Shown here: one piece after another, positions 1 through 64,000 of the stretch
Layout: every line of letters begins with the position of its first letter
Position numbering within the stretch: position 1 is the stretch's first letter
Source of the DNA: Thermoanaerobacterium sp. RBIITD
Lineage (GTDB): Bacteria; Bacillota; Thermoanaerobacteria; Thermoanaerobacterales; Thermoanaerobacteraceae
Length of the DNA stretch: 64,000 nt
Assembly (NCBI RefSeq): GCF_900205865.1
Contig: NZ_LT906662.1
Coordinates: 2,989,411 to 3,053,410 of the forward strand
Reading direction: 5' to 3'
The notes under the pieces: model-generated
Seen by the model: the letters and a program-made list of their open reading frames with translations, nothing else
What the model was told of the DNA's origin: nothing
Databases searched by the model: none
Made by a program: the position numbers and the translations under genes

Positions 1-865
1 ACTATAAGGGATTTATATTTATCATGGCTACAGGAATAGTCGTTAGGGCTATTGCTAAAGTTATAGAAAATAAAAGACAAGATTCGGCAATAATTGTCAT
101 AGACGAAAAGGGTAATTATGTTATTAGTCTATTATCAGGGCACATTGGTGGTGCAAATTAGCTTGCACAAAATGTTGCTTCATTTATTGGTGCAAAACCT
201 ATTATAACAACTGCATCAGATGTCAACGGCATGATAGCAGTTGATGTCATAGCAAAAGAGATTGGCTATTATATAGAAAATTTTAAAGACTTAAAAAAGG
301 TTAATGCAGCGATAGTAAATGGTGAGAAAGTCGCTTTTGTAGGAGATAAATTTACTAAATTACAAGAAACAGATAGTATAATTAAAGTACATGGTATTAA
401 AGATGCTCACCATGTTTCTGCATGTGTTTTAATAAGAGATGGAAGTTATGATGTACCGGATATACCATATGTAGTATTTAGAAAAATATTGTTTTAGGCA
501 TTGGCTGTAAAAGGAATACTCCCTATGAAACCCTTATAAGTGCTGTAACGGTCATATTTTATAGACTAAATATAAGTTTAAACTGTATATATAAAGTTAC
601 TACAATAGATATTAAAAAAGACGAAGGTTGTATACTTAAAATTGTTGAATACTTAAATGTGCCCGTTAAATTTTACAGTGCAGATGAACTAAAAGCAGTT
701 GAAAATATATATCCTATATCAAACTTTGTAAAAAAGACTGTAGTGGTTGGTAGTGTTGCACGTCCATCGGCATATTTGGGTAGTAATAGAGGCAAGGAAA
801 TTTATTATACAATAAATGATGGTGTAACTTTGGCAGTTTACAGGAAAGAGGAGAAAAGTCAATGA
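1..865 (+). pseudogene. cbiG: CbiG, cobalt-precorrin-5A hydrolase, 5'-partial and broken
   Basis: CbiG opens the delta-lactone ring of cobalt-precorrin-5A in anaerobic B12 synthesis. The window begins inside the gene: the frame reads YKGFIFIMATGIVVRAIAK, a CbiG hallmark, then LLSGHIGGAN. There an in-frame TAG (159-161) replaces the Glu codon of the usual GGANELA motif. The same frame continues to 497, where it hits a stop because the A-run at 482-486 is one base short. One extra A restores FRKNIVLGIGCKRNTPYE, the start of the C-terminal domain, which runs in another frame to 865 and contains VGSVARPSAYLGSNRG. Two independent lesions make the gene non-functional as read. Sequencing error is the alternative. 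The end overlaps cbiH by 4 bases (ATGA). Confidence 0.9.
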
Positions 866-1592
866 GATGGAAAAAAGTAGTAGGAATCGGTCCTGGAAGT
901 ATTGATGATATGACATTTAGGGCATATAATGTAATAAAAGAGTGTGACGTGGTTGTTGGTTATATAACGTATATAAATCTTATGAAAGAGATCATTAATG
1001 ATAAAGAAATTATATCGTCAGGTATGAGAAATGAAATCTCAAGATGCAAAGAATGTCTTAAAATAGCTCTTGAAGGGAAAAAGTTTGTTTAATATCAAGT
1101 GGTGATGTAGGCATTTATGGTATGGCAGGCCTTATGTATGAAATAGCGGAACATGAAAATAAAAATATAGATATTGAGATAATACCAGGGATTAGTGCAT
1201 TTAATTCATCAGCATCAATTCTTGGAGCACCTATAGTGCACGATTTTGCATCTTTAAGTTTATCAAATTACTTAACACCGTGGGAGATAATAGAGAAAAG
1301 ATTGAGACTTGCGGCACAAGCGGATTTTGTTATAGTATTGTATAATCCAAAAAGCAAAGAAAGACCAGATAGTATTAGGTTAGCACAAAATATACTACTG
1401 AAATATAAAAGTGAAGATACACCGGTAGGAATAGTCAAAAATGCATCAAGGAATGGCCAAAATATAACAATTACAACATTAAAAGAAATAAATAATCACG
1501 AAATAGATATGACAACAACAGTGATAATAGGAAACGAAAAAACTTATGTAATAAATGGCAAAATGATAACACCAAGAGGGTATAAATTATAA
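862..1592 (+). pseudogene. cbiH: CbiH/CobJ, precorrin-3B C17-methyltransferase, frameshifted
   Basis: This SAM-dependent tetrapyrrole methyltransferase contracts the ring in cobalamin synthesis. The first 76 codons (KKVVGIGPGSIDDMTFRA) end at TAA 1090-1092. One extra T in the T-run 1088-1090 restores KFVLISSGDVGIYGMAGL and the remaining frame to 1592, which contains EIIPGISAFNSSASILGAP and VLYNPKSKERPD. The joined length, about 242 residues, is normal for the family, so a single-base deletion is the only defect seen. The start ATG at 862 overlaps the cbiG stop, so the genes were translationally coupled. No slippery heptamer is evident at the break, so programmed frameshifting is unlikely. Confidence 0.9.
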
Positions 1593-1631
1593 TTTACTTC
1601 AAGTTCCTAATATATGAAAGGACTGTTTAAA

Positions 1632-2377
1632 GTGATACTTGTTTTATCAGGTACGAAAGATGGAAGAGAGATAGCGAAGAATCTAAATAATACAGGATTT
1701 GATATAATTGTAAGTACAGTAACTGATTACGGAGAAAATCTTAATGATAATGATATAAAAGTGCACATAGGTGCTTTAAATGAAGATGAATTAATAGAAT
1801 TTATTAAAAATAATAATATTGATACGGTTGTTGATGCTACACACCCTTTTGCAATAAATGCCAGTATAAATGCAATAGATGCTTGTAAGAAGACAAAAAT
1901 AAGATATATAAGGTATGAAAGGCAGAGCATTATCGATAAAAATGCTATTATTGCCAATGGTTTTAAAGAAGCGGCAGATAGATGTGTCGAATTTAATATA
2001 ATTTTTTTAACAATCGGAAGTAAAAATCTCGAATATTTTGTTAGTCTCAACAAAGAGAAAAAGTTATTTATAAGAGTTCTTCCGCAAAGCACAGTCATTA
2101 AAAAATGTGAAGATTTGGGTTTAAATTCAGGCAAATTATTGCAATGGAAGGGCCGTTTTCTAAAGAAATGAATTACTGTATGCTAAAGGATTTTGACGCA
2201 GATGTATTGGTTACAGAGGACAGCGGCAATACAGGAGGTATTATAGAAAAATTTGAAGCAGCGAATATGCTTGGTATACCAGTTATATTGATTAAAAGGC
2301 CAAAAATAGACTATCCAAATGTTGTAACAAGTATTGACGAGCTATATAAAGAAATGAGGCGTGATGATGAATATTAA
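1632..2377 (+). pseudogene. cbiJ: CbiJ/CobK, (cobalt-)precorrin-6A reductase, frameshifted
   Basis: CbiJ is the NAD(P)H-dependent reductase of precorrin-6A. GTG at 1632 is the preferred start: AAAGGA lies 9 bases upstream and the protein then begins MILVLSGTKDGREI, as in the family. An in-frame ATG at 1614 has no clear ribosome site. The first frame runs to a stop at 2171, but the second half of the protein (AMEGPFSKEMNYCMLKDF, then VTEDSGNTGG) is in another frame. Adding one A to the AAA at 2133-2135 restores GKIIAMEGPFSKE. This is the third adjacent cobalamin gene with a one-base loss in an A/T run. The 3' end overlaps the start of hemA. Confidence 0.87.
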
Positions 2378-3617
2378 TGATATTAAAATGGTCGGAATTG
2401 ATCAAAATACTCCAATAGAAATACGGGAACGTGTTTCCTTTGGTAAAGAAATAAAAAAAGCTTTATTAAAATTCAAGGAAACTTATAATGCTGAGGTTGT
2501 AATATTGTCTACATGCCATAGAAGTGAAATATACGTCTATTCAGAAAATATTGCTCTGAAAACTATTAAGGACTTTTTTATAGAATACTTTAAGGTAACT
2601 GAAGATGAATTAGGACAATATTTATATATTCTAACAGGAGTTGATGCGGTAAAACACATATTCAGAGTTGCATGTGGACTTGAATCGATGGTTGTTGGAG
2701 AAGATCAGATACTTGGACAGGTTAAGAATGCTATAAGTATTTCTCAGGAAAATTTTGCATCAGGTAAGATTCTAAATAAACTTTTTAGAGATGCAATTAC
2801 ACTAGGGAAAAAGGTTAGAACAGAAACAGGTATAAAGGATTTAGCACTATCAATTAGTTATATAGCAGTTAAATTTATAAGTGACGAATTTAAAGACTTA
2901 AATGATAAAAAAGCTTTTGTTATCGGCACAGGTGAAATGGGGCAAATAGCAATAAAAAATCTTATTTCAAAGGGTACAAAAGTTTATGTTTCAAATAGAA
3001 CCCATAGTAAAGCAGTTGACTTAAAAAAGATTATACCTGAAATAGAAGTAGTTCCTTATGATGATAAATATGTTCAAATAGCAAGAAGTGACATAGTAAT
3101 TAGTGCAACAGATGCTCCGCATTATACAATTGATTATGAAAAGTTTATAAAGGTCTATAAAGGTAAAAAGATATGTATGGTAGATATAGCATTACCAAGA
3201 GATATTGATCCTAAAATTGGAGAAATTGAAGGTGTTAGCATTTACACGCTCGATGATTTAAAGAAAACAGCAGATGAAAATAAAAAGAAACGAATAGGTT
3301 TTATTAACGTTATTGAGAAAATTATAGAATCGGCGGTAAATAATTTTGTTAATTGGTTTAAAACACTTGCAATAGAACCTCAGATAAAAAATATAAACAA
3401 ATTTGCTGATGTGATATCTGAGATTGAATTTGAAAGAGTTATAAATAAGCTATCAAATATAGACGAAAGAGATAAAAAAAATATAGAAATCGCTTTAAAA
3501 AGAGTAGCAAAGAAAATGTCAGATTTAATGATAAAACATATAAAAAATGATATCATTAATAAGAAATATGAAGAAGTTGCTATAGATTTTATCGATGAAA
3601 ATGGAGGAAATATATGA
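2367..3617 (+). CDS. hemA: Glutamyl-tRNA reductase
   Basis: HemA reduces glutamyl-tRNA(Glu) to glutamate-1-semialdehyde with NADPH, the first step of C5 tetrapyrrole synthesis. From ATG 2367 the protein has 416 residues, a normal length. GAGG at 2356-2359 best fits this ATG, although GTG 2361 and ATG 2364 are in frame. The catalytic Cys lies in LSTCHRSEIYVY near residue 48; the usual motif is TCNRTE, so His replaces Asn here. MVVGEDQILGQVK and the nucleotide-binding loop VIGTGEMG follow, then a C-terminal helical dimerisation region. The gene overlaps the end of cbiJ and, by 4 bases, the start of hemC. Unlike the three genes before it, it is intact. Confidence 0.96.
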   Translation: MNINDIKMVGIDQNTPIEIRERVSFGKEIKKALLKFKETYNAEVVILSTCHRSEIYVYSENIALKTIKDFFIEYFKVTEDELGQYLYILTGVDAVKHIFRVACGLESMVVGEDQILGQVKNAISISQENFASGKILNKLFRDAITLGKKVRTETGIKDLALSISYIAVKFISDEFKDLNDKKAFVIGTGEMGQIAIKNLISKGTKVYVSNRTHSKAVDLKKIIPEIEVVPYDDKYVQIARSDIVISATDAPHYTIDYEKFIKVYKGKKICMVDIALPRDIDPKIGEIEGVSIYTLDDLKKTADENKKKRIGFINVIEKIIESAVNNFVNWFKTLAIEPQIKNINKFADVISEIEFERVINKLSNIDERDKKNIEIALKRVAKKMSDLMIKHIKNDIINKKYEEVAIDFIDENGGNI

Positions 3618-4513
3618 AAAAGAAAATAAGTGTCGGTACAAGAGGAAGTGAACTTGCTCTAACACAGACAATTATTTTAATTAATGAAATTAAAAAATTC
3701 AAACCTGATTTTGATTTTGAAATAGTAAAAATAAAAACACAAGGTGACAAAATACTTGATAAACCCTTGAACAATGCTGGGGGTAAAGGACTATTTGTAA
3801 AGGAAATAGAAGATAAGCTTATTGAAGGTAAGATAGATATAGCAGTACATAGTATGAAGGATATGCCATTTGATGTTCCAGAAGGACTAAGCCTAAAAGC
3901 TGTACTAAAGAGAGAGGATCCAAGAGACGCGTTTATATCATCTAAAGGAGTAAGATTTGAGGAGCTAAGAAAGGGTGCAAAAATTGGTACAAGCAGCTTA
4001 AGACGTAAGGCACAGTTAATTGATTTGAGACCTGATATTGAAATAGTAGAAATAAGAGGTAATGTCGGTACGAGGCTTAAAAAGATGAAAAACGAGAACC
4101 TTGATGGTATTATACTTGCTGCTGCTGGTCTTAAAAGGCTCGGAATGGAAAACCTTATAACTGACTATTTTGATGTTGATACTATGGTTCCAGCAGCGTG
4201 CCAAGGAATACTCGCAGTAGAAACCACGAAGGTTTTTGAAGAAGAATTTAAAGAGATTTATCCTATTCTTTTAGATATTAATACGCTTTTTGAAGCATCA
4301 GCAGAAAGAAAAGTAATGAAGAGATTTGGCGGTAATTGCAAGATACCAATAGGAGTGCATGCACAATACACAAAAGATGCTAAAAAAGATATCGTTAATA
4401 TTAGGATAGCTTATAAATATGGTGATAAACTTTTTAAATGTAAAGGAATAGGGACAATAGATGACATAGATAAAATTGCTGAAAAACTTTATAAAAGTTG
4501 TGGAGGTAAATGA
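3614..4513 (+). CDS. hemC: Hydroxymethylbilane synthase (porphobilinogen deaminase)
   Basis: HemC joins four porphobilinogen molecules into the linear tetrapyrrole hydroxymethylbilane. The 299 residues begin KISVGTRGSELALTQT and include HSMKDMPFDVPEGL and GTSSLRRKAQL, which are substrate and cofactor binding segments. The Cys that carries the dipyrromethane cofactor is in FGGNCKIPIG, near residue 241. GGAGG at 3602-3606 precedes ATG 3614, and the gene overlaps hemA by 4 bases and the cobA-hemD fusion by 4 bases, so the three form one tightly coupled operon. The product feeds HemD, which is the second half of the next protein. Confidence 0.97.
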   Translation: MKKKISVGTRGSELALTQTIILINEIKKFKPDFDFEIVKIKTQGDKILDKPLNNAGGKGLFVKEIEDKLIEGKIDIAVHSMKDMPFDVPEGLSLKAVLKREDPRDAFISSKGVRFEELRKGAKIGTSSLRRKAQLIDLRPDIEIVEIRGNVGTRLKKMKNENLDGIILAAAGLKRLGMENLITDYFDVDTMVPAACQGILAVETTKVFEEEFKEIYPILLDINTLFEASAERKVMKRFGGNCKIPIGVHAQYTKDAKKDIVNIRIAYKYGDKLFKCKGIGTIDDIDKIAEKLYKSCGGK

Positions 4514-6003
4514 TGTCTGGAAAAGTATATCTAATTGGAACAGGTCCAGGTGATGTAGGGCTTTTAACGATTAAAGCTGCAAAAATAATAAAAACAGCTG
4601 ACGTTTTAATATATGATAGATTGATAAACAAAAGAATATTGTTGATGGGAAGAAAGGACGCGAAGTATATAGATGTAGGGAAACTCCCAGATCATCATAA
4701 AGTACCACAGTGGAGAATTAATGAGATAATCTATAAAGAGGCACTTGGAGGCAAAATTGTTGCAAGAATAAAGGGCGGAGATCCATTCGTATTCGGTAGA
4801 GGAGGGGAGGAAGCAGAATATTTAGAAGAAAAGAATATTGAATATGAGATCATACCGGGTATAACATCGGCTGTGTCTGTACCTGCATATGCTGGAATAC
4901 CAATAACACATAGGAATTTTAGTTCATCATTTCATGTTATCACTGGACATGAATGCGATGAAAAAGAAAATTATTTAGATTTTAGTGTTCTTTCAAAACT
5001 GAATGGTACACTTGTATTTCTCATGGGTATTAACAATTTAAAGACAATAGTGGACAAATTAATAGAGAATGGCAAAAGCATAAATGCTTCTGTTGCTGTT
5101 ATAATGAATGGGACAACCCCTGAGCAAAAAGTAATAACAGGTACACTAAATGATATATATGAAAAAGCAGAAAAACATAATATAAAAAATCCGTCAGTTA
5201 TAGTGGTAGGTGAAGTTGTAAAGTTAAGGGATAGGCTTAAGTGGTATGAAAATAAAAAGTTATTTGGGAAAAGAGCCCTTTTGACACGTACATATAATCA
5301 ATCGAATAAAATGTATGATATTTTAACTGAGTATGGTGCAGAGGTAATAACATGTCCTACTATTAAACTAACTCCATATATTGATAATGCTATAAAATTT
5401 TTGAATAATATAAATCAATATGATTATATAGTTCTTACAAGTATAAATGGTGTTGAAGTTTTTTCGGAAGCAATAAAATTAATAAAATATGATATTAGAA
5501 AATTGTATGGAGTAAAAATCGCGGCTATAGGAAGCAAAACTTCCCAAATGCTCGAAAAAATAAATATATATCCTGACATAATGCCTAAGGAATATACATC
5601 AGATGCACTTGCTGATAAATTATACGATTTAGTAAAAGGCAAAAAGATTGCCATATTGACATCTGATATAGGTGGCGATATATTAATAAATAAACTTAGA
5701 GATTGCGCTTATATAGAAAAAATTGTATTGTATAAGAATGAACCAAATTATGAGATAAGAGATATTCTCTATGATGAACTTAATAAAGGAGTTGATATAG
5801 CAGTATTTACAAGTTCATCAACTTTTAAATATATGCATGATATACTTAAGGATGATATAAAAAATTTATTAAAAGGTGTAAATATTGCAGCAATTGGACC
5901 GGTTACAAAAAAGACAATAGAGGAATATGGACTTAAGGTAAATATAATGCCAGAAAAATACGAAACAGATTCTCTCATAAAAGAGATCTTAAAATATTAT
6001 TAA
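4510..6003 (+). CDS. cobA-hemD: Uroporphyrinogen-III C-methyltransferase / uroporphyrinogen-III synthase fusion
   Basis: This is a bifunctional protein of 497 residues. Residues 1 to about 245 are the SAM-dependent SUMT domain, which methylates uroporphyrinogen III twice to precorrin-2: [35 protein letters not shown] and [20 protein letters not shown] are its family motifs. Residues from about 255 ([15 protein letters not shown]) to the end are HemD, which closes and isomerises hydroxymethylbilane: [12 protein letters not shown] and [14 protein letters not shown] are typical. The fusion puts two consecutive activities on one chain. ATG 4510 overlaps the hemC stop; ATG 4513 is an equally possible start after GGAGG at 4502-4506. 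Such fusions are known in clostridia. Confidence 0.96.
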
Positions 6004-6020
6004 ATAAAGAGGCGTATATT

Positions 6021-6995
6021 ATGGAAATTATTAAAAGACCAAGGAGATTAAGAACAAATAAGACTATAAGGAATATGATAAAAGAAACGACAATCGATAT
6101 TAATGACCTTATATATCCGCTTTTTGTAGTGCCGGGAGAAAATATAAAAAAAGAGATTGATTCATTGCCAGGTGTTTATCACTACTCAATTGATTTATTA
6201 GTTGAAGAGGTTAAGGATGTAAAAAAACTTGGGATACCAGCAGTACTAATTTTTGGTATACCATCACACAAAGATGAATTAGGCAGCGAAGCATATGATG
6301 ATAATGGAATAGTTCAAAAGGCTGTAAAAGCAATAAAGAGTGAAGTTTCAGATATGGTCGTAATAACAGATGTATGCATGTGTGAATATACAAGCCATGG
6401 GCACTGCGGGATTATAAAAGATGATTATGTTGATAATGATGAAACTTTGGAATATATAGCAAAAATAGCATTATCACATGTAAAAGCAGGTGCGGATATA
6501 GTCGCACCATCAGATATGATGGATGGTAGAATAGGGGCTATACGAAAGCTGCTTGATAAAGAAGGTTTTGTAAATATTCCTATAATGGCATACAGTGCAA
6601 AATATGCTTCATCGTTTTATGGTCCGTTTAGAGAGGCAGCACAATCTGCTCCACAATTTGGCGATAGAAAATCCTATCAAATGGATTCATCAAACTCGAA
6701 TGAAGCATTAAGGGAGATAAGTCTTGATATTGATGAAGGAGCAGATATCATCATGGTAAAACCTGCATTATCATATCTTGACATTGTAAGAAGAGCGAAA
6801 GACAATTTTAATATTCCTTTAGCAGCTTACAATGTAAGTGGTGAATATTCTATGGTTAAAGCAGCATCAAAGATGGGATGGGTCGATGAAAAATCTATTG
6901 TTTTAGAGATGATGACGTCAATTAAAAGAGCCGGTGCTGATATGATAATAACTTATTTCGCAAAGGATGTCGCAAGATGGCTTACTATCCAGTAA
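6021..6995 (+). CDS. hemB: Delta-aminolevulinic acid dehydratase (porphobilinogen synthase)
   Basis: HemB condenses two 5-aminolevulinate molecules to porphobilinogen. The 324-residue protein has the Cys-rich metal site [14 protein letters not shown] near residue 120, which marks a zinc-type enzyme, and the two active-site lysines in [19 protein letters not shown] and [13 protein letters not shown]. It is full length. It lies 17 bases after the cobA-hemD fusion and overlaps the next gene by 19 bases. The order here, hemA-hemC-cobA/hemD-hemB, places hemB late although its reaction precedes HemC. Confidence 0.97.
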
Positions 6996-7549
6996 TGCTT
7001 AATATAAGTGGCGATAAATGTCTTGTGGTAGGTGGTGGTAAAGTATCGTACAGAAAGATATTATCACTTCTTGAATGTGGTGCTTTAGTGTCTGTTATAG
7101 CACCAACTATATGTGATGAAATTTTGGAATTATCAAAGGCAGACAAAGTATCTGTAATTAAAAGAGAATATATAGATAACGATGTTGAAGGCTATAAATT
7201 GGTTATAGTTGCGACAAATAACGAGAACTTAAATAAAAAAATTGCATTAGATTCGAAAAGAAATAATGTACTTGTAAATGTAGTAGACAATAAGGAGTTA
7301 TCTACATTTATAGTACCTTCAGTTGTAAGAAGAGGCGATCTTTCTATTGCTATATCAACTAATGGTAAAAGTCCTTTGTTATCAAAAATGATTAAGGAAA
7401 AGCTTAAAAATGAAATAAATGATGGTTATATAAATTTGGTTAAAAAACTTTATGAAGAAAGAAAGATTTTAAAAGAATCAAATCTTTCTACAGAAGAGAA
7501 AATTGAAATATATAAAAAAATTATAAACGATAGTGGCTTATTAAAGTGA
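6977..7549 (+). CDS. Precorrin-2 dehydrogenase (siroheme synthase N-terminal type)
   Basis: This 190-residue protein matches the NAD-dependent precorrin-2 dehydrogenase module known as SirC, Met8p or CysG-N. It starts [20 protein letters not shown], with the Rossmann GGGK loop near residue 18, and later has [20 protein letters not shown] and [12 protein letters not shown], both family signatures. It converts precorrin-2 to sirohydrochlorin, and some members also insert metal; whether this one chelates cannot be read from the sequence. The ATG at 6977 lies inside the end of hemB, so translation is coupled. With HemA to CobA this completes the route to sirohydrochlorin, the branch point to siroheme or B12. 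Confidence 0.93.
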
Positions 7550-7580
7550 TATTTATATTTAAGAAGGGAATGACGATTAT

Positions 7581-8873
7581 ATGATATTAGATAAATCAGA
7601 AAAGCTTTTTGAAAGGGCAAAAAAGTTTATGCCTGGCGGAGTAAATAGCCCTGTAAGAGCTTTTAAGTCAGTCGGAATTAATCCGCCTTTTATAAAATAT
7701 GGCATTGGGAGCCATATAACCGATGTTGATGGAAATACATATATTGATTATGTACTTTCATGGGGCCCTCTTATACTCGGACATTCTCATAAAGAAGTTA
7801 CCGATGCATTAAAAAGTCAAGTTGAAAAAGGCACAAGTTATGGTGCATGCACAGAATTGGAAATTTTAATGGCGGAAAAAATAATAAAAGCATGTCCATC
7901 AGTAGAAGTAATTAGAATGGTTAACTCTGGTACAGAAGCCACAATGACTGCAATAAGACTTGCAAGAGGGTATACTGGAAGAGACATAATCGTAAAATTT
8001 GCAGGATGCTACCATGGTCATTCAGATAGTCTTCTTATAAAAGCCGGCTCTGGCGCTTTAACATTTGGAGTTCCAGATTCAAAAGGGATTACAAAAGAGA
8101 TAGCAAAAGATACTATCATATCAAAATACAATGATTTTGATATGATAAAGCGTATATTTGAAAAATATGGCGATAATATAGCTGGTGTAATTGTAGAACC
8201 CGTTGCTGGCAATATGGGGACAGTACCACCTAAGGAAGGATTCTTAAGAACATTGAGGGATGTTACGCTAAAATATGGTTCACTTCTTATATTTGATGAA
8301 GTTATGTCAGGTTTCAGGGTATCGTATAATTGTGCACAAGGCCTATATGGTATAAAACCAGATTTAACTACATTTGGTAAGATAATCGGTGGTGGATTAC
8401 CTGTTGGCGCCTATGGCGGTAGAGAGAACATAATGAGATATATATCACCAGATGGTCCAGTATACCAGGCAGGAACTTTATCAGGAAACCCTTTAGCTAT
8501 GGCAGCGGGCATTAAGACCCTAGATATTCTATCAAATAATCCTAAATTATATGATGATATGGACAAAAAAGCTGAACGGTTATGTAGTGGCTTAAAAGAT
8601 AGCATGGAAAAGTGTGGAATTAATGTTACAATAAATAGGGTCGGAACTATGATGTGTATGTTCTTTAATGACACATCTGTTTATGATTATGAATCGGCAA
8701 TAAAATCAGATATTGATATGTATGCAAAGTATTTTAGGGGTATGCTTAAGAGAGGAATATATTTACCACCGTCGCAATTTGAAACATTTTTTTTATCTAC
8801 TGAGCATAGTGATGATGATATCGAAAAGACAATTGAAGCGAGTTATGATACTGCAAGGGAAATTACAAAGTGA
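7581..8873 (+). CDS. hemL: Glutamate-1-semialdehyde 2,1-aminomutase
   Basis: HemL is the PLP enzyme that turns glutamate-1-semialdehyde into 5-aminolevulinate. The 430-residue protein has the class III aminotransferase layout: [17 protein letters not shown] at the N-terminus, [20 protein letters not shown] for cofactor phosphate binding, [12 protein letters not shown] with the PLP-binding Asp, and [18 protein letters not shown] with the Schiff-base Lys near residue 267, then [13 protein letters not shown]. It is 31 bases after the dehydrogenase gene and AAGAAGGGA precedes the ATG. It ends the tetrapyrrole operon. No hemE, hemG or hemH follows, so the operon points to siroheme and corrinoids rather than protoheme. 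Confidence 0.97.
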
Positions 8874-8906
8874 TAGTTTTATTTTTAACAATTGTGTCAT
8901 TAAGTG

Positions 8907-8935
8907 TTTACATCTTAATATAAATGCTATATAAT
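8907..8935 (+). promoter_or_regulatory. Sigma-A-type promoter of the ferredoxin gene
   Basis: TTTACA (8907-8912) and TATAAT (8930-8935) are separated by exactly 17 bases, in the gap between hemL and ferredoxin. The start of transcription would be near 8942, giving a short leader before the AAAGGGGG ribosome site. Confidence 0.75.
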
Positions 8936-8979
8936 AGGCTTTGAAGTACATACTGTATAAACGAAAGGGGGAAACTATA

Positions 8980-9150
8980 ATGGCACATTTAATTACAGAT
9001 GAATGCATTAGCTGTGGTGCTTGTGCTGCAGAATGCCCTGTAGATGCTATTCATGAAGGAGACGGCAAATACGAAGTAGATGCTAATAAATGTATTGATT
9101 GTGGTGCTTGTGAGGCTGTATGCCCAACAGGAGCTATAAAAGCAGAATAA
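8980..9150 (+). CDS. 2[4Fe-4S] clostridial-type ferredoxin
   Basis: This is a 56-residue ferredoxin with two CxxCxxCxxxCP clusters, CISCGACAAECPVDAI and CIDCGACEAVCPTGAI, so it carries two [4Fe-4S] centres and acts as a soluble low-potential electron carrier. ATG 8980 is chosen because AAAGGGGGA ends 6 bases before it and the protein then starts MAHLITDECISCG as in the family. A longer in-frame extension upstream lacks a ribosome site. It has its own promoter and terminator and so is monocistronic. Confidence 0.97.
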   Translation: MAHLITDECISCGACAAECPVDAIHEGDGKYEVDANKCIDCGACEAVCPTGAIKAE

Positions 9151-9157
9151 GAAAATA

Positions 9158-9187
9158 CAAAAAGTCCCAAATGGGGCTTTTTGTTTT
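9158..9187 (+). terminator. Intrinsic terminator after ferredoxin
   Basis: AAAAGTCCC pairs with GGGGCTTTT around a short AAAT loop (one U-G pair), followed by TTTGTTTTG. It closes the ferredoxin transcript. Confidence 0.88.
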
Positions 9188-9188
9188 G

Positions 9189-9217
9189 TTGACTTTAATA
9201 GTTTAAAATGATATAAT
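9189..9217 (+). promoter_or_regulatory. Sigma-A-type promoter of the aminotransferase gene
   Basis: TTGACT (9189-9194) and TATAAT (9212-9217) lie 17 bases apart, directly after the ferredoxin terminator and upstream of the aminotransferase gene. No T-box or leader structure was seen. Confidence 0.78.
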
Positions 9218-9252
9218 TTACTTTAAAATATTAAAGTATGGGAGGAGTCGTA

Positions 9253-10128
9253 ATGCCTGTTGTTTATGTAAATGGAGAATTTGTAGATAGTGAAAAAGCA
9301 TCTGTATCTGTTTTTGACCATGGATATCTTTATGGCGACGGAGTTTTTGAAGGAATAAGAGCATATGATGGAGTTATTTTCAAACTTGAAGACCATTTAA
9401 AAAGGCTTTATAATATGTCAAAAGCAATTTTGCTTGATATTCCGTTGACGAAAGAAGAAATGCAAGAAAAAATTTGTGAAACAATGAGACGTAATAATTT
9501 AAGAGATGCATACATAAGGCTTGTTGTATCAAGAGGAAAGGGTGATTTAGGCCTTGATCCTTATAAGTGTTCAAGCCCAACAGTTGTTATAATTGCTGAT
9601 AAAATAACATTATATCCCGATGAAACATATCAAAAGGGGTTAAAAATTATAACATCAACATACAGGAGAAATTCAATTCAAACTCTTGATCCACAGATTA
9701 AATCTTTAAATTATTTAAATAATATACTTGCAAAGATTGAAGCTGTTAATGCTGGTTACCCGGAAGCTCTTCTATTAAATTTGGATGGGTATGTAGTAGA
9801 GTGTACAGGTGATAATGTGTTTATTGTATCAAATGGTACATTATTTACACCACCTTCTGCTGCGGGTGCACTCGGCGGTATAACAAGAGCGACTGTTATA
9901 GATATAGCTAAAAAATTGAATATACCTTTTGAAGAAAAATATTTCTCACTGTTTAATGTTTATACTGCAGATGAATGTTTTCTTACTGGCACGGCTGCAG
10001 AAGCTATACCTGTTACAGAGGTTGACAAAAGATCGATTGGTGATGGAAAACCAGGAGTGATAACAAAGAAAATTATAGAAGAGTTCAAAAAGATTAGAAC
10101 AGTATATGGTACAAAAGTATATGAATAA
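9253..10128 (+). CDS. ilvE: Branched-chain amino acid aminotransferase (class IV)
   Basis: This fold-type IV PLP aminotransferase transfers the amino group in the last step of leucine, isoleucine and valine synthesis. The 291 residues from ATG 9253 start MPVVYVNGEFVDSEKA. The upstream ATG 9238 is rejected because the strong site GGGAGGAG lies inside that extension, 5 bases before ATG 9253. FDHGYLYGDGVFEGIRAYDG is the family N-terminal motif; the Schiff-base Lys is in DPQIKSLNYLNNI near residue 158; ECTGDNVFIV and GITRATVIDIAKK follow. Class IV also includes D-amino acid transaminases, but the motifs fit IlvE best. The gene stands alone between its own promoter and terminator. Confidence 0.88.
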   Translation: MPVVYVNGEFVDSEKASVSVFDHGYLYGDGVFEGIRAYDGVIFKLEDHLKRLYNMSKAILLDIPLTKEEMQEKICETMRRNNLRDAYIRLVVSRGKGDLGLDPYKCSSPTVVIIADKITLYPDETYQKGLKIITSTYRRNSIQTLDPQIKSLNYLNNILAKIEAVNAGYPEALLLNLDGYVVECTGDNVFIVSNGTLFTPPSAAGALGGITRATVIDIAKKLNIPFEEKYFSLFNVYTADECFLTGTAAEAIPVTEVDKRSIGDGKPGVITKKIIEEFKKIRTVYGTKVYE

Positions 10129-10137
10129 ACCAAATTG

Positions 10138-10163
10138 CGCATGGTAGATACCATGCGTTTTTA
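10138..10163 (+). terminator. Intrinsic terminator after ilvE
   Basis: CGCATGGT (10138-10145) pairs with ACCATGCG (10150-10157) around AGAT, followed by TTTTT. Confidence 0.85.
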
Positions 10164-10194
10164 ATTTATTAGTTTAACATGGAGGTGTAGTTAT

Positions 10195-11391
10195 ATGCAA
10201 AAATTATATTACTATGATAGCTATACAAAGGATTTTACTGCAAATGTAGTCGATATAAGAAAAATTAACGGATATTATGAGGTTATACTCGATAAAACAT
10301 ATTTTTATCCTGAAAGCGGAGGACAAACAGCTGATCATGGTACTATAGATGGGTTAAAAGTAGAAAATGTTATTTTAAGAGATGATGATGTGATTCACAT
10401 CTTAAAAGAATGTCCTCATAATAAAACCGTCAGTTGCTTAATTGACTGGAATAGAAGGTTTGACAATATGCAACAGCATACGGGACAGCACCTTTTATCG
10501 GCAGTCTTCAACAAATTATATGATGCTGAGACAGAGAGCTTTAACATAGGCGATATGTTTTCACATATAACCATATTGAATGATAAACTTTCAGAAAAGG
10601 ATATAGAAAAAGTAGAAGAAGAAACAAATAAAATAATATATTTAAATTTACCTGTTATAACGTATTTTGTTGACAATGAAAAATTGAATGAATTACCATT
10701 GAGAAAAGAACCTAAGATTAGCAATAATATAAGAATTGTTGAGATAAAAGAATTTGATTATTCACCATGCGGAGGTACACATGTAAAAAATTTAGGCGAA
10801 ATAGGTATTATTAAAATCAGGAAATGGGAAAAGGTTAAGGATGGAATAAGAGTAGAATTTGTCTGCGGATTGAGGGCAGTGAAAGACTTTATAAATAAAA
10901 ATAATTATATAAATAGATTAACAAACATTCTATCGATTCAAGAAAGTGGTGTAATTAATAGCGTTAATAAATTAACATTAGAAAATAAGGAATTAAAAAA
11001 GGAATTAAATAAGTTAAAGGATAATATATTGTCATATGAGGCAGAAAAATTACTAGATAAATCAATTAATTTAAATAAATATCGATTAATAGTAAAAACG
11101 TATGAAAACCGTAAAATAAAAGAATTACGGACATTATCACAAATTATTGCGAAAGGAAGGGGTATGATTGCCATATTAAGCAATGTTTCTGAGAATGTTG
11201 ATATAATAATTTCACGTTCTGATGATGTCAATATAAACATAAATTCATTTTTTAAAGAAATATTGGACGTAATAGATGGAAAAGGTGGCGGGAGCCCTAA
11301 ATCATGTCAAGGTAGTGGAAAATTAAAGGAAAATTTAAATATAGCTATTGATAAAGCAGTTAACATGATATCCAAAGAATCAATGAAATAA
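10195..11391 (+). CDS. Alanyl-tRNA editing protein, AlaX-L type
   Basis: This 398-residue protein resembles the editing and C-terminal parts of alanyl-tRNA synthetase without the catalytic core. It should hydrolyse Ser- or Gly-tRNA(Ala) made in error. The zinc-binding residues of the editing domain are visible as HxxxH in MQQHTGQHLLSAVF near residue 97 and CxxxH in YSPCGGTHVKNLGEIG near residue 197. A coiled coil (about 240-290) links to a DHHA1-like end with the GKGGGSPKSCQGSG signature. Length and domain order fit AlaX-L. The ribosome site is GGAGGTG, 6 bases before ATG 10195. It follows the ilvE terminator; I see no functional link to the neighbours. Confidence 0.92.
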   Translation: MQKLYYYDSYTKDFTANVVDIRKINGYYEVILDKTYFYPESGGQTADHGTIDGLKVENVILRDDDVIHILKECPHNKTVSCLIDWNRRFDNMQQHTGQHLLSAVFNKLYDAETESFNIGDMFSHITILNDKLSEKDIEKVEEETNKIIYLNLPVITYFVDNEKLNELPLRKEPKISNNIRIVEIKEFDYSPCGGTHVKNLGEIGIIKIRKWEKVKDGIRVEFVCGLRAVKDFINKNNYINRLTNILSIQESGVINSVNKLTLENKELKKELNKLKDNILSYEAEKLLDKSINLNKYRLIVKTYENRKIKELRTLSQIIAKGRGMIAILSNVSENVDIIISRSDDVNININSFFKEILDVIDGKGGGSPKSCQGSGKLKENLNIAIDKAVNMISKESMK

Positions 11392-11473
11392 AAAAATTTT
11401 TGTTAAAAGCAGGAAAATAATAACATATAAAGAATATATAACTATATATAGAATATATTATAGGAGTTGATTT

Positions 11474-11680
11474 ATGATGGAAAATATGGCAGATATAACA
11501 ATTGAAAATTCGATGACAAAAATTAAACAAAAAATCTTAAATGACGACATAATGAGTAGAGCTTTAAATGGCGAAGATTTAACAGTTAAAGAAGGAAAAG
11601 AAGATTGGGAAATCGAATTTGGTAAAAATATAGTAGATTTATACAAAGAATTGTCAAAAATAGTGAGAAAAATCAAATAG
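11474..11680 (+). CDS. Hypothetical small protein (68 residues)
   Basis: I do not recognise this protein. It is 68 residues, acidic in the middle and basic at the end (SKIVRKIK), with no cysteine, membrane segment or signal peptide. It looks soluble and largely helical. AGGAG lies 8 bases before ATG 11474 (ATG 11477 is also possible), so translation looks real. It sits alone between alaX and the Spo0E-like gene, followed by the latter's promoter. Confidence 0.6.
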   Translation: MMENMADITIENSMTKIKQKILNDDIMSRALNGEDLTVKEGKEDWEIEFGKNIVDLYKELSKIVRKIK

Positions 11681-11698
11681 AATTTCTTAAATATCCTA

Positions 11699-11727
11699 TT
11701 GAATTTTTTGGTTTCAAATGGTAAAAT
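11699..11727 (+). promoter_or_regulatory. Promoter of the Spo0E-like gene
   Basis: TTGAAT (11699-11704) and TAAAAT (11722-11727) are 17 bases apart, just upstream of the Spo0E-like gene. Confidence 0.65.
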
Positions 11728-11758
11728 TGTATATGCGATTATTTGAAAAGGGGAACTT

Positions 11759-11953
11759 ATGATGTGCAAAAATATTTCGATATTGGAAAAACAAATCAGT
11801 AGCCTTAGAGATGAACTTGATGATTTAGTTCAGCAGGAGGAGGTTAAGTATGATATAGTACTTGACCTAAGCCGTAGACTTGACGACTTAATTGTATTAT
11901 ATGTTTCAACAAAAGCAAAAAATTATATATCAAGTGACGATGTTATTCAATAA
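11759..11953 (+). CDS. Spo0E-family aspartyl-phosphate phosphatase
   Basis: This 64-residue protein has the Spo0E family design: two short helices with the signature SxxLDxLI, seen here as LSRRLDDLIVLY near residue 38. Family members remove phosphate from Spo0A~P and so delay entry into sporulation. The N-terminal half is helical with a Glu/Asp-rich turn (LRDELDDLVQQEE). GGGGA precedes tandem ATGs at 11759 and 11762; either may be used. It has its own promoter, and its 3' end contains the likely promoter of the following riboswitch. The family call rests on the motif and size. Confidence 0.8.
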   Translation: MMCKNISILEKQISSLRDELDDLVQQEEVKYDIVLDLSRRLDDLIVLYVSTKAKNYISSDDVIQ

Positions 11954-11965
11954 TATGATATAATA

Positions 11966-12060
11966 CATATAAAGGGGAGTAACTCTTATTTAATCAGTCG
12001 TCATCTCGGTTTATACCCGGCTGGTTAAGCAAAATTGCGAGTGAGACCTTTATTTTGTGG
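11966..12060 (+). ncRNA. yybP-ykoY (Mn2+) riboswitch
   Basis: The leader of the P-type ATPase gene carries the yybP-ykoY pattern: a 5' strand ATAAAGGGGAGTA, a middle part with CCCGGCTGGTTAAGC, and a 3' strand GCGAGTGAGACCTTTAT. ATAAAGG (about 11969-11975) pairs with CCTTTAT (12047-12053) to form P1. That 3' strand is also the 5' arm of the terminator at 12044-12081, so aptamer and terminator exclude each other. The class is known to bind Mn2+ and stabilise P1, hence to turn expression on. An extended -10 (TG-A-TATAAT, 11956-11964) lies just upstream. Confidence 0.9.
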
Positions 12061-12090
12061 AATAATACAAAATAAAGGTCTTTATTTATG
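12044..12090 (+). terminator. Riboswitch-controlled terminator
   Basis: AGACCTTTATTTTGT (12044-12058) pairs perfectly with ACAAAATAAAGGTCT (12067-12081), followed by TTATTT. It overlaps the 3' strand of the Mn2+ aptamer P1, which makes it the expression platform. Confidence 0.88.
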
Positions 12091-12118
12091 TTAAAAGAAA
12101 AATTTTAGGAGGTTTACA

Positions 12119-14731
12119 ATGAGAGAAATTTGGACACTTGATGCTTTAGAAATTGCGAAGGAAATGAAGGTAGACATAAATTCAGGCATTTCCGAGGGCG
12201 AAGCAGCTAAAAGACTTGAGAAATACGGGCCAAATACTCTGAGGACAAAAAATAAAAGGACAATTCTTTCAATGTTTATTGATCAGTTTAAAGATTATAT
12301 GGTTATTATATTAATTATCGCTTCTATTGTATCATTGTTCTTAGGTGAGTTTACTGATGCAGTTATTATACTTTTTATTATTTTAATGAATGCATTTTTA
12401 GGAATGATACAAGAAAATAATGCAGAAAAATCGCTTGAAGCATTAAAAAAACTTTCCGCACCGGTATCAAGAATTTTAAGAGATGGTAAAATAAATGATG
12501 TAGAATCACAAAAAATTGTGCCAGGTGATATAATTTTTCTTGAGGCAGGTAATTTTGTACCTGCTGATGGAAGGATAATAGAATCTGTTAATTTAAAGAT
12601 TGATGAGTCAGCGCTTACAGGTGAATCTTTGCCAGTGGAAAAAGTAAGCGATAAATTATCTGATAAGGATTTAAATATTGGCGACAGGATTAATATGGTA
12701 TATGCTGGTACAATCGTCACATATGGCAGGGGAAAATTTATTGTCACTGCAACTGGAATGGAAACTGAAATGGGAAAAATTGCAAATATGCTTGAAGATG
12801 ATGATAAAATAAAAACACCAATGCAAATTAAATTGGAACAGCTCGGCAAATATCTGGGTACAGGAGCATTAATAATTTGCACTATAATATTTTTTATAGG
12901 AATAATGGAAAAAAGGCCTGTTTTTGATATGTTTATGACATCAGTTAGTTTAGCAGTTGCGGCAATACCTGAAGGATTACCGGCGATTGTTACAATTACG
13001 CTAGCACTTGGCGTTCAAAAGATGATTAAGAGAAATGCTATAATAAGAAAGCTTCCAGCTGTTGAGACATTGGGAAGTGCCAGTGTAATATGCTCGGATA
13101 AAACAGGTACACTTACACAAAATAAAATGACTGTAGTTAAAATATACACTGACTTTAAAGAAATAAATTTAAAAGAAAAATATGATAGTGATGCGAACTT
13201 CATCTTAAAAAATGCTGCATTATGCACGGATGCCTTTATCGATAATGAAGGTAAAAGCTATGGAGATCCGACAGAAGTTGCATTAGTGGCGGCTTTTGAA
13301 AATAATGTATCTAAAAAAAATGATATCGAAAAGGAAAATCCCAGAACGGCTGAAATTCCATTTGATTCAGAAAGAAAAATGATGACGACAATCCATAGAT
13401 TGAAAAGCGATAAATTTCGTGTAATAACAAAGGGCGCTCCTGATAATGTAATTGAGAGATGTAAATATATAATAAAAGATGGCAAGGTAGAGCCCCTAGA
13501 AGAAAATGATAGATTAAATTTAAAGAATGAAAATGAAAAAATGGGAAAAGATGCTTTAAGGGTTCTTGCAATATCATATAAAGATATTGAACATATTCCC
13601 AATGTTTTGGACATCGATGGTGTCGAGAATGATTTGATATTTATCGGATTGATCGGAATGATAGATCCTCCAAGAGAAGAAGTAAAAGATTCTGTAAAAA
13701 TATGCAAAAAAGCAGGTATAAAACCTGTTATGATTACAGGAGACCATAAGATTACAGCAATGGCTATAGCAAAAGAATTAGGGATTTTAGATAAGGATGA
13801 TGTAGCCGTTACAGGTAAGGATTTAGAAAAGATGTCAGATGATGAATTGAATGGAAAAGTAAAAAAAATATCAGTATATGCAAGAGTATCACCAGAGCAT
13901 AAAATGAGGATTATTAAAGCATGGCAAAACAATAAAGCTGTAGTTGCAATGACAGGCGATGGTGTAAATGATGCACCAGCATTGAAACAGGCAGATATAG
14001 GTGCAGCAATGGGGATAACAGGTACTGATGTTGCAAAAGAGGCATCTGATATGGTATTGACAGATGATAATTTTACAACGATCGTTGCCGCTGTTGAGGA
14101 AGGAAGGACAATATATGCTAATATAAAGAAGTCGATACACTATCTCTTATCGTGTAACATTGGGGAAATACTTGTTTTACTTGTTGCAACATTATTGGGA
14201 ATGCCAATGCCATTAAAGCCAATACACATTTTATGGGTGAATTTGGTAACTGATAGTCTACCTGCACTTGCTTTAGGTGTAGAGCCTTCTGAAAAAGATA
14301 TTATGTTACAAAAGCCAAGACCAAAAGATGAAAATGTATTTGCAGATGGACTATGGTTTAGAATTCCTGTAGAAGGAATAATGATAGGTATAGTATCTTT
14401 TTTGGCTTTTACCATAGGATTAAAAGAAAGTCTAAGCAATGCAAGAACAATGGCATTTACGGTTTTAACACTTTCACAGCTTTCACAGGCGATGAATGTG
14501 AGGTCAAATAAATCAATATTTAAAATTGGATTGTTTAGAAATAAGTATATGATTTTGGCTTTAGTTGTATCTATAATATTACAATTGATAGTTATATTAA
14601 CACCATTAAATACTATATTCAATATTAAAAATGTAAATTTATATGATTGGGATATTATTATTTTATTGTCATTAGCCCCATTAATAATTATGGAAATCAT
14701 TAAACCGATATTTTTTGGAAGCAAAAAATAA
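12119..14731 (+). CDS. P-type cation ATPase, calcium/manganese type (PMR1/SERCA-like)
   Basis: This 870-residue P2A-type ATPase has a cation-ATPase N-terminal segment (residues 1-70), paired membrane helices near 58-95 and 245-300, an actuator domain with DESALTGESLPVEK, the M4 ion motif AAIPEGLPAIVTI, the phosphorylated Asp in CSDKTGTLTQNKMT near residue 326, the hinge MTGDGVNDAPALKQADIG near 610, and a C-terminal helix bundle. The family pumps Ca2+ or Mn2+ out of the cytoplasm. The Mn2+ riboswitch in its leader argues that manganese export is the main job; this is inferred from regulation, not from the protein alone. TTTTAGGAGG precedes ATG 12119. A terminator follows. Confidence 0.93.
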   Translation: MREIWTLDALEIAKEMKVDINSGISEGEAAKRLEKYGPNTLRTKNKRTILSMFIDQFKDYMVIILIIASIVSLFLGEFTDAVIILFIILMNAFLGMIQENNAEKSLEALKKLSAPVSRILRDGKINDVESQKIVPGDIIFLEAGNFVPADGRIIESVNLKIDESALTGESLPVEKVSDKLSDKDLNIGDRINMVYAGTIVTYGRGKFIVTATGMETEMGKIANMLEDDDKIKTPMQIKLEQLGKYLGTGALIICTIIFFIGIMEKRPVFDMFMTSVSLAVAAIPEGLPAIVTITLALGVQKMIKRNAIIRKLPAVETLGSASVICSDKTGTLTQNKMTVVKIYTDFKEINLKEKYDSDANFILKNAALCTDAFIDNEGKSYGDPTEVALVAAFENNVSKKNDIEKENPRTAEIPFDSERKMMTTIHRLKSDKFRVITKGAPDNVIERCKYIIKDGKVEPLEENDRLNLKNENEKMGKDALRVLAISYKDIEHIPNVLDIDGVENDLIFIGLIGMIDPPREEVKDSVKICKKAGIKPVMITGDHKITAMAIAKELGILDKDDVAVTGKDLEKMSDDELNGKVKKISVYARVSPEHKMRIIKAWQNNKAVVAMTGDGVNDAPALKQADIGAAMGITGTDVAKEASDMVLTDDNFTTIVAAVEEGRTIYANIKKSIHYLLSCNIGEILVLLVATLLGMPMPLKPIHILWVNLVTDSLPALALGVEPSEKDIMLQKPRPKDENVFADGLWFRIPVEGIMIGIVSFLAFTIGLKESLSNARTMAFTVLTLSQLSQAMNVRSNKSIFKIGLFRNKYMILALVVSIILQLIVILTPLNTIFNIKNVNLYDWDIIILLSLAPLIIMEIIKPIFFGSKK

Positions 14732-14758
14732 TATTTTAAATAATGTGGTTCAAAATCA

Positions 14759-14793
14759 AAAACCACCCTAGTGTCATAGGGGTGGTTATTTTT
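14759..14793. terminator. Bidirectional terminator between the ATPase and ABC permease genes
   Basis: AACCACCC (14761-14768) pairs with GGGTGGTT (14780-14787), with TTATTTTT after it on the plus strand and an A-rich flank before it, so it can serve both convergent transcripts. Confidence 0.82.
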
Positions 14794-14817
14794 CACTTAA
14801 ACACTTAAATAAGTTTT

Positions 14818-15648
14818 TTATGTCACTATATGTGGGTATAATATTGCAGAAATAAACTGTATTAATATAGTTGCACATATAAGTATTATCCAGTCCATCC
14901 CAGCAGAAGGTGTAATGCCATTTATAAGGTATCCCCTTAAAAGTTCGACAACATAGCTTAATGGATTGATTTGTGCAAGGATTTGAAGCCAATGTGGCAT
15001 GATTTGTATAGGATAAATAGCATTGCTTGCAAAGAACAATGGCATTGTTATAACCTGGCCTATCCCCATAAATCTTTCCCTACTTTTTACTATTGCTGCT
15101 AATGCCATTGATAATGATGAGAAAAAAGCAGCACCAAATACAATAGTGATAATACTCATAAAAACACCTAAAAAACTCCATTTAATGTCTAACCTCAGTA
15201 AAAGTGCTAATATTAAAATTATGAATACCTGGCTTGTAGCTCTTACAGCTGCACCGAATGCTTTACCTGTTACAAACGCAGCTCGTGGTACCGGCATAGC
15301 TATTAATTTTTGTAATATGCCCTGATCTTTATCCCATATTATAGTAAGGCCATAGAAAATTGATATAAACATCATAGATTGTGCTAAAATACCAGGAGTC
15401 ATAAATGTTTGATAATTTACATTGCCAGTTGGAATTGCACGAATACGTGAAAATGCCTGACCAAATATTAGGAGCCATAAAACAGGCTGAACAGCTCGTG
15501 TTAAAAGTTCTGTAGGATCATGCCTTAGCTTTCTTATTTCCATTTCTGCAATAGTTAATGAATTGAGCATATAATCAAATATAAAAGTCAAAGATGGTTT
15601 AGTCTTAGTTAAATTTTTGTAATCTTCTGCGTAACTGTCTTGCTTCAC
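14818..15648 (-). CDS. ABC-2 type transporter permease
   Basis: This is the 276-residue membrane subunit of a DrrAB-like exporter, with about six hydrophobic segments and the ABC-2 pattern: RHDPTELLTRAVQPVLWLL before the first helix, WDKDQGILQKLIAMPVPR as coupling region, and NPLSYVVELLRGYLING near the end. GTG at 15648 is chosen as the start because AGGAGG (plus 15657-15662) lies 8 bases upstream; longer forms extend into the ATPase gene without a ribosome site. It overlaps the 3' end of the ATPase gene by 44 bases and is cotranscribed with it. The substrate is probably a drug or lipophilic compound, inferred from the family and the MarR gene. Confidence 0.88.
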   Translation of the reverse strand: MKQDSYAEDYKNLTKTKPSLTFIFDYMLNSLTIAEMEIRKLRHDPTELLTRAVQPVLWLLIFGQAFSRIRAIPTGNVNYQTFMTPGILAQSMMFISIFYGLTIIWDKDQGILQKLIAMPVPRAAFVTGKAFGAAVRATSQVFIILILALLLRLDIKWSFLGVFMSIITIVFGAAFFSSLSMALAAIVKSRERFMGIGQVITMPLFFASNAIYPIQIMPHWLQILAQINPLSYVVELLRGYLINGITPSAGMDWIILICATILIQFISAILYPHIVT

Positions 15649-16405
15649 GATAACTACCTCCTGATTCGAATTGATTTCCAATAAAAAATGTAAACACATC
15701 TTCAAGATTTGCGTTCGGATTACCCGTTTTTATCTTTAATTCATTTGGAGTACCTAATGCTGCAATTTTGCCACTATTCATTATGGCAATTCTTCCACAA
15801 ATAGCTTCAGCTTCTTCCATGTAATGAGTTGTAATTAAAATTGTAAGACCTGTTTCTTTTCTCAAATTATCAAGTACATTCCATACGTTATGCCTTGCTA
15901 CAGGATCAAGCCCAACTGTCGGCTCATCAAGTATCAAAACTTGTGGCTTATGTATTATAGCCTGACCGATTTCGAGCCTTCTTACCATTCCACCTGAATA
16001 TTCTCTCACAAGGCGATTCGCTGCATCTTTAAGATTTAGCATATTGAGTATATAATCTATTCGTTCCTTTCTTTCGTCTTTCTTAAGCCTTAATAATTTT
16101 GCAATGAAAAGTAGGTTTTCATATCCTGTTAATGTCGAATCTGCAGAAAGAGCTTGTGGAACATATCCTATATGCCTTCGAACAGTAGCACCTTCTTTTT
16201 TTACATCAAGACCAGCGACAAAGATTTCACCTGATGTTGGAGGCATCAAGGTCGTTATCATTCTTATAGTAGTTGTTTTGCCTGCACCATTTGGACCTAA
16301 AAGGCCAAAAACTTCACCTTCTTTTACATCAAATGTAATGCCTTGAACTGCTTCAAAATTATTAAATTGCTTTTTGAGATCTTTTATCTTGATTGATAAA
16401 TTCAT
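15605..16405 (-). CDS. ABC transporter ATP-binding protein (DrrA-like)
   Basis: This 266-residue ATPase powers the permease encoded just downstream. Walker A is GLLGPNGAGKTTTIRM near residue 38, the signature is EYSGGMVRRLEIGQA, and Walker B is QVLILDEPTVGLDP, followed by the switch His in ITTHYMEEAEAICGR. The C-terminal tail after residue 240 (Arg-rich, REARQLRRRLQ) is encoded in the region overlapping the permease start. It lies 22 bases after the MarR gene, in one operon marR-ATPase-permease. Confidence 0.92.
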   Translation of the reverse strand: MNLSIKIKDLKKQFNNFEAVQGITFDVKEGEVFGLLGPNGAGKTTTIRMITTLMPPTSGEIFVAGLDVKKEGATVRRHIGYVPQALSADSTLTGYENLLFIAKLLRLKKDERKERIDYILNMLNLKDAANRLVREYSGGMVRRLEIGQAIIHKPQVLILDEPTVGLDPVARHNVWNVLDNLRKETGLTILITTHYMEEAEAICGRIAIMNSGKIAALGTPNELKIKTGNPNANLEDVFTFFIGNQFESGGSYREARQLRRRLQKFN

Positions 16406-16427
16406 AAATATCCACCTTCTAATGCAA

Positions 16428-16871
16428 TTATTTCAAATCGATAATGTCATCAGACATTTTAAGCAGTGATTCTAAATTATCATTTAATTGTTTGATATCG
16501 AATGAATTTTTATTATCAATTATTTTTTTAAGAACTGATGAACGATATTCTAAAATTTCAACTAAAAGTTTATAGCCCTCTTCAGTCAATGTGAGGTATA
16601 CAAGGCGTCTATCTTCATTATCCCTCCATCTTTTTACAAGATTATCATTTACAAGATTATCAATTAAACCTGTAAGGGTTCCTGGTGATAAAAGAAGTTG
16701 CATCTGGAGCTGTTTCATTGTAATGGGTTTATCTTTATATAATTTGTTTAATACCCAAAATCTTGACATTGTAATTCCCTTAGTGTTTAGATAACTTCTT
16801 GTTATGAGATTCATTCTGTGATTTATTTCTCTTAAAAGATATTCTAGTGATTTTATATTATCATCATTCAT
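16428..16871 (-). CDS. MarR-family transcriptional regulator
   Basis: This 147-residue winged-helix regulator probably represses its own operon and releases DNA on binding a small molecule. The DNA-binding part runs from ITMSRFWVLNKLYKDKP through MKQLQMQLLLSPGTLTGLI, with wing DNEDRRLVYLTLTEEG; terminal helices form the dimer. ATG 16871 is preferred because TTTTGGAGGCGAATAAA precedes it; ATG 16886 would place the ribosome site inside the gene. It is the first gene of a marR-ABC exporter operon, a common arrangement for autoregulated drug efflux. Confidence 0.9.
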   Translation of the reverse strand: MNDDNIKSLEYLLREINHRMNLITRSYLNTKGITMSRFWVLNKLYKDKPITMKQLQMQLLLSPGTLTGLIDNLVNDNLVKRWRDNEDRRLVYLTLTEEGYKLLVEILEYRSSVLKKIIDNKNSFDIKQLNDNLESLLKMSDDIIDLK

Positions 16872-16911
16872 TTTATTCGCCTCCAAAATATTTCGGAAAC
16901 CGTACTATATA

Positions 16912-16940
16912 ATTATAATATAAAAGACAATGCAAGTCAA
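16912..16940 (-). promoter_or_regulatory. Promoter of the marR-ABC operon
   Basis: On the minus strand TTGACT (16940-16935) and TATAAT (16917-16912) are 17 bases apart, a near-consensus promoter reading into marR. Confidence 0.8.
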
Positions 16941-16967
16941 AACAACAAAATATTCCACTCAATTTAA

Positions 16968-16981
16968 TAGTCTATAGACTA
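16968..16981. promoter_or_regulatory. Perfect 14-base palindrome, candidate operator
   Basis: TAGTCTATAGACTA is a perfect inverted repeat in the divergent intergenic region, 28 bases upstream of the marR -35 box and 39 bases before the -35 of the ECF gene. Size and symmetry suit a MarR dimer; the assignment is a guess from position. Confidence 0.45.
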
Positions 16982-17019
16982 CATTATGTATTTTTTATTT
17001 TGTTATTATATTGTATTTA

Positions 17020-17047
17020 TTGAATTATAACAATTGTATGCTATAAT
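17020..17047 (+). promoter_or_regulatory. Promoter of the ECF S-component gene
   Basis: TTGAAT (17020-17025) and TATAAT (17042-17047) with 16 bases between them. No riboswitch-like leader is present before the gene. Confidence 0.65.
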
Positions 17048-17073
17048 ATATAAAAAATGACATAGGGGGATAC

Positions 17074-17586
17074 ATGATGAATGAAAATAATTTAAAAAGG
17101 CTTGTTTACATTTCATTGATGACAGCTCTTATCACTGTTGGAACGATGGTAATTCAGATTCCAACACCGGCAACAAAAGGTTATATTAATATTGGCGATT
17201 CCTTTATATTTTTAACAGCTGCCATATTAGGACCTTTAGCAGGATTTATATCAGGTGGACTTGGCTCTGCACTTGCAGATTTGTTATCAGGATATGCAGT
17301 ATGGGCACCGTGGACTTTTGTAATAAAGGGTGTAGAAGGACTTATTGTTGCACTTTTACTTAGAAAAAATAGAAATATATTGTTTAGAATAATAACTTTT
17401 ATAATAGCATCATTATGGATGGTTTTTGGATATTACATGGGTGGATCAGTTATGTATGGATTTAAAGCATCATTTGGTGATGTTCCCGGAAATGTAGTGC
17501 AGGGGATTGCAAGTATTGTGATAGGAACTGTACTTGTGGAGGCTCTATCGAGAATAAAATATTTCAGAGACTTAAAGAGGGGTTAA
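17074..17586 (+). CDS. ECF-type vitamin transporter S component
   Basis: This 170-residue integral membrane protein has about five or six hydrophobic segments and the ECF substrate-binding design: LKRLVYISLMTALITVGTMV at the N-terminus, GYINIGDSFIFLTAAILGP, then GFISGGLGSALADLLSGYAV. Such S components bind one vitamin or precursor and work with the shared EcfT/EcfA module encoded elsewhere. The substrate cannot be read with confidence; HmpT-like hydroxymethylpyrimidine or thiamine-type proteins look similar. Starts at 17074 and 17077 are both possible after AGGGGGA; 17077 has the better spacing. It is transcribed divergently from marR. Confidence 0.85.
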   Translation: MMNENNLKRLVYISLMTALITVGTMVIQIPTPATKGYINIGDSFIFLTAAILGPLAGFISGGLGSALADLLSGYAVWAPWTFVIKGVEGLIVALLLRKNRNILFRIITFIIASLWMVFGYYMGGSVMYGFKASFGDVPGNVVQGIASIVIGTVLVEALSRIKYFRDLKRG

Positions 17587-17606
17587 TCTTAGTGTATATT
17601 TTTATA

Positions 17607-18320
17607 GAAGACAAATAATTATTTATCTACTGTCCTCTCACACCACCGTATATACTGTTCGGTATACAGCGTTTCATTTAGAATTATGTACTATCTTATA
17701 CCTTTGAAATATACTTTAAAGATTTATTTTCTTGAAATATCATTTGTAAGAGTTTTATATAAGATTGGGTTATTGAAAATCCTCCAATAACCTTTCCTTG
17801 AATCGGCGTATTCCCAAACTTATTGTCTTTCAATTCATGGTTTTATTAAGTTTTCACACCTCTTTTTGTTTTTCTTCCACTGTTTCCAAATGCAAGCTCT
17901 TAGTCTTCTTCAAATCCAACTATCTTTGTAAAATGAGAATCTTATACATTATAGTCATCTGCATTATGACTTCTGATAGTTCAACCACACATCGCTGCAC
18001 GGGTTGTTGCTTCGAAGTTCATCTCCACAGCATACTTAAAGACCTCCTCGAGTAAGCTTGCGTCCTTTCTTCCCATATACCTGCTGCATTTACACCATAA
18101 GCCTCGGATAGCATTGGATTTTGTTTTGCTTTGCTGACTCATCCGGTGTATTTATGCCTTATATGCAGTTTCTGTTCGTCAGACTGGGATTTTACTGCCG
18201 ACTTTTTTCGCCACTTTCATATGGTTAGTACCCGACCACACGATGGGTACTCTTGTCTTAGGCTAACGGTCGGTGCTATCAACTTCCGTAACGGACTTTC
18301 ACCTTTTAGGCTGCGTGTTA
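17607..18320 (-). mobile_element. Group II intron remnant without reverse transcriptase gene
   Basis: Read on the minus strand, a domain V lies at 17673-17642: AACGCTGTA pairs with TACGGTGGT, a CGC triad is present, and a two-base bulge (TA) precedes the 3' strand. GAGAGGAC and a domain VI-like hairpin (AGTAGATAAAT with ATTTGTCTTCT) follow, ending near 17607. At the other end, about 18315-18000, GTGAAAGTCCGTTACGG and GTTGATAGCACCGACC match the 5' domain I of clostridial group II introns. The two ends are only about 0.7 kb apart, so the usual roughly 1.8-kb maturase gene is absent. The boundaries are approximate. Open frames read through this DNA are not credible proteins. Confidence 0.72.
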
Positions 18321-18329
18321 AACTTAAAA

Positions 18330-18760
18330 TTTTAGTGAGCAATAAAATCGACTTAAAACTGTATCATTTAAGAGAAGACATAAAACTGCCTGAGCCACCG
18401 GAAGGGATATCATATAGGCATTTATGAACGATGGAGCGTAATATTTGCGACATATTAGCACAAAGGATGAAAGGACGTAAGATGAGCTTTAAAGAAAAAG
18501 GAGACAACAATTTAGCGGAGATATTAGTATTAAAGGAAAGGCTAGCGGTAAGCTTTACAATGTAATATCCTCATACTTAAATGGATATTACAAGAAGACG
18601 AATTAAAAAAAATAAAATAAGAAATAGAATTATTAGTGGTAGATGTTAATAAAAATTCCAATAAATTGAATATATATCATGTACATAAAGGTGAAATGCT
18701 GTTTGATGGTTGTTCACTGACAAATGGTAGAAAAGCAATAAAAGAAGTGCTTAGATAGAT
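18330..18760 (+). pseudogene. ISLre2-family (UPF0236) transposase, C-terminal remnant
   Basis: Pieces of an ISLre2-type transposase C-terminus can be read in order: LREDIKLPEPPEGISYRHL, a TGA in place of a Gly codon (18425-18427), then TMERNICDILAQRMKGRKM and KGDNNLAEILVLK. After a frameshift near 18535 come KASGKLYNVISSYLNG and, in further frames, YHVHKGEMLFDGCSLTNGRK. The N-terminal half and both ends are missing. It directly abuts the 5' end of the group II intron, so the intron may have entered the transposase gene on the opposite strand. The family call is from memory of ISLre2 proteins. Confidence 0.6.
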
Positions 18761-18789
18761 GTTTAAGTGAATTAAAAATTATATAATCA

Positions 18790-19065
18790 ACAAAGAAGGA
18801 AGCTTTTTAAAAACAATAACTTGCCTTAGATTAAAAGTGGAATAAATCATACAAAAATCCTAAATATAGTAAAGTGTTATATAGGATGATTTATAAGAAA
18901 AAAATTGCCTACTAAGACTTGACGCTAAGATGCATTATAGATCCTGAAGATGTTGTTAAAGATATTAATAAATGGTATACGGATGAGCCTTTGAGTGATC
19001 CAACGGCGATTCCGCTGTATTATGTATCAATGCTTGCTAAATATTGCGCCATAGTCGTATTATAG
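18790..19065 (+). pseudogene. Unidentified degenerate gene fragment
   Basis: The best stretch, about 18928-19065, reads LRCIIDPEDVVKDINKWYTD then EPLSDPTAIPLYYVSMLAKY and ends at a stop. Before it, disconnected frames give KEGSFLKTITCLRLKVE and NPKYSKVLYRMIYKKK, separated by stops. Codon use looks protein-like, so this was probably a gene that has lost its start and gained frameshifts. I do not recognise the family. Confidence 0.4.
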
Positions 19066-19160
19066 CAATAAAAAATTCTCCTTTTGTATATTCCTTTAAT
19101 AAGGTTATAAACATTGCGGAAAAAATTTCAATAAAAAAATAATTTTAGGGTAAAATATTA

Positions 19161-19189
19161 TTGACATAAGTTCAAAATAATGATATTAT
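19161..19189 (+). promoter_or_regulatory. Promoter of the DUF5320 gene
   Basis: TTGACA (19161-19166) and TATTAT (19184-19189) are 17 bases apart. The -35 region reads ATTGACATA, resembling the other CATATG-type sites nearby. The perfect palindrome at 19201-19216 lies just downstream, over the expected transcription start. Confidence 0.75.
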
Positions 19190-19200
19190 ATAATCAAGAA

Positions 19201-19216
19201 ATGGTCATATGACCAT
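19201..19216. promoter_or_regulatory. Perfect 16-base palindrome, candidate operator
   Basis: ATGGTCATATGACCAT is a perfect inverted repeat placed between the -10 box and the ribosome site of the DUF5320 gene, where a bound repressor would block transcription. It shares the core CATATG and flanking GAC/GTC with sites at 19671 and 25513. Confidence 0.6.
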
Positions 19217-19241
19217 AACAAAATTAAAAGGAGTGATATAT

Positions 19242-19538
19242 ATGCCAAGAGGAGATGGAACAGGTCCTATGGGATTTGGACCAATGACAGGAAGAGGTAT
19301 GGGTTACTGCGCAGGTTATAATGTACCTGGATATATGAATGGATTTGGTTTTGGGATGCATAGAGGATATAGACATATGTTCTATGCAACAGGGATACCA
19401 GGTTGGAGTAGATTCGGCTATGCTGTAGACGAGAAAGCATATTTGAAAGCAGAAGCTCAATACCTTGAGGATCAGCTTAAATATATAAAAGACAGGCTGG
19501 ACGAACTGGATAAAAAAGACAATAAAGAAGATAAATAA
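19242..19538 (+). CDS. DUF5320 family protein
   Basis: This 98-residue protein has the DUF5320 layout: an N-terminal MPRGDGTGPMGFGPMTGRGM segment rich in Gly and Met, a Tyr/Gly-rich middle and a C-terminal acidic/basic coiled coil (LEDQLKYIKDRLDELDKK). Its function is not known. ATG 19242 is chosen because AAAGGAGTG lies 8 bases upstream; the in-frame codons before it are leader. Such proteins are commonly encoded beside NifX-like and MinD-like Fe-S genes, as here. It has its own promoter, operator palindrome and terminator. Confidence 0.88.
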   Translation: MPRGDGTGPMGFGPMTGRGMGYCAGYNVPGYMNGFGFGMHRGYRHMFYATGIPGWSRFGYAVDEKAYLKAEAQYLEDQLKYIKDRLDELDKKDNKEDK

Positions 19539-19563
19539 TTCAGGGACAGTTCATTATGTTTAA

Positions 19564-19600
19564 GGCTGTTGGCAAAAACATATTGCTGACAACCTTTTTG
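19564..19600 (+). terminator. Terminator after the DUF5320 gene
   Basis: GGCTGTTGGCAA (19564-19575) pairs with TTGCTGACAACC (19583-19594), with one mismatch and two G-U pairs, followed by TTTTTG. Confidence 0.8.
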
Positions 19601-19670
19601 TTTTGCATTATTAAATAACAAAAGTGACAAAAATCCATTGTTGTTTGATGTTAAATTTTTTAAATAATTT

Positions 19671-19728
19671 TATTGACATATGACAAAAATAATTATATAT
19701 TAATAAATGTAAATAGCATATGTCAATA
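19671..19728 (+). promoter_or_regulatory. Promoter with paired CATATG half-sites, NifX/MinD operon
   Basis: TTGACA (19673-19678) and TATATT (19696-19701) form a promoter with 17-base spacing. TATTGACATATG (19671-19682) and CATATGTCAATA (19717-19728) are exact reverse complements, 34 bases apart, flanking the -10 box and start site. The upstream copy continues as TGACAA, so it is itself a near-palindrome matching the one at 25513. This looks like a two-site operator that could loop the promoter. Confidence 0.6.
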
Positions 19729-19746
19729 ATGAATGGAGGTTTAAGC

Positions 19747-20112
19747 ATGAAAGTAGCAATTTCATCAGAAGGCAAAACACTTGAGTCGAAGGTTGATTCA
19801 AGATTTGGACGTGCTCAGTATTTTATTATAGTTGACAATCAGACAATGGAATATAAAGTACTTGATAATACAGCGGCATCACAAAGCAGCGGTGCGGGAA
19901 CAAAAGCATCGCAATTGCTGCTTGACGAAAAAATTGAAGCTCTTATATCAAGCAATGTAGGGCCGAATGCAATGGATGTTTTTAATGCTGCAGATATATC
20001 TGTATATAAAGCGGTAAATGGAGATGTAAAAACAAATTTAGAGGACTTTAATAGAGGCTTACTTGAAAAAATTTTAGAGCCTACGAATAGAGGACACCAT
20101 GGTGAGCACTAA
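19747..20112 (+). CDS. NifX/NifB-C-like (dinitrogenase iron-molybdenum cofactor) protein
   Basis: This 121-residue single-domain protein belongs to the NifX / MTH1175-like family: KVAISSEGKTLESKVDSRFG at the start, a central LLLDEKIEALISSNVGPNAM and a short C-terminal tail. Family members bind Fe-S or Fe-Mo precursor clusters or act as small carriers. No nif genes are present here, so a nitrogenase role is not implied. ATG 19747 follows AATGGAGGT; the upstream ATG 19720 lies inside the operator and is rejected. It is first in an operon of four and overlaps the next gene by 14 bases. Confidence 0.88.
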   Translation: MKVAISSEGKTLESKVDSRFGRAQYFIIVDNQTMEYKVLDNTAASQSSGAGTKASQLLLDEKIEALISSNVGPNAMDVFNAADISVYKAVNGDVKTNLEDFNRGLLEKILEPTNRGHHGEH

Positions 20113-20965
20113 TATAAAAAGTGTAAAAATTTCTGTATTAAGCGGCAAAGGTGGAACTGGTAAGACAACTGTTTCTGTGAATTTTGCTAAAACCATAGAT
20201 AACAGCGTATATGTAGATTGCGATGTTGAAGAGCCTAACGGGTATTTATTTTTAAAGCCTATAATACATGATGAAATACCAGTTAATGTAATAATTCCTG
20301 AAATAAACTATGATAAATGTACTTTATGTGGTGACTGTGTAAAAGCATGTAGGTTTGGAGCATTGTCTAAGTTAAGTAAAAGAATACTAGTATTTGATCA
20401 TTTGTGCCATTCATGTGGTGCGTGCTTTGAAATGTGCCCGCATAATGCAATAACTGAAAAAAACAAAACAATTGGCAATGTTAGAGTGGGTAATGCAGGG
20501 AATATTGAATTTATAGAAGGTAAGTTAAACACAGGTGAAGCATCTGGAGTTCCGGTACTCAGAAGAATTGACAGTATGATTAAAAGTAATGCTTGGAATA
20601 TTGTTATAGTAGACAGCCCTCCTGGGACATCATGCTCAGTAATTCATTCAATTGAGGGAAGCGACATATGCATTCTTGTAACCGAGCCGACGCCATATGG
20701 GCTTCATGATCTTGACCTTGCGGTAAAATTATTAAGGTTAATGAATCTACCGATGGCTGTAATAATAAACAAGTCGGGTGAAAGTGATGAAATTATCGAG
20801 AAATACTGCAGTAAACAGAATATAAGGATTTTAATGAAAATTCCTTTTAAAAAAGAGTTTGCCGAAGCCTATTCAAAAGGTAAACTGCTGATTGACTTTG
20901 ATAACAAAATTAAAGAAGGCTTTAAGCAGTTGTCTTTTGATATAATGGAGCTGATTAGCAAATGA
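20099..20965 (+). CDS. Ferredoxin-containing MinD/ParA-type ATPase (first copy)
   Basis: This 288-residue protein combines a deviant Walker A P-loop (VLSGKGGTGKTTVSVNFAK, near residue 10) with two inserted [4Fe-4S] motifs, CTLCGDCVKACRFGAL and CHSCGACFEMCPHNAI (about 75-120), and a MinD-like Walker region VDSPPGTSCSVIHSIEG. Such proteins pair with NifX-like partners and are thought to move or insert Fe-S clusters with ATP. It starts at ATG 20099, inside the end of the NifX gene, and overlaps the second copy by 4 bases. The two copies are paralogues of nearly equal length (288 and 289). Confidence 0.92.
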   Translation: MVSTNIKSVKISVLSGKGGTGKTTVSVNFAKTIDNSVYVDCDVEEPNGYLFLKPIIHDEIPVNVIIPEINYDKCTLCGDCVKACRFGALSKLSKRILVFDHLCHSCGACFEMCPHNAITEKNKTIGNVRVGNAGNIEFIEGKLNTGEASGVPVLRRIDSMIKSNAWNIVIVDSPPGTSCSVIHSIEGSDICILVTEPTPYGLHDLDLAVKLLRLMNLPMAVIINKSGESDEIIEKYCSKQNIRILMKIPFKKEFAEAYSKGKLLIDFDNKIKEGFKQLSFDIMELISK

Positions 20966-21831
20966 AGCAGATTGTAATATTAAGCGGCAAAGGCGGTACT
21001 GGAAAAACAACAGTTGCAACAACTCTAAGTACAATTGTTAAAAACAAAATTATGGCTGACTGTGATGTAGAAGCACCAAACCTTAATATCATTTTACAAG
21101 GCGAAATTGTCGAAAAAGATGATTTTTATGGTAAGGAAGTTGCGATAATTGACAGTGACAAGTGTATTCAATGCGGCTTGTGTGAAAAACTTTGCCGTTA
21201 TGATGCAATAATAAATTTTAAAATAAATCCTTATCACTGTGAAGGCTGCGGCTTGTGCATGTATAAATGTCCCGCTGGTGCTATAAAAATGGAAGAAGAA
21301 GAGACTGGGAAAATTATAATATCTCAATTAAAAGACAAAGAGAAGATTGTATATGCAGAACTTAATCCTGGTGCAGATGGTTCCGGCAAGTTAGTTACAC
21401 AGGTAAGGAAAAGAGCTTCTAAAAATCAGGGCGGAAGTGAATATCTTATAATTGATGGAACACCTGGTATAGGATGTCCAGTGTTGGCATCGGTAACTGG
21501 AGCTGATGCGGTTCTTATCGTTGCTGAACCGACAATGTCGGGTTTTGAAGATATGAAGAGAGTTTTAAAGGCGATTAGCAGCTTTAAAATTCCGTCATTT
21601 ATATGTATAAACAAATGGGATTTAAATAAGGAGATTTCAAGAGAAATAGAGAGCTACTGCGAAGAAAATGGTATTTTTGTTGTTGGGAAAATAGATTTTG
21701 ATGAAACGGTTATAAAAGCACTTAAGAGTTTGAAAAATTTATTTGAATACAGTGACAGTGCTGTTTATAATCAAATTTTAAATATGTGGACAAAAATCGA
21801 AAAATATTTAAATGAAAGGATTGATGTTTAA
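20962..21831 (+). CDS. Ferredoxin-containing MinD/ParA-type ATPase (second copy)
   Basis: This 289-residue paralogue of the preceding protein has the P-loop VILSGKGGTGKTTVATTLS, two cluster motifs CIQCGLCEKLCRYDAI and CEGCGLCMYKCPAGAI, and LIIDGTPGIGCPVLASVTGA. The two copies probably form a heterodimer, since MinD-type ATPases act as dimers; this is an inference from the tandem arrangement. It overlaps the upstream gene by 4 bases and shares one base with the next start. No membrane-targeting helix is visible at the end, so a soluble role in cluster handling is more likely than septum placement. Confidence 0.92.
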   Translation: MKQIVILSGKGGTGKTTVATTLSTIVKNKIMADCDVEAPNLNIILQGEIVEKDDFYGKEVAIIDSDKCIQCGLCEKLCRYDAIINFKINPYHCEGCGLCMYKCPAGAIKMEEEETGKIIISQLKDKEKIVYAELNPGADGSGKLVTQVRKRASKNQGGSEYLIIDGTPGIGCPVLASVTGADAVLIVAEPTMSGFEDMKRVLKAISSFKIPSFICINKWDLNKEISREIESYCEENGIFVVGKIDFDETVIKALKSLKNLFEYSDSAVYNQILNMWTKIEKYLNERIDV

Positions 21832-22187
21832 TGAAGATTGCAGTTGCGTCAGATGGCAGGGATGTTTCAATGCATTTTGGACATTGTGAAGGATTCACTT
21901 TTTTTGACATTGAGGGTGATGAGATAAAAAGCTCAAATTTTTTGCCAAATCCAGGGCACAGGCCGGGATTTTTGCCTGAATACCTGAAAGACAAAGGTGT
22001 AGATTGTATTATATCAGGTGGTATGGGTTCCAGTGCTATTAATTTATTTTTAAGATACGGGATAGATGTTATAACGGGTGCAGAAGGGAATGTAGAAGAA
22101 GTTGTAAAGAAATATGTTGATGGAACACTGGTTTCTACAGGTAGTGCCTGCGAAAAACACGAACATGAAGGGCATTGTGAAGATTAA
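21831..22187 (+). CDS. NifX/NifB-C-like protein with His/Cys-rich tail
   Basis: This is a second single-domain NifX-like protein (118 residues): KIAVASDGRDVSMHFGHCEG, where the HFGHC loop is typical of the family, then GVDCIISGGMGSSAINLF. The C-terminus is unusually rich in metal-ligand residues (ACEKHEHEGHCED), which suggests metal binding. The ATG shares a base with the stop of the ATPase gene (TAATG), so the four genes are one operon. The first NifX-like protein lacks both the HFGHC loop and this tail, so the two are not simple duplicates. Confidence 0.9.
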   Translation: MKIAVASDGRDVSMHFGHCEGFTFFDIEGDEIKSSNFLPNPGHRPGFLPEYLKDKGVDCIISGGMGSSAINLFLRYGIDVITGAEGNVEEVVKKYVDGTLVSTGSACEKHEHEGHCED

Positions 22188-22198
22188 TTTGTGTGTGT

Positions 22199-22228
22199 GG
22201 CTGCCTATTTTTAAAAGTAGGCAGTTAT
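22199..22228 (+). terminator. Hairpin after the NifX/MinD operon
   Basis: CTGCCTA (22201-22207) pairs with TAGGCAG (22218-22224), extended by T-A pairs inside. There is no long T-tract after it, so it may only partly terminate and let the MBL gene be read. Confidence 0.55.
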
Positions 22229-22258
22229 AGAATTTCTTAAGTAAAAAGAGGTGAATAA

Positions 22259-23077
22259 ATGGAAATTCAGGTATTAGTTGAAAATGTAGTTTTTAAAAAA
22301 AGCTTTGTTGCCGAACACGGTCTTTCACTACTTGTAAAGAAAGAAGATAAAGAAGTTTTAATAGATACGGGACAGAGCGATAATTTTGTAAAAAATTCCG
22401 GATTAATGGGAATTGATCTAAAGAATATTGGTAAGGTAGTACTTACACATGGGCATTATGACCATGTTGGCGGACTTAAAAAGCTTATTGATGAAAATAA
22501 AAATGTGCGTATTTATGCAAGCAATATGATACTTAATAAAAAGTATGCAATACGCAAAAATGGTTTAGTAGATGAAATAGGTTTAGATTCATCAATATAT
22601 GAAGAAAACAAAGACAATTTTATATTAATTAATAAAGATACAGAAATAGAAAAAGATTTTTTTGCAATTACAAATGCTGATGTAGAATATAATAATGCTT
22701 TTACAACAGAAAATTTTTTGGTTGAAAAAGACAATATTAAAGTAAATGATAGATTTTTGGATGAAATATTTGTCGTCGTTAAAGAGGGAGATTATATCAA
22801 TATTATTACAGGATGTTCACATGCGGGTATTTTAAATGTACTGTATACAGCAAAGAAAAGATTTAAAGAATACAGGATAAAATCACTTATTGGAGGATTT
22901 CATTTAAAGGGAATGCCTGAAGAAGATATAATAAATATCGCAAAAGCCATGAGTGAATACAATATAGGAAGTATTTATACAGGACACTGTACAGGTATAG
23001 ATGAATATGGAATTTTAAAAAAAGTTTTAGGAAGAAATATAGCTTATTTAACAACAAGTTCATCAATAATTGTGTAG
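22259..23077 (+). CDS. MBL-fold metallohydrolase
   Basis: This 272-residue protein has the metallo-beta-lactamase fold: LIDTGQSDNFVKNSGLMGID at the N-terminus, the metal motif VLTHGHYDHVGGLKKL near residue 62, and later His-containing TGCSHAGILNVL and IGGFHLKGM. It resembles the family often annotated as 7,8-dihydropterin-6-methyl-aminobenzene-phosphate synthase homologues, whose bacterial substrates are mostly unknown. AAAAGAGGTG precedes ATG 22259. It follows the NifX/MinD operon by 71 bases, behind a weak hairpin, and such MBL genes often travel with that cluster. Confidence 0.88.
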   Translation: MEIQVLVENVVFKKSFVAEHGLSLLVKKEDKEVLIDTGQSDNFVKNSGLMGIDLKNIGKVVLTHGHYDHVGGLKKLIDENKNVRIYASNMILNKKYAIRKNGLVDEIGLDSSIYEENKDNFILINKDTEIEKDFFAITNADVEYNNAFTTENFLVEKDNIKVNDRFLDEIFVVVKEGDYINIITGCSHAGILNVLYTAKKRFKEYRIKSLIGGFHLKGMPEEDIINIAKAMSEYNIGSIYTGHCTGIDEYGILKKVLGRNIAYLTTSSSIIV

Positions 23078-23088
23078 CTAAGTAAAAA

Positions 23089-23298
23089 AGCAATAATGTT
23101 CTTACTAAGAAAAATTGTAGAGATTGTTGGGCAAAGTTGTTTTGCTCAGGAGGCTGTCATGCGAATGCTTATTTTACAAGTGGTGATATTACAATTCCTA
23201 ATGAAATAATTTCATGTACATTACGAAAGAAAAGAATTGAATGTGCCATAATGATACAGGTAGCTATGAGTAAAATTAAAAAGGAAAATGCCATTTAA
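23089..23298 (+). pseudogene. Radical SAM/SPASM peptide maturase, C-terminal fragment
   Basis: The frame 23107-23298 reads KKNCRDCWAKLFCSGGCHAN then AYFTSGDITIPNEIISC and KKRIECAIMIQ, ending in TAA. The spacing of Cys (CxxCWAKxxCSGGCHAN) and the LRKKRIECAIM end match the SPASM auxiliary-cluster domain of thioether-forming radical SAM peptide maturases. The other roughly 400 residues, including the catalytic CxxxCxxC, are missing, so this is a gene remnant. It starts directly after the MBL gene. Confidence 0.7.
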
Positions 23299-23355
23299 TT
23301 ATTAAAATTAAAGTTAAAAAGATAAGATTTTATTTTAAAAAATGAGGTGTATAAA

Positions 23356-23516
23356 ATGAATCAAAATAGTGAAGTTGCTATGGAAATGAATATTCCATTT
23401 CTAGGCAGATTGTCAATTGACTCTGAGTTAGCGAGTTTATGTGATAGCGTGAAATCGAAAAGTTTAATAAGAATTATATGAACATGTGTATAAAAGCTTT
23501 GGAATCACTTAATTAA
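23356..23516 (+). pseudogene. Mrp/NBP35-type ATPase, C-terminal fragment
   Basis: A short frame from ATG 23356 reads AMEMNIPFLGRLSIDSELAS then LCDSV, the end region of Mrp-type Fe-S ATPases (usual form VPFLGRIPIDPELA). It stops at 23481; shifting frame restores KFNKNYMNMCIKALESLN to TAA 23514-23516. The P-loop part is missing. GAGGTG before the ATG is probably fortuitous or left from an earlier gene. Confidence 0.65.
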
Positions 23517-23600
23517 TAAATATGCATAAGAGTTTGTAAGTAATAACTAAAAAATGGATTTTAAGAACATTAATATATAATTAAAAAGGATGTTAGATAT

Positions 23601-24470
23601 ATGAAACTTTATTTAGATTGTATACCATGTTTTCAAAAACAAGCTTTGTTTACGACAAGAGAACAAAATGACCAAATACGTTCTAATGTATTAAAAAAAA
23701 TTATGTTGTTTTTATGTAGTATTGATTGGAATATTTCACATGATGAAATAGTGAATAAAGTTTATAACATAATTAGAGAAGAAACTAAAAACATGGACCC
23801 ATACAAGGATATTAAAAAAAAGAGTAATGAGATGGTATTAGAATTATATCCTAAATTAAAAAATCAACTTATGATGATTAACGATAAAGAAAAGCGGCTT
23901 TATATTTCGGCAAAGCTTGCAATAGCGGGAAATATTATTGATTTTGGTCCAGCATTCGATTTTGACTTAGATAAAACAATAAAAGATGTATTAAATAAAA
24001 AACCGGCTATTGATGATTTTAAGATATTGGCGGAAAAAATATTATTAGGTGAAAAGCTTCTTTATTTTGCTGATAATGCTGGGGAAATAGTATTAGATAA
24101 AATATTTATTGAAGAAATGATAAAAGTAAGAGAAAAACCTTTTAAATTAATCTCGTTCGTAGTAAAAGGTGGTCCAATAATTAATGATGCAATGATAGAT
24201 GACGCATATGATTCTGGAATAGATACACTTCCGAATGTAACTTTTTATAAATTAGGGAATGGTGTAAGAGATACAGGTCCTAACCGAGTGGACGATATAG
24301 TAAAAGAGTGGATTAGGCAACATGATGTTGTGATTTCTAAAGGTCAGGGGAATTTTGAAGGTTTGAGCGAAAACAGCGGTGTATTTTTTATGCTAATTGC
24401 CAAATGTCCTATAATAGCAGGAGAGCTTGGTGTAGAGGTAATGGATACGGTTATAAAGTATCAAAAGTAA
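23601..24470 (+). CDS. DUF89 family protein (ARMT1-like damage-control phosphatase fold)
   Basis: This 289-residue protein begins MKLYLDCIPCFQKQALFTTR, the hallmark of DUF89 proteins of bacteria and archaea, and carries the conserved segments LLYFADNAGEIVLDKIF (metal and phosphate site, near residue 155), VVKGGPIINDAM, and SKGQGNFEGLSE. DUF89 members are metal-dependent phosphatases acting on reactive sugar-phosphate or cofactor by-products; the substrate of this one is unknown. AAAAGGATG lies before the ATG. It is the only intact gene in a stretch of broken ones, with Fe-S gene remnants on both sides. Confidence 0.88.
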   Translation: MKLYLDCIPCFQKQALFTTREQNDQIRSNVLKKIMLFLCSIDWNISHDEIVNKVYNIIREETKNMDPYKDIKKKSNEMVLELYPKLKNQLMMINDKEKRLYISAKLAIAGNIIDFGPAFDFDLDKTIKDVLNKKPAIDDFKILAEKILLGEKLLYFADNAGEIVLDKIFIEEMIKVREKPFKLISFVVKGGPIINDAMIDDAYDSGIDTLPNVTFYKLGNGVRDTGPNRVDDIVKEWIRQHDVVISKGQGNFEGLSENSGVFFMLIAKCPIIAGELGVEVMDTVIKYQK

Positions 24471-24516
24471 ATGATGATGAATTTAGAGGATTATAAGCAA
24501 AGTGGAGGTATATTAA

Positions 24517-24738
24517 TTGATAGTATTTGGCCCTGATACATCAAGATGTTTGGGAAGAAGTGTTGGGATAAACAATATACCTCCAAAAATCTGTAGCGAC
24601 GCTTGCGTTTATTGCCAGCGGAAAACTTCAAAAATACAAATAAAAAGGGAAGCTTATAATAACGTAGAGTATATTGTAAGAGAAGTAAGTAAGATTTATT
24701 CCCATATTAGTCATAATAACATTTGCGTCGCATCTTAA
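24517..24738 (+). pseudogene. Radical SAM protein, N-terminal fragment
   Basis: Starting at TTG 24517 after AGTGGAGGT, the frame reads IVFGPDTSRCLGRSVGINNI then PPKICSDACVYCQ. This is the N-terminus of the radical SAM family usually starting FGPVPSRRLGRSLG, with its CxxxCxxC cluster motif intact. It ends at a stop after 73 residues where about 230-300 are expected, and the following DNA belongs to a hydE remnant on the other strand. It is therefore a truncation formed at a junction near 24738. Confidence 0.75.
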
Positions 24739-25344
24739 CCCTTTTATATAACCGTAGTTGTCCTTAACTCCTAAGGCGGTAGTTGCAGGTATATTTATAC
24801 TGGCTTAAGTAGTCTTACCAATGCTATCATTTTTAGAGTTGTTTCTCATTACCGTCTTTTTCATTTTCAAGAGGCGTACCTTCACATCCACCTATCATGT
24901 CTGTATCTATTTTTTTAAAAAATATTAGATCTTCTGCCTGCATTTCAGCAGTTTGTCCCGGTAAGCCTATAAGGCAACCAGTGCCAACCTCATAATTAAG
25001 GTCTTTTAAATCCATAAGGTATCTTATGCGATTTTTATAACTCATTCCGAAATGTAATTTTTGATACAATTCTTTATTTGCTGTTTCAATACTCAAAAGA
25101 TATATGTCTGTACCTACTTCTTTTAAGGCAGTATAATTTTTTTTTAGAAAGTTCTCCAATTCTTAAAGTTACAGTTAGATCTATTTTTTTAATTTCTTCG
25201 ATTATTTTACACAAAACACTTAGTTTAAAGACTTATTTTCACCACTTTGAAGTACTACAGTCTTTGAACCAAACTATTTTTATCAAGTTCATGTTTTGTT
25301 TCAAGCATTTCATACAAGGCATTTAAATCATTTAATAACTCCAA
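24738..25344 (-). pseudogene. hydE: HydE, [FeFe]-hydrogenase maturase, decayed
   Basis: On the minus strand, pieces of HydE appear in the correct order. From TTG 25344: ELLNDLNALYEMLETKHELD; then in changed frames VVLQSGE-like and FVKIIEEIKKIDLTV text; then an open 108-codon frame (25159-24833) with YLLSIETANKELYQKLHFGM and VGTGCLIGLPGQTAEMQAED; finally, after another shift, NIPATTALGVKDNYGYIKG. The catalytic CxxxCxxC region between the first two pieces is deleted, and the C-terminus stops at the junction with the plus-strand radical SAM fragment. HydE makes the H-cluster ligands of [FeFe] hydrogenase; this copy cannot work. Confidence 0.75.
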
Positions 25345-25512
25345 ATTAATCTACGCTCCAATTCTTTTAAACTAAAAAATAATATTTCTATTGATAATCT
25401 TATGATTATAAATAATGAGGCAAATTAAAAGCTCGAATCAATAATATCTACTAATTTAAATCTATATTACTGAACAAAAATGAATCCCTGTGGAATAAAG
25501 AGTAACAATTGT
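25345..25512. other. Intergenic AT-rich DNA, nothing recognised
   Basis: Between the hydE remnant and the promoter of the Fur-family gene I see no open frame, hairpin with T-tract or repeat. Confidence 0.5.
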
Positions 25513-25543
25513 TATTGACATATGACAATAATTATTGTAAACT
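25513..25543 (+). promoter_or_regulatory. Promoter and CATATG operator of the Fur-family gene
   Basis: TATTGACATATGACAATA (25513-25530) is an 18-base palindrome with one mismatched pair. It overlaps the -35 TTGACA (25515-25520); TAAACT (25538-25543) is the -10 at 17 bases. The first 16 bases are identical to the site at 19671. Its place before a regulator gene suggests autoregulation. Confidence 0.65.
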
Positions 25544-25588
25544 ATGATTCTGAACATACGTAAAATAAAAAACTGGTGAGGTTTTACT

Positions 25589-26032
25589 ATGAAAGATGAA
25601 ATGTTATCAGATATAATAAAAATTTTAAAGTCGGATGGTATAAAAATAACTGTTGAGAGACGGTTGTTAGTAAATGCATTTATAAGCAATCCAGATATAC
25701 ATTTTGATTTTGACAAATTGATTTACATTGTTAAAAAAGAAAAACCCCACTACGGAATCGCAACTCTTTACAGAAATTTAAAACTTTTAACAAAAAAAGG
25801 CATAGTATTAGAAAATGTAATCGAAGAAAAAAAGTACTATGAGCTTATGATGTTTAATAAACAGCAAATTCATGCGCATTTAATATGTAAATATTGTGGA
25901 AATATAGATGAATATAGTAATCCGGATTTAATAAAATATATTGAAAAAATAGATAAAACATATGATTTTGATGTATATCATGGCGATTTAAATTTTTATG
26001 GAATTTGCAGTAAGTGCAAAAAAAACAATTGA
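25589..26032 (+). CDS. Fur-family metal-dependent regulator
   Basis: This 147-residue protein has the Fur fold: helices with IKITVERRLLVNAFISNPDI, a recognition region YGIATLYRNLKLLTKKGIV near residue 55, and two CxxC pairs, HLICKYCGNIDEY and GICSKCKKNN, that form the structural zinc site. The HAH (residues 91-93) before the first pair and YHGDLNFYG near residue 130 are metal-site candidates, but I cannot tell Fur, Zur or PerR from them. GGTGAGG precedes ATG 25589. Its promoter carries the CATATG palindrome, so it may control itself and the Fe-S cluster 6 kb upstream. The promoter of the following riboswitch overlaps its stop codon. Confidence 0.88.
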   Translation: MKDEMLSDIIKILKSDGIKITVERRLLVNAFISNPDIHFDFDKLIYIVKKEKPHYGIATLYRNLKLLTKKGIVLENVIEEKKYYELMMFNKQQIHAHLICKYCGNIDEYSNPDLIKYIEKIDKTYDFDVYHGDLNFYGICSKCKKNN

Positions 26033-26057
26033 CAAATACATAATGACATATTATACT
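26029..26057 (+). promoter_or_regulatory. Promoter of the cobalamin riboswitch-nrdDG transcript
   Basis: TTGACA (26029-26034) and TATACT (26052-26057) with 17 bases between. The -35 box overlaps the stop codon of the Fur-family gene, so nrdDG has its own start. Confidence 0.78.
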
Positions 26058-26120
26058 ATATATTGAGAAGTAGAATTATACATACACAATATTTTGTAAT
26101 TAAAATTTAATAATTTACGG

Positions 26121-26278
26121 ATACAGGTGTCTAATCTTTTAGATTAGATTTAAAAGGGAAGCAGGTGAAAATCCTGCACGGTCCCGCCACTGTAATGGTG
26201 AGTTCTTTACATTTATGCCACTGAGAAATTGGGAAGGCGTAAAGAGCGATGAGCTTAAGTCAGGAGACCTGCCTGTAT
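26121..26278 (+). ncRNA. Cobalamin riboswitch
   Basis: The leader of nrdD holds a full cobalamin aptamer: ATACAGG (26121-26127) pairs with CCTGTAT (26272-26278) as P1; in between are AAAGGGAAGCAGGTGAAAAT, CCTGCACGGTCCCGCCACTG, GCCACTG, GGGAAGGCG and the B12 box around GTCAGGAGACCTGCC. All the conserved core blocks are present, so the aptamer looks functional. It is followed by an intrinsic terminator, so bound B12 should stop transcription of nrdDG. B12 switches before B12-independent enzymes are a known logic where a B12-dependent isozyme exists. Confidence 0.95.
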
Positions 26279-26337
26279 TTTATTACTGACTCTACGAGCG
26301 ATAGAGGAAGTGGTTTAATAAGTGTAATTTAGACTGT

Positions 26338-26371
26338 AAACCTCTTAACAGTATGAGTTAAGGGGTTTTTA
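26338..26371 (+). terminator. Expression-platform terminator of the cobalamin riboswitch
   Basis: AAACCTCTTAAC (26338-26349) pairs over 12 positions with GTTAAGGGGTTT (26357-26368), one of them G-U, followed by TT-A-TTCTTTC. It lies 120 bases before the nrdD start and can only serve as an attenuator. Confidence 0.88.
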
Positions 26372-26490
26372 TTCTTTCTTTATGCTTAAATTATGCCGAA
26401 AAATATAAGTAAACTAGGGAGATGCATTAAATAATATTAATAATATAATAGATTATGCTTTTCAAAAAAATTCATTTGGAGGTCTTAAAG

Positions 26491-28560
26491 ATGAGAGTTA
26501 TAAAAAGAGACGGAAGAGAAGTAGAATTTGACAAGTTTAAAATTGCCAATGCCATATTTAAAGCTTTTAAAGCGACTGATACAGGTACATTTGATGAGGC
26601 ATCAAGCATTTCAGATGAAGTAACTAAGTATCTTGAAAGAAATTTTATTGATAGGCTACCTTCTGTAGAAGACATACAGGATATTGTTGAACAGCATCTC
26701 ATTGAGCATGGATATGCAAAAGCCGCAAAAGCTTATATTTTATACAGAAAGCAGCATCAGGATATAAGGAATTTCAAAGATATGTTTATGGATATTGAAA
26801 AAATGGTTGACGAATATATAGGAAAGCTTGACTGGAGAGTAAATGAAAACAGCAATATGAGTTATTCGTTGCAGGGCCTAAACAACCACATATCCAGTAC
26901 AATAACGGCACAATACTGGCTTAACAAAATATACCCTGAAGAGGTAAGAAATGCCCATAAAAACGGCGACCTACATATTCATGACCTTGGACTTTTGTCT
27001 GTTTACTGCTGTGGATGGGACTTGAGGGATTTGCTGTTGTCAGGTTTTACAGGTGTTGAAGGTAAAGTTGCAAGTAAACCGCCGAAGCATTTTAGGACTG
27101 CACTTGGGCAGATCGTCAATTTCTTCTACACTCTTCAGGGGGAAGCAGCGGGAGCGCAGGCCTTTTCAAATTTCGATACATATTTAGCACCGTTTATATA
27201 TTATGATGAATTGACTTATAAAGAGGTAAAGCAAGCGCTGCAGGAATTTATATTTAACATAAATGTACCGACAAGAGTAGGATTTCAGACACCTTTTAGC
27301 AATATTACGATGGATCTTGTCGTGCCGGATATGATGGAAGATGAACCTGTTATAATTGGCGGAAAGATGATGGATAAAACTTATAAAGACTTTCAAAAAG
27401 AAATGGATATGTTAAACCTTGCGTTTGCAGAAGTTATGATGGAAGGGGATGCAAGCGGCAGGATATTTACATTTCCTATACCGACTTATAATATCACTAA
27501 AGAGTTTGATTGGGATAATCCTGTTATCGATAAAATAATGGAAATGACTGCAAAATACGGGCTTCCATATTTCAGCAATTTTGTAAACAGCGATTTAAAT
27601 CCCGAAGATGCCAGGTCGATGTGTTGTCGCCTTCGCTTAGATAATAGAGAACTCAGAAAGCGTGGCGGAGGACTTTTTGGAGCAAATCCGCTGACTGGCT
27701 CAATTGGTGTTGTTACAATAAATATGCCGAGAATTGGCTATTTATCAAAGACAAAAGAGGAGTTTTTTGAAAAACTTGGAGGGCTTATGGATGTTGCCAG
27801 GACAAGTCTTGAAATAAAGAGAGAAGTACTTGAGAAGATGACAGAGGTTGGCTTATATCCATATGCTAAATTTTATTTGAGAGATATAAAGAAAAGGTTT
27901 GGCTTTTATTGGCAAAACCATTTTAATACAATAGGACTTGTCGGCATGAACGAAGCACTTTTAAATTTTATGGGTAAAGGCATAGCGAGTGATGAAGGTA
28001 GGGAATTTGCCCTTACAGTACTTGACTTTATGAGGCATAAACTTTTTAAGTATCAAATAGAATCAAATATACTGTACAACCTGGAAGCATCACCAGCAGA
28101 AGGCACATCCTATAGGCTTGCAAAAAAGGACAAGGAATTGTATCCGGATATAATAACCTGCGGTGATGATGTGCCGTATTATACAAATTCTACGCAGCTT
28201 CCGGTTGACTTTACCGACGATATATTTACTGCTCTTGACCTACAGGAAGAATTGCAGTGCAAATATACAGGAGGGACTGTACTGCATGGGTTTATCGGTG
28301 AAAGTATAAGCGATGTAAATACATGCAAGGCGCTTGTTAGAAAAATAGCGTATAATTATAGAATACCTTATTATACTATAACACCGACTTTCTCAATATG
28401 CCAGGATCACGGTTATATATCGGGAGAGTATTTTGAATGTCCGTACTGTGGTAAAGAATGTGAGGTTTACAGCAGGGTTGTAGGATATTATAGACCCGTA
28501 AAGAACTGGAATGAAGGTAAACAGAAAGAATTTGAAGACAGAAAGGAATTTGTCGTATGA
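26491..28560 (+). CDS. nrdD: Anaerobic (class III) ribonucleoside-triphosphate reductase
   Basis: NrdD makes deoxyribonucleotides under strict anaerobiosis using a glycyl radical. The 689-residue protein starts with an ATP-cone (MRVIKRDGREVEFDKFKIAN, residues 1-90), which senses ATP/dATP. The barrel includes SMCCRLRLDNRELRKRGGG with the active-site Cys near residue 380. The C-terminus has the zinc motif ECPYCGKECEVYSR and the radical Gly in RVVGYYRPVKNWNEGK near residue 673. ATG 26491 follows TTTGGAGG; a longer frame begins upstream without a ribosome site. It is controlled by the cobalamin riboswitch and overlaps nrdG by 4 bases. Confidence 0.97.
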   Translation: MRVIKRDGREVEFDKFKIANAIFKAFKATDTGTFDEASSISDEVTKYLERNFIDRLPSVEDIQDIVEQHLIEHGYAKAAKAYILYRKQHQDIRNFKDMFMDIEKMVDEYIGKLDWRVNENSNMSYSLQGLNNHISSTITAQYWLNKIYPEEVRNAHKNGDLHIHDLGLLSVYCCGWDLRDLLLSGFTGVEGKVASKPPKHFRTALGQIVNFFYTLQGEAAGAQAFSNFDTYLAPFIYYDELTYKEVKQALQEFIFNINVPTRVGFQTPFSNITMDLVVPDMMEDEPVIIGGKMMDKTYKDFQKEMDMLNLAFAEVMMEGDASGRIFTFPIPTYNITKEFDWDNPVIDKIMEMTAKYGLPYFSNFVNSDLNPEDARSMCCRLRLDNRELRKRGGGLFGANPLTGSIGVVTINMPRIGYLSKTKEEFFEKLGGLMDVARTSLEIKREVLEKMTEVGLYPYAKFYLRDIKKRFGFYWQNHFNTIGLVGMNEALLNFMGKGIASDEGREFALTVLDFMRHKLFKYQIESNILYNLEASPAEGTSYRLAKKDKELYPDIITCGDDVPYYTNSTQLPVDFTDDIFTALDLQEELQCKYTGGTVLHGFIGESISDVNTCKALVRKIAYNYRIPYYTITPTFSICQDHGYISGEYFECPYCGKECEVYSRVVGYYRPVKNWNEGKQKEFEDRKEFVV

Positions 28561-29243
28561 TATATGATTTTATCCCTGTATCACTTGTTGATTTCCCGGG
28601 GAAAATTTCAGCGACTGCTTTTATAAGCGGCTGCAATTTCAAATGTCCATACTGTCACAATTCTTGGCTTATACCTGTAAGAGAAGGAATTCGTGATGAA
28701 AAAGATTTTTTCAAGTACTTGAAAAGTAGGACAAGGCTTATTGATGGTGTTGCAATAACAGGTGGCGAGCCGACATTGTGGAAAGGATTAAAAGACTTTA
28801 TAAAAGATATAAAATCGCTTAAATTCAGTGTAAAACTTGATACTAACGGGTCTAGGCCGGATGCATTGAAAGAACTGATTGATGACGGATTGATTGATTA
28901 TATAGCTATGGACATAAAAGCACCTATAAATAAATACGGCATTTTTGCAAAAAATGAATCGGACATAGATAAAATAAAGGAAAGCGTTGAGATTATTAAA
29001 AATTCACATACGGATTATGAATTCAGGACAACTGTCAATGATAAAATCCTCTGTCTAGAGGATTTTATCTTAATTTCTAAATGGCTTTCGGGTTCAAAAA
29101 GGTATGTTTTGCAGGCTTATAAATACAGTAATGATGTTCTTGATAGAAAAATTAGCGGTGCTAAAGCCTGCAATTCAGAATTTCTAAAGCAAATTAAGGA
29201 AATGATGGCAAATAAAATAGAAGAAATTTTAATCAGAGCATAA
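28557..29243 (+). CDS. nrdG: Anaerobic ribonucleotide reductase activating protein (radical SAM)
   Basis: NrdG uses SAM and a [4Fe-4S] cluster to make the glycyl radical on NrdD. The 228-residue protein has LVDFPGKISATAFISGCNFK followed by the cluster motif CNFKCPYCHN near residue 25, VAITGGEPTLWKGL, and LDTNGSRPDALKEL. It is of the longer, PflA-like NrdG type common in clostridia. ATG 28557 overlaps the nrdD stop (ATGA), so the pair is translationally coupled and shares the riboswitch. Confidence 0.96.
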   Translation: MIYDFIPVSLVDFPGKISATAFISGCNFKCPYCHNSWLIPVREGIRDEKDFFKYLKSRTRLIDGVAITGGEPTLWKGLKDFIKDIKSLKFSVKLDTNGSRPDALKELIDDGLIDYIAMDIKAPINKYGIFAKNESDIDKIKESVEIIKNSHTDYEFRTTVNDKILCLEDFILISKWLSGSKRYVLQAYKYSNDVLDRKISGAKACNSEFLKQIKEMMANKIEEILIRA

Positions 29244-29491
29244 TTATAAAATTTAGATTTAAGGCTATATCATATATGAAAAGATATAAAATAACTGATC
29301 TACCTGAATGAATAGCAGACAATGGCAAATAAAATATATAAAGATTCATAACATAATTAACGTTATATGGTTGATTTTAACAGAAATAAATTTGCCGACA
29401 AATACTTGATATTAAAGGGGTTATTGAAGACCTTGCTTTTTTTTACAGAAAAATGTATTATTTTTATATAGTATTTATTTGAGGTGGTTTT

Positions 29492-30217
29492 ATGATTGAT
29501 ACTGTGATGTTCGACCTTGATGGGACACTTTTACCGGTTGATACTGATAAAATGATTATGGATTGTTTTATGGGGCTTTCAAAAAAATTATCGAATTTAT
29601 TTGAACCACAGTTTTTTCAAAAAATGCTTTTTGCATCAAGTATGGAAATGATAAATAATTTAGAGCCTGATAAGACAAATGAGGAGGTATTTTTTGACTC
29701 TTTTTTAAAGAAAACAAAATATCCAAAAGAAAAATTAATGCCTATATTTGATGATTTTTATCAAAATGATTATAAAAGTCTGGGCTGTGGAATAACTGCT
29801 GATAAATATGTTAAGATGACATTGGATTTATTAAAAGAAAGGGGATATGATATAATACTTGCAACAAATCCTGTTTTCCCCAAAGTAGCCATAAAAGAAA
29901 GGTTGAAATGGGCAGGTGTTGACGAAAAATATTTTAGCTTCATTACATCATATGAAATAATGCATTTTTGTAAGCCATATATAGAATATTACAAAGAAAT
30001 CATTGAAAAGCTCAATAAAAAACCAGAAAATTGTATAATGATTGGCAATGATGTAGATGAAGATATTATTTCTTCTGAAATAGGATTAAAGACATTTTTG
30101 GTTGAGGATTTTATGATAAATAAATCTTCAAAAGATATATCATCAATTAATCATGGAAATTATAAAGATATGTTTGAATTTGTAAATAAGCTTCCATATT
30201 TAAATAAAAGGAGTTGA
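29492..30217 (+). CDS. HAD-superfamily hydrolase
   Basis: This 241-residue haloacid-dehalogenase-like phosphatase has motif I VMFDLDGTLLPVD at residue 5, motif II IILATNPVFPKVAI, and motifs III/IV in KKPENCIMIGNDVDEDIISS. The helical cap lies between about residues 20 and 100. The substrate is unknown. GAGGTGG precedes ATG 29492, and the gene ends 4 bases before the MBL-fold gene, with which it is probably cotranscribed. The 248 bases upstream, after nrdG, hold no recognised element. Confidence 0.85.
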   Translation: MIDTVMFDLDGTLLPVDTDKMIMDCFMGLSKKLSNLFEPQFFQKMLFASSMEMINNLEPDKTNEEVFFDSFLKKTKYPKEKLMPIFDDFYQNDYKSLGCGITADKYVKMTLDLLKERGYDIILATNPVFPKVAIKERLKWAGVDEKYFSFITSYEIMHFCKPYIEYYKEIIEKLNKKPENCIMIGNDVDEDIISSEIGLKTFLVEDFMINKSSKDISSINHGNYKDMFEFVNKLPYLNKRS

Positions 30218-30221
30218 TGGT

Positions 30222-30944
30222 ATGAAATTAACAATTCTTGGATCACATGGACCGTATCCCGGAAAAGATGGGGCCTGTTCTGGTTATTTATTAGAAAACA
30301 ATAGAATGAACATTCTCATAGACTGTGGTAATGGTGTATTAAGCAGGTATCAACGATATTATGATTTAAGGGATTTAAAATATATAATACTTACCCATTT
30401 TCACTCTGACCATGTTTCGGACATGATGGTACTACGCTATGCTGTTGATATTAGAATGCGTAAAGGAGATATAAAAGAACCTATAAATATCTATTGCCCT
30501 AATGAACCACTGAAAGTATTAGATGACCTTAATTTCAATGGTGTTTTTAAGTTAAATATAGTGGATGAAAAGACAAAACTAAAAATAGATAATCTTTTAA
30601 TATCCTTCGAGAAAATGGAACATCCTGTTCTTACATACGCTGTTAAATTTAACGATGGTAAAAAAACATTTGCTTTTAGTGGTGATACTATGGAAAATGA
30701 TAGAATAATCCCATTTATCAAAAGTTGTGACGTATTTTTGTGTGATGGAAATCTTCTAGGTGATGAAAAAGGCCCACATCTTACAGCAAGACGCGCGGCG
30801 GAGATTTCTAAAGCTGCTGATTGCAAAAAATTGATAATTACACATTTGTGGCCGCAGCATACCACTGATGAATATTTTAATGAGGCATCTAAAGTGATTC
30901 AGGATGTGATTATAGCAAAAGATTTTGAAGTATATGATATATAA
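30222..30944 (+). CDS. MBL-fold metallohydrolase (RNase Z-like)
   Basis: This 240-residue protein begins KLTILGSHGPYPGKDGACSG and has the metal motif IILTHFHSDHVSDMMVLR near residue 56, the Asp-bearing KTFAFSGDTMENDRIIPF, and the late His in KLIITHLWPQ. The glycine-rich start and the layout resemble the RNase Z / ribonuclease BN-like branch, but the exosite arm of true RNase Z is not seen. The substrate is unknown. It is 4 bases after the HAD gene and 2 before comEC, in one operon. AAAAGGAG precedes the start. Confidence 0.85.
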   Translation: MKLTILGSHGPYPGKDGACSGYLLENNRMNILIDCGNGVLSRYQRYYDLRDLKYIILTHFHSDHVSDMMVLRYAVDIRMRKGDIKEPINIYCPNEPLKVLDDLNFNGVFKLNIVDEKTKLKIDNLLISFEKMEHPVLTYAVKFNDGKKTFAFSGDTMENDRIIPFIKSCDVFLCDGNLLGDEKGPHLTARRAAEISKAADCKKLIITHLWPQHTTDEYFNEASKVIQDVIIAKDFEVYDI

Positions 30945-30946
30945 TT

Positions 30947-33223
30947 ATGAACATTCCTTTTTTGTATATAGCAATTGCTTTGTCACTTGGGATAATTTTA
31001 AGTAAGTATGTAGAAATAAATATAATAGTTTCGAGTGTAACCTTGATACTTACATTAATTGTAAGTATATATAGACATTTAAAAGGTAAAGATATTACCA
31101 CATTATTACTGTTATGTATTGCTATATTTGGAATAATTAATGGCACGAATGTGACATATTCAAAAGGCATGTATGATAAATTAAATGATAAGTTGGTATC
31201 ATTTAAAGGAATTATATCAAATGTTGAAAATAAAGATAGGCTATATAAATATGTTTTAAAGCCAGAAAATATGAATAAAATACTTGTAACACAAATAGGA
31301 GGGATATCTCCAAAAGATGGTGACCTTGTGGAGATAAGAGGAATAGTGAAAATACCTCAAGGTAGAAGAAATCCAGGTGGATTTGATTACAAATTATATC
31401 TTAAGAAATATGGCATAGATGCTTTGATGAGTGTAAATAGCTATTCAGTGAGTATACTTAAAAAGAGTGCTGATAGCCCTATAAACAAATTTTTCCGAGA
31501 CATGCGTGAAAAAATAAAAGCAAATTATAATAAATCAATGCCACAAAAAGACGCCGAATTTGTTTCGTCTGTGATACTTGGCGAAAATGATGTTGATGAA
31601 GATACACTGAGTTCTTTCAGAGTAACTGGCATATCACATATAATTGCTGTATCTGGATATAATTTCGGTTTATTAACTGTATTTATGGTTTTTATTTTAG
31701 GGATATTTCATATAAAGAGGTACAGCACACCGATAGTTATACCTATACTTATTTTATACACATTGCTTACAGGTTCTCCGCCATCTGCTGTTAGATCTGC
31801 AATCATGGCTTGTATGGCATTAATTGCGGTAACTATTGGAAGATATAATTATCCTCTTAATTCTATTTCATTTGCGGCTGTGTTGATCTTAATTATTAAC
31901 CCATTGATGTTATATGATATAGGCTTTCAGCTATCATTTGCAGCAACATTAGCAATATTATGCCTTTATAAACCTATAAAAGAGAAACTTAAATTAAAAA
32001 ATGAAATAATAAGAGATGCTATTTCATTAACTGTTGCTGCACAATTGGGAACACTTCCGATTACTATTTATGTTTTTCATAATATTTCAATTATATCACT
32101 TGTGCCAAATTTAATTATTGTTCCTATTGTAAGCGTAACAGTTATTATAGGCTTTTTATCAGCTTTTTTTGGATTAATAATGCCATATTTAGCATTTTTA
32201 TTAAATATAATTAATACACCAATTGTTGAAATAGTGTTGTATTTAACAAAGTTTTTTGCCAATGTCCCATATGCTTCAATAAATGTACCTATTCCGTCAT
32301 TTTACATAATTATATTTTATTATTTAGTTTTAGTAGTGTCTTTAAGTAGTTTTGATAGATCAAAAAAGATTATAATAAGTTCTTCGATATTGGCACTATT
32401 AATCATAATTATGGCTATAAATGCAATATTACCAAAAGACGTTGAAGTTACTTTTCTCGATGTTGGTCAAGGTGACAGCACGTTTTTGAGAACGCAACAC
32501 GGAAAGAAGATATTAATTGATGGAGGAGGAAGGCCATTATTTAATGGGGAAACTTCTTTTGATGTTGGACAAAACATCTTGCTTCCATATTTATTTTATG
32601 AAAATGCTTCCTCCTTAGATGCTATTTTTATTTCACATACTGATTCGGACCATATCGGGGGAATTTTATCAATTTTAAATGACATTGATGTAGATAGGAT
32701 TTTTATAGGGCATCAAGTACAAAAGGATGATAACTATAAAAAACTTATTAGTTTGGCTAGTATGAAGAAAATACCGGTATATGAACTTACAGAAGGTGAC
32801 ACTGTTACAATTGATAAAGTATGTTTTAAAGTATTGAGTCCTGGGAAAACTGTTATACAAGAAAATCCTATAAATAACAATGCACTTGTGTTTAAAATGT
32901 CTTATAAAGATGTAGATTTTTTATTTACAGGAGACATAGAAAAAGAGGCCGAAGATGCTTTAAAAAACCTCAATATTTCATCAGACATTTTGAAGGTTGC
33001 ACATCATGGATCAAGTACATCTTCTCAAAAAGAATTTATAGAAAAAGTAAATCCGAAAATTTGTGTTATTCAAGTTGGAAAAAATAATTATGGACAGCCA
33101 GACGACAATATTGTAAAATATTTAAAAAGTATATCGAGTGTATATAGAACAGATAATGATGGTGCTATTATAATTGATACAAATGGTACTTATATACATG
33201 TTAAAAAAATGATCGGGAAGTGA
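30947..33223 (+). CDS. comEC: DNA uptake channel ComEC/Rec2
   Basis: ComEC forms the inner-membrane channel that takes up single-stranded DNA during transformation. The 758-residue protein has N-terminal membrane helices and an OB-like domain (residues 1-200), the Competence domain (about 210-490) with VTGISHIIAVSGYNFGLLTV and LLTGSPPSAVRSAIMACMAL, and a C-terminal MBL-type nuclease domain with TFLDVGQGDSTFLRT, ISHTDSDHIGG and VAHHGSSTSS. All three parts are present and uninterrupted. It sits in the conserved order comEC-holA-rpsT-gpr known from other spore-forming clostridia. Confidence 0.95.
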   Translation: MNIPFLYIAIALSLGIILSKYVEINIIVSSVTLILTLIVSIYRHLKGKDITTLLLLCIAIFGIINGTNVTYSKGMYDKLNDKLVSFKGIISNVENKDRLYKYVLKPENMNKILVTQIGGISPKDGDLVEIRGIVKIPQGRRNPGGFDYKLYLKKYGIDALMSVNSYSVSILKKSADSPINKFFRDMREKIKANYNKSMPQKDAEFVSSVILGENDVDEDTLSSFRVTGISHIIAVSGYNFGLLTVFMVFILGIFHIKRYSTPIVIPILILYTLLTGSPPSAVRSAIMACMALIAVTIGRYNYPLNSISFAAVLILIINPLMLYDIGFQLSFAATLAILCLYKPIKEKLKLKNEIIRDAISLTVAAQLGTLPITIYVFHNISIISLVPNLIIVPIVSVTVIIGFLSAFFGLIMPYLAFLLNIINTPIVEIVLYLTKFFANVPYASINVPIPSFYIIIFYYLVLVVSLSSFDRSKKIIISSSILALLIIIMAINAILPKDVEVTFLDVGQGDSTFLRTQHGKKILIDGGGRPLFNGETSFDVGQNILLPYLFYENASSLDAIFISHTDSDHIGGILSILNDIDVDRIFIGHQVQKDDNYKKLISLASMKKIPVYELTEGDTVTIDKVCFKVLSPGKTVIQENPINNNALVFKMSYKDVDFLFTGDIEKEAEDALKNLNISSDILKVAHHGSSTSSQKEFIEKVNPKICVIQVGKNNYGQPDDNIVKYLKSISSVYRTDNDGAIIIDTNGTYIHVKKMIGK

Positions 33224-33227
33224 GACA

Positions 33228-34214
33228 TTGAATTACTCAGATTTTGTGAATATGATAAATAAAAATATATTGCCTGTTTATGTATTTTACGGTGAAGAAA
33301 GATTTTTAGTAGATGAAGCTGTAAAAAAAATAAAGAGCAAGTTACTTGATGGTATAACAGATGCGATGAACTTATCTATTATTGATAATGCTGATAATAA
33401 TAATATAATAGATAGCCTAGAGACACTTCCTTTTATGTCAAACCATAGGCTTATTATAGTAAAAGATGATGAGCTTTTAAAAAAACTTGATGATTTAGCG
33501 ATAGATAAAATAATAAAATATTTAGAAAAAAAAGATATCACCAATTGTCTTGTTATTGTTTTAAATGACAAAATTGATATGAGAAAAAAATTATTTAAAA
33601 CAATTAATAAAGTTGGAGCAATAGTTAATTTTGATTATCTTAAACATGATGATGCTGTAAATTATACTGGTTACTTTGTAAGAAGTTTCGGCAAAACCAT
33701 AAAAAAACCTGTAGCAGAATATATAGTTAAAAATTGTGGAGTAGATTTATATAGATTGCTTAATGAAGTGAAAAAGCTTGTGTCATATAGTGACAACAGT
33801 GAAGTAACAATAGAAAATGTGAAGCATTTACTGTCATCGAATATAAATGAAAGTGTATTTAAACTTGTAAATTCGATTGGATTAAGGCAAGAGAAAACTG
33901 CTATTTACATTCTTAATAGAATGATTGAAAGCAATGAGAATCCTATAGGTATATTAGCAATGATAGTAAGACAATTCCGCATTCTTATAAGAGCTAAATA
34001 CTATTTGAAACAAAAAATTGAGAGGAGAGATTTGTCGTCAAGATTAGGAATCCCGTATTTTTCTATTAATGATGTTATTGAACAATGCAAACATTTTGAA
34101 GAAAGTGATATTATAAATGCATATAATGTGTGTATAAAGTGTGATAGGGAATTAAAATCAAGCTATAATGGAAATTTAGTTTTGGAATCGCTGATAAGGA
34201 AGTTATGTAATTAA
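33228..34214 (+). CDS. holA: DNA polymerase III delta subunit
   Basis: HolA opens the beta clamp in the clamp-loader complex. The 328-residue protein has the family start NYSDFVNMINKNILPVYVFY then GEERFLVDEAVKKI, the middle segment PFMSNHRLIIVKDDELLKKL, and the C-terminal region IGILAMIVRQFRILIRAKYY. The start is TTG 33228, 4 bases after the comEC stop; GAAGTGAG serves as ribosome site. A hairpin terminator shared with rpsT follows. Confidence 0.93.
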   Translation: MNYSDFVNMINKNILPVYVFYGEERFLVDEAVKKIKSKLLDGITDAMNLSIIDNADNNNIIDSLETLPFMSNHRLIIVKDDELLKKLDDLAIDKIIKYLEKKDITNCLVIVLNDKIDMRKKLFKTINKVGAIVNFDYLKHDDAVNYTGYFVRSFGKTIKKPVAEYIVKNCGVDLYRLLNEVKKLVSYSDNSEVTIENVKHLLSSNINESVFKLVNSIGLRQEKTAIYILNRMIESNENPIGILAMIVRQFRILIRAKYYLKQKIERRDLSSRLGIPYFSINDVIEQCKHFEESDIINAYNVCIKCDRELKSSYNGNLVLESLIRKLCN

Positions 34215-34218
34215 AAAA

Positions 34219-34240
34219 GCGTACATTGTACGCCTTTATG
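34219..34240. terminator. Bidirectional terminator between holA and rpsT
   Basis: GCGTACA (34219-34225) pairs with TGTACGC (34227-34233), with AAAAAA before it and CTTTAT after it. It can end both convergent transcripts. The loop is very small, so the terminal pair probably opens. Confidence 0.7.
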
Positions 34241-34502
34241 CATTTAATGCATTTAATTTTGCATATAATTTTGATTTTTTTCTTGCTACTGTATTTCTGT
34301 GTAAAGTACCCTTTGAATAAGCTTTGTCAAGCTCCTTAATGGCAGCTTTTAGTGCAGCTTTTGTATTATCTATGTTACCATCTGCTAAACTTTTTTCAAA
34401 TTTAGAGATAGCTGTTCTTACTTTCGATTTTACGATCTTGTTTTCAAGTGTTCTTCTTTTTGTAACAAGTATTCTCTTTTTAGCGGATTTTATGTTTGCC
34501 AA
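34236..34502 (-). CDS. rpsT: Ribosomal protein bS20
   Basis: S20 binds 16S rRNA during small-subunit assembly. TTG 34502 is chosen as the start because it gives the canonical ANIKSAKKRILVTKRRTLEN (88 residues) and has GAGGAGG 8 bases upstream; GTG 34511 overlaps that ribosome site. A TTG start matches the common autoregulated weak start of rpsT. The protein is Lys/Arg/Ala-rich with three helices, as expected. It is transcribed alone against its neighbours from the promoter at 34534-34562. Confidence 0.95.
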   Translation of the reverse strand: MANIKSAKKRILVTKRRTLENKIVKSKVRTAISKFEKSLADGNIDNTKAALKAAIKELDKAYSKGTLHRNTVARKKSKLYAKLNALNA

Positions 34503-34533
34503 ACTGTTCACCTCCTCAAATCAATCAAGTGTA

Positions 34534-34562
34534 ATTTTACCACGAAAAAACATTTTTTGCAA
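34534..34562 (-). promoter_or_regulatory. Promoter of rpsT
   Basis: On the minus strand TTGCAA (34562-34557) and TAAAAT (34539-34534) are 17 bases apart. Confidence 0.7.
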
Positions 34563-34636
34563 CAGAATAATTAATAATTTACCATAGTGGTATAATATTT
34601 GTCAAATTGTTCATTATATTTGTAGGAGGTGATTTT

Positions 34637-34963
34637 ATGCTAAAAACAATTATTAGGTTTATAGTATCAGCAATCGTCTTATTGATAGTTGGCTATCTTG
34701 TACCAGGTTTTAGCGTTGCAGGGTTTTGGGGTGCTTTGATTTCTGCAGTAGTAATAGCAATACTTGGTTATATAGTTGAAGCATTGCTTGGGAAGAATAT
34801 TTCACCAAGAAGCAGAGGTATTGTCGGATTTGTAGTTGCAGCAATTGTAATTTATGTCTCACAATTTGTTGTACCAACAATACATGCTACAATACTGGGT
34901 TCTTTAGTAGCTGCATTTGTAATAGGACTTGTTGATGCTTTTATCCCTACAGAGTTGAGGTGA
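34637..34963 (+). CDS. Small membrane protein, phage-holin-like family
   Basis: This 108-residue protein has four hydrophobic segments with short loops (IIRFIVSAIVLLIVGYLVPG, then GFWGALISAVVIAILGYIV) and ends VGLVDAFIPTELR-like. It resembles the chromosomal 'phage holin family' proteins often found beside gpr in clostridia; no lysis role is implied because no phage genes are near. ATG 34637 follows TAGGAGGTGAT; a longer frame from 34607 lacks a ribosome site. It is 4 bases before gpr and probably cotranscribed with it, which hints at a spore-stage role. Confidence 0.75.
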   Translation: MLKTIIRFIVSAIVLLIVGYLVPGFSVAGFWGALISAVVIAILGYIVEALLGKNISPRSRGIVGFVVAAIVIYVSQFVVPTIHATILGSLVAAFVIGLVDAFIPTELR

Positions 34964-34967
34964 GATA

Positions 34968-35939
34968 ATGTTCAGCGTAAGAACAGATCTTGCTGTTGAG
35001 GCACGTGAATTATATAAAGAAGGCCATGCAGGGGAAATACCTGGTGTATTTTTAGAAGAGAGGGAAAACAACGGTGTTAAAATTGTAAAAGTCAAGATAT
35101 TAAATAATGAAGGCGTAAAAGCAATGGGCAAACCGATAGGAGATTATATTACAATCGATGCACCGGATCTAAAATACAGAAACCTTGAGCTTGAAGAAAA
35201 AGTTGCTAAAATATTAGCAGATGTTATAAGGGAAATTGCAAATGTCAATGTAAAAATAAAGACACTTGTTATTGGACTTGGCAATTGGAATGTTACACCT
35301 GATGCATTAGGGCCAAAGGTTACCGAGAACATTGTTGTTACAAGACATCTTAAAGAACTTGTACCACTTCAGTTTGGGGATAATATAAGTTCTGTTAGTG
35401 CCATAGCACCTGGTGTGTTAGGTATAACCGGTATTGAAACGGCCGAGATTGTCAAGAGTATTGTTGACAGAACTAAACCTGATTTGCTAATTACAATTGA
35501 TGCCCTTGCATCAAGAAGGATCGAAAGGTTAGCAACAACGATACAAATCTCAAATACAGGTATAAGTCCGGGTTCTGGTATTGGTAACGGAAGATTAGCG
35601 ATTAACGAAGAAAGTTTGGGTATACCCGTTATAGCTATAGGAGTACCTACAGTTGTGGATGCGGCTACAATTGCTAATGATACGATGGAATATCTAACAA
35701 ATGCATTAATACAGAAGACGAGTAAAGACAGTCCGTTTTATATGGTGTTAAAAAATATGGGAGATGAAGATAAATATGCACTTATAAAAGAAGTATTGGA
35801 TCCCGAGGCTAATTTAATGGTAACACCTAAGGAAATAGATATTCTAATCAAAAATATATCATCAATAATATCAAGGGGCATTAATTTAGCATTACAGCCG
35901 AATTTGACTGTAGAAGAAATGAATCAACTTGTACATTAA
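34968..35939 (+). CDS. gpr: Spore germination protease (GPR)
   Basis: GPR degrades the small acid-soluble DNA-protecting spore proteins at germination. The 323-residue protein carries the N-terminal propeptide and cleavage region FSVRTDLAVEARELY, then TLVIGLGNWNVTPDALGPKV, SAIAPGVLGITGIETAEI, PDLLITIDALASRRIERLAT and GSGIGNGRLAINEESLGIPV, all typical of the A25 peptidase family with its two catalytic Asp. It is full length. The transcript ends at or reads through a long hairpin that overlaps the ribosome site of spoIIP. Confidence 0.96.
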   Translation: MFSVRTDLAVEARELYKEGHAGEIPGVFLEERENNGVKIVKVKILNNEGVKAMGKPIGDYITIDAPDLKYRNLELEEKVAKILADVIREIANVNVKIKTLVIGLGNWNVTPDALGPKVTENIVVTRHLKELVPLQFGDNISSVSAIAPGVLGITGIETAEIVKSIVDRTKPDLLITIDALASRRIERLATTIQISNTGISPGSGIGNGRLAINEESLGIPVIAIGVPTVVDAATIANDTMEYLTNALIQKTSKDSPFYMVLKNMGDEDKYALIKEVLDPEANLMVTPKEIDILIKNISSIISRGINLALQPNLTVEEMNQLVH

Positions 35940-35950
35940 ATTTGTAATAA

Positions 35951-36001
35951 AGCACTTCTCTTATGAATATTTTATAATATAAAAAACAAAAGAGAGGTGC
36001 T
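35951..36001 (+). promoter_or_regulatory. Long inverted repeat covering the spoIIP ribosome site
   Basis: AGCACTTCTCTT (35951-35962) and AAGAGAGGTGCT (35990-36001) can pair over 12 positions with one G-U. The 3' arm contains the spoIIP ribosome site AGAGAGG. The loop (35963-35989) contains TATAAT at 35973-35978, a possible -10 box. Read-through from gpr would hide the ribosome site, while a start inside the loop would not. It may also end gpr, since TTTTATT follows. Confidence 0.55.
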
Positions 36002-36005
36002 TTTA

Positions 36006-37178
36006 TTGTTTAGAAGTTCAATAAAGTATTATAGAATTAAAAAACTATCATTTGTTTTACTATTAATTATGAATATAGTTTTTTATAAATGGCTTATTAC
36101 CGATGATATAAAGGTGTCAAATATAAATTTTGTTACAGAGGCATTTGCTGAGGAGTACAATAATATTAACGGCATTTTTATAACTGCTTTAAATTATTCA
36201 ATGCCCGTTGTCGATGTAGGCTATAAAACACAGGGTTATAATGGACAAGATTTGACAATAGCATCAATGCTTGATTTAAGTCAAAAAGATCCTCTTAAAA
36301 TCCTTAAATATCAGATACCTATTATTGCACAAATAAACAAAAACAATTCTAATAAAAGCAATGTAGTCCTTAATAATAGTATTGAACAAAAAAAATCTAA
36401 TTATTCGAATCAGGTTGAAATTATTACAAATAATTTACCAAAAACAGAACATAAAAAAAATATAAAACCACCGGATAAGCCATTGTTATTATTGTATCAT
36501 ACACATACAATGGAATCATACATTGCAACTGAGAAATATAAATATGTCGCTGCATATGGTTATGATAGGACAAATGATTTGAATTATAATATGGTTAAAG
36601 TTGGTGACTATTTGACAAATTATTTAGTAAACGACTATGGTGTAGGCGTTCTTCATGACCGTTCTATTCATGATTACAATTATGATTTATCTTACTATAA
36701 TTCCTCTTTGTCTGTCAAAAAATATATTAATGATAATCCATCGATTAAGGTTACGATTGATTTGCACCGCGATGGATATGGAAGTGTTATGCAACCAGGT
36801 GTTGATAGTATTCCGGCTTTGAATAGCCTTTCAAACCAAGCATACAGAAAAAAATATCTTATAAATATTAATGGACAAAATATTGCAAAGGTTCTATTTA
36901 TTATCGGTTCAAGAAGGACACAAGAAATGCAGGAAGACTGGAAAAAAAATTACGAATTTGCAAAACAAATTAGTGACAAATTAAATGAGCTATATCCAGG
37001 AATATCACTTGGTATAGAGATACATCAATATGCAGAATATAATCAGCATTTTTCGGAAAAGGGAATATTGATAGAGTTGGGCAGTAATTATAATACACTT
37101 GAAGAAGCACTTAATACTACCCCATATCTAGCAAGAGGAATTTATGAAGTTTTAAAAGATAATAAATTATTAAATTAA
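36006..37178 (+). CDS. spoIIP: Stage II sporulation protein P (peptidoglycan hydrolase)
   Basis: SpoIIP is an amidase and endopeptidase that, with SpoIID and SpoIIM, drives engulfment of the forespore. TTG 36006 is preferred: AGAGAGG lies 8 bases upstream, whereas GTG 35997 overlaps that site. The 390-residue protein has an N-terminal membrane anchor (KLSFVLLLIMNIVFYKWLI), a variable linker, and the catalytic domain with LLLYHTHTMESYIATE, VTIDLHRDGYG and the Glu of LGIEIHQYAEYNQHFSEKGI. It follows gpr as in Bacillus. Confidence 0.95.
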   Translation: MFRSSIKYYRIKKLSFVLLLIMNIVFYKWLITDDIKVSNINFVTEAFAEEYNNINGIFITALNYSMPVVDVGYKTQGYNGQDLTIASMLDLSQKDPLKILKYQIPIIAQINKNNSNKSNVVLNNSIEQKKSNYSNQVEIITNNLPKTEHKKNIKPPDKPLLLLYHTHTMESYIATEKYKYVAAYGYDRTNDLNYNMVKVGDYLTNYLVNDYGVGVLHDRSIHDYNYDLSYYNSSLSVKKYINDNPSIKVTIDLHRDGYGSVMQPGVDSIPALNSLSNQAYRKKYLININGQNIAKVLFIIGSRRTQEMQEDWKKNYEFAKQISDKLNELYPGISLGIEIHQYAEYNQHFSEKGILIELGSNYNTLEEALNTTPYLARGIYEVLKDNKLLN

Positions 37179-37206
37179 AGGAGGAGTTAGGTTTCCTCCC
37201 CTTTAG
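37179..37206 (+). terminator. Possible terminator after spoIIP
   Basis: GGAGGA pairs with TCCTCC around GTTAGGTT. The T-tract after it is short (CCCTTTAGC), so termination is uncertain. A second hairpin, AACCTTATATTTTTGAAAAA followed by TATAAGGTT (about 37216-37244), spans the end of cwlD. Confidence 0.45.
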
Positions 37207-37219
37207 CTTTACAAAAACC

Positions 37220-37933
37220 TTATATTTTTGAAAAATATAAGGTTATACCTTCTATAATGCTGTCTGACAATTTTGAAAGATATTCTTTACTTTGCAGGAG
37301 ATTTTTATCATCTTTATTAGTAATAAATCCCAGTTCTATTAAAACACCAGTTTTTTTTGCATTTGTCAGTAGGTAATAATCAGCTAAAGTTGGTTTTCTA
37401 TCAACACCCGTAGCATTATTTAATGATTTCTGAATTTCTTCAGCCAAGTAGTTGTTATTTTTATTGGTATTTGAATAAAAAACCATAGGTCCTTTGACAT
37501 GTGGGGCATTTGAAATTGCATTAACGTGAATGCTTAAATAGATGTCTATATTATTATCATTTATCATATTGACTCTAGCCTTTAGGTCTCTTCTATGTCT
37601 ATAATCATTGTCTTTATAAAAATTTTCAAGGGAAATATCTTTATCACGGGTCATAATAACATGTGCACCCTGTGAAATAAGTTTTGATTTAAGGATAAGG
37701 GATGCATTTAAATTTATATTTTTTTCCAATACGTTACCAGAATTTGTACCGCCATCTATACCTCCGTGCCCTGGATCTATAAGCACCGTTTTTCCTGACA
37801 ATGGTACTGAATATGAAAAAGCGTTAGAAAAAATACCATAAAATAACAAAGTCATGGTTAAGAGCACCATAACTATGGTAAAATATATATAAATATGCTT
37901 TTTATTAAGGTAGAAAACACGAATATTTTTCAA
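37220..37933 (-). CDS. cwlD: N-acetylmuramoyl-L-alanine amidase CwlD
   Basis: CwlD helps make the muramic delta-lactam of spore cortex. The 237-residue protein has one N-terminal membrane helix (HIYIYFTIVMVLLTMTLLFY) and an Amidase_3 domain: VLIDPGHGGIDGGTNSGN with the first zinc His, EKNINLNASLILKSKL, IDIYLSIHVNAISN with the second His, and VLIELGFITNKDDKNLL with the catalytic Glu. TTG 37933 is used because GGAGG lies 8 bases upstream; an in-frame TTG at 37948 overlaps that site. It is convergent with spoIIP. Confidence 0.92.
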   Translation of the reverse strand: MKNIRVFYLNKKHIYIYFTIVMVLLTMTLLFYGIFSNAFSYSVPLSGKTVLIDPGHGGIDGGTNSGNVLEKNINLNASLILKSKLISQGAHVIMTRDKDISLENFYKDNDYRHRRDLKARVNMINDNNIDIYLSIHVNAISNAPHVKGPMVFYSNTNKNNNYLAEEIQKSLNNATGVDRKPTLADYYLLTNAKKTGVLIELGFITNKDDKNLLQSKEYLSKLSDSIIEGITLYFSKI

Positions 37934-38047
37934 TTTAATTGCCTCCAATCTATAAATATATATTCAGAAAAACGGAGGTTTATTATACTTGATATTTTTA
38001 AAAATATTAGCTAAAATTAATATTTGTGAATAAATTAGGAGGGAACT

Positions 38048-40243
38048 ATGAAAAGCCGTTTTAAATATATTTTGATTTTTTTGCTATTATTTTCGTGTAT
38101 ATATTCGGTTAGTTATGCTAAAACAGATGTTAGCAATAAAAAGGTCATTGTGTTCATAATAAACAGAGTAACACTTAATGATTATATACAAAATGATTTA
38201 CCTAATATAAAAAACTTGATAAATCGTGGAGCATATGGATTGATGACAGTTAATTCTGATGGCGGAAGGTCTGCCGAAAATGTGTTTATGACAATAGGTA
38301 CCGGTACAAGGGCACTAGGATCAGGTTCAGCATCTTTAAACTATAATTCTGAGGAAATTGTCGATAGTGAGAAGGCATCAATTTTATTTGAAAGAAATTC
38401 TGGTATTGTGCCAAGAAATGGAAATATTTTAAATCTAGATATTGCACAGATAAAAAGGAACAATATGAAAAGTAATCATATTGTAAAACCAGGTCTTCTT
38501 GGAGAACTTCTTGAGGAAAATGGTTATAATATTGCTGTTTTTGGGAATGAAGATACAGATAAGGAAATAAAAAGATTTGCTCCATTAATTGGAATGGATT
38601 ATAATGGCATAGTACCATATGGTGATGTAAGCACTGATATTTTAAAAAGAGAACCTTTAAGCCCATTTGGCATAACTTTGGATTATAATGTAATTTATAA
38701 TAAATACAATGCAATAAAAGATACGTTAAATTTGACTATTTTTGATTTGGGTGATACTGCTAGAGCAAATGACTATCAGAATTATGCATTGGATAAAGTA
38801 AACATAATGAATAGAAAAAAAGCTTTGATAAATGCTGATAATTTTATAGGCGAAATTATAAAAGTTAATGACAAAAATACACTTTACATGGTTATAACAC
38901 CGCTTCCACCTACAAAAGAAATGAGTCAAAATGATTTTCTTACACCTGTTATAATGTATGGACCTGGCATTAATCATGGTAAATTTATTACGTCGGATAC
39001 TACGAAGAGAATAGGCGTTGTAACAAATATGGATATTTTACCAACGGTATTAAATTACTTTGGCATAGAAGTACCTTCTTTTGTGACGGGGCATCAATTA
39101 TATGCTTCTAAGGTTGATGGCAATTTAAAATTGCTACAAAAAATAGAAGAGCAGCTTACATACAATTATACATACAGGACGCCATTTTTAAAAACATATG
39201 TAGCTTTGCAGATAATAATATTAATACTTTCATCAGTTACACTTATTTTTTTAAAGAAGTATTCTGTGTATATGAAGCCTTTACTATTTTTTGTATCAGT
39301 TATACCTTTAAGTTTTTTACTATTGCCATTATTTGATTATACAAAGGTATCAAGCAGCTTAGCAGGTGTTCTTTTCTTGACAGCAATTTTTATCTTTGCA
39401 ATATATAAAATAAGCTCTATAAGCCATTATTACTACGCAGTGATTGCATTTATAACGACTGTTACTTTGCTTATCGATATGATGACGGGGAGTTTTCTAC
39501 TTAAAAATTCATTTTTAAGTTATGATGTTATTGCTGGCGCAAGATTTTATGGTATAGGCAATGAATATATGGGTGTTCTAATAGGTGGTACTTTATGCTT
39601 TACGACACTATCTTTTGAAAGATTTAATATTAAAAAACCTATTTTTATCATAACAGCTTTTATATATTTAATTGTGTTTTATTTTATAGCCGCTCCCAAC
39701 ATGGGCACAAACGTGGGTGGTGGTATTGCAGCATTTGCTGCTTTTTCAACTGCGATTTTGCTTTTATCAGGAAAAAAGTTAAATTTAAAAAATGCTATAT
39801 CAATCATAATTGGTATTTTTGCATTGATTTTGATTTTATTTTATATCGATTCACTAAGGCCTGTATCTCAACAAACACATATAGGACAGACTTTTAATTT
39901 AATAAAAGGATATGGCTTAAATCCGTTATTTAAAATTTTTGCACGAAAGCTAAGTATGAACATGAAATTATTTAGGTATTCTATATGGAGTAAAGTACTA
40001 ATAACGCTTATAATTGTCCTTTTTGTGTTGTTTTATAAACCAATCGGTGTTATGAAAAACTTTTTAAAAAACCATAAATATGTATATATTTGTTTTTTCT
40101 CAACAATAATAGGAAGCATATTTGCACTTGTTTTTAACGACTCTGGTGTTGTTGCTGCCGCAACAATGATGGTTTATACTGGACCTATGATTGTACACTT
40201 TATTATTGATGAATTAGAACATGATAATGAGGAAAAAGGATGA
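38048..40243 (+). CDS. Membrane protein with alkaline-phosphatase-superfamily-like domain
   Basis: I recognise the fold only in part. The 731 residues have a signal or anchor segment (YILIFLLLFSCIYSVSYA), an extracytoplasmic domain to about 370, and about ten membrane helices after that. The outer domain follows the alkaline phosphatase superfamily: VIVFIINRVTLNDYIQNDLP, LINRGAYGLMTVNSDGGRSA and NMDILPTVLNYFGIEVPSF. But the first metal Asp appears as Asn (IINRV) and no SDHG-type Asp-His pair is seen where MVITPLPPTKE stands, so catalysis is doubtful. AATTAGGAGGGA precedes the ATG. It is 6 bases before a glycosyltransferase gene, suggesting an envelope glycan or lipid role. Confidence 0.65.
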   Translation: MKSRFKYILIFLLLFSCIYSVSYAKTDVSNKKVIVFIINRVTLNDYIQNDLPNIKNLINRGAYGLMTVNSDGGRSAENVFMTIGTGTRALGSGSASLNYNSEEIVDSEKASILFERNSGIVPRNGNILNLDIAQIKRNNMKSNHIVKPGLLGELLEENGYNIAVFGNEDTDKEIKRFAPLIGMDYNGIVPYGDVSTDILKREPLSPFGITLDYNVIYNKYNAIKDTLNLTIFDLGDTARANDYQNYALDKVNIMNRKKALINADNFIGEIIKVNDKNTLYMVITPLPPTKEMSQNDFLTPVIMYGPGINHGKFITSDTTKRIGVVTNMDILPTVLNYFGIEVPSFVTGHQLYASKVDGNLKLLQKIEEQLTYNYTYRTPFLKTYVALQIIILILSSVTLIFLKKYSVYMKPLLFFVSVIPLSFLLLPLFDYTKVSSSLAGVLFLTAIFIFAIYKISSISHYYYAVIAFITTVTLLIDMMTGSFLLKNSFLSYDVIAGARFYGIGNEYMGVLIGGTLCFTTLSFERFNIKKPIFIITAFIYLIVFYFIAAPNMGTNVGGGIAAFAAFSTAILLLSGKKLNLKNAISIIIGIFALILILFYIDSLRPVSQQTHIGQTFNLIKGYGLNPLFKIFARKLSMNMKLFRYSIWSKVLITLIIVLFVLFYKPIGVMKNFLKNHKYVYICFFSTIIGSIFALVFNDSGVVAAATMMVYTGPMIVHFIIDELEHDNEEKG

Positions 40244-40249
40244 TTTAAA

Positions 40250-41383
40250 ATGGAGAAGATTAAAGTAATGCATATAATAAGAAGAGCGGAGGGCGGCATG
40301 AAAAAGCATTTATTATCAATATTAAATAACCTTGATAAAAATAAGTATGAAGTAGCAGTAGGATGTAATTTTGATGTTAATACTGTAAATAATTTAAAAG
40401 AAAATGGAATTAAGGTATTTGACATCGATATTTGCGATGGATTGAACCCTTCGAAGGACCTAAAGTCAATCATAAAATTAAGGGAAATTATAAAAGAATT
40501 TAAACCAGAAATAATTCATTTTCACGGTTCAAAAGCGTCTCTTGTAGGTAGAATAGCATGTATTGGACTGAATTTAAAAATAGTAATTACAATACATAAT
40601 TTTCCTGATTATTATAATATGAATTTATTGAAAAAAAATATCTACCTGTTTTTAAATAGATACTTAAATAAACGAACATCTAAAATTATTACAGTTTCTA
40701 ATGCTTTAAAAAATGAAATAGAAGGGGTTGAGGCCGTAAACCCGAATAAAATAAAAACCATATATAACTGTGTAGATATATCTTCATACAAAGGCAATCC
40801 ATCATTGGATTTAAGGAAAGAATACAATATCGATTCTAATACTTTGATAATTGGATGTATATCAAGACTTATACCATCAAAAGGAGTTCAAGACCTAATA
40901 AATGCATTGGCATTAATTAAAAATGAAATTAATCTTTTTGTTTTCATAGCGGGTGACGGACCATATCTTGAAGATTTAAAAAGCATGATAAAAGATATGA
41001 AACTTGATAATATAGAATTTTTGGGATATAGGGATGACATACCAGACTTTTTAAGAAACATAGACATTTTTGTTTTGCCATCATATAGTGAAGGTTTTGG
41101 GCTTTCTGTTGCTGAAGCAATGTTTTTAGAAAAACCAGTTATTGCAACAGATGTTGGGGGAATACCTGAAATTATAAAGAATAATGTAAATGGGTTAATT
41201 GTTAAGCCAGGTAAACCACAAGAATTAGCTGTTGCTATAAAAAAACTTGCAAGCGATGAAAGAATGAGGAAAGAATTTTCTCTAAAAGGCAAAGAATATG
41301 TTATAAATAATTTTTCACGGGAAAAAATGTTAAATGAGATCGACTTTATATATGATAGCCTTAGGAGGAAAATAAAAACTTGA
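40250..41383 (+). CDS. Glycosyltransferase, GT4 family
   Basis: This 377-residue GT-B enzyme starts KVMHIIRRAEGGMKKHLLSI, where the Gly-rich loop binds the acceptor side, has SRLIPSKGVQDLINAL at the linker, and the nucleotide-sugar motif SYSEGFGLSVAEAMFLEKPV (EX7E) near residue 283, followed by ATDVGGIPEIIKNNVNGL. It is predicted to be cytoplasmic, with an unknown sugar donor and acceptor. It lies between the AP-like membrane protein gene (6 bases) and a small membrane protein gene (4-base overlap), so these three form one unit. Confidence 0.9.
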   Translation: MEKIKVMHIIRRAEGGMKKHLLSILNNLDKNKYEVAVGCNFDVNTVNNLKENGIKVFDIDICDGLNPSKDLKSIIKLREIIKEFKPEIIHFHGSKASLVGRIACIGLNLKIVITIHNFPDYYNMNLLKKNIYLFLNRYLNKRTSKIITVSNALKNEIEGVEAVNPNKIKTIYNCVDISSYKGNPSLDLRKEYNIDSNTLIIGCISRLIPSKGVQDLINALALIKNEINLFVFIAGDGPYLEDLKSMIKDMKLDNIEFLGYRDDIPDFLRNIDIFVLPSYSEGFGLSVAEAMFLEKPVIATDVGGIPEIIKNNVNGLIVKPGKPQELAVAIKKLASDERMRKEFSLKGKEYVINNFSREKMLNEIDFIYDSLRRKIKT

Positions 41384-41640
41384 GCAGAGTAGAAAAAAAA
41401 AGAAAAAAACTTAATAGAAGAAGACTTTTATACATATGTATTTTTGCCTATATCATATTTATTATATCATGCTTATTTGCCGTAAATTTTGCATTTAATA
41501 CGTTAAGTACAGGTGAAGTAAAACAAACGCTTTTTAAAATGAGTTATAAAAGAAATATCATTTATTTTACTGTTTTTGGTGAAGAGAAGTATGTATCATT
41601 AAAAGGCGTCTTTGATATTTTCAAATCCCTTTATAACTGA
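41380..41640 (+). CDS. Small single-helix membrane protein, unknown
   Basis: The 86-residue product has a very basic N-terminus ([14 protein letters not shown]), one long hydrophobic helix ([20 protein letters not shown]) and a short outer domain of about 45 residues. By the positive-inside rule the C-terminus is outside. I know no family. TTG 41380 overlaps the glycosyltransferase stop, and TTAGGAGG lies 10 bases before it, so it is the third gene of the unit. It does not contain LysM, SPOR or other obvious motifs. Confidence 0.6.
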
Positions 41641-41684
41641 TTTCTTTATGTTATAATAATATTATGTTAAAGAGGAGGTTTGAA

Positions 41685-43502
41685 ATGTCGAAGGGTAAAA
41701 AGAAGAACATAAGAAATTTTTGCATTATTGCACATATTGACCATGGTAAATCAACATTAGCAGATAGATTAATTGAGAAGACTGGAGTATTGACTGAAAG
41801 AGAGATGGAAGAACAGGTTCTTGATAGTATGGACCTTGAGCGTGAGAGAGGAATAACTATTAAACTTCAGCCTGTGAGGCTAATATATAAAGCTAAAAAT
41901 GGCCAAGAGTATGAATTAAACCTTATCGATACACCTGGGCATGTCGATTTTACTTATGAAGTATCAAGAAGTATTGCTGCATGTGAAGGGGCATTGCTTG
42001 TTGTTGATGCTACACAGGGTATAGAGGCACAGACATTAGCAAATGTATATCTTGCGTTAGAACATGACTTAGAAATAGTTCCTGTGATAAATAAAATAGA
42101 CCTTCCATCAGCGGATCCTGATTTTGTTAAGAAAGAAATTGAAGATGTTATAGGCATTGATACAGAAGAAGCAATACTTACGTCGGCAAAAGAGGGAATA
42201 GGAATTGATGATGTCCTTGAAGCCATAGTAAAAAAGATACCGGAACCCTCAGGTGATCCGGATATGCCACTTAAGGCATTGATATTCGATTCATATTATG
42301 ATAATTATAAAGGTGCAATTAGCTTTGTAAGGATATTTGACGGTTCTGTAAAACAAGGCGACAAAATAAAAATGATGTCGTCAGGTAAAGAATTTGAGGT
42401 AACAGAAGTTGGTATCTTTAGACCAAATTTAAGTTCTGTTGATATTCTCAATGCAGGTGATGTAGGATATATAGCTGCTAGTATAAAAAATGTAAGTGAT
42501 ACAAGGGTTGGCGATACAATTACGAATGCCGAAAATCCTGCATCAGAACCATTACCTGGATATAAAAAGGTTACACCAATGGTTTATTGCGGAATATATC
42601 CTGCAGAAGGTGAAGATTATGAGAACTTGAAGGATGCACTTTTAAAACTGCAATTAAATGATGCATCACTTACTTTTGAACCGGATACATCGGCAGCCCT
42701 TGGCTTTGGGTTTAGATGTGGTTTCTTAGGTTTATTGCATATGGATATAGTGCAGGAAAGGCTTGAAAGAGAGTATAATTTAAATCTTGTTACAACAGCA
42801 CCTGGCGTTATATACAAAGTATATAAGACAAATGGTGAAATATTAGAACTTGACAATCCTGCTAATTTGCCTGAACAAACTGAAATTGATCATATAGAAG
42901 AACCGATAATCGATGCTACGATTATGTCTCCGACTGACTATGTTGGACCAATTATGGAATTATGCCAAGATAGAAGAGGCATATATAAAGGTATGGATTA
43001 TCTTGAACCTACGAGGGTTTTGATAAAATATGACATGCCATTAAATGAAATTATATACGACTTTTTTGATGCGCTTAAATCAAGAACAAAGGGATATGCT
43101 TCATTGGATTATGAGCTTAAAGGGTATAAAGCATCAGACCTAGTAAAACTTGATATACTTATAAATGGTGAAATGGTTGATGCTCTTTCAATGATAGTTC
43201 ATAAGGATAAAGCATATGAAAGAGCAAGAAAGATGACAGAGAAATTAAAAGAAAGCATACCAAGGCACCTTTTTGAAATTCCCATTCAGGCAGCCATAGG
43301 TTCTAAGATAATAGCGAGGGAAACTGTAAAAGCTTTAAGAAAGAACGTCCTTGCGAAATGCTATGGTGGCGATATAACGAGGAAAAAGAAGCTCTTAGAA
43401 AAGCAAAAAGAAGGTAAAAAGCGTATGAGGCAGATTGGCAAGGTTGAAATACCTCAAGAGGCATTTATGTCAATATTAAAGCTCGATGATGACAATGGTT
43501 AG
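41685..43502 (+). CDS. lepA: Elongation factor 4 (LepA)
   Basis: EF4 is a ribosomal GTPase thought to back-translocate or remodel stalled ribosomes. The 605 residues from ATG 41685 include [60 protein letters not shown], and the EF4-specific C-terminal domain with [20 protein letters not shown]. The ATG at 41664 is in frame but its AGAGGAGG is 7 bases before 41685, so the shorter form is right. It overlaps hemW by 17 bases. Confidence 0.97.
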
Positions 43503-44625
43503 TTCGGGAATATATATTCATATACCATTTTGTAAAAAGAAATGTTACTATTGCGATTTTAATTCATATGCCGGCCAAGACAAGATTTTTGAAATATATA
43601 AAGAAACTATAATAAGGGAAATAGAAAATAGAAAAGATTCTTTAAGGGGACCATTTTCTTCAATATACATAGGAGGAGGTACACCCAACATACTTCCTCC
43701 AGAGTATATAGAGGAAATATTAAATGTGGTATATAAATATTATAACATTAGCAAAGATGCTGAAATATCAATTGAATTAAATCCGGGATTAATAGATGAA
43801 AATAAGCTTAAAATATATAGAAGATGTCATATAAATAGGGTAAGTATAGGACTTCAGGCATGGCAAGACAATTTACTAAAGAAAATTGGGAGATTGCATA
43901 CAATTAATGAATTCATTGATAATTATAAACTTACAGAGGAATACTTTGATAATATAAATATAGATCTCATGTATGCTCTTCCAGAGCAGACATTTGATGA
44001 TTGGAAAGAGACATTATTAAATACAATAGAATTAAAACCTACTCATATTTCTTGCTATGGGTTAATTCTTGAAGAAGGCACCCTGTTTTATAGACTTTTT
44101 AAAAGTAAAAAAATAATGTTACATGATGATGAATATGAAATGATGCTTTTTCACTATGCGATAAGTTTTTTAAAGCAAAATGGCTATACCCATTATGAAA
44201 TATCAAATTATTCTTTACCGGGTTATGAATGTAGACATAATATATTGTATTGGAAGGCTTTACACTATATCGGTTTTGGTCCCGGTGCATATTCATATAT
44301 AGGTGATATGCGTAAAGGAAATGTAAAAGATATTAAAACATACATTGAAATGATAAATAAAGATGGCTTTGCATTTGATGATATAGATGCACTTGATATA
44401 AAAGACAAAATGGCAGAATTTATGTTTTTAGGTCTTAGAATGATGAAAGGTGTATGTGATAAAGACTTTATTATGAGATTTGGAAAAAGCATGTTTACTG
44501 TATATAAAGATTCAATAGAAAAAAATATTGAATTAAATCTTTTAGAAAGAGAAGGGGATACCATACATTTAACTCAAAAGGGTATAGACATTTCTAATAA
44601 TGTATTTGAGGATTTTTTACTTTAA
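43486..44625 (+). CDS. hemW: Radical SAM heme chaperone HemW
   Basis: The 379-residue protein is HemN-like but of the HemW type: [20 protein letters not shown] carries the CxxxCxxC cluster motif and lacks the extra Cys of true coproporphyrinogen oxidases (CxxxCxxCxC). [36 protein letters not shown] and [16 protein letters not shown] follow. HemW binds heme and hands it to partner proteins. ATGs at 43486, 43489 and 43495 are all possible; none has a strong site, so translation probably relies on coupling to lepA. The order lepA-hemW-hrcA is standard in Firmicutes. Confidence 0.92.
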
Positions 44626-44630
44626 AAGTA

Positions 44631-44659
44631 TTGACAAATATCCACAATAGTGGTATTTT
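44631..44659 (+). promoter_or_regulatory. Promoter of the hrcA-dnaK operon
   Basis: TTGACA (44631-44636) and TATTTT (44654-44659) are 17 bases apart, right after hemW. The CIRCE operator begins 11 bases downstream of the -10 box. Confidence 0.78.
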
Positions 44660-44670
44660 TAAATCGTGAA

Positions 44671-44697
44671 TTAGCACTCTCTTAATAAGAGTGCTAA
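44671..44697 (+). promoter_or_regulatory. CIRCE operator (HrcA binding site)
   Basis: TTAGCACTC (44671-44679), nine bases, GAGTGCTAA (44689-44697): a perfect CIRCE element. HrcA binds it to repress heat-shock genes, here its own operon. Confidence 0.98.
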
Positions 44698-44720
44698 TAA
44701 TAGAATTTGGGGTGGTGAAT

Positions 44721-45755
44721 ATGCCGTTAGATGATAGGAAGAGAAAAATTTTAGAGGCGATTATTAATGACTATATTTTGACGGCAGAACCAATTGGATC
44801 GAGGACTATTGCAAAGCGCTATAATCTTGGTATAAGTCCTGCTACTATAAGAAACGAAATGGCTGATTTAGAAGAAATGGGCTATCTTGAACAGCCACAT
44901 ACATCAGCAGGAAGAGTACCATCTGATAAAGGATATAGATTTTACGTTAATAATATAATAGAGCATTATTTGAATGAAAGATATAATAATAAATTTAATA
45001 TTTTTAATGAAATGTTTGCGGAAATTGATGAAATAGTTAAAAAGTATGCGCGAATTTTATCAAACATGACAAATCATACTATTGTTGTGAAAATGCCAAA
45101 GATCAACGAAAACACTATAAAAAGAGTACAGATTATGCCTGTGGATTCTAATAAAATCATACTTCTTGTCATAACAGAGTCCGGTATAATCAAGAATTAT
45201 CTTATCAATTTAAAAGAAAATATAGATGGTAGTCTTTTTGAGTTTTTAAATAACCTTATAAATAATAAGGTTACCGGCAAACGTGAAAAAGAAGTAAATA
45301 ATGATTTAAAGAATGAGATTAAAAGGGAATCGGGTAATGCAAAAAGCATCATAGATGAAATTACAGAAACAATAATAAATGGACTTAAGCAAATGGACGA
45401 AACCGAATTGTATTCTGAGGGAACTTCCAATATATTAAATTTCCCTGAGTACAGAGACCTTATAAAAGCTAGGATGTTTTTTGACCTTATTGAAAATAAA
45501 GAAATAATGAATACAATTTTGGAGCCTGATGATGATTTGATTGATGTAACAATAGGCAGCGAAAATAAGTTTGAAGAAATGAAAGATCTTAGCATTATAA
45601 AATCCACGTATAAGATAAATGGTGAGACTGTTGGTACTTTCGGCATTATAGGACCTACTAGGATGAATTATAAGAAATTGATTAATGAGATAAATACTAT
45701 GTCTAAGGAACTATCAAGAGTATTATCATATATATATAAAGATGATAAGAGGTGA
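44721..45755 (+). CDS. hrcA: Heat-inducible transcription repressor HrcA
   Basis: HrcA represses the heat-shock operon by binding CIRCE and needs GroEL for activity. The 344-residue protein has the winged helix LDDRKRKILEAIINDYILTA then EPIGSRTIAKRYNLGISPAT and the signature ADLEEMGYLEQPHTSAGRVP. The GAF-like domain ends with GTFGIIGPTRMNYKKLINEI. ATG 44721 follows GGGGTGGTG; a frame from 44691 begins inside CIRCE and is rejected. It overlaps the region of the grpE start. Confidence 0.97.
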   Translation: MPLDDRKRKILEAIINDYILTAEPIGSRTIAKRYNLGISPATIRNEMADLEEMGYLEQPHTSAGRVPSDKGYRFYVNNIIEHYLNERYNNKFNIFNEMFAEIDEIVKKYARILSNMTNHTIVVKMPKINENTIKRVQIMPVDSNKIILLVITESGIIKNYLINLKENIDGSLFEFLNNLINNKVTGKREKEVNNDLKNEIKRESGNAKSIIDEITETIINGLKQMDETELYSEGTSNILNFPEYRDLIKARMFFDLIENKEIMNTILEPDDDLIDVTIGSENKFEEMKDLSIIKSTYKINGETVGTFGIIGPTRMNYKKLINEINTMSKELSRVLSYIYKDDKR

Positions 45756-45760
45756 AATCT

Positions 45761-46420
45761 GTGGAAAACGAGAAAGATACAATAAAGCAAGAAAATAATG
45801 AAGAAGATTTAAGTACAAATACACCTGTGCAAGATGAAAATATATCAAATATAATAATTAATGACGCTGAAGAAGATGACAAACAAAGAGATTTTGATAA
45901 GCAAAACGAAGAAAAAGATTTAAAAAAAGAGGAAGAAAAAGAAAATAGCATAAGTGAAGGAGAAATTGAAGAATTGAAGAAAATCCTTAAACGAAAAGAG
46001 GAAGAGGCCAATGAATACTTGGCACTCGCACAAAGGCTTAAAGCGGAATTTGAAAATTACCGGAAGAGAACAGAAAAAGAAAAGGGTGATCTCGTAGAAT
46101 ATGGCAAGGAAAAGGTGCTAACTCAAATACTTCCTGTGATTGATAATTTCGAAAGAGCACTAGCAAGCCAAGCAAGTGATAGCACATCTTTTAAAGAGGG
46201 TGTTGAGCTTATATACAGGCAATTCAAGGATGTGTTAGAAAAGACAGGTGTCAAGGAAATAGATGCCTTGGGCCAAATTTTTGATCCATATAAGCATCAT
46301 GCAGTAATGCAAGAGGAAGTTGAAGGCAAAAAAGAAAATGAAATCATTGAAGTTTTGCAAAAAGGATATACATTTAATAATAAAGTAATAAGACCAAGTA
46401 TGGTTAAAGTAGCAAAATAA
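45761..46420 (+). CDS. grpE: Nucleotide exchange factor GrpE
   Basis: GrpE speeds ADP release from DnaK. The 219-residue protein has a long acidic, disordered N-terminus (to about residue 70), a coiled coil with AQRLKAEFENYRKRTEKEKG, and a C-terminal head with IDALGQIFDPYKHHAVMQEE and KVIRPSMVKVAK. The start is GTG: 45761 has the best spacing from AAGAGGTGA, though GTG 45752, overlapping the hrcA stop, is in frame. The acidic extension is longer than in E. coli GrpE. Confidence 0.95.
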   Translation: MENEKDTIKQENNEEDLSTNTPVQDENISNIIINDAEEDDKQRDFDKQNEEKDLKKEEEKENSISEGEIEELKKILKRKEEEANEYLALAQRLKAEFENYRKRTEKEKGDLVEYGKEKVLTQILPVIDNFERALASQASDSTSFKEGVELIYRQFKDVLEKTGVKEIDALGQIFDPYKHHAVMQEEVEGKKENEIIEVLQKGYTFNNKVIRPSMVKVAK

Positions 46421-46446
46421 AGTTACTATAATAGGAGGAAAAGATT

Positions 46447-48306
46447 ATGGGAAAAATTATTGGTATTGATCTTGGAACAACTTTTTCATGTGTTGCAGTT
46501 ATGGAAGGTGGGCAACCTACAGTTATTCCAAACTCTGAAGGTGCTCGTACAACGCCATCTGTTGTTGCATTTACAAAGGATGGTGAAAGATTAGTAGGTC
46601 AAGTAGCAAAAAGACAAGCTATTACAAACCCTGAAAAGACTGTTATGTCAATAAAAAGACATATGGGATCAGATTATCGTGTAACGATTGATGGCAAAAG
46701 TTACACTCCACAAGAGATTTCTGCAATGATCTTACAGAAATTAAAAGCAGATGCAGAAGCATATCTTGGAGAAAAGGTAACTGAAGCCGTTATAACAGTA
46801 CCAGCGTATTTTAATGATAGCCAAAGACAGGCAACAAAGGATGCCGGAAGAATTGCGGGACTTGATGTTAAAAGAATTATAAATGAACCAACTGCAGCAT
46901 CTTTGGCGTACGGCCTCGATAAACAAGGCAATCAAAAAATAATGGTATATGACCTTGGTGGTGGTACATTTGATGTATCAATACTTGAAATAGGTGATGG
47001 AGTATTTGAGGTTCTTGCAACAAGCGGAAATAACCACCTTGGTGGTGATGACTTTGACCAGAGAATAATGGATTGGCTTGCAGATAATTTCAAAAAAGAA
47101 TATGGAATTGATTTGAGAAATGATAAAATGGCGATGCAGAGGCTTAAGGATGCAGCTGAAAAAGCAAAAATCGAGCTTTCTTCGGCGACAACTGCCAACA
47201 TAAATTTACCATTTATAACAGCAGATGCCACAGGCCCAAAACATATAGATGTTAACCTTACAAGGGCAAAGTTTGAAGAGCTTATAACAGATCTCGTTGA
47301 GTCAACTGTAGAACCTGTAAACCGTGCTTTAAGTGATGCTAAGTTGAAACCATCAGATATTGATAAGGTACTTTTAGTTGGTGGATCTACAAGAGTTCCA
47401 TTTGTACAAGAGACTGTGAAAAGGATAATGGGAAAAGAACCACATAAAGGAATTAACCCTGATGAATGTGTTGCAATTGGTGCTGCAATACAAGGTGGTG
47501 TTCTTGGCGGTGAAGTAAAAGACGTCCTATTACTAGATGTTACACCATTATCGCTTGGTATTGAGACACTAGGTGGTGTATTTACGAAATTGATAGATAG
47601 AAACACGACAATACCGACAAAGAAGAGTCAAATTTTCTCTACAGCTGCGGATGGACAGACGTCAGTTGAGATTCATGTCTTACAAGGTGAAAGGCCAATG
47701 GCCCGTGACAATAAAACACTTGGAAGATTTACATTAACAGGTATTCCACCAGCACCAAGAGGTGTACCACAAATAGAGGTAACATTTGATATTGACGCAA
47801 ATGGTATTGTCCATGTATCTGCAAAAGATTTAGGTACAGGTAAATCACAGAATATAACTATTACTTCATCTACAAATCTCAGTAACGATGAGATTGAAAG
47901 AATGATGAATGAAGCAAAACAGCATGAAAAAGAAGATAAAAAGAGGAAAGAAGAGATTGAAGTAAGAAATAATGCAGATTCGTTGATATATCAAACAGAA
48001 AAGACAATGAAAGATCTAGGAGACAAGATGACACAACAAGAAAAAGATGATATAAATAAAGAAATAGCTAATGTAAGAAAGACTCTTGAAGGCAATGATA
48101 TTGATGCGATTAAAAATGCAACGGAAAAATTATCGCAAGCATTTTACAGTGTTTCATCTCGTATTTATCAACAAGCAGGCGGTTCTGGACAATCCGCCAA
48201 TGCAAGCCAGACCGGCGGAAATACAGGAAACAATGGTGGAACTAATAAAGATAATGTATATGATGCAGACTATAAAATGGAGAACGACAATCAAGAGAAT
48301 AAATAA
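46447..48306 (+). CDS. dnaK: Chaperone DnaK (Hsp70)
   Basis: DnaK is the ATP-driven Hsp70 chaperone. The 619-residue protein begins [20 protein letters not shown], has [57 protein letters not shown], the substrate domain with [20 protein letters not shown], and a C-terminal lid ending in a Gly/Asn/Gln-rich tail. It uses the short Gram-positive form of the nucleotide-binding domain. TATAGGAGG precedes the ATG. Its heat regulation comes from the CIRCE site upstream of hrcA. Confidence 0.98.
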
Positions 48307-48330
48307 GAACCAGGTATATCCTGGTTCTCA
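48305..48330 (+). terminator. Hairpin between dnaK and dnaJ
   Basis: GAACCAGG (48307-48314) pairs with CCTGGTTC (48320-48327) right after the dnaK stop. There is no T-tract, so it more likely sets message stability or attenuates dnaJ relative to dnaK. Confidence 0.6.
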
Positions 48331-48357
48331 TTCATGTATGAAGGGCAGGTGAAGTAG

Positions 48358-49500
48358 ATGGCAAAAGACTATTATGAGATTCTCGGGCTTGATAAAAATG
48401 CTACAGAAGATGATATTAAAAAAGCGTATAGAACACTAGCAAAAAAATATCATCCAGATCTAAATCCAGGCAACAAAGAGGCTGAACAAAAATTTAAAGA
48501 GATTAATGAGGCATATCAAATTTTGTCAGATCCTCAAAAGAAAGCGCAATATGACCAATTTGGTGATGCCGCTTTTAATCAAGGCGGATTTAACCAAGGG
48601 GATTTTGGCGGATTTGGTGGTTTTGGACAAGGAGGATTTGACTTTGGAGGGTTTGGAGACATTTTTGGAGATGTTTTTGGAGATATCTTTGGCGGTAGTA
48701 GTAGAAGAAAAACAGGCCCTCAAAGAGGAAATGATATAAGATTAAATCTTTCCTTGACATTTGAAGAAGCTGCATTTGGTGTTGAAAAAGAGATTGAAGT
48801 TGAGAGGTACGAAAAATGTGATAAGTGTAAAGGAACTGGTGCAAATCCAGGCACTAAACCTGAGGTATGCCCAGAATGTCATGGAAGTGGCGAAGTAAGA
48901 ATTACGCAAAATACACCATTTGGCAGGATAGTTAATGTCAGAACATGTCCAAAATGCCATGGTGAAGGTAATATAATTAAAAACCCTTGCACATACTGCC
49001 GCGGTACGGGAAAAGTAAGAAAGACAAGAAAGATAAAAGTCAACATCCCTGCGGGAATAGATGATGGACAGATGGTATCATTAAGAGGTGAAGGTGAGCC
49101 CGGTGAAAGAGGCGGTGCAAAAGGTGATTTATTTATTGTAATAAATATTAAACCACATAAAATATTTAAACGTGATGGCTTCAACGTCTTGCTAAAAATG
49201 CCTATTAGCTTTACTGAAGCGGCACTTGGTGCTGAAGTAGAAGTACCAACCCTTGATGGAAAGGCAATTTATAATATTCCTGCTGGAACACAGACAGGAA
49301 CAGTGTTTAGATTAAGAAATAGAGGAATACCACATATTAATGGAAGAGGACGTGGAGACGAATTTGTTGAAGTTTATGTGGAGGTTCCTAAAAAACTAAC
49401 TGAAAGACAAAAAGAGCTCTTAAGGGAGTTTGAAAAGCTAAGCAATGAGAATAATGGTAAGTCATTTTTTCAAAAAGTAAGAGATGCTTTTGGAGCATAA
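48358..49500 (+). CDS. dnaJ: Chaperone DnaJ (Hsp40)
   Basis: DnaJ brings substrates to DnaK and triggers its ATPase. The 380-residue protein has a J domain (residues 1-70) with the HPD motif in [19 protein letters not shown], a Gly/Phe-rich linker ([20 protein letters not shown]), four CxxCxGxG zinc repeats ([32 protein letters not shown]; about 147-215) and a C-terminal substrate domain. It is complete, and lies 51 bases after dnaK behind a hairpin. Confidence 0.98.
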
Positions 49501-49519
49501 ATATAAAAGGGTGATGTGA

Positions 49520-50446
49520 TTGAAGTGGCTTGAAGTAAAAGTAACCACAACTATAGAGGCGGAAGAAGCTGTAACAAATATAATGCACGAAGCGGGTGCT
49601 GGTGGTGTCGTAATAAATGATCCAAATGACATAAAAATGCTTAACGGCGAAAGTGAATGGGATTATATAGATTCTAAGATGATAGATGACAGCAACAAAG
49701 TAGTTATATCTGCTTATTTTCCTATATTGCTTGATACAATAGATAAAGTAGGCCTTATTAGGGACAGAATAGTAGGGCTTAAGGAATTTAATCTTGATAT
49801 AGGTGAATTTACTTTTGAAACATCCGAAGTAGACGATAATGATTGGGCTAATAGTTGGAAAAAGTATTTTAAACCAATTAGAATAGGTAAAAGAATTGTA
49901 ATTAAACCTTCATGGGAAAATTATAATCCTATGAAAGAAGATATAATTGTAGAATTGGATCCAGGAATGGCTTTTGGTACCGGGACACATGAGACAACAA
50001 AATTGTGTATAGAATATCTCGAAGAAAATTTAAAACCTGGTGATACAGTATTTGACATTGGCTGTGGTTCTGGAATATTATCAATCGTAAGTTCAAAACT
50101 TGGTGCAAAAAATGTTTATGCTGTTGATATAGATGATGTGGCTGTTAAAGTAGCATCTTTAAATGTCAAGCTTAATAATGTTTCAAATGTTGAGGTATTT
50201 AAGAGCGACATTTTGAATAATTTAACAGGAAAAGCTGATATTATTGTTGCAAATATAATCGCAGATATTATTATTAAAGCAACAAATGACATTTTTGAGC
50301 ATCTTGTCGATAAAGGGATATTTATTTCAAGTGGTATTATTAAAGATAGAAAAGACGATGTTTTATTGACTATTAATAAATATTTTGATATTTTAGATAT
50401 AAAAGAAGATGGTGAATGGATTGCTATTCTGTCTAGGAAAAAGTGA
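49520..50446 (+). CDS. prmA: Ribosomal protein L11 methyltransferase
   Basis: PrmA methylates lysines and the N-terminus of ribosomal protein L11 with SAM. The 308-residue protein starts KWLEVKVTTTIEAEEAVTNI, has the substrate-recognition linker PGMAFGTGTHETTKLCIEYL, the SAM motif VFDIGCGSGILSIVSSKLGA near residue 180, and ADIIVANIIADIIIKA. The start is TTG 49520, with AAGGGTGATG just upstream. In Firmicutes the order dnaJ-prmA-rsmE is common, so cotranscription with the heat-shock operon is likely. Confidence 0.95.
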   Translation: MKWLEVKVTTTIEAEEAVTNIMHEAGAGGVVINDPNDIKMLNGESEWDYIDSKMIDDSNKVVISAYFPILLDTIDKVGLIRDRIVGLKEFNLDIGEFTFETSEVDDNDWANSWKKYFKPIRIGKRIVIKPSWENYNPMKEDIIVELDPGMAFGTGTHETTKLCIEYLEENLKPGDTVFDIGCGSGILSIVSSKLGAKNVYAVDIDDVAVKVASLNVKLNNVSNVEVFKSDILNNLTGKADIIVANIIADIIIKATNDIFEHLVDKGIFISSGIIKDRKDDVLLTINKYFDILDIKEDGEWIAILSRKK

Positions 50447-50451
50447 TTTGA

Positions 50452-51189
50452 ATGAGGAAAATTTTTATCAAAAATAGGGATATTGACGATGGAATCGTAA
50501 AAATAATAGGCGATGATGCGCACCATATTATTCATGTTTTAAGGTTAAAACCAGGTGCAAATTTATTGCTATCTGACGGTATGCTTCAATATTCAGCTTT
50601 GATTGATAGTATTAATAAATCATCGGTTATCTTAAAAATAATGAATATACATGATGAAGATGTAGAAAGTCCTATTAATATAACTTTATATCAAGGATTA
50701 CCTAAATCAGATAAAATGGACTTTATAATACAAAAATGTACTGAGATAGGTGTTAAACGGTTTGTACCGCTAGAAACCAAATATTCTTTGATTAAAATTA
50801 AAGAAAAAAATATTGAAAACAAAATTAATAGATGGCAAAAAATCTCACATGAGGCATCAAAGCAATCGGGCAGATCTGTCGTGCCCGATGTTTTAATGCC
50901 CATAGATTTTAAAGAATCTTTAAAGGGTATTTGTGATTACGATTTATCTATAATACCATATGAGAAAGAAAAAAGATTGGGATTAAAAGATATATTAAAG
51001 GAATATAAACAAGCAAAAAATATAAGTGTATTTATTGGGCCTGAAGGAGGGTTTTCTGATGATGAAATAAATACAGCCATCGAATGTGGTATTAAACCTG
51101 TTACATTAGGACCGCGTATTCTTAGAACAGAAACTGCAGGTATTGTAACTTGCTCTATAATATTATATGAGCTAGGCGATTTGGGGTAG
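50452..51189 (+). CDS. rsmE: 16S rRNA (uridine1498-N3) methyltransferase
   Basis: RsmE methylates U1498 of 16S rRNA. The 245-residue SPOUT-type protein has an N-terminal PUA-like part with GDDAHHIIHVLRLKPGANLL and, at the C-terminus, the knot motifs FIGPEGGFSDDEINTAIECG and VTLGPRILRTETAGIVTC. It starts 5 bases after prmA and ends 10 before mtaB. Confidence 0.95.
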   Translation: MRKIFIKNRDIDDGIVKIIGDDAHHIIHVLRLKPGANLLLSDGMLQYSALIDSINKSSVILKIMNIHDEDVESPINITLYQGLPKSDKMDFIIQKCTEIGVKRFVPLETKYSLIKIKEKNIENKINRWQKISHEASKQSGRSVVPDVLMPIDFKESLKGICDYDLSIIPYEKEKRLGLKDILKEYKQAKNISVFIGPEGGFSDDEINTAIECGIKPVTLGPRILRTETAGIVTCSIILYELGDLG

Positions 51190-51199
51190 GAGGTTATTA

Positions 51200-52513
51200 A
51201 TGAAAAGAATAGCGTTTCACACATTGGGATGTAAGGTAAATCAGTATGAGACTGAAGCAATGATTGAAATATTTAAAAATTCAGGATATGAAATTGTTGA
51301 CTTCAATGATGTTGCCGATGTATATGTGATTAATACTTGTACTGTAACAGGCAGAGGTGATATGAAATCTAGGCAAGAAATAAGAAAAGCCAAAAGATTA
51401 AATCCGAAATCTGTTATAGCTGTTGTTGGTTGTTATTCGCAAGTTGCTTCAAAAGAAGTATTACAAATTCCAGAAGTAAATATTGTTGCCGGTACAAAAA
51501 ATAAAGGCGATCTTGTAAATCTAGTAGAACGAATAAAGATTGATAATGAAACAAAATTAAATGCGGTGGAAGATATATCAAAGGATACAAGCTTTGAAGA
51601 ATTAAAAATATCCGCTCAGTTAGGTCACACGAGAGCATATTTAAAAATTCAAGACGGATGTAATCAATATTGCACATATTGCATTATACCATATGCAAGA
51701 GGGCCTGTTAGAAGTAGAAATCCAGAAAATATTTTAGATGAAGTTAAGAGGCTCCGCGATAAAGGCTATAAAGAGATTGTGCTTACTGGTATTCATGTGG
51801 CATCATATGGTAAAGACCTTGGAAATCTTAATTTACTTGATATAATAAAGATGGTCCACGATGTAGATGGGATTGAAAGAATAAGGATGAGTTCTATAGA
51901 ACCTACATTTTTAACAGAGGATTTCATAAAAGAGGTTTCGAAGCTTCCGAAATTTTGCAGACATTATCATGTATCATTGCAAAGTGGTTCAGATAATACA
52001 TTAAGAAGAATGGGACGAAGATATACGACAAGCGAATATAGGGATATAATAGAAAGAATTAGAAAATATATTAACGATGTTGCTATAACAACTGATGTAA
52101 TGGTTGGTTTTCCAGGTGAAACAGATGAAGAATTTAATGAGACATATGAGTTCTTAAAAGAAATAGAATTTAGTAAAATGCATGTATTTAAGTATTCAAA
52201 AAGAAAAGGGACAAAAGCCGCCGCATATCCAAAACAAGTTAAAAACGCTATTAAAGAAGAGAGAAGTAAATTATTAATTAAACTTTCAGAAAAGAACGAA
52301 GCTAAATTTTACAAAAAATTTATTAATAAAATTATGAATGTTTTGTTTGAACAACGAGTCAAAGATATGGATGATTATGTTGAAGGACTTACTGACAACT
52401 ATATAAGAGTGGCAGTTAAATCTGATTTAAGTATTAAAAACAAAATTTTGCCTGTAAAATTTAATGAACTAAAAAAAGATTTAGTAATTGGAGAAATTGT
52501 TGAAGGAATATAG
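51200..52513 (+). CDS. mtaB: tRNA t6A37 methylthiotransferase MtaB
   Basis: MtaB is a radical SAM enzyme that adds a methylthio group to t6A37 of tRNA to give ms2t6A. The 437-residue protein has the N-terminal MTTase domain with FHTLGCKVNQYETEAMIEIF, VINTCTVTGRGDMKSRQEIR and VVGCYSQVA (three cluster Cys), the radical SAM motif IQDGCNQYCTYCIIPYARGP near residue 150, and a C-terminal TRAM-like domain. HTLGCKVNQYE distinguishes MtaB from MiaB. GTAGGAGG precedes the ATG. Confidence 0.94.
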   Translation: MKRIAFHTLGCKVNQYETEAMIEIFKNSGYEIVDFNDVADVYVINTCTVTGRGDMKSRQEIRKAKRLNPKSVIAVVGCYSQVASKEVLQIPEVNIVAGTKNKGDLVNLVERIKIDNETKLNAVEDISKDTSFEELKISAQLGHTRAYLKIQDGCNQYCTYCIIPYARGPVRSRNPENILDEVKRLRDKGYKEIVLTGIHVASYGKDLGNLNLLDIIKMVHDVDGIERIRMSSIEPTFLTEDFIKEVSKLPKFCRHYHVSLQSGSDNTLRRMGRRYTTSEYRDIIERIRKYINDVAITTDVMVGFPGETDEEFNETYEFLKEIEFSKMHVFKYSKRKGTKAAAYPKQVKNAIKEERSKLLIKLSEKNEAKFYKKFINKIMNVLFEQRVKDMDDYVEGLTDNYIRVAVKSDLSIKNKILPVKFNELKKDLVIGEIVEGI

Positions 52514-52566
52514 GTATATGGTGTAGAATAACTATAAAGGCAATTAATATTTAAGGAGGTGAAAAT

Positions 52567-52911
52567 ATGGAAGATTGTATTTTTTGTAATATTATAAACA
52601 AAAAAATAAATTCGAGTATAGTCTATGAAGATGATTATGTTGTCGCATTTCCAGATATTAATCCGCAAGCTCCTGTACATCTTTTAATAGTTCCGAAAGA
52701 GCATATAAAATCACCGCTTGATATAGGCGAAGATAATAAAGAATTGATTGGACATGTTTATATAGTGGCAAAAAATCTAGCTAAAAAATTTGGCATAGAC
52801 AAAAAAGGTTATAGATTAGTGACAAATTGTGGAAATGATGGTGGCCAAACAGTGCTCCATATTCATTTTCATCTTCTTGGAGGAAGATTTATGACATGGC
52901 CTCCAGGGTAA
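52567..52911 (+). CDS. HIT-family nucleotide-binding protein
   Basis: This 114-residue histidine-triad protein begins DCIFCNIINKKINSSIVYED, where the two Cys resemble the zinc site of Hint-type members, and ends with the catalytic triad in QTVLHIHFHLLGGRFMTWPP. Family members hydrolyse nucleoside phosphoramidates and related adducts. ATTTAAGGAGGTG precedes the ATG. The strong promoter of rpsU begins 4 bases after its stop codon. Confidence 0.93.
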   Translation: MEDCIFCNIINKKINSSIVYEDDYVVAFPDINPQAPVHLLIVPKEHIKSPLDIGEDNKELIGHVYIVAKNLAKKFGIDKKGYRLVTNCGNDGGQTVLHIHFHLLGGRFMTWPPG

Positions 52912-52914
52912 ACA

Positions 52915-52943
52915 TTGACACAATTTGGTTTTAGGATTATAAT
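52915..52943 (+). promoter_or_regulatory. Consensus promoter of rpsU-yqeY
   Basis: TTGACA (52915-52920) and TATAAT (52938-52943) are both perfect and 17 bases apart, directly after the HIT gene. It is one of the strongest-looking promoters in the window, as expected for a ribosomal protein gene. Confidence 0.88.
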
Positions 52944-53021
52944 ATATTAAGATATCCCAATAATAGTCGCAGCAATATACGTAGTTTACATTTGGCAGTT
53001 TATCCGGAGGGAGGGAGATTA

Positions 53022-53207
53022 GTGTCAGAAATCAGGGTTGGAGAAAATGAGTCCCTTGATAATGCATTGAGAAGATTTAAACGGCAGTGCTCAAGAAATG
53101 GAGTCCTTTCAGAATTAAGGAAAAGGGAACATTATGAGAGTCCCAGTGTAAAGCGTAAAAAGAAATCGGAAGCAGCAAGAAAAAGGAAATACAAATTTGG
53201 TAAGTAA
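53022..53207 (+). CDS. rpsU: Ribosomal protein bS21
   Basis: S21 is a small basic protein of the 30S platform. GTG 53022 is chosen because it gives [20 protein letters not shown], the canonical start, and has GGAGGGAGAT upstream; a longer frame from TTG 52992 contains that ribosome site. The 61 residues end in the basic [18 protein letters not shown]. It is followed 12 bases later by yqeY, the usual Firmicute pair. Confidence 0.96.
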
Positions 53208-53219
53208 GGAAGTGTATTT

Positions 53220-53663
53220 ATGACCCTAAAAGAGCGAATATATAAGGATATGGTAGAAGCGATGAAGGCTAAGAACGCTTTTAAAAAAAATATATTGAGC
53301 ATGGTTAGGTCTTCTATATTACAGGTAGAGAAAGATACAGGAAAAGAGCTTGATGATGAAGGGGTCATTAATGTAATTTCAAGGGAAATAAAACAGCGAA
53401 AAGAAGTCCTGCCAGAATACGAAAAAGGTGGAAGACAGGATTTAGTTGATAAAGCTAACCGTGAAATTGAAATAATGCTTGATTATATGCCGCAACAACT
53501 TACAGAGGATGAAATAGATGAAATAGTTCGAGGCGTAATTAATGAGATAGGTGCTTTCAATAAAAATGATATTGGCAGAGTAATGAGTAAAGTTATGCCC
53601 TTAGTAAAGGGCAAAGCCGATGGCGGAAAAGTTAAAATGATTGTTTCACAGCATTTACAATAA
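53220..53663 (+). CDS. yqeY: GatB/YqeY domain protein
   Basis: This 147-residue protein is the free-standing YqeY domain, related to the C-terminal tail of GatB, which contacts tRNA in the amidotransferase complex. It reads TLKERIYKDMVEAMKAKNAF, then VISREIKQRKEVLPEYEKGG and DYMPQQLTEDEIDEIVRGVI, and ends with GKADGGKVKMIVSQHL. Its function as a separate protein is not settled. AAGGAAGTG precedes the ATG. A strong terminator follows. Confidence 0.94.
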   Translation: MTLKERIYKDMVEAMKAKNAFKKNILSMVRSSILQVEKDTGKELDDEGVINVISREIKQRKEVLPEYEKGGRQDLVDKANREIEIMLDYMPQQLTEDEIDEIVRGVINEIGAFNKNDIGRVMSKVMPLVKGKADGGKVKMIVSQHLQ

Positions 53664-53664
53664 T

Positions 53665-53703
53665 AAAAAACTTGATACTTTTACGGTATCAAGTTTTTTA
53701 TTA
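53665..53703 (+). terminator. Terminator after yqeY
   Basis: AAAAAACTTGATAC (53665-53678) pairs with GTATCAAGTTTTTT from 53686. It is a perfect stem with a built-in T-tract. Confidence 0.9.
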
Positions 53704-53776
53704 TTGTAAAAATGCAAGCAAAAGATTTTTATATTTGATATCCAATACAATCAACAATTAATTAACTTTTTTATGT

Positions 53777-53805
53777 ACGTATGGGAAATCCATACGTTTT
53801 TTGTT
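53777..53805 (+). terminator. Second terminator-like hairpin before yqfC
   Basis: ACGTATGG (53777-53784) pairs with CCATACGT (53790-53797) around GAAAT, followed by TTTTTGTTTTT. It backs up the yqeY terminator. The yqfC promoter should lie between it and 53860, but I cannot place sigma-E boxes with confidence. Confidence 0.75.
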
Positions 53806-53877
53806 TTTCATTATACCATTTCATATAGAATGTTTTTATCTTCTTCCACATAAAATTTATGGGAGGGAGGCTCTATT

Positions 53878-54150
53878 ATGAAGTCAAATACCATAAAAGA
53901 AGGAATTCTGAATCTTGTAGATTTTCCAAAGGAGGTATTATTAAACCTCCCTAAAATAACCGTAATAGGCAATACACAGGTTACTGTTGAAAATCATAAA
54001 GGTATTATTGAATACATACCTGAAAGGATTAGAATCAATTCAACAATAGGAATGATTAGAATTTGTGGTAAAAATATGGTTATAAATTCTGTCATGACAG
54101 AAATAATTGTTGTGACAGGTAAGATAGTAAGTATTGAGATTCTTGTTTAA
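53878..54150 (+). CDS. yqfC: Sporulation protein YqfC (YabP/YqfC family)
   Basis: This 90-residue all-beta protein matches YqfC: LNLVDFPKEVLLNLPKITVI, VTVENHKGIIEYIPERIRIN and a C-terminal strand VTGKIVSIEILV. The gene is sigma-E controlled in Bacillus; its exact role in the mother cell is unknown. GGGAGGGAGG precedes the ATG. It starts a unit with yqfD, 24 bases on. Confidence 0.9.
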   Translation: MKSNTIKEGILNLVDFPKEVLLNLPKITVIGNTQVTVENHKGIIEYIPERIRINSTIGMIRICGKNMVINSVMTEIIVVTGKIVSIEILV

Positions 54151-54174
54151 AAATCAGTATGAGGAGGTATATAC

Positions 54175-55380
54175 TTGCTTGCAATAAAGTTGTGGAATTT
54201 TTTTAAAGGGTATGCTATTATAAAAGTTGAAGGTTTATCAATAGAAAAGTTTATAAACCTTGTTATATCAAAAAATATATATATTTGGGATGTTGAAAGA
54301 ATAGGATTTACTACTATAATTGCAAAAATAAGTTTAAAAGGTTTTAAATTACTTCAACCATATACAAGGATCACAAATTGCAAAGTGTCAATTGTTGAGA
54401 AAAGAGGTTTACCTTTTATTATATTATACTTGAAAAGGCGAAGAATGTTAGTTGCTGGTGCATTGCTTTGCATGATATTAGCATATGTTTTCTCTATATT
54501 TGTATGGTCTATTGATGTAAAAAGTACAAAAAATATAGATGAGAAGTCTATACTTACGGAATTAAATAAACTTGGACTTAAGGCAGGTGTATCAAAGTCC
54601 TCAATTAATATATCTAAAATTCAGCAACAATTTTTAATAGACATGAAAGATGCGGCATGGATAGGAATAGACTTAAAGGGGACAAAAGCTTTTGTCAAAG
54701 TGATTGAAAAAACATCCCCACCTGTTATTCTGCCTGAAAATGTACCATGCAATATAATAGCAAAAAAAGATGGTATAATATACAAGATGACTGTATTAGA
54801 AGGCGATGCGGTAAAGAAAGTGGGCGAAACGGTAAAAACTGGTGATGTGATTGTTTCAGGCGTCATAGAGAGGCCAAATACAGAAACACGGTTTGCCCAT
54901 TCTAATGGTATAATATTAGGAAGGACATGGTATGAAGGATATGCTGATGTTAATCTAACAAAACAAGAAAATGTAAGAACCGGCAAAGCAAATACAATTA
55001 CAAGAATATCGATAGGTGATAATAATTTAACGCTTTCGCCTAAAAAAATAGATTTTAAAAGTTATGATAAGGAAGAAAAAATGATAACTTCCAATAATTC
55101 ACCAATAAAAATCGTAAGGGAGACATATTATGAAACAATGCCAATAACAAAAAAACTTTCAAGGCAAGAGGCTGAAAAAGTAGCTATAGAAAAAGCTTTA
55201 GAAAACATAAAACCAGCTTTAGGGAAGGATGCAAAAATTGTTAGCAAAAAAGAGAATACTTCAATGATAAATATTAACATTGTTAGAGCTGATATAACAG
55301 TTGAAGTAATAGAAGATATAGGGACACAAGAGAAAATCAATTATAATACGGAGGTAAAAATTGAAAGAAATAACAATTAA
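54175..55380 (+). CDS. yqfD: Sporulation protein YqfD
   Basis: The 401-residue protein has a cytoplasmic N-terminal part (LWNFFKGYAIIKVEGLSIEK), one membrane helix near residue 90 (LVAGALLCMILAYVFSIFVW) and a large outer domain with LNKLGLKAGVSKSSINISKI, AWIGIDLKGTKAFVKVIEKT and GIILGRTWYEG. This matches YqfD, a mother-cell sporulation protein found in all endospore formers. The start is TTG 54175 after GAGGAGGT. It overlaps phoH by 20 bases. Confidence 0.92.
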   Translation: MLAIKLWNFFKGYAIIKVEGLSIEKFINLVISKNIYIWDVERIGFTTIIAKISLKGFKLLQPYTRITNCKVSIVEKRGLPFIILYLKRRRMLVAGALLCMILAYVFSIFVWSIDVKSTKNIDEKSILTELNKLGLKAGVSKSSINISKIQQQFLIDMKDAAWIGIDLKGTKAFVKVIEKTSPPVILPENVPCNIIAKKDGIIYKMTVLEGDAVKKVGETVKTGDVIVSGVIERPNTETRFAHSNGIILGRTWYEGYADVNLTKQENVRTGKANTITRISIGDNNLTLSPKKIDFKSYDKEEKMITSNNSPIKIVRETYYETMPITKKLSRQEAEKVAIEKALENIKPALGKDAKIVSKKENTSMININIVRADITVEVIEDIGTQEKINYNTEVKIERNNN

Positions 55381-56362
55381 TATCAATAACATTGAACAAG
55401 CTGCAAATCTATTTGGTAAGTTTGATGAGAATATAAAATTGATAGAAGAGGGAATGGATGTAAAGATAATTGTTAGAGATGATATGATAAAGATAAGCGG
55501 TGAAGAAAATAATGTTAATGCGGCGGAGAAGGTCTTTAATGAGCTAATTGATATCATAAATAGCGGCGATATAATAACGCCGCAAAACGTAATGTATGCG
55601 ATGAGACTCGTCAATATGGGTGAAGAAGAAAAATTGAAGTCAATTTTATCAGATATTGTTTGTATAACGTCAAGAGGTAAGCAGATAAGATGCAAGACAT
55701 ATGGACAAAAGCGATATGTAAATGCCATAAGAAACAATGAGATTGTATTTGGTATCGGTCCAGCTGGTACAGGAAAAACCTATTTGGCAATGGCAATGGC
55801 TGTTACATCACTAAAAAATAAAGAGGTCGGCAGAATAATATTGACAAGACCTGCTGTTGAAGCGGGAGAAAGACTAGGATTTTTGCCAGGTGATTTGCAG
55901 GAAAAAGTTGATCCATATTTAAGACCACTTTATGATGCATTGTATGATATACTTGGTGCTGAGGTTTTTCAAAAGTATATGGATAAAGGTCTAATAGAGG
56001 TTGCGCCACTTGCATATATGAGAGGAAGAACCCTTGATGATTCATTTATTATTCTTGATGAAGCGCAAAATACAACACCTGAGCAGATGAAAATGTTTCT
56101 GACAAGAATTGGTTTTGGTTCAAAAGCTGTTGTAACAGGTGATATTACACAGATAGATTTGCCTAAGGGGAAAAGATCTGGTTTAAAGGATGTAATTGAA
56201 ATTTTGAATGGTATAGATGGTATTGAATTTGTTTTACTAAAAGAGCAGGATGTTATTAGGCATCCACTTGTTGCAAAAATAGTAAAGGCTTATGAAGTAT
56301 ATGAAAAGTCCAAAGAGGATAATAGTGAAATTGATGACAAAAAGTCTTCTTGGGAGGATTAA
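55361..56362 (+). CDS. phoH: PhoH-like ATPase
   Basis: This 333-residue protein has an N-terminal KH-like segment (to about 90), then the PhoH P-loop ATPase domain: GIGPAGTGKTYLAMAMAVTS near residue 128, ILTRPAVEAGERLGFLPGDL, the Walker B FIILDEAQNTTPEQMKMFLT, and VVTGDITQIDLPKGKRSGL. It is linked to RNA metabolism with YbeY and Era, which follow here. The start is TTG 55361 with ACGGAGGT upstream, inside the end of yqfD. Confidence 0.94.
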   Translation: MKEITININNIEQAANLFGKFDENIKLIEEGMDVKIIVRDDMIKISGEENNVNAAEKVFNELIDIINSGDIITPQNVMYAMRLVNMGEEEKLKSILSDIVCITSRGKQIRCKTYGQKRYVNAIRNNEIVFGIGPAGTGKTYLAMAMAVTSLKNKEVGRIILTRPAVEAGERLGFLPGDLQEKVDPYLRPLYDALYDILGAEVFQKYMDKGLIEVAPLAYMRGRTLDDSFIILDEAQNTTPEQMKMFLTRIGFGSKAVVTGDITQIDLPKGKRSGLKDVIEILNGIDGIEFVLLKEQDVIRHPLVAKIVKAYEVYEKSKEDNSEIDDKKSSWED

Positions 56363-56367
56363 ATTTA

Positions 56368-58434
56368 ATGTTTAAAAAGGACAGGCCATTAAAAAAAATA
56401 TTATTCAATCAAAGAGCATATATAATATTTTTTGTTACAATATACTTTGTGACTTCTTATTTTTTGTTTTATACGACAATAACACCGCCTAAATTTGATA
56501 TTAAAGAAGGTGATGTTGCGCAAATCGATATAAAAGCACCAAAGGATATTGTAGATAATGTGGCAACGCAAAAGAAAATCCAAGAAGCAATAAACAATGT
56601 TAATCCAAAGTATGATTACGATGAAAGTGTAGCACAAGAGTCATATATAAAATTAACTGATTTTTTTAATAAATTACGCAGCATTAGAAAGTCAAATTCG
56701 TCAGAACAAGATAAGTTAAATTCATTAAAAGATCAGCTGCCGATTAAACTTGATGATAAATCATTAAAGACACTTCTATCTATCGAAGACAATACTTTAA
56801 TTGCTGTCGAATCTATAGCTATATCAACAGAAAAAGCTACTATGTCAAGACAAATAACTGATGATGCTCTTTCCGGGGCTTTAAATAGTGTTAAAAGTAT
56901 TATTGATAATTCTGATTTAAAGAGCGATCTTAAGCCTATAGTATATTCAATAATATCATCGGTTATATCACCAAACATGATTTACAATGCACATGAGACG
57001 GAAATCGCAAGGAAAGACGCCGCAGAAAAAATACAACCTGTTATGTATAAAAAAGGCCAAAATATAATTATTAGTGGTGAAGTTGTTACAAATGATCAAA
57101 TACAAGTGTTGAAAGCACTTGGTTTATTAAAGAATAACAGCAAGATAGACTTTGCTATGTTATTTGGCATTGTTATTTTATTATCTTTATCATTATTTAT
57201 ATCTATTTATTATATCAATAGACTTAATAAAAAAGTTAAAGAAAAAAATTCATATATTCAGATTTTATGCCTTTTAGGATTGTTATACTATTTTATCGTG
57301 ATAGCATTAAAAAACATAAATGTTTTATTGATTCCATCGGAAATGCTAGCATTATCTGTTTCAGTTATATTAGATCCTTATATAGCGATAATGCTCAATA
57401 CAATTTTTTCAATAATCGGTGGCATGATGTTAAATTTTAATCAGGCTTACATAGTGATGTCTTTGTTTGGTGGAATTATCGGTGCTATTAAGATGGCAAA
57501 TTCGAGACAAAGAATAGATTTTATCAAATCTGGCATTTATGTTAGTGCTGTTAATACTTTAGCAATTCTTGGAGTCGGTTTAATTAATAGCAATAACATT
57601 ATACCTGTTCTTGAAAACAGCTTATGGGGTATTATAAGCGGTGCTTTTAGTGCAATACTTGCGATTGGCTTGCTACCTTTTTGGGAGGCAGGATTTGACA
57701 TAATAACACCATTAAAACTCTTAGAGCTTTCTAATCCCAATAACACATTATTAAAAAAATTGATGATGGATGCACCTGGCACATATCATCATAGTATAAT
57801 AGTTGCAAATTTAGCTGAAGCCGGTTCAGATGCAATTGGAGCTAATAGCTTACTTACGAGAGTTGGAGCATACTATCATGATATAGGAAAAGTAAAGAGA
57901 CCTTACTTTTTTAAAGAAAACCAATTTACATAAGAGAATCTTCATGATAAAATATCACCAGATTTAAGTACCCTCGTTATAACATCCCATGTTAAAGATG
58001 GAATCGAACTAGCTAAAAAATATAAATTACCAGAAGATATAGTTAATTTGATTAAAGAACATCATGGTACATCTCTCGTAAAATATTTTTACAGTAAGGC
58101 TTTAAAAACTGATGATCTATGTGAAGAAAATTCTTTTAGATATTCGGGACCCAAGCCGCAATCTAAAGAGGCAGCAATATTGATGCTGGCAGATTCAATA
58201 GAAGCTTCTGTAAGGTCACTTCATGAGCCAACAGACGAAGATATTGAGACAATGGTTAACAAGATAATTGATGATAGGCTAAAAGATGGACAGCTCGATG
58301 AAAGCAATCTTACATTGAAGGACATTAAAACGCTTGGTAAATCATTTTTATCATCATTAAATGGTATATTTCACCATAGAATTGAGTATCCTGATATAGA
58401 AAATAATAATAATAAAGCAGAGGTGTTACAATGA
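56368..58434 (+). pseudogene. pgpH: PgpH-type 7TM-HD cyclic-di-AMP phosphodiesterase, nonsense codon
   Basis: PgpH (YqfF) hydrolyses cyclic di-AMP. The gene reads in one frame except for TAA at 57931-57933. The part before it (521 residues from ATG 56368, after TGGGAGG) has an N-terminal helix, the extracytoplasmic HDED domain (to about 260), seven membrane helices and the first half of the HD domain: GTYHHSIIVANLAEAGSDAI and YYHDIGKVKRPYFFKENQFT. The part after it, in the same frame, completes the domain: ENLHDKISPDLSTLVITSHV and LIKEHHGTSLVKYFYSK. Compared with relatives only one residue is replaced by the stop. The truncated form lacks the later metal His. A separate restart at ATG 58048 is possible but would not rebuild the enzyme. 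Confidence 0.88.
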
Positions 58435-58916
58435 ATATTTTGATAGATAATAGACAGGATAAAGTAAATGCCGAGGGATTAGACAAAATAGTAAAAGATG
58501 TTGTTAAAACAGCTTTGGAAGTTGAAGGTGTGATTGACGATGTAGAAGTAAGCGTATCGTTTGTTGACAATGAAGAAATACACAAATTAAATAAATATTA
58601 TAGAAATGTCGATAGTGAAACAGATGTTTTATCATTTCCTCTTGTAGAGTTTGAAGAGATTTATTCTGATATAGATGTTGAGGGACAGGAAGACGATCTA
58701 AGTGGCCCGGAACCAATAGGCGATATTGTTATATCACTTGAAAAAGCAAGGCAGCAAGCAATGGAATATGGACATTCTTTTTTGAGGGAAGTTGCATATC
58801 TGACCGCACATAGTATGTTTCATCTTATGGGGTATGATCATGAAAAAGAAGAAGACAAAAAGATAATGAGAGAAAAAGAAGAAGAAGTAATGAAGCGATT
58901 AAACTTAGAAAGGTGA
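58431..58916 (+). CDS. ybeY: Endoribonuclease YbeY
   Basis: YbeY is a zinc-dependent RNase used in 16S rRNA maturation and quality control. The 161-residue protein has VSFVDNEEIHKLNKYYRNVD, SETDVLSFPL and the zinc motif AHSMFHLMGYDHEKEED (HxxxHxxxxxH) near residue 128. ATG 58431 overlaps the pgpH stop by 4 bases, so its translation is coupled to the second part of the interrupted gene upstream; the nonsense codon might lower its expression by polarity. Confidence 0.95.
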   Translation: MNILIDNRQDKVNAEGLDKIVKDVVKTALEVEGVIDDVEVSVSFVDNEEIHKLNKYYRNVDSETDVLSFPLVEFEEIYSDIDVEGQEDDLSGPEPIGDIVISLEKARQQAMEYGHSFLREVAYLTAHSMFHLMGYDHEKEEDKKIMREKEEEVMKRLNLER

Positions 58917-58923
58917 TGCAAAC

Positions 58924-59622
58924 TTGGGAATTAGAAAATTGATAGACAGCTTTAATTTTGCAATTGAAGGAATAATATATACTTTTAAAACTGAAAAAAA
59001 TATGAAAATTCATTTTGCTGCGGCAATAATAGTTTTAATTTTGAGCTTATTTTATAATTTTAGCAAACTTGAGATGATAGCTATAATGGCTACTATTACA
59101 CTTGTAATTATGGCGGAAATGATTAATACTGCTATCGAAGCCGTTGTTGACATGATGACTGAAGAATACCATGTACTTGCAAAAATTGCAAAAAATGTCG
59201 CGGCAGGAGCCGTATTGATTGCAGCGCTAAATGCAATATTTGTTGCATATATTCTTTTTTTTAAAAGAATAAACCCATGGACAAATATATTACTAACAAG
59301 ATTAAGAAATTCTCCAGCGCATGTTACATTTACAGCTCTTATAATTGTCATGCTGCTTACTATTATTTTAAAAGCCCATTATGGCGGTGGTACACCATTA
59401 AGAGGTGGACTTCCGAGTGGGCATAGTGCTATTGCTTTTTGCCTTGCAACAGCATCAACTTTTATATCTAAAAACATTCTTGTATCTACTATAACTTTTA
59501 TTATGGCACTTATGGTTGCGCAGAGCAGAGTAGAAGGACATATACACTCAACATTTCAAGTTGCAATTGGTGCAGTAATTGGCATATTAATAACAGTATT
59601 GTTTTTTCAAATTGTAAAATAA
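58924..59622 (+). CDS. Diacylglycerol/undecaprenol kinase fused to PAP2 phosphatase
   Basis: The 232 residues hold two membrane enzymes. Residues 1 to about 115 are DgkA-like: DSFNFAIEGIIYTFKTEKNM and the signature MAEMINTAIEAVVDMMTEEY, phosphorylating a lipid alcohol, in Gram-positives usually undecaprenol. Residues about 125-232 are a PAP2-type phosphatase with LRGGLPSGHSAIAFCLATAS and SRVEGHIHSTFQVAIGAVIG, whose two His form the active site, removing phosphate from a lipid. TTG 58924 follows AAAGGTGATG. Position between ybeY and era is the standard place for dgkA in Firmicutes, so the PAP2 part is the addition. No frameshift separates the halves. Confidence 0.9.
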   Translation: MGIRKLIDSFNFAIEGIIYTFKTEKNMKIHFAAAIIVLILSLFYNFSKLEMIAIMATITLVIMAEMINTAIEAVVDMMTEEYHVLAKIAKNVAAGAVLIAALNAIFVAYILFFKRINPWTNILLTRLRNSPAHVTFTALIIVMLLTIILKAHYGGGTPLRGGLPSGHSAIAFCLATASTFISKNILVSTITFIMALMVAQSRVEGHIHSTFQVAIGAVIGILITVLFFQIVK

Positions 59623-59651
59623 AAAATGAAACAATATTTTGAGGTGATAAA

Positions 59652-60554
59652 ATGGTGTATAAATCAGGATTTGCTGCTTTGATTGGAAGAACGAATGTTG
59701 GCAAATCAACATTATTAAATGTCTTAATACAAGAGAAAATTGCAATTACGTCGGACAAGCCCCAGACAACTAGAAATACTATTCAAGGTATTTTAACAGG
59801 TGATGACTATCAAGTTATTTTTATTGATACACCTGGAATACATAAACCAAAGCACAAATTAAGTGAATTCATGATAGAATCGGTAAAAAAGACATTAACT
59901 GAAGTAGATTTAATAATATATATGGCAGAGCCTGATGCTGAGGTAGGCCCAGGTGACAAATATATTATTGAGAATTTAAAGACAATAACTACACCGATAA
60001 TACTTGTAATAAATAAAATTGATATAGCCCCATATGAAGTTATTGATAAAACGATAAATGAATTTAAGGCGCAGTATAATTTTAAAGATATAATACCTAT
60101 ATCTGCATTAAAAAATAAGAATATTGATCTATTAAAGCATACGATTATATCTTATCTTCCTGATGGTCCTAAGTATTTTCCGGATGATTATATAACAGAT
60201 AGACCCGAGAAATTTATTGTTGCTGAGATTATTAGAGAAAAGATACTCAATTACCTTGAAGATGAAGTACCACATGGTGTGTATGTGGAAGTAAATACAA
60301 TGATTGAAAGAGAAAACAAAGATATTCTAAATATTGAGGCATTTATTTACTGTGAAAAAGAATCGCATAAAGCAATAATTATAGGGAAAAACGGTCAAAT
60401 GCTAAGAAGAATTGGTAGTAGTGCAAGAAACGAATTAGAGAGTCTTTTTGGTCAAAAAATATATTTAGATTTATGGGTCAAAGTGAAAAAGGGATGGAGA
60501 GATAATTTAAGTGTATTAAGAAATTTTGGATATGTGATTGACAAAAGCAGTTAA
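59652..60554 (+). CDS. era: GTPase Era
   Basis: Era is an essential GTPase that binds the 3' end of 16S rRNA during 30S assembly. The 300-residue protein has GFAALIGRTNVGKSTLLNVL (G1), FIDTPGIHKPKHKLSEFMIE (G3), VINKIDIAPYEVIDKTI (G4), and a C-terminal KH domain with SHKAIIIGKNGQMLRRIGSS. Full length. ATTTTGAGGTG precedes ATG 59652. Confidence 0.97.
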   Translation: MVYKSGFAALIGRTNVGKSTLLNVLIQEKIAITSDKPQTTRNTIQGILTGDDYQVIFIDTPGIHKPKHKLSEFMIESVKKTLTEVDLIIYMAEPDAEVGPGDKYIIENLKTITTPIILVINKIDIAPYEVIDKTINEFKAQYNFKDIIPISALKNKNIDLLKHTIISYLPDGPKYFPDDYITDRPEKFIVAEIIREKILNYLEDEVPHGVYVEVNTMIERENKDILNIEAFIYCEKESHKAIIIGKNGQMLRRIGSSARNELESLFGQKIYLDLWVKVKKGWRDNLSVLRNFGYVIDKSS

Positions 60555-60591
60555 TTAATGTTAAATTATAAGTAAGGAAGGTGAAATTCCA

Positions 60592-61245
60592 ATGGAAATT
60601 GCTAAAATGATTGATCATACATTACTAAAGCCTGATGCAAAAGATGTTGATATAAAAAAATTATGTGAAGAAGCAAAAGAGTATAATTTTGCCTCAGTTT
60701 GTATAAATCCTTGCTATGTGAAATACGCCAATGATATTCTTGAAAATAGCAGTGTAAAGGTGTGCACAGTAATTGGCTTTCCACTTGGAGCTAATACAAT
60801 TAAGTCAAAAGTATTTGAAGCAAAAGATGCAATTTTAAATGGGGCACAAGAAATAGATATGGTTTTAAATGTTGGTAAACTGAAAAGCGGTGATTATGAT
60901 TATATAAAAAATGAAATTGAAACAGTAACACATGAAGCAAAATCAATGAAAAATATTATTGTAAAAGTAATACTTGAAACCTGTTATTTAAATGATGATG
61001 AGAAAATTAAAGCATGTGAGATAACAGTTAAAGCCGGTGCAGATTTTGTAAAGACTTCAACAGGCTTTGGAAGCGGCGGTGCAACTATACACGATGTACA
61101 ACTTATGAGAAAAGCGGTTGGAGATGATTTCGGTGTAAAAGCTTCTGGAGGGGTTAGGACAGCTGAAGTCGCAAGGGAAATGATTAAGGCAGGTGCAAAT
61201 AGGATAGGAACAAGTTCTGGTATACAAATTGTAAAGGGATGGTAA
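60592..61245 (+). CDS. deoC: Deoxyribose-phosphate aldolase
   Basis: DeoC cleaves 2-deoxyribose-5-phosphate to acetaldehyde and glyceraldehyde-3-phosphate in nucleoside breakdown. The 217-residue barrel has [58 protein letters not shown], the Schiff-base Lys in [18 protein letters not shown] near residue 153 and the second Lys in [23 protein letters not shown] precedes ATG 60592. The neighbours era and recO are unrelated housekeeping genes. Confidence 0.96.
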
Positions 61246-61249
61246 CAAT

Positions 61250-61375
61250 ATGATTCTACATCTTATTTGGAACCTTTTTAGAAAGACAGGTAAAATTGAA
61301 TATTTTATGATTTATAAAGATTACGAACGTATAACAAAGGAAAAAAATAAACTTAAAAGGGCAAAATTAGTATGA
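61250..61375 (+). CDS. yqzL: YqzL-like small protein
   Basis: This short frame of 41 residues reads ILHLIWNLFRKTGKIEYFMI then YKDYERITKEKNKLKRAK. The W-xx-F-xKTGxIExYxxYK pattern matches YqzL, a tiny conserved protein of unknown function encoded between era and recO in Firmicutes, exactly as here. AAAGGGATGG, at the end of deoC, is 7-8 bases before ATG 61250. The stop overlaps the recO start by 4 bases. Confidence 0.82.
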   Translation: MILHLIWNLFRKTGKIEYFMIYKDYERITKEKNKLKRAKLV

Positions 61376-62118
61376 GATTTATAAAGACTGAATCTATTGT
61401 TCTGAAAAGCAGTTTAATCGGTGAAACAGACAAAATTGTTACACTCTTTACAAAATCAAATGGAAAAGTACAAGCCTTAGCAAAAGGGGCGAGAAATTCA
61501 AAAAGCAGATTTTTAGGTGCATCGCATCCTTTTTGCATAGGGTATTATGTATTATTTGAAGGACAAAATTATTACTATATTGACCAGTGGGAACTTATTC
61601 ACACATTTATTAAATTTGAAGATGACATACTAAAATTATCGTATGCATCATATTATGTTGACATGGTATATAAATTACTGCAAGAGGAAGAGAAAAATAT
61701 AAATATATATAATCTTCTTAAATATGCCTTAATTTTACTTGAAAAAGATGCGACGAACCCTGATATTTTAACAATATTATATGTTTTAAGATTTGTTACA
61801 TTTATGGGGTATTTGCCAGAGGTAAATAACTGTACCTCTTGTGGCAGAAAGGATAACATCAATTTTTTTTCACCATCTATTGGCGGCGTTTTATGCAATA
61901 ATTGCAGGAATATATCAAATGACATATTATATATAAAAAGAGACACACTAAATGTGTTGAGATATTTGCTTAAATATGGTTTTCACAGTTTAGATAAAAT
62001 TAAAATTCCTAATCATACAATTGAAGAATTGGACAAAATAATAACTGAATATGTTAATGTACATTTTGAAAAAAATTTTCAATCCAAAAATCTTTTGGAA
62101 AAAATTAAAAATATGTAA
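61372..62118 (+). CDS. recO: DNA repair protein RecO
   Basis: RecO loads RecA on SSB-coated gaps with RecR. The 248-residue protein starts RFIKTESIVLKSSLIGETDK, an OB-fold domain (1-80), and includes KGARNSKSRFLGASHPFCIG, a helical middle and the four-Cys zinc site NCTSCGRKDNINFFSPSIGG with LCNNCRN. ATG 61372 overlaps the yqzL stop. Confidence 0.94.
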   Translation: MRFIKTESIVLKSSLIGETDKIVTLFTKSNGKVQALAKGARNSKSRFLGASHPFCIGYYVLFEGQNYYYIDQWELIHTFIKFEDDILKLSYASYYVDMVYKLLQEEEKNINIYNLLKYALILLEKDATNPDILTILYVLRFVTFMGYLPEVNNCTSCGRKDNINFFSPSIGGVLCNNCRNISNDILYIKRDTLNVLRYLLKYGFHSLDKIKIPNHTIEELDKIITEYVNVHFEKNFQSKNLLEKIKNM

Positions 62119-62130
62119 GGAGATGATAAA

Positions 62131-62541
62131 ATGAATGAGGAACTTGAAAAAATAGACCAAATTGTTGCAAGAGCTGGTGTGAGTTACAAAGAGGCTAAAG
62201 AAGCCTTAGAAAAAAGTAATGGCAATGTTGTTGATGCTTTGATTTACCTTGAAGACAATAAGAAAAATTGGACAGAAAACATATCTGTTGCTGGTTCAGA
62301 AGTTATTGACAAAGTGAAAGAAATTGTTAAAAAAGGGAATGTTACAAAAATTAGAATTAAAAAAGATGACAATGTAGTACTCGATATACCCGTAACTGCT
62401 GGTGCAATATCAGCGATCATAATACCACAGTTGACACTTGTTGGTGCCGCATTAGCAATCGTTACTAATTGCACTATTGAAATTGAAAGACCAAATAAAG
62501 AAATTACAGTATTAAAGGAAGAAAAGAAAAAGGACGAATAA
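62131..62541 (+). CDS. UBA-like / DUF4342 protein
   Basis: The 136-residue protein has an N-terminal UBA/NAC-like three-helix segment (residues 1-45: KIDQIVARAGVSYKEAKEAL then GNVVDALIYLED) and a C-terminal DUF4342 region with a hydrophobic stretch (VTAGAISAIIIPQLTLVGAA, about 88-107) that may insert into the membrane, then a charged tail. The function is unknown; UBA-like modules here likely mediate protein contacts rather than ubiquitin binding. AAGGAGATG precedes ATG 62131. It is 13 bases after recO. Confidence 0.82.
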   Translation: MNEELEKIDQIVARAGVSYKEAKEALEKSNGNVVDALIYLEDNKKNWTENISVAGSEVIDKVKEIVKKGNVTKIRIKKDDNVVLDIPVTAGAISAIIIPQLTLVGAALAIVTNCTIEIERPNKEITVLKEEKKKDE

Positions 62542-62556
62542 AATTGTAATCTTATA

Positions 62557-62585
62557 TTGACATATATTAAACTATTTGATATTCT
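62557..62585 (+). promoter_or_regulatory. Promoter upstream of glyS
   Basis: TTGACA (62557-62562) and TATTCT (62580-62585) are 17 bases apart. The predicted start lies just before the hairpin at 62603. Confidence 0.65.
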
Positions 62586-62602
62586 AAAATAAATTGAGCT
62601 TT

Positions 62603-62637
62603 AACCCTTTTTGCCGTATAGGAAAAAGGGTTTTGTT
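62603..62637 (+). terminator. Terminator-like hairpin in the recO-glyS gap
   Basis: AACCCTTTTT (62603-62612) pairs with AAAAAGGGTT (62623-62632) around GCCGTATAGG, followed by TTGTTT. It ends the upstream operon but lies downstream of a good promoter, so it could also attenuate glyS. No T-box sequence is seen. Confidence 0.75.
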
Positions 62638-62662
62638 TATACATAAAAAGGAGTGTTTATAT

Positions 62663-64000
62663 ATGGCTTTTGAGGTGACAATGGAAAAAATAGTATCACT
62701 TGCAAAGAATCGCGGATTTGTATTCCCAGGGTCTGAAATATATGGTGGCCTTGCAAATACTTGGGATTATGGGCCACTTGGAGTAGAATTTAAGAATAAC
62801 GTAAAGAAGGCCTGGTGGTCAAAATTTGTTCAAGAAAGTCAATATAATGTAGGCCTTGACTGTGCAATATTGATGAATCCGGAAACATGGGTAGCGTCTG
62901 GACATGTAGGGGGATTCAGCGATCCTTTGATGGACTGTAAAGAGTGTAAGTCAAGATTTCGTGCTGATAAACTTGTTGAGGATTATTTAAAAGAGCAGGG
63001 CAATGAAACTATTGTAGATGGTTGGTCTGATGAAAAACTAAAAAAATTCATTGATGATAATAATGTACCTTGTCCTGTTTGTGGTTCACACAATTTTACC
63101 GATATAAGAAAGTTCAATTTGATGTTTAAAACATTTCAGGGAGTTACAGAAGATTCCAAGTCAGAAATATATTTAAGACCAGAAACAGCACAAGGAATAT
63201 TTGTAAATTTTAAAAATGTATTAAGAACAACAAGAAAGAAAATCCCTTTTGGAATAGGGCAAATTGGCAAATCTTTTAGAAATGAAATCACTCCGGGAAA
63301 TTTTACATTTAGGACGAGAGAATTTGAACAGATGGAGTTGGAGTTCTTCTGCAAACCTGGTGAAGACATAGAATGGTTTAAATATTGGAAAGAATTTTGT
63401 ATGAATTGGTTATTAAATTTAGGCTTGAAAAAGGAAAATTTAAGGTTTAGAGATCATAGCAAAGAAGAGCTTTCCCATTACAGCAATGCGACTACAGATA
63501 TAGAATACAGATTTCCATTCGGTTGGGGAGAGCTATGGGGCATAGCGGACAGAACAGATTTTGACTTAAAACGACATATGGAGCATTCTGGAGCTGATTT
63601 AACTTATTTCGATCCGAATACAAATGAAAAATACATACCATATTGTATAGAACCGTCTGTTGGCGCAGACAGAGTAGCTTTGGCGTTTTTAATAGATGCA
63701 TATAATGAAGAAGAAGTTGGTGAAAATGATACAAGGGTTGTATTGAAATTACATCCTATGCTTGCACCGATAAAGGCGGCTGTTCTCCCGTTGTCTAAAA
63801 AACTTGGTGACAATGCTTATAAATTGTATGACGATCTAAGGAAAGAATTTGTTGTCGATTATGATGAAACTGGGAGTATAGGGAAACGATACAGGCGTCA
63901 AGATGAGATTGGGACACCTTACTGTATTACGTATGATTTTGATTCGTTAAATGATGAGTCTGTAACGATAAGAGATAGGGATACTATGCAACAAGTAAGA
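62663..64000 (+). CDS. glyS: Glycyl-tRNA synthetase, dimeric type (3'-partial)
   Basis: The gene is open from ATG 62663 to the last base (446 codons); a few residues of the anticodon domain or end are outside the window. It is the single-chain alpha2-type class II enzyme: [40 protein letters not shown] (motif 1 region), a zinc-like insert with [14 protein letters not shown] and [45 protein letters not shown] and [15 protein letters not shown] (motif 2), and [17 protein letters not shown] (motif 3). AAAAAGGAGTG precedes the ATG. Firmicutes use either this or the GlyQ/GlyS tetramer. Confidence 0.96.

Follow-up and report, generated by a model that had tools for sequence, protein, structure and literature searches.

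What does an envelope protein do that carries an outer domain resembling alkaline phosphatase (AP) in front of a membrane domain of an unnamed family, and what links it to the glycosyltransferase encoded directly behind it? This question is raised by a locus in the window, i.e. the whole stretch of 64,000 nucleotides from Thermoanaerobacterium sp. RBIITD that was analysed. Three tightly spaced open reading frames (ORFs) on the plus strand, located between cwlD (37220-37948, minus strand) and lepA exactly where the initial annotation had placed them, encode the envelope protein A (38048-40243; ATG start, 731 amino acids), the GT4 glycosyltransferase B, predicted to be cytoplasmic (40250-41383; 377 amino acids), and the basic one-helix protein C (41380-41640; TTG start, 86 amino acids). 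A and B are separated by 6 bp, B and C overlap by 4 bp, and spoIIP is another neighbour in the window. Promoter-like sites in the region 37800-41900 occur at shuffle level (29 versus 27.3 in shuffles), terminator-like sites number 3 versus 1.2 in shuffles, and no tandem repeats were found at the locus. A viral origin was considered and rejected, as none of the 39 pattern matches is a relative. A PHROGs search returned only weak matches (best E 0.036). Conservation goes beyond chance: A is kept across families and phyla, and the A-B pairing recurs across both.

The outer domain of A (residues about 30-357; 38135-39118, plus strand) is modelled with a pLDDT of 92.6 and has an alkaline-phosphatase fold in this model, which matches iPGM, NPP, sulfatase and phosphatase structures with VIA Z-scores of 21.3-23.0 over 242-275 residues among the 50 rows listed. 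Metal-site positions were mapped by hhalign against the iPGM of the same genome. In the window, Asn39 occupies the position expected for the first metal-ligand Asp, and among 97 Bacillota-side A sequences this position is D in 81, N in 14, S in one and a gap in one. The Asp-His pair is present in 0 of 146 distinct aligned A proteins, of which 130 have an alignable outer domain, and the same holds for His240 of the first site (0/146). A His within positions 294-297 occurs in 12 of the 146 proteins, Asp236 is kept in 121, and Ser or Thr is found at position 75 in 38 of 73. Judging from these alignments, the AP metal site is degenerate family-wide and does not carry the residues of an active two-metal AP enzyme. 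The AP-like pseudoenzyme initially proposed, on the grounds of Asn instead of Asp and a missing Asp-His pair, is upheld: the outer domain has the AP fold in the model and its metal site is incomplete. The domain is probably a non-metal accessory domain for acceptor binding or regulation.

The membrane domain (residues about 360-731; 39125-40240, plus strand) is modelled with a pLDDT of 92.5 and contains ten to about eleven long membrane helices, in agreement with the ten or so claimed before. This half holds the most conserved residues of A. It has no Pfam family beyond a weak holin match in one of 73 members, and no NCBIfam name was found for A among 17 full-length members. The 73-member alignment consists of the window protein and 72 named A proteins out of 78 (L045, L053, L059, L068, L074 and L081 are omitted); a length filter of 690-830 amino acids was applied, and long rows were shortened at the N-terminus to 740 codons. 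Among the 146 distinct A proteins, R499, G502 and G553 are invariant (146/146), H611 and D698 (144/146 each) and N505 (143/146) nearly so, and N697 (139/146) and K634 (137/146) are also kept. R499 belongs to the signature GARFYGIGNEYMG (residues 497-509; 39536-39574, plus strand), which is predicted to form an outer loop. H611 and the basic pair R633-K634 lie in a segment at 39878-39949 (plus strand) that is predicted to be outside, the basic pair being on a helix of residues 625-644 in the models. Together with D698, these conserved charged residues map to predicted loops on one side of the membrane, and it is the model that places this side on the outer face. An A-like protein of a sister family (f4), seen in one genome, keeps RFYGIGNE, RK and FNDSG; its AP domain is unrecognisable, H611 is replaced by Tyr and D477 by Ala.

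Structural comparison hints at a SEDS/WaaL-like transferase. When the membrane domain was compared by VIA with the families that it lists, entries for RodA, the FtsW complex and WaaL filled the first eight rows (Z-scores of 8.0-9.7), although values below 13 for helical bundles may reflect a common arrangement only, according to the VIA note; the ninth row is a designed protein (Z 6.8), and ABC exporters are absent from the 50 rows listed. The best Foldseek E-value, 0.45, belongs to an ABC exporter and the next, 0.53, to RodA; the Foldseek list consists mostly of ABC exporters with TM-scores of about 0.1-0.2. At the sequence level, PF01098 and PF04932 matched 0 of 73 A membrane domains, the highest hhalign probability was 2.2% in a listing of the 40 top-ranked of 46 polytopic clusters, and a search of PDB sequences with the membrane-domain profile returned chance matches only. 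When A served as the query, individual SEDS proteins did not outscore other membrane proteins (p 0.998) and Wzy_C was slightly ahead of them (p 0.006); under the same test the Wzy_C profile detects SEDS clearly. In the reverse direction, A proteins had only a marginal advantage over other membrane proteins (p 0.054, 0.030 and 0.005, with 37 of 73 A rows used). A pooled Wzy_C and SEDS profile gave a score of 37.4, while one of 300 local shuffles reached 36.4 and the reversed query 32.8. Proof of SEDS/Wzy kinship by sequence, which was sought in these profile tests, failed or remained borderline.

B was recognised as a GT4 glycosyltransferase from the beginning, and it matches PF00534 (2e-45) and PF13439 (2e-24). 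In an alignment of 24 of the 42 GT4 neighbours plus the window protein, E281 and E289 of its E-x7-E motif are invariant in all 25 sequences. A same-strand GT4 gene lies directly beside A at 55 of 99 non-edge A loci, and none is found in the ORFs next to A at 43, as counted per locus with relatives included. A and B are an old pair. C, judged by eye, begins with a basic stretch followed by a single hydrophobic helix, as previously described, and has no family match above cut-off. It accompanies seven A-B pairs among the searched loci (L020-L120), all from the family of the window organism, and the idea of a trio was abandoned for this reason; the unit is the A-B pair.

Gene neighbourhoods place this pair in a larger context. 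On the Actinomycetota side, A and B often lie inside the arrangement recN-steA-steB-(GT2)-B-A-W-pyrG, in which W is a WecA/MraY-like initiator. Within 7 kb of A, 49 distinct loci contain B in 18 cases (16 on the A strand), W in 16, steA in 15, steB in 13 and pyrG in 16. For this count L233, L234 and L236 were removed as repeats of L199, L196 and L108; locus counts include relatives, some genomes may recur, and L020 and L025 are one gene. On the Bacillota side, steA is within 7 kb of A at only 8 of 98 loci, and W-GT2-steB-steA lies opposite A at 7 of the 98. In the genome of the window, a steA-steB-GT2-W cassette, confirmed by Pfam and NCBIfam, is located 150 kb from A-B, and this order was seen at all six chosen SteA loci, this one included. 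W matches PF00953 in this genome (4.8e-11) and in L060 (7.8e-11), and the W of L190 did not reach it at 1e-5 in the Pfam search. Nine aligned W proteins contain the PNPT motifs Asp-Asp, NxxNLxD and GDxG(S/A)N.

The gene speD is present in 35 fetched A loci. A polyamine link was rejected, because the genes that follow speD in the inspected loci are menaquinone genes (a menaquinone decarboxylase and an MqnP-like prenyltransferase in L090, a polyprenyl synthase in L063), and this looks like a menaquinone neighbourhood.

A is encoded in 185 of 299 genomes of the window's phylum, where 182 genomes have both A and SteA, three only A, seven only SteA and 107 neither (phi 0.93). In a sample of 100 genomes from the Actinomycetota phylum, 46 also carry A, over nearly full length in 25 and with a best match over part of the model in 21. 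SteA-SteB (TapA/MctB in Corynebacteriales) are a division-protein pair known from tuberculosis relatives, described in sections of PMC12977500, PMC6705760 and PMC12338722 as controlling either RipA, a hydrolase, or the MtrAB system. The word "glycosyltransferase" occurs zero times in the main texts of these three papers, and an association of A, B and W with SteAB was not found in the one literature library searched.

On balance, we lean towards the view that a lipid-linked envelope glycan associated with SteAB is polymerised or ligated by A on the outer face, and that B is a transferase acting on it in the cytoplasm. In the pathway that we infer, W, a PF00953 sugar-1-phosphate transferase, would prime a polyprenyl-phosphate carrier, to which GT2 and B would add sugars on the cytoplasmic side. 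The glycolipid would then be flipped across the membrane by a separate protein, and A would transfer or polymerise the glycan via the outer-face residues of its SEDS/WaaL-like membrane domain. GT-C1 enzymes have conserved outer-face residues, including an Arg for the diphosphate and a His, Asp or Glu as base (sections of PMC10920833), and an amphipathic helix on the outer side that carries a conserved Arg (sections of PMC10449877). In A, R499 and R633-K634 are the candidate diphosphate-binding residues, H611 or D698 may serve to activate the acceptor, and SteA-SteB may couple glycan synthesis to division or to remodelling of the wall. The linkage to a WecA/MraY-like initiator, to GT2 and to SteA-SteB favours the glycolipid or wall-polymer role that the initial annotation had suggested for the three genes. 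A bolder version, which we offer tentatively and consider rather doubtful, makes A the founder of a new glycosyltransferase family that combines a SEDS/WaaL-type polymerase or ligase with a dead AP domain. With SteA, SteB, W, GT2 and B it would form an ancient envelope-glycan machine common to Clostridia-type Bacillota and Actinomycetota, of which mycobacterial and corynebacterial SteAB would be a remnant after loss of the glycan genes.

Among the alternatives, the one that survives best, although unlikely, is a regulatory role, in which the AP pseudoenzyme of A senses a lipid or glycan and the membrane domain signals to B or SteA. The AP site that is degenerate in all 146 aligned A proteins, the YejM/PbgA structures among the Foldseek matches of A and the regulatory nature of SteA-SteB themselves (sections of PMC12977500) are consistent with such a sensor. 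However, the outer domain is not a constant feature: it cannot be recognised in the f4 protein and could be aligned in 130 of the 146 A proteins, whereas several polar residues of the membrane domain are nearly invariant. Next in probability, and improbable, A might be the flippase or another transporter of a lipid-linked glycan built by B. The shared locus yielded no recognisable flippase gene and ABC exporters dominate the Foldseek list, but their TM-scores are those given above, the VIA re-alignment ranks glycan transferases best with ABC exporters at 0 of 50 listed, and the conserved charged residues lie in predicted loops on one side. We give even less credence to an AP domain that is active in an unusual way, which would make A a group transferase like LtaS, EptA or the GPI ethanolamine-phosphate transferases. 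The best Foldseek matches of A include LtaP and LtaS, and Asp39 in most relatives, Asp236 in 121/146 and Ser/Thr75 in 38/73 are retained; against this stand the Asp-His pair and His240, both at 0/146, the loss of Asp39 in the window protein and again the f4 protein. Finally, the idea that A-B make a polymer exclusively for the spore, be it for cortex, coat or forespore wall, suggested by the neighbours spoIIP and cwlD, by SpoIVA in 182 of the 185 A genomes and by steAB following spo0A in Clostridia (sections of PMC12977500) and in this genome, is highly improbable: SpoIVA occurs in 0 of the 100 Actinomycetota-phylum genomes versus 46 for A, 75 genomes of the window's phylum have SpoIVA without A, SteA is present in each of the three that have A and lack SpoIVA, and the correlation with A is stronger for SteA than for SpoIVA (phi 0.93 versus 0.46).

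A is therefore not confined to endospore formers, and an exclusive spore role of A-B is largely refuted. The earlier reading stands for the pseudoenzyme, the GT4 enzyme and the glycolipid or wall polymer, and falls for the trio and for spore specificity.

The proposed A-B glycan pathway seems to be unnamed in the family databases searched. A is a large membrane protein, encoded by 185 of the 299 genomes from its phylum, and its conserved half lacks a Pfam family. SteA-SteB gain a possible partner pathway via A. If the SEDS/WaaL reading is true, A represents an additional family of polymerases or ligases whose accessory domain is unusual, and a wall or membrane glycan not yet described would be expected in both phyla.

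Four known systems invite comparison. YejM/PbgA, which is thought to sense LPS, resembles A by an AP-fold domain tied to an envelope-lipid system and appears among its Foldseek matches, but has its membrane part and AP domain in the opposite order and is not known to have a GT4 partner. Its catalytic status is debated, the title of one paper (PMC7576196) calling it a metalloenzyme. SteA-SteB co-occur with A and sometimes adjoin it, while their published role, in sections of PMC12977500, PMC6705760 and PMC12338722, is the control of RipA or MtrAB. The SEDS proteins RodA and FtsW (CAZy GT119) are among the best structural matches of the membrane domain and resemble it in conserved residues and in a helix with conserved basic residues, both predicted to be outside in the case of A; in low-confidence alignments their motifs GA.RW..PSE and QPDLGT resemble GAR.YG.GNE and P.LGTN of A. 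They differ in lacking a significant profile match to A and a fused AP domain in front, in having HTD where no conserved Asp is seen beside H611, and in having a PBP rather than a GT4 as partner. WaaL/Wzy_C (GT121 and related BP-Pols) differ from A in that PF04932 does not match it and in its AP domain and SteAB linkage, but WaaL is within the top eight VIA rows, has a catalytic His (sections of PMC10920833), as A has a nearly invariant one (144/146), and belongs to a pathway with the same proposed layout, from an initiator via cytoplasmic glycosyltransferases to an outer transferase.

Three genes lie in close succession: A (38048-40243, 731 residues), which joins an outer alkaline-phosphatase (AP)-like domain to a membrane domain; B (40250-41383, 377 residues), a GT4 glycosyltransferase; and C (41380-41640, 86 residues, TTG start), a small one-helix protein. 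The tight spacing described in the initial annotation was confirmed, with 6 bp between A and B and a 4-bp overlap between B and C. Upstream are spoIIP and a gene that we take, from its sequence, to be cwlD, while the downstream gene is, on the same basis, presumably lepA. In 41664-41690, read by eye, the mechanical start of lepA (41664) precedes a good ribosome-binding sequence, and translation probably begins at the ATG at 41685. The window spans positions 2,989,411-3,053,410 of one 3.4-Mb contig. The best named matches of A are from Thermoanaerobacterium.

The AlphaFold2 model of A, built from 73 sequences (pLDDT 92.6, pTM 0.89), predicts an AP fold, and residues ~30-357 align at Z scores of 21-23 with phosphoglycerate mutases, nucleotide pyrophosphatases and sulfatases among the matches listed in structure re-alignment (VIA). 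In hhalign, TADHG of the iPGM from the same genome aligns with TPLPP of A. Read against the metal-ligand residues of iPGM, the 146 distinct A proteins aligned (outer domain alignable in 130) contain neither the Asp-His pair nor a His at position 240 (0/146 each), and a His somewhere in 294-297 occurs in only 12, which indicates that the classical two-metal site is gone. The proposal of an AP-like pseudoenzyme with lost metal ligands thus agrees with both the predicted fold and the alignment. Of the 146 proteins, 121 retain Asp236 and 130 retain Arg239. Position 39 is Asp in 81 and Asn in 14 of 97 Bacillota-side sequences, and the Asn39 of the window's A appears in this alignment as a minority feature.

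Among the 299 genomes of the window's phylum, 182 contain A and SteA, 3 A alone, 7 SteA alone and 107 neither (phi 0.93 for A/SteA versus 0.46 for A/SpoIVA); all genome and locus counts are raw, with related genomes and loci each counted. All but one of the seven SteA-only genomes come from f4, a sister family of the window's family, which we guess to be Caldicellulosiruptor-like. Because another f4 genome encodes a 502-residue A-like protein that keeps the membrane signature while its AP domain is unrecognisable, A may have been missed in these six rather than missing. As the AP domain can be absent from an A-like protein, it is, judged by sequence, accessory. A was also found in 46 of 100 genomes sampled from the phylum of an Actinomycetota MAG, 25 of them with a match that spans almost the whole length. 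A lies ~3-7 kb from spoIVA in at least seven genomes (G064, G103, G162, G167, G191, G214 and G298).

Of the 105 A genes in loci L020-L124, six are located at contig edges and have no GT4 gene. In the remaining 99, GT4 directly adjoins A in 55 (30 before, 25 after), always on A's strand; one further A, the second in L106, lies 1.2 kb from its GT4, and 43 have none beside them. The B-family profile scores B at 504 bits and the next GT4 of the same genome at 213. Among loci L020-L120, C was found to adjoin seven A-B pairs (L022, L023, L024, L041, L042, L044, L046), all from the window's family or from named Thermoanaerobacterium, Thermoanaerobacter or Caldanaerobacter. The window's genome has a second A (1,524,226-1,526,370; L021:8203-10407), 40% identical, with no B-like or GT4 neighbour in the locus read and an adjoining arginine-deiminase-family gene (PF02274). 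Two A copies are common in the window's family; in L039:6285-10751 (G051), a head-to-tail fusion of two A proteins occupies one 1,488-aa frame, and a frame of comparable length is present in G158. The A homologues of L017 (G015) and L019 (G019) are broken by stop codons or frame changes, and sister genomes include intact copies.

The most conserved residues of A lie in the membrane domain: R499, G502 and G553 are invariant in the 146 distinct proteins, followed by H611 and D698 (144 each), N505 (143), N697 (139) and K634 (137), and helix order would place them on the outer face. Pfam at 0.01 gave a membrane-domain match, a weak phage-holin one, in 1 of 73 members, and NCBIfam none for 17 full-length members. 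When this domain was folded alone (pLDDT 92.5), the eight top VIA rows were RodA, FtsW-complex and WaaL structures at Z 8.0-9.7, a range (<13) that for helical bundles may mean only a common arrangement; a designed protein was ninth (Z 6.8), and the other GT-C enzymes AftB, PglB and ArnT appeared at Z 5.1-6.2, mixed with designed proteins and GPCRs. Foldseek returned nothing significant for the domain, with an ABC exporter first (E 0.45) and RodA second (0.53).

Against polytopic clusters, hhalign probabilities for A were ≤2.2% in the best 40 of 46; by score, the four top clusters were all Wzy_C and SEDS was sixth. With A as query against single sequences, Wzy_C proteins had a small score advantage over other membrane proteins (p 0.006), whereas SEDS proteins had none (p 0.998); the Wzy_C profile clearly detected SEDS in this test. 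In the reverse test, the scores of A proteins (37 of 73 used) were marginally higher than those of other membrane proteins for the Wzy_C (p 0.054), SEDS (p 0.030) and pooled (p 0.005) profiles. The pooled profile scored 37.4 against the A profile and 32.8 with the query reversed, and 36.4 was reached by 1/150 shuffles within 8 columns and 0/150 within 16 columns. Low-confidence alignments place GARFYGIGN of A opposite the SEDS stretch GA.RWIGYGN..QPSE, and P.LGTN opposite QPDLGT. Sequence comparison gives no proof of kinship with SEDS/WaaL; we consider such kinship of the membrane domain likely rather than demonstrated.

SteA-SteB, a division protein pair of Corynebacteriales, regulate wall cleavage or signalling there (PMC12977500, PMC6705760, PMC12338722), and steAB downstream of spo0A in Clostridia is already in print (PMC12977500); in the portions of the literature searched, no link of SteA-SteB to A, B or W was found. 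W is WecA/MraY-like, belongs to PF00953 and carries PNPT motifs; one W, that of L190, has no Pfam match at 1e-5. In 7 of the 98 A loci from the Bacillota side, those of Tepidanaerobacter type, steA-steB-GT2-W, in which GT2 is a putative cytoplasmic transferase, lies opposite A. Within 7 kb of A, the 49 distinct Actinomycetota-side loci contain B in 18 (16 on A's strand), W and pyrG in 16 each, steA in 15, steB in 13 and recN in 10, typically ordered recN-steA-steB-(GT2)-B-A-W-pyrG. In the window's genome, RecN, SpoIVB, Spo0A, SteA, MctB/SteB, GT2 and W are consecutive ~150 kb from A (L241), and Pfam and NCBIfam searches confirmed the families of this cassette. All six SteA loci examined contain steA-steB-GT2-W, one with two ORFs between steA and steB (L245:5357-6792, G016), perhaps a transposon-type insertion. 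Other surroundings of A include speD and menaquinone-type genes following it in Desulfotomaculum-type loci (L063, L090 and similar; 35 of the A loci retrieved contain speD) and, in the Thermosediminibacter-type L054, L057, L058 and L069, an opposite DUF2600 gene near a polyprenyl-synthase-like gene, with B accompanying A in three of the four.

In the proposed pathway, W would act as initiator and GT2 and B as cytoplasmic transferases, while A, a polytopic protein whose conserved Arg, His and Asp are predicted to lie on the outer face, would fill the polymerase or ligase slot; no flippase was recognised in the A/W locus. The GT-C1 clan is described as having conserved outer-face residues, with Arg for the diphosphate and a His/Asp/Glu base (PMC10920833), and a conserved Arg of RodA as located on an outer amphipathic helix (PMC10449877). 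With its predicted outer-face conserved residues, its Arg and its His/Asp candidates, A would fit this clan pattern, and the W/GT2/B/A layout resembles the Wzx/Wzy and WaaL pathways.
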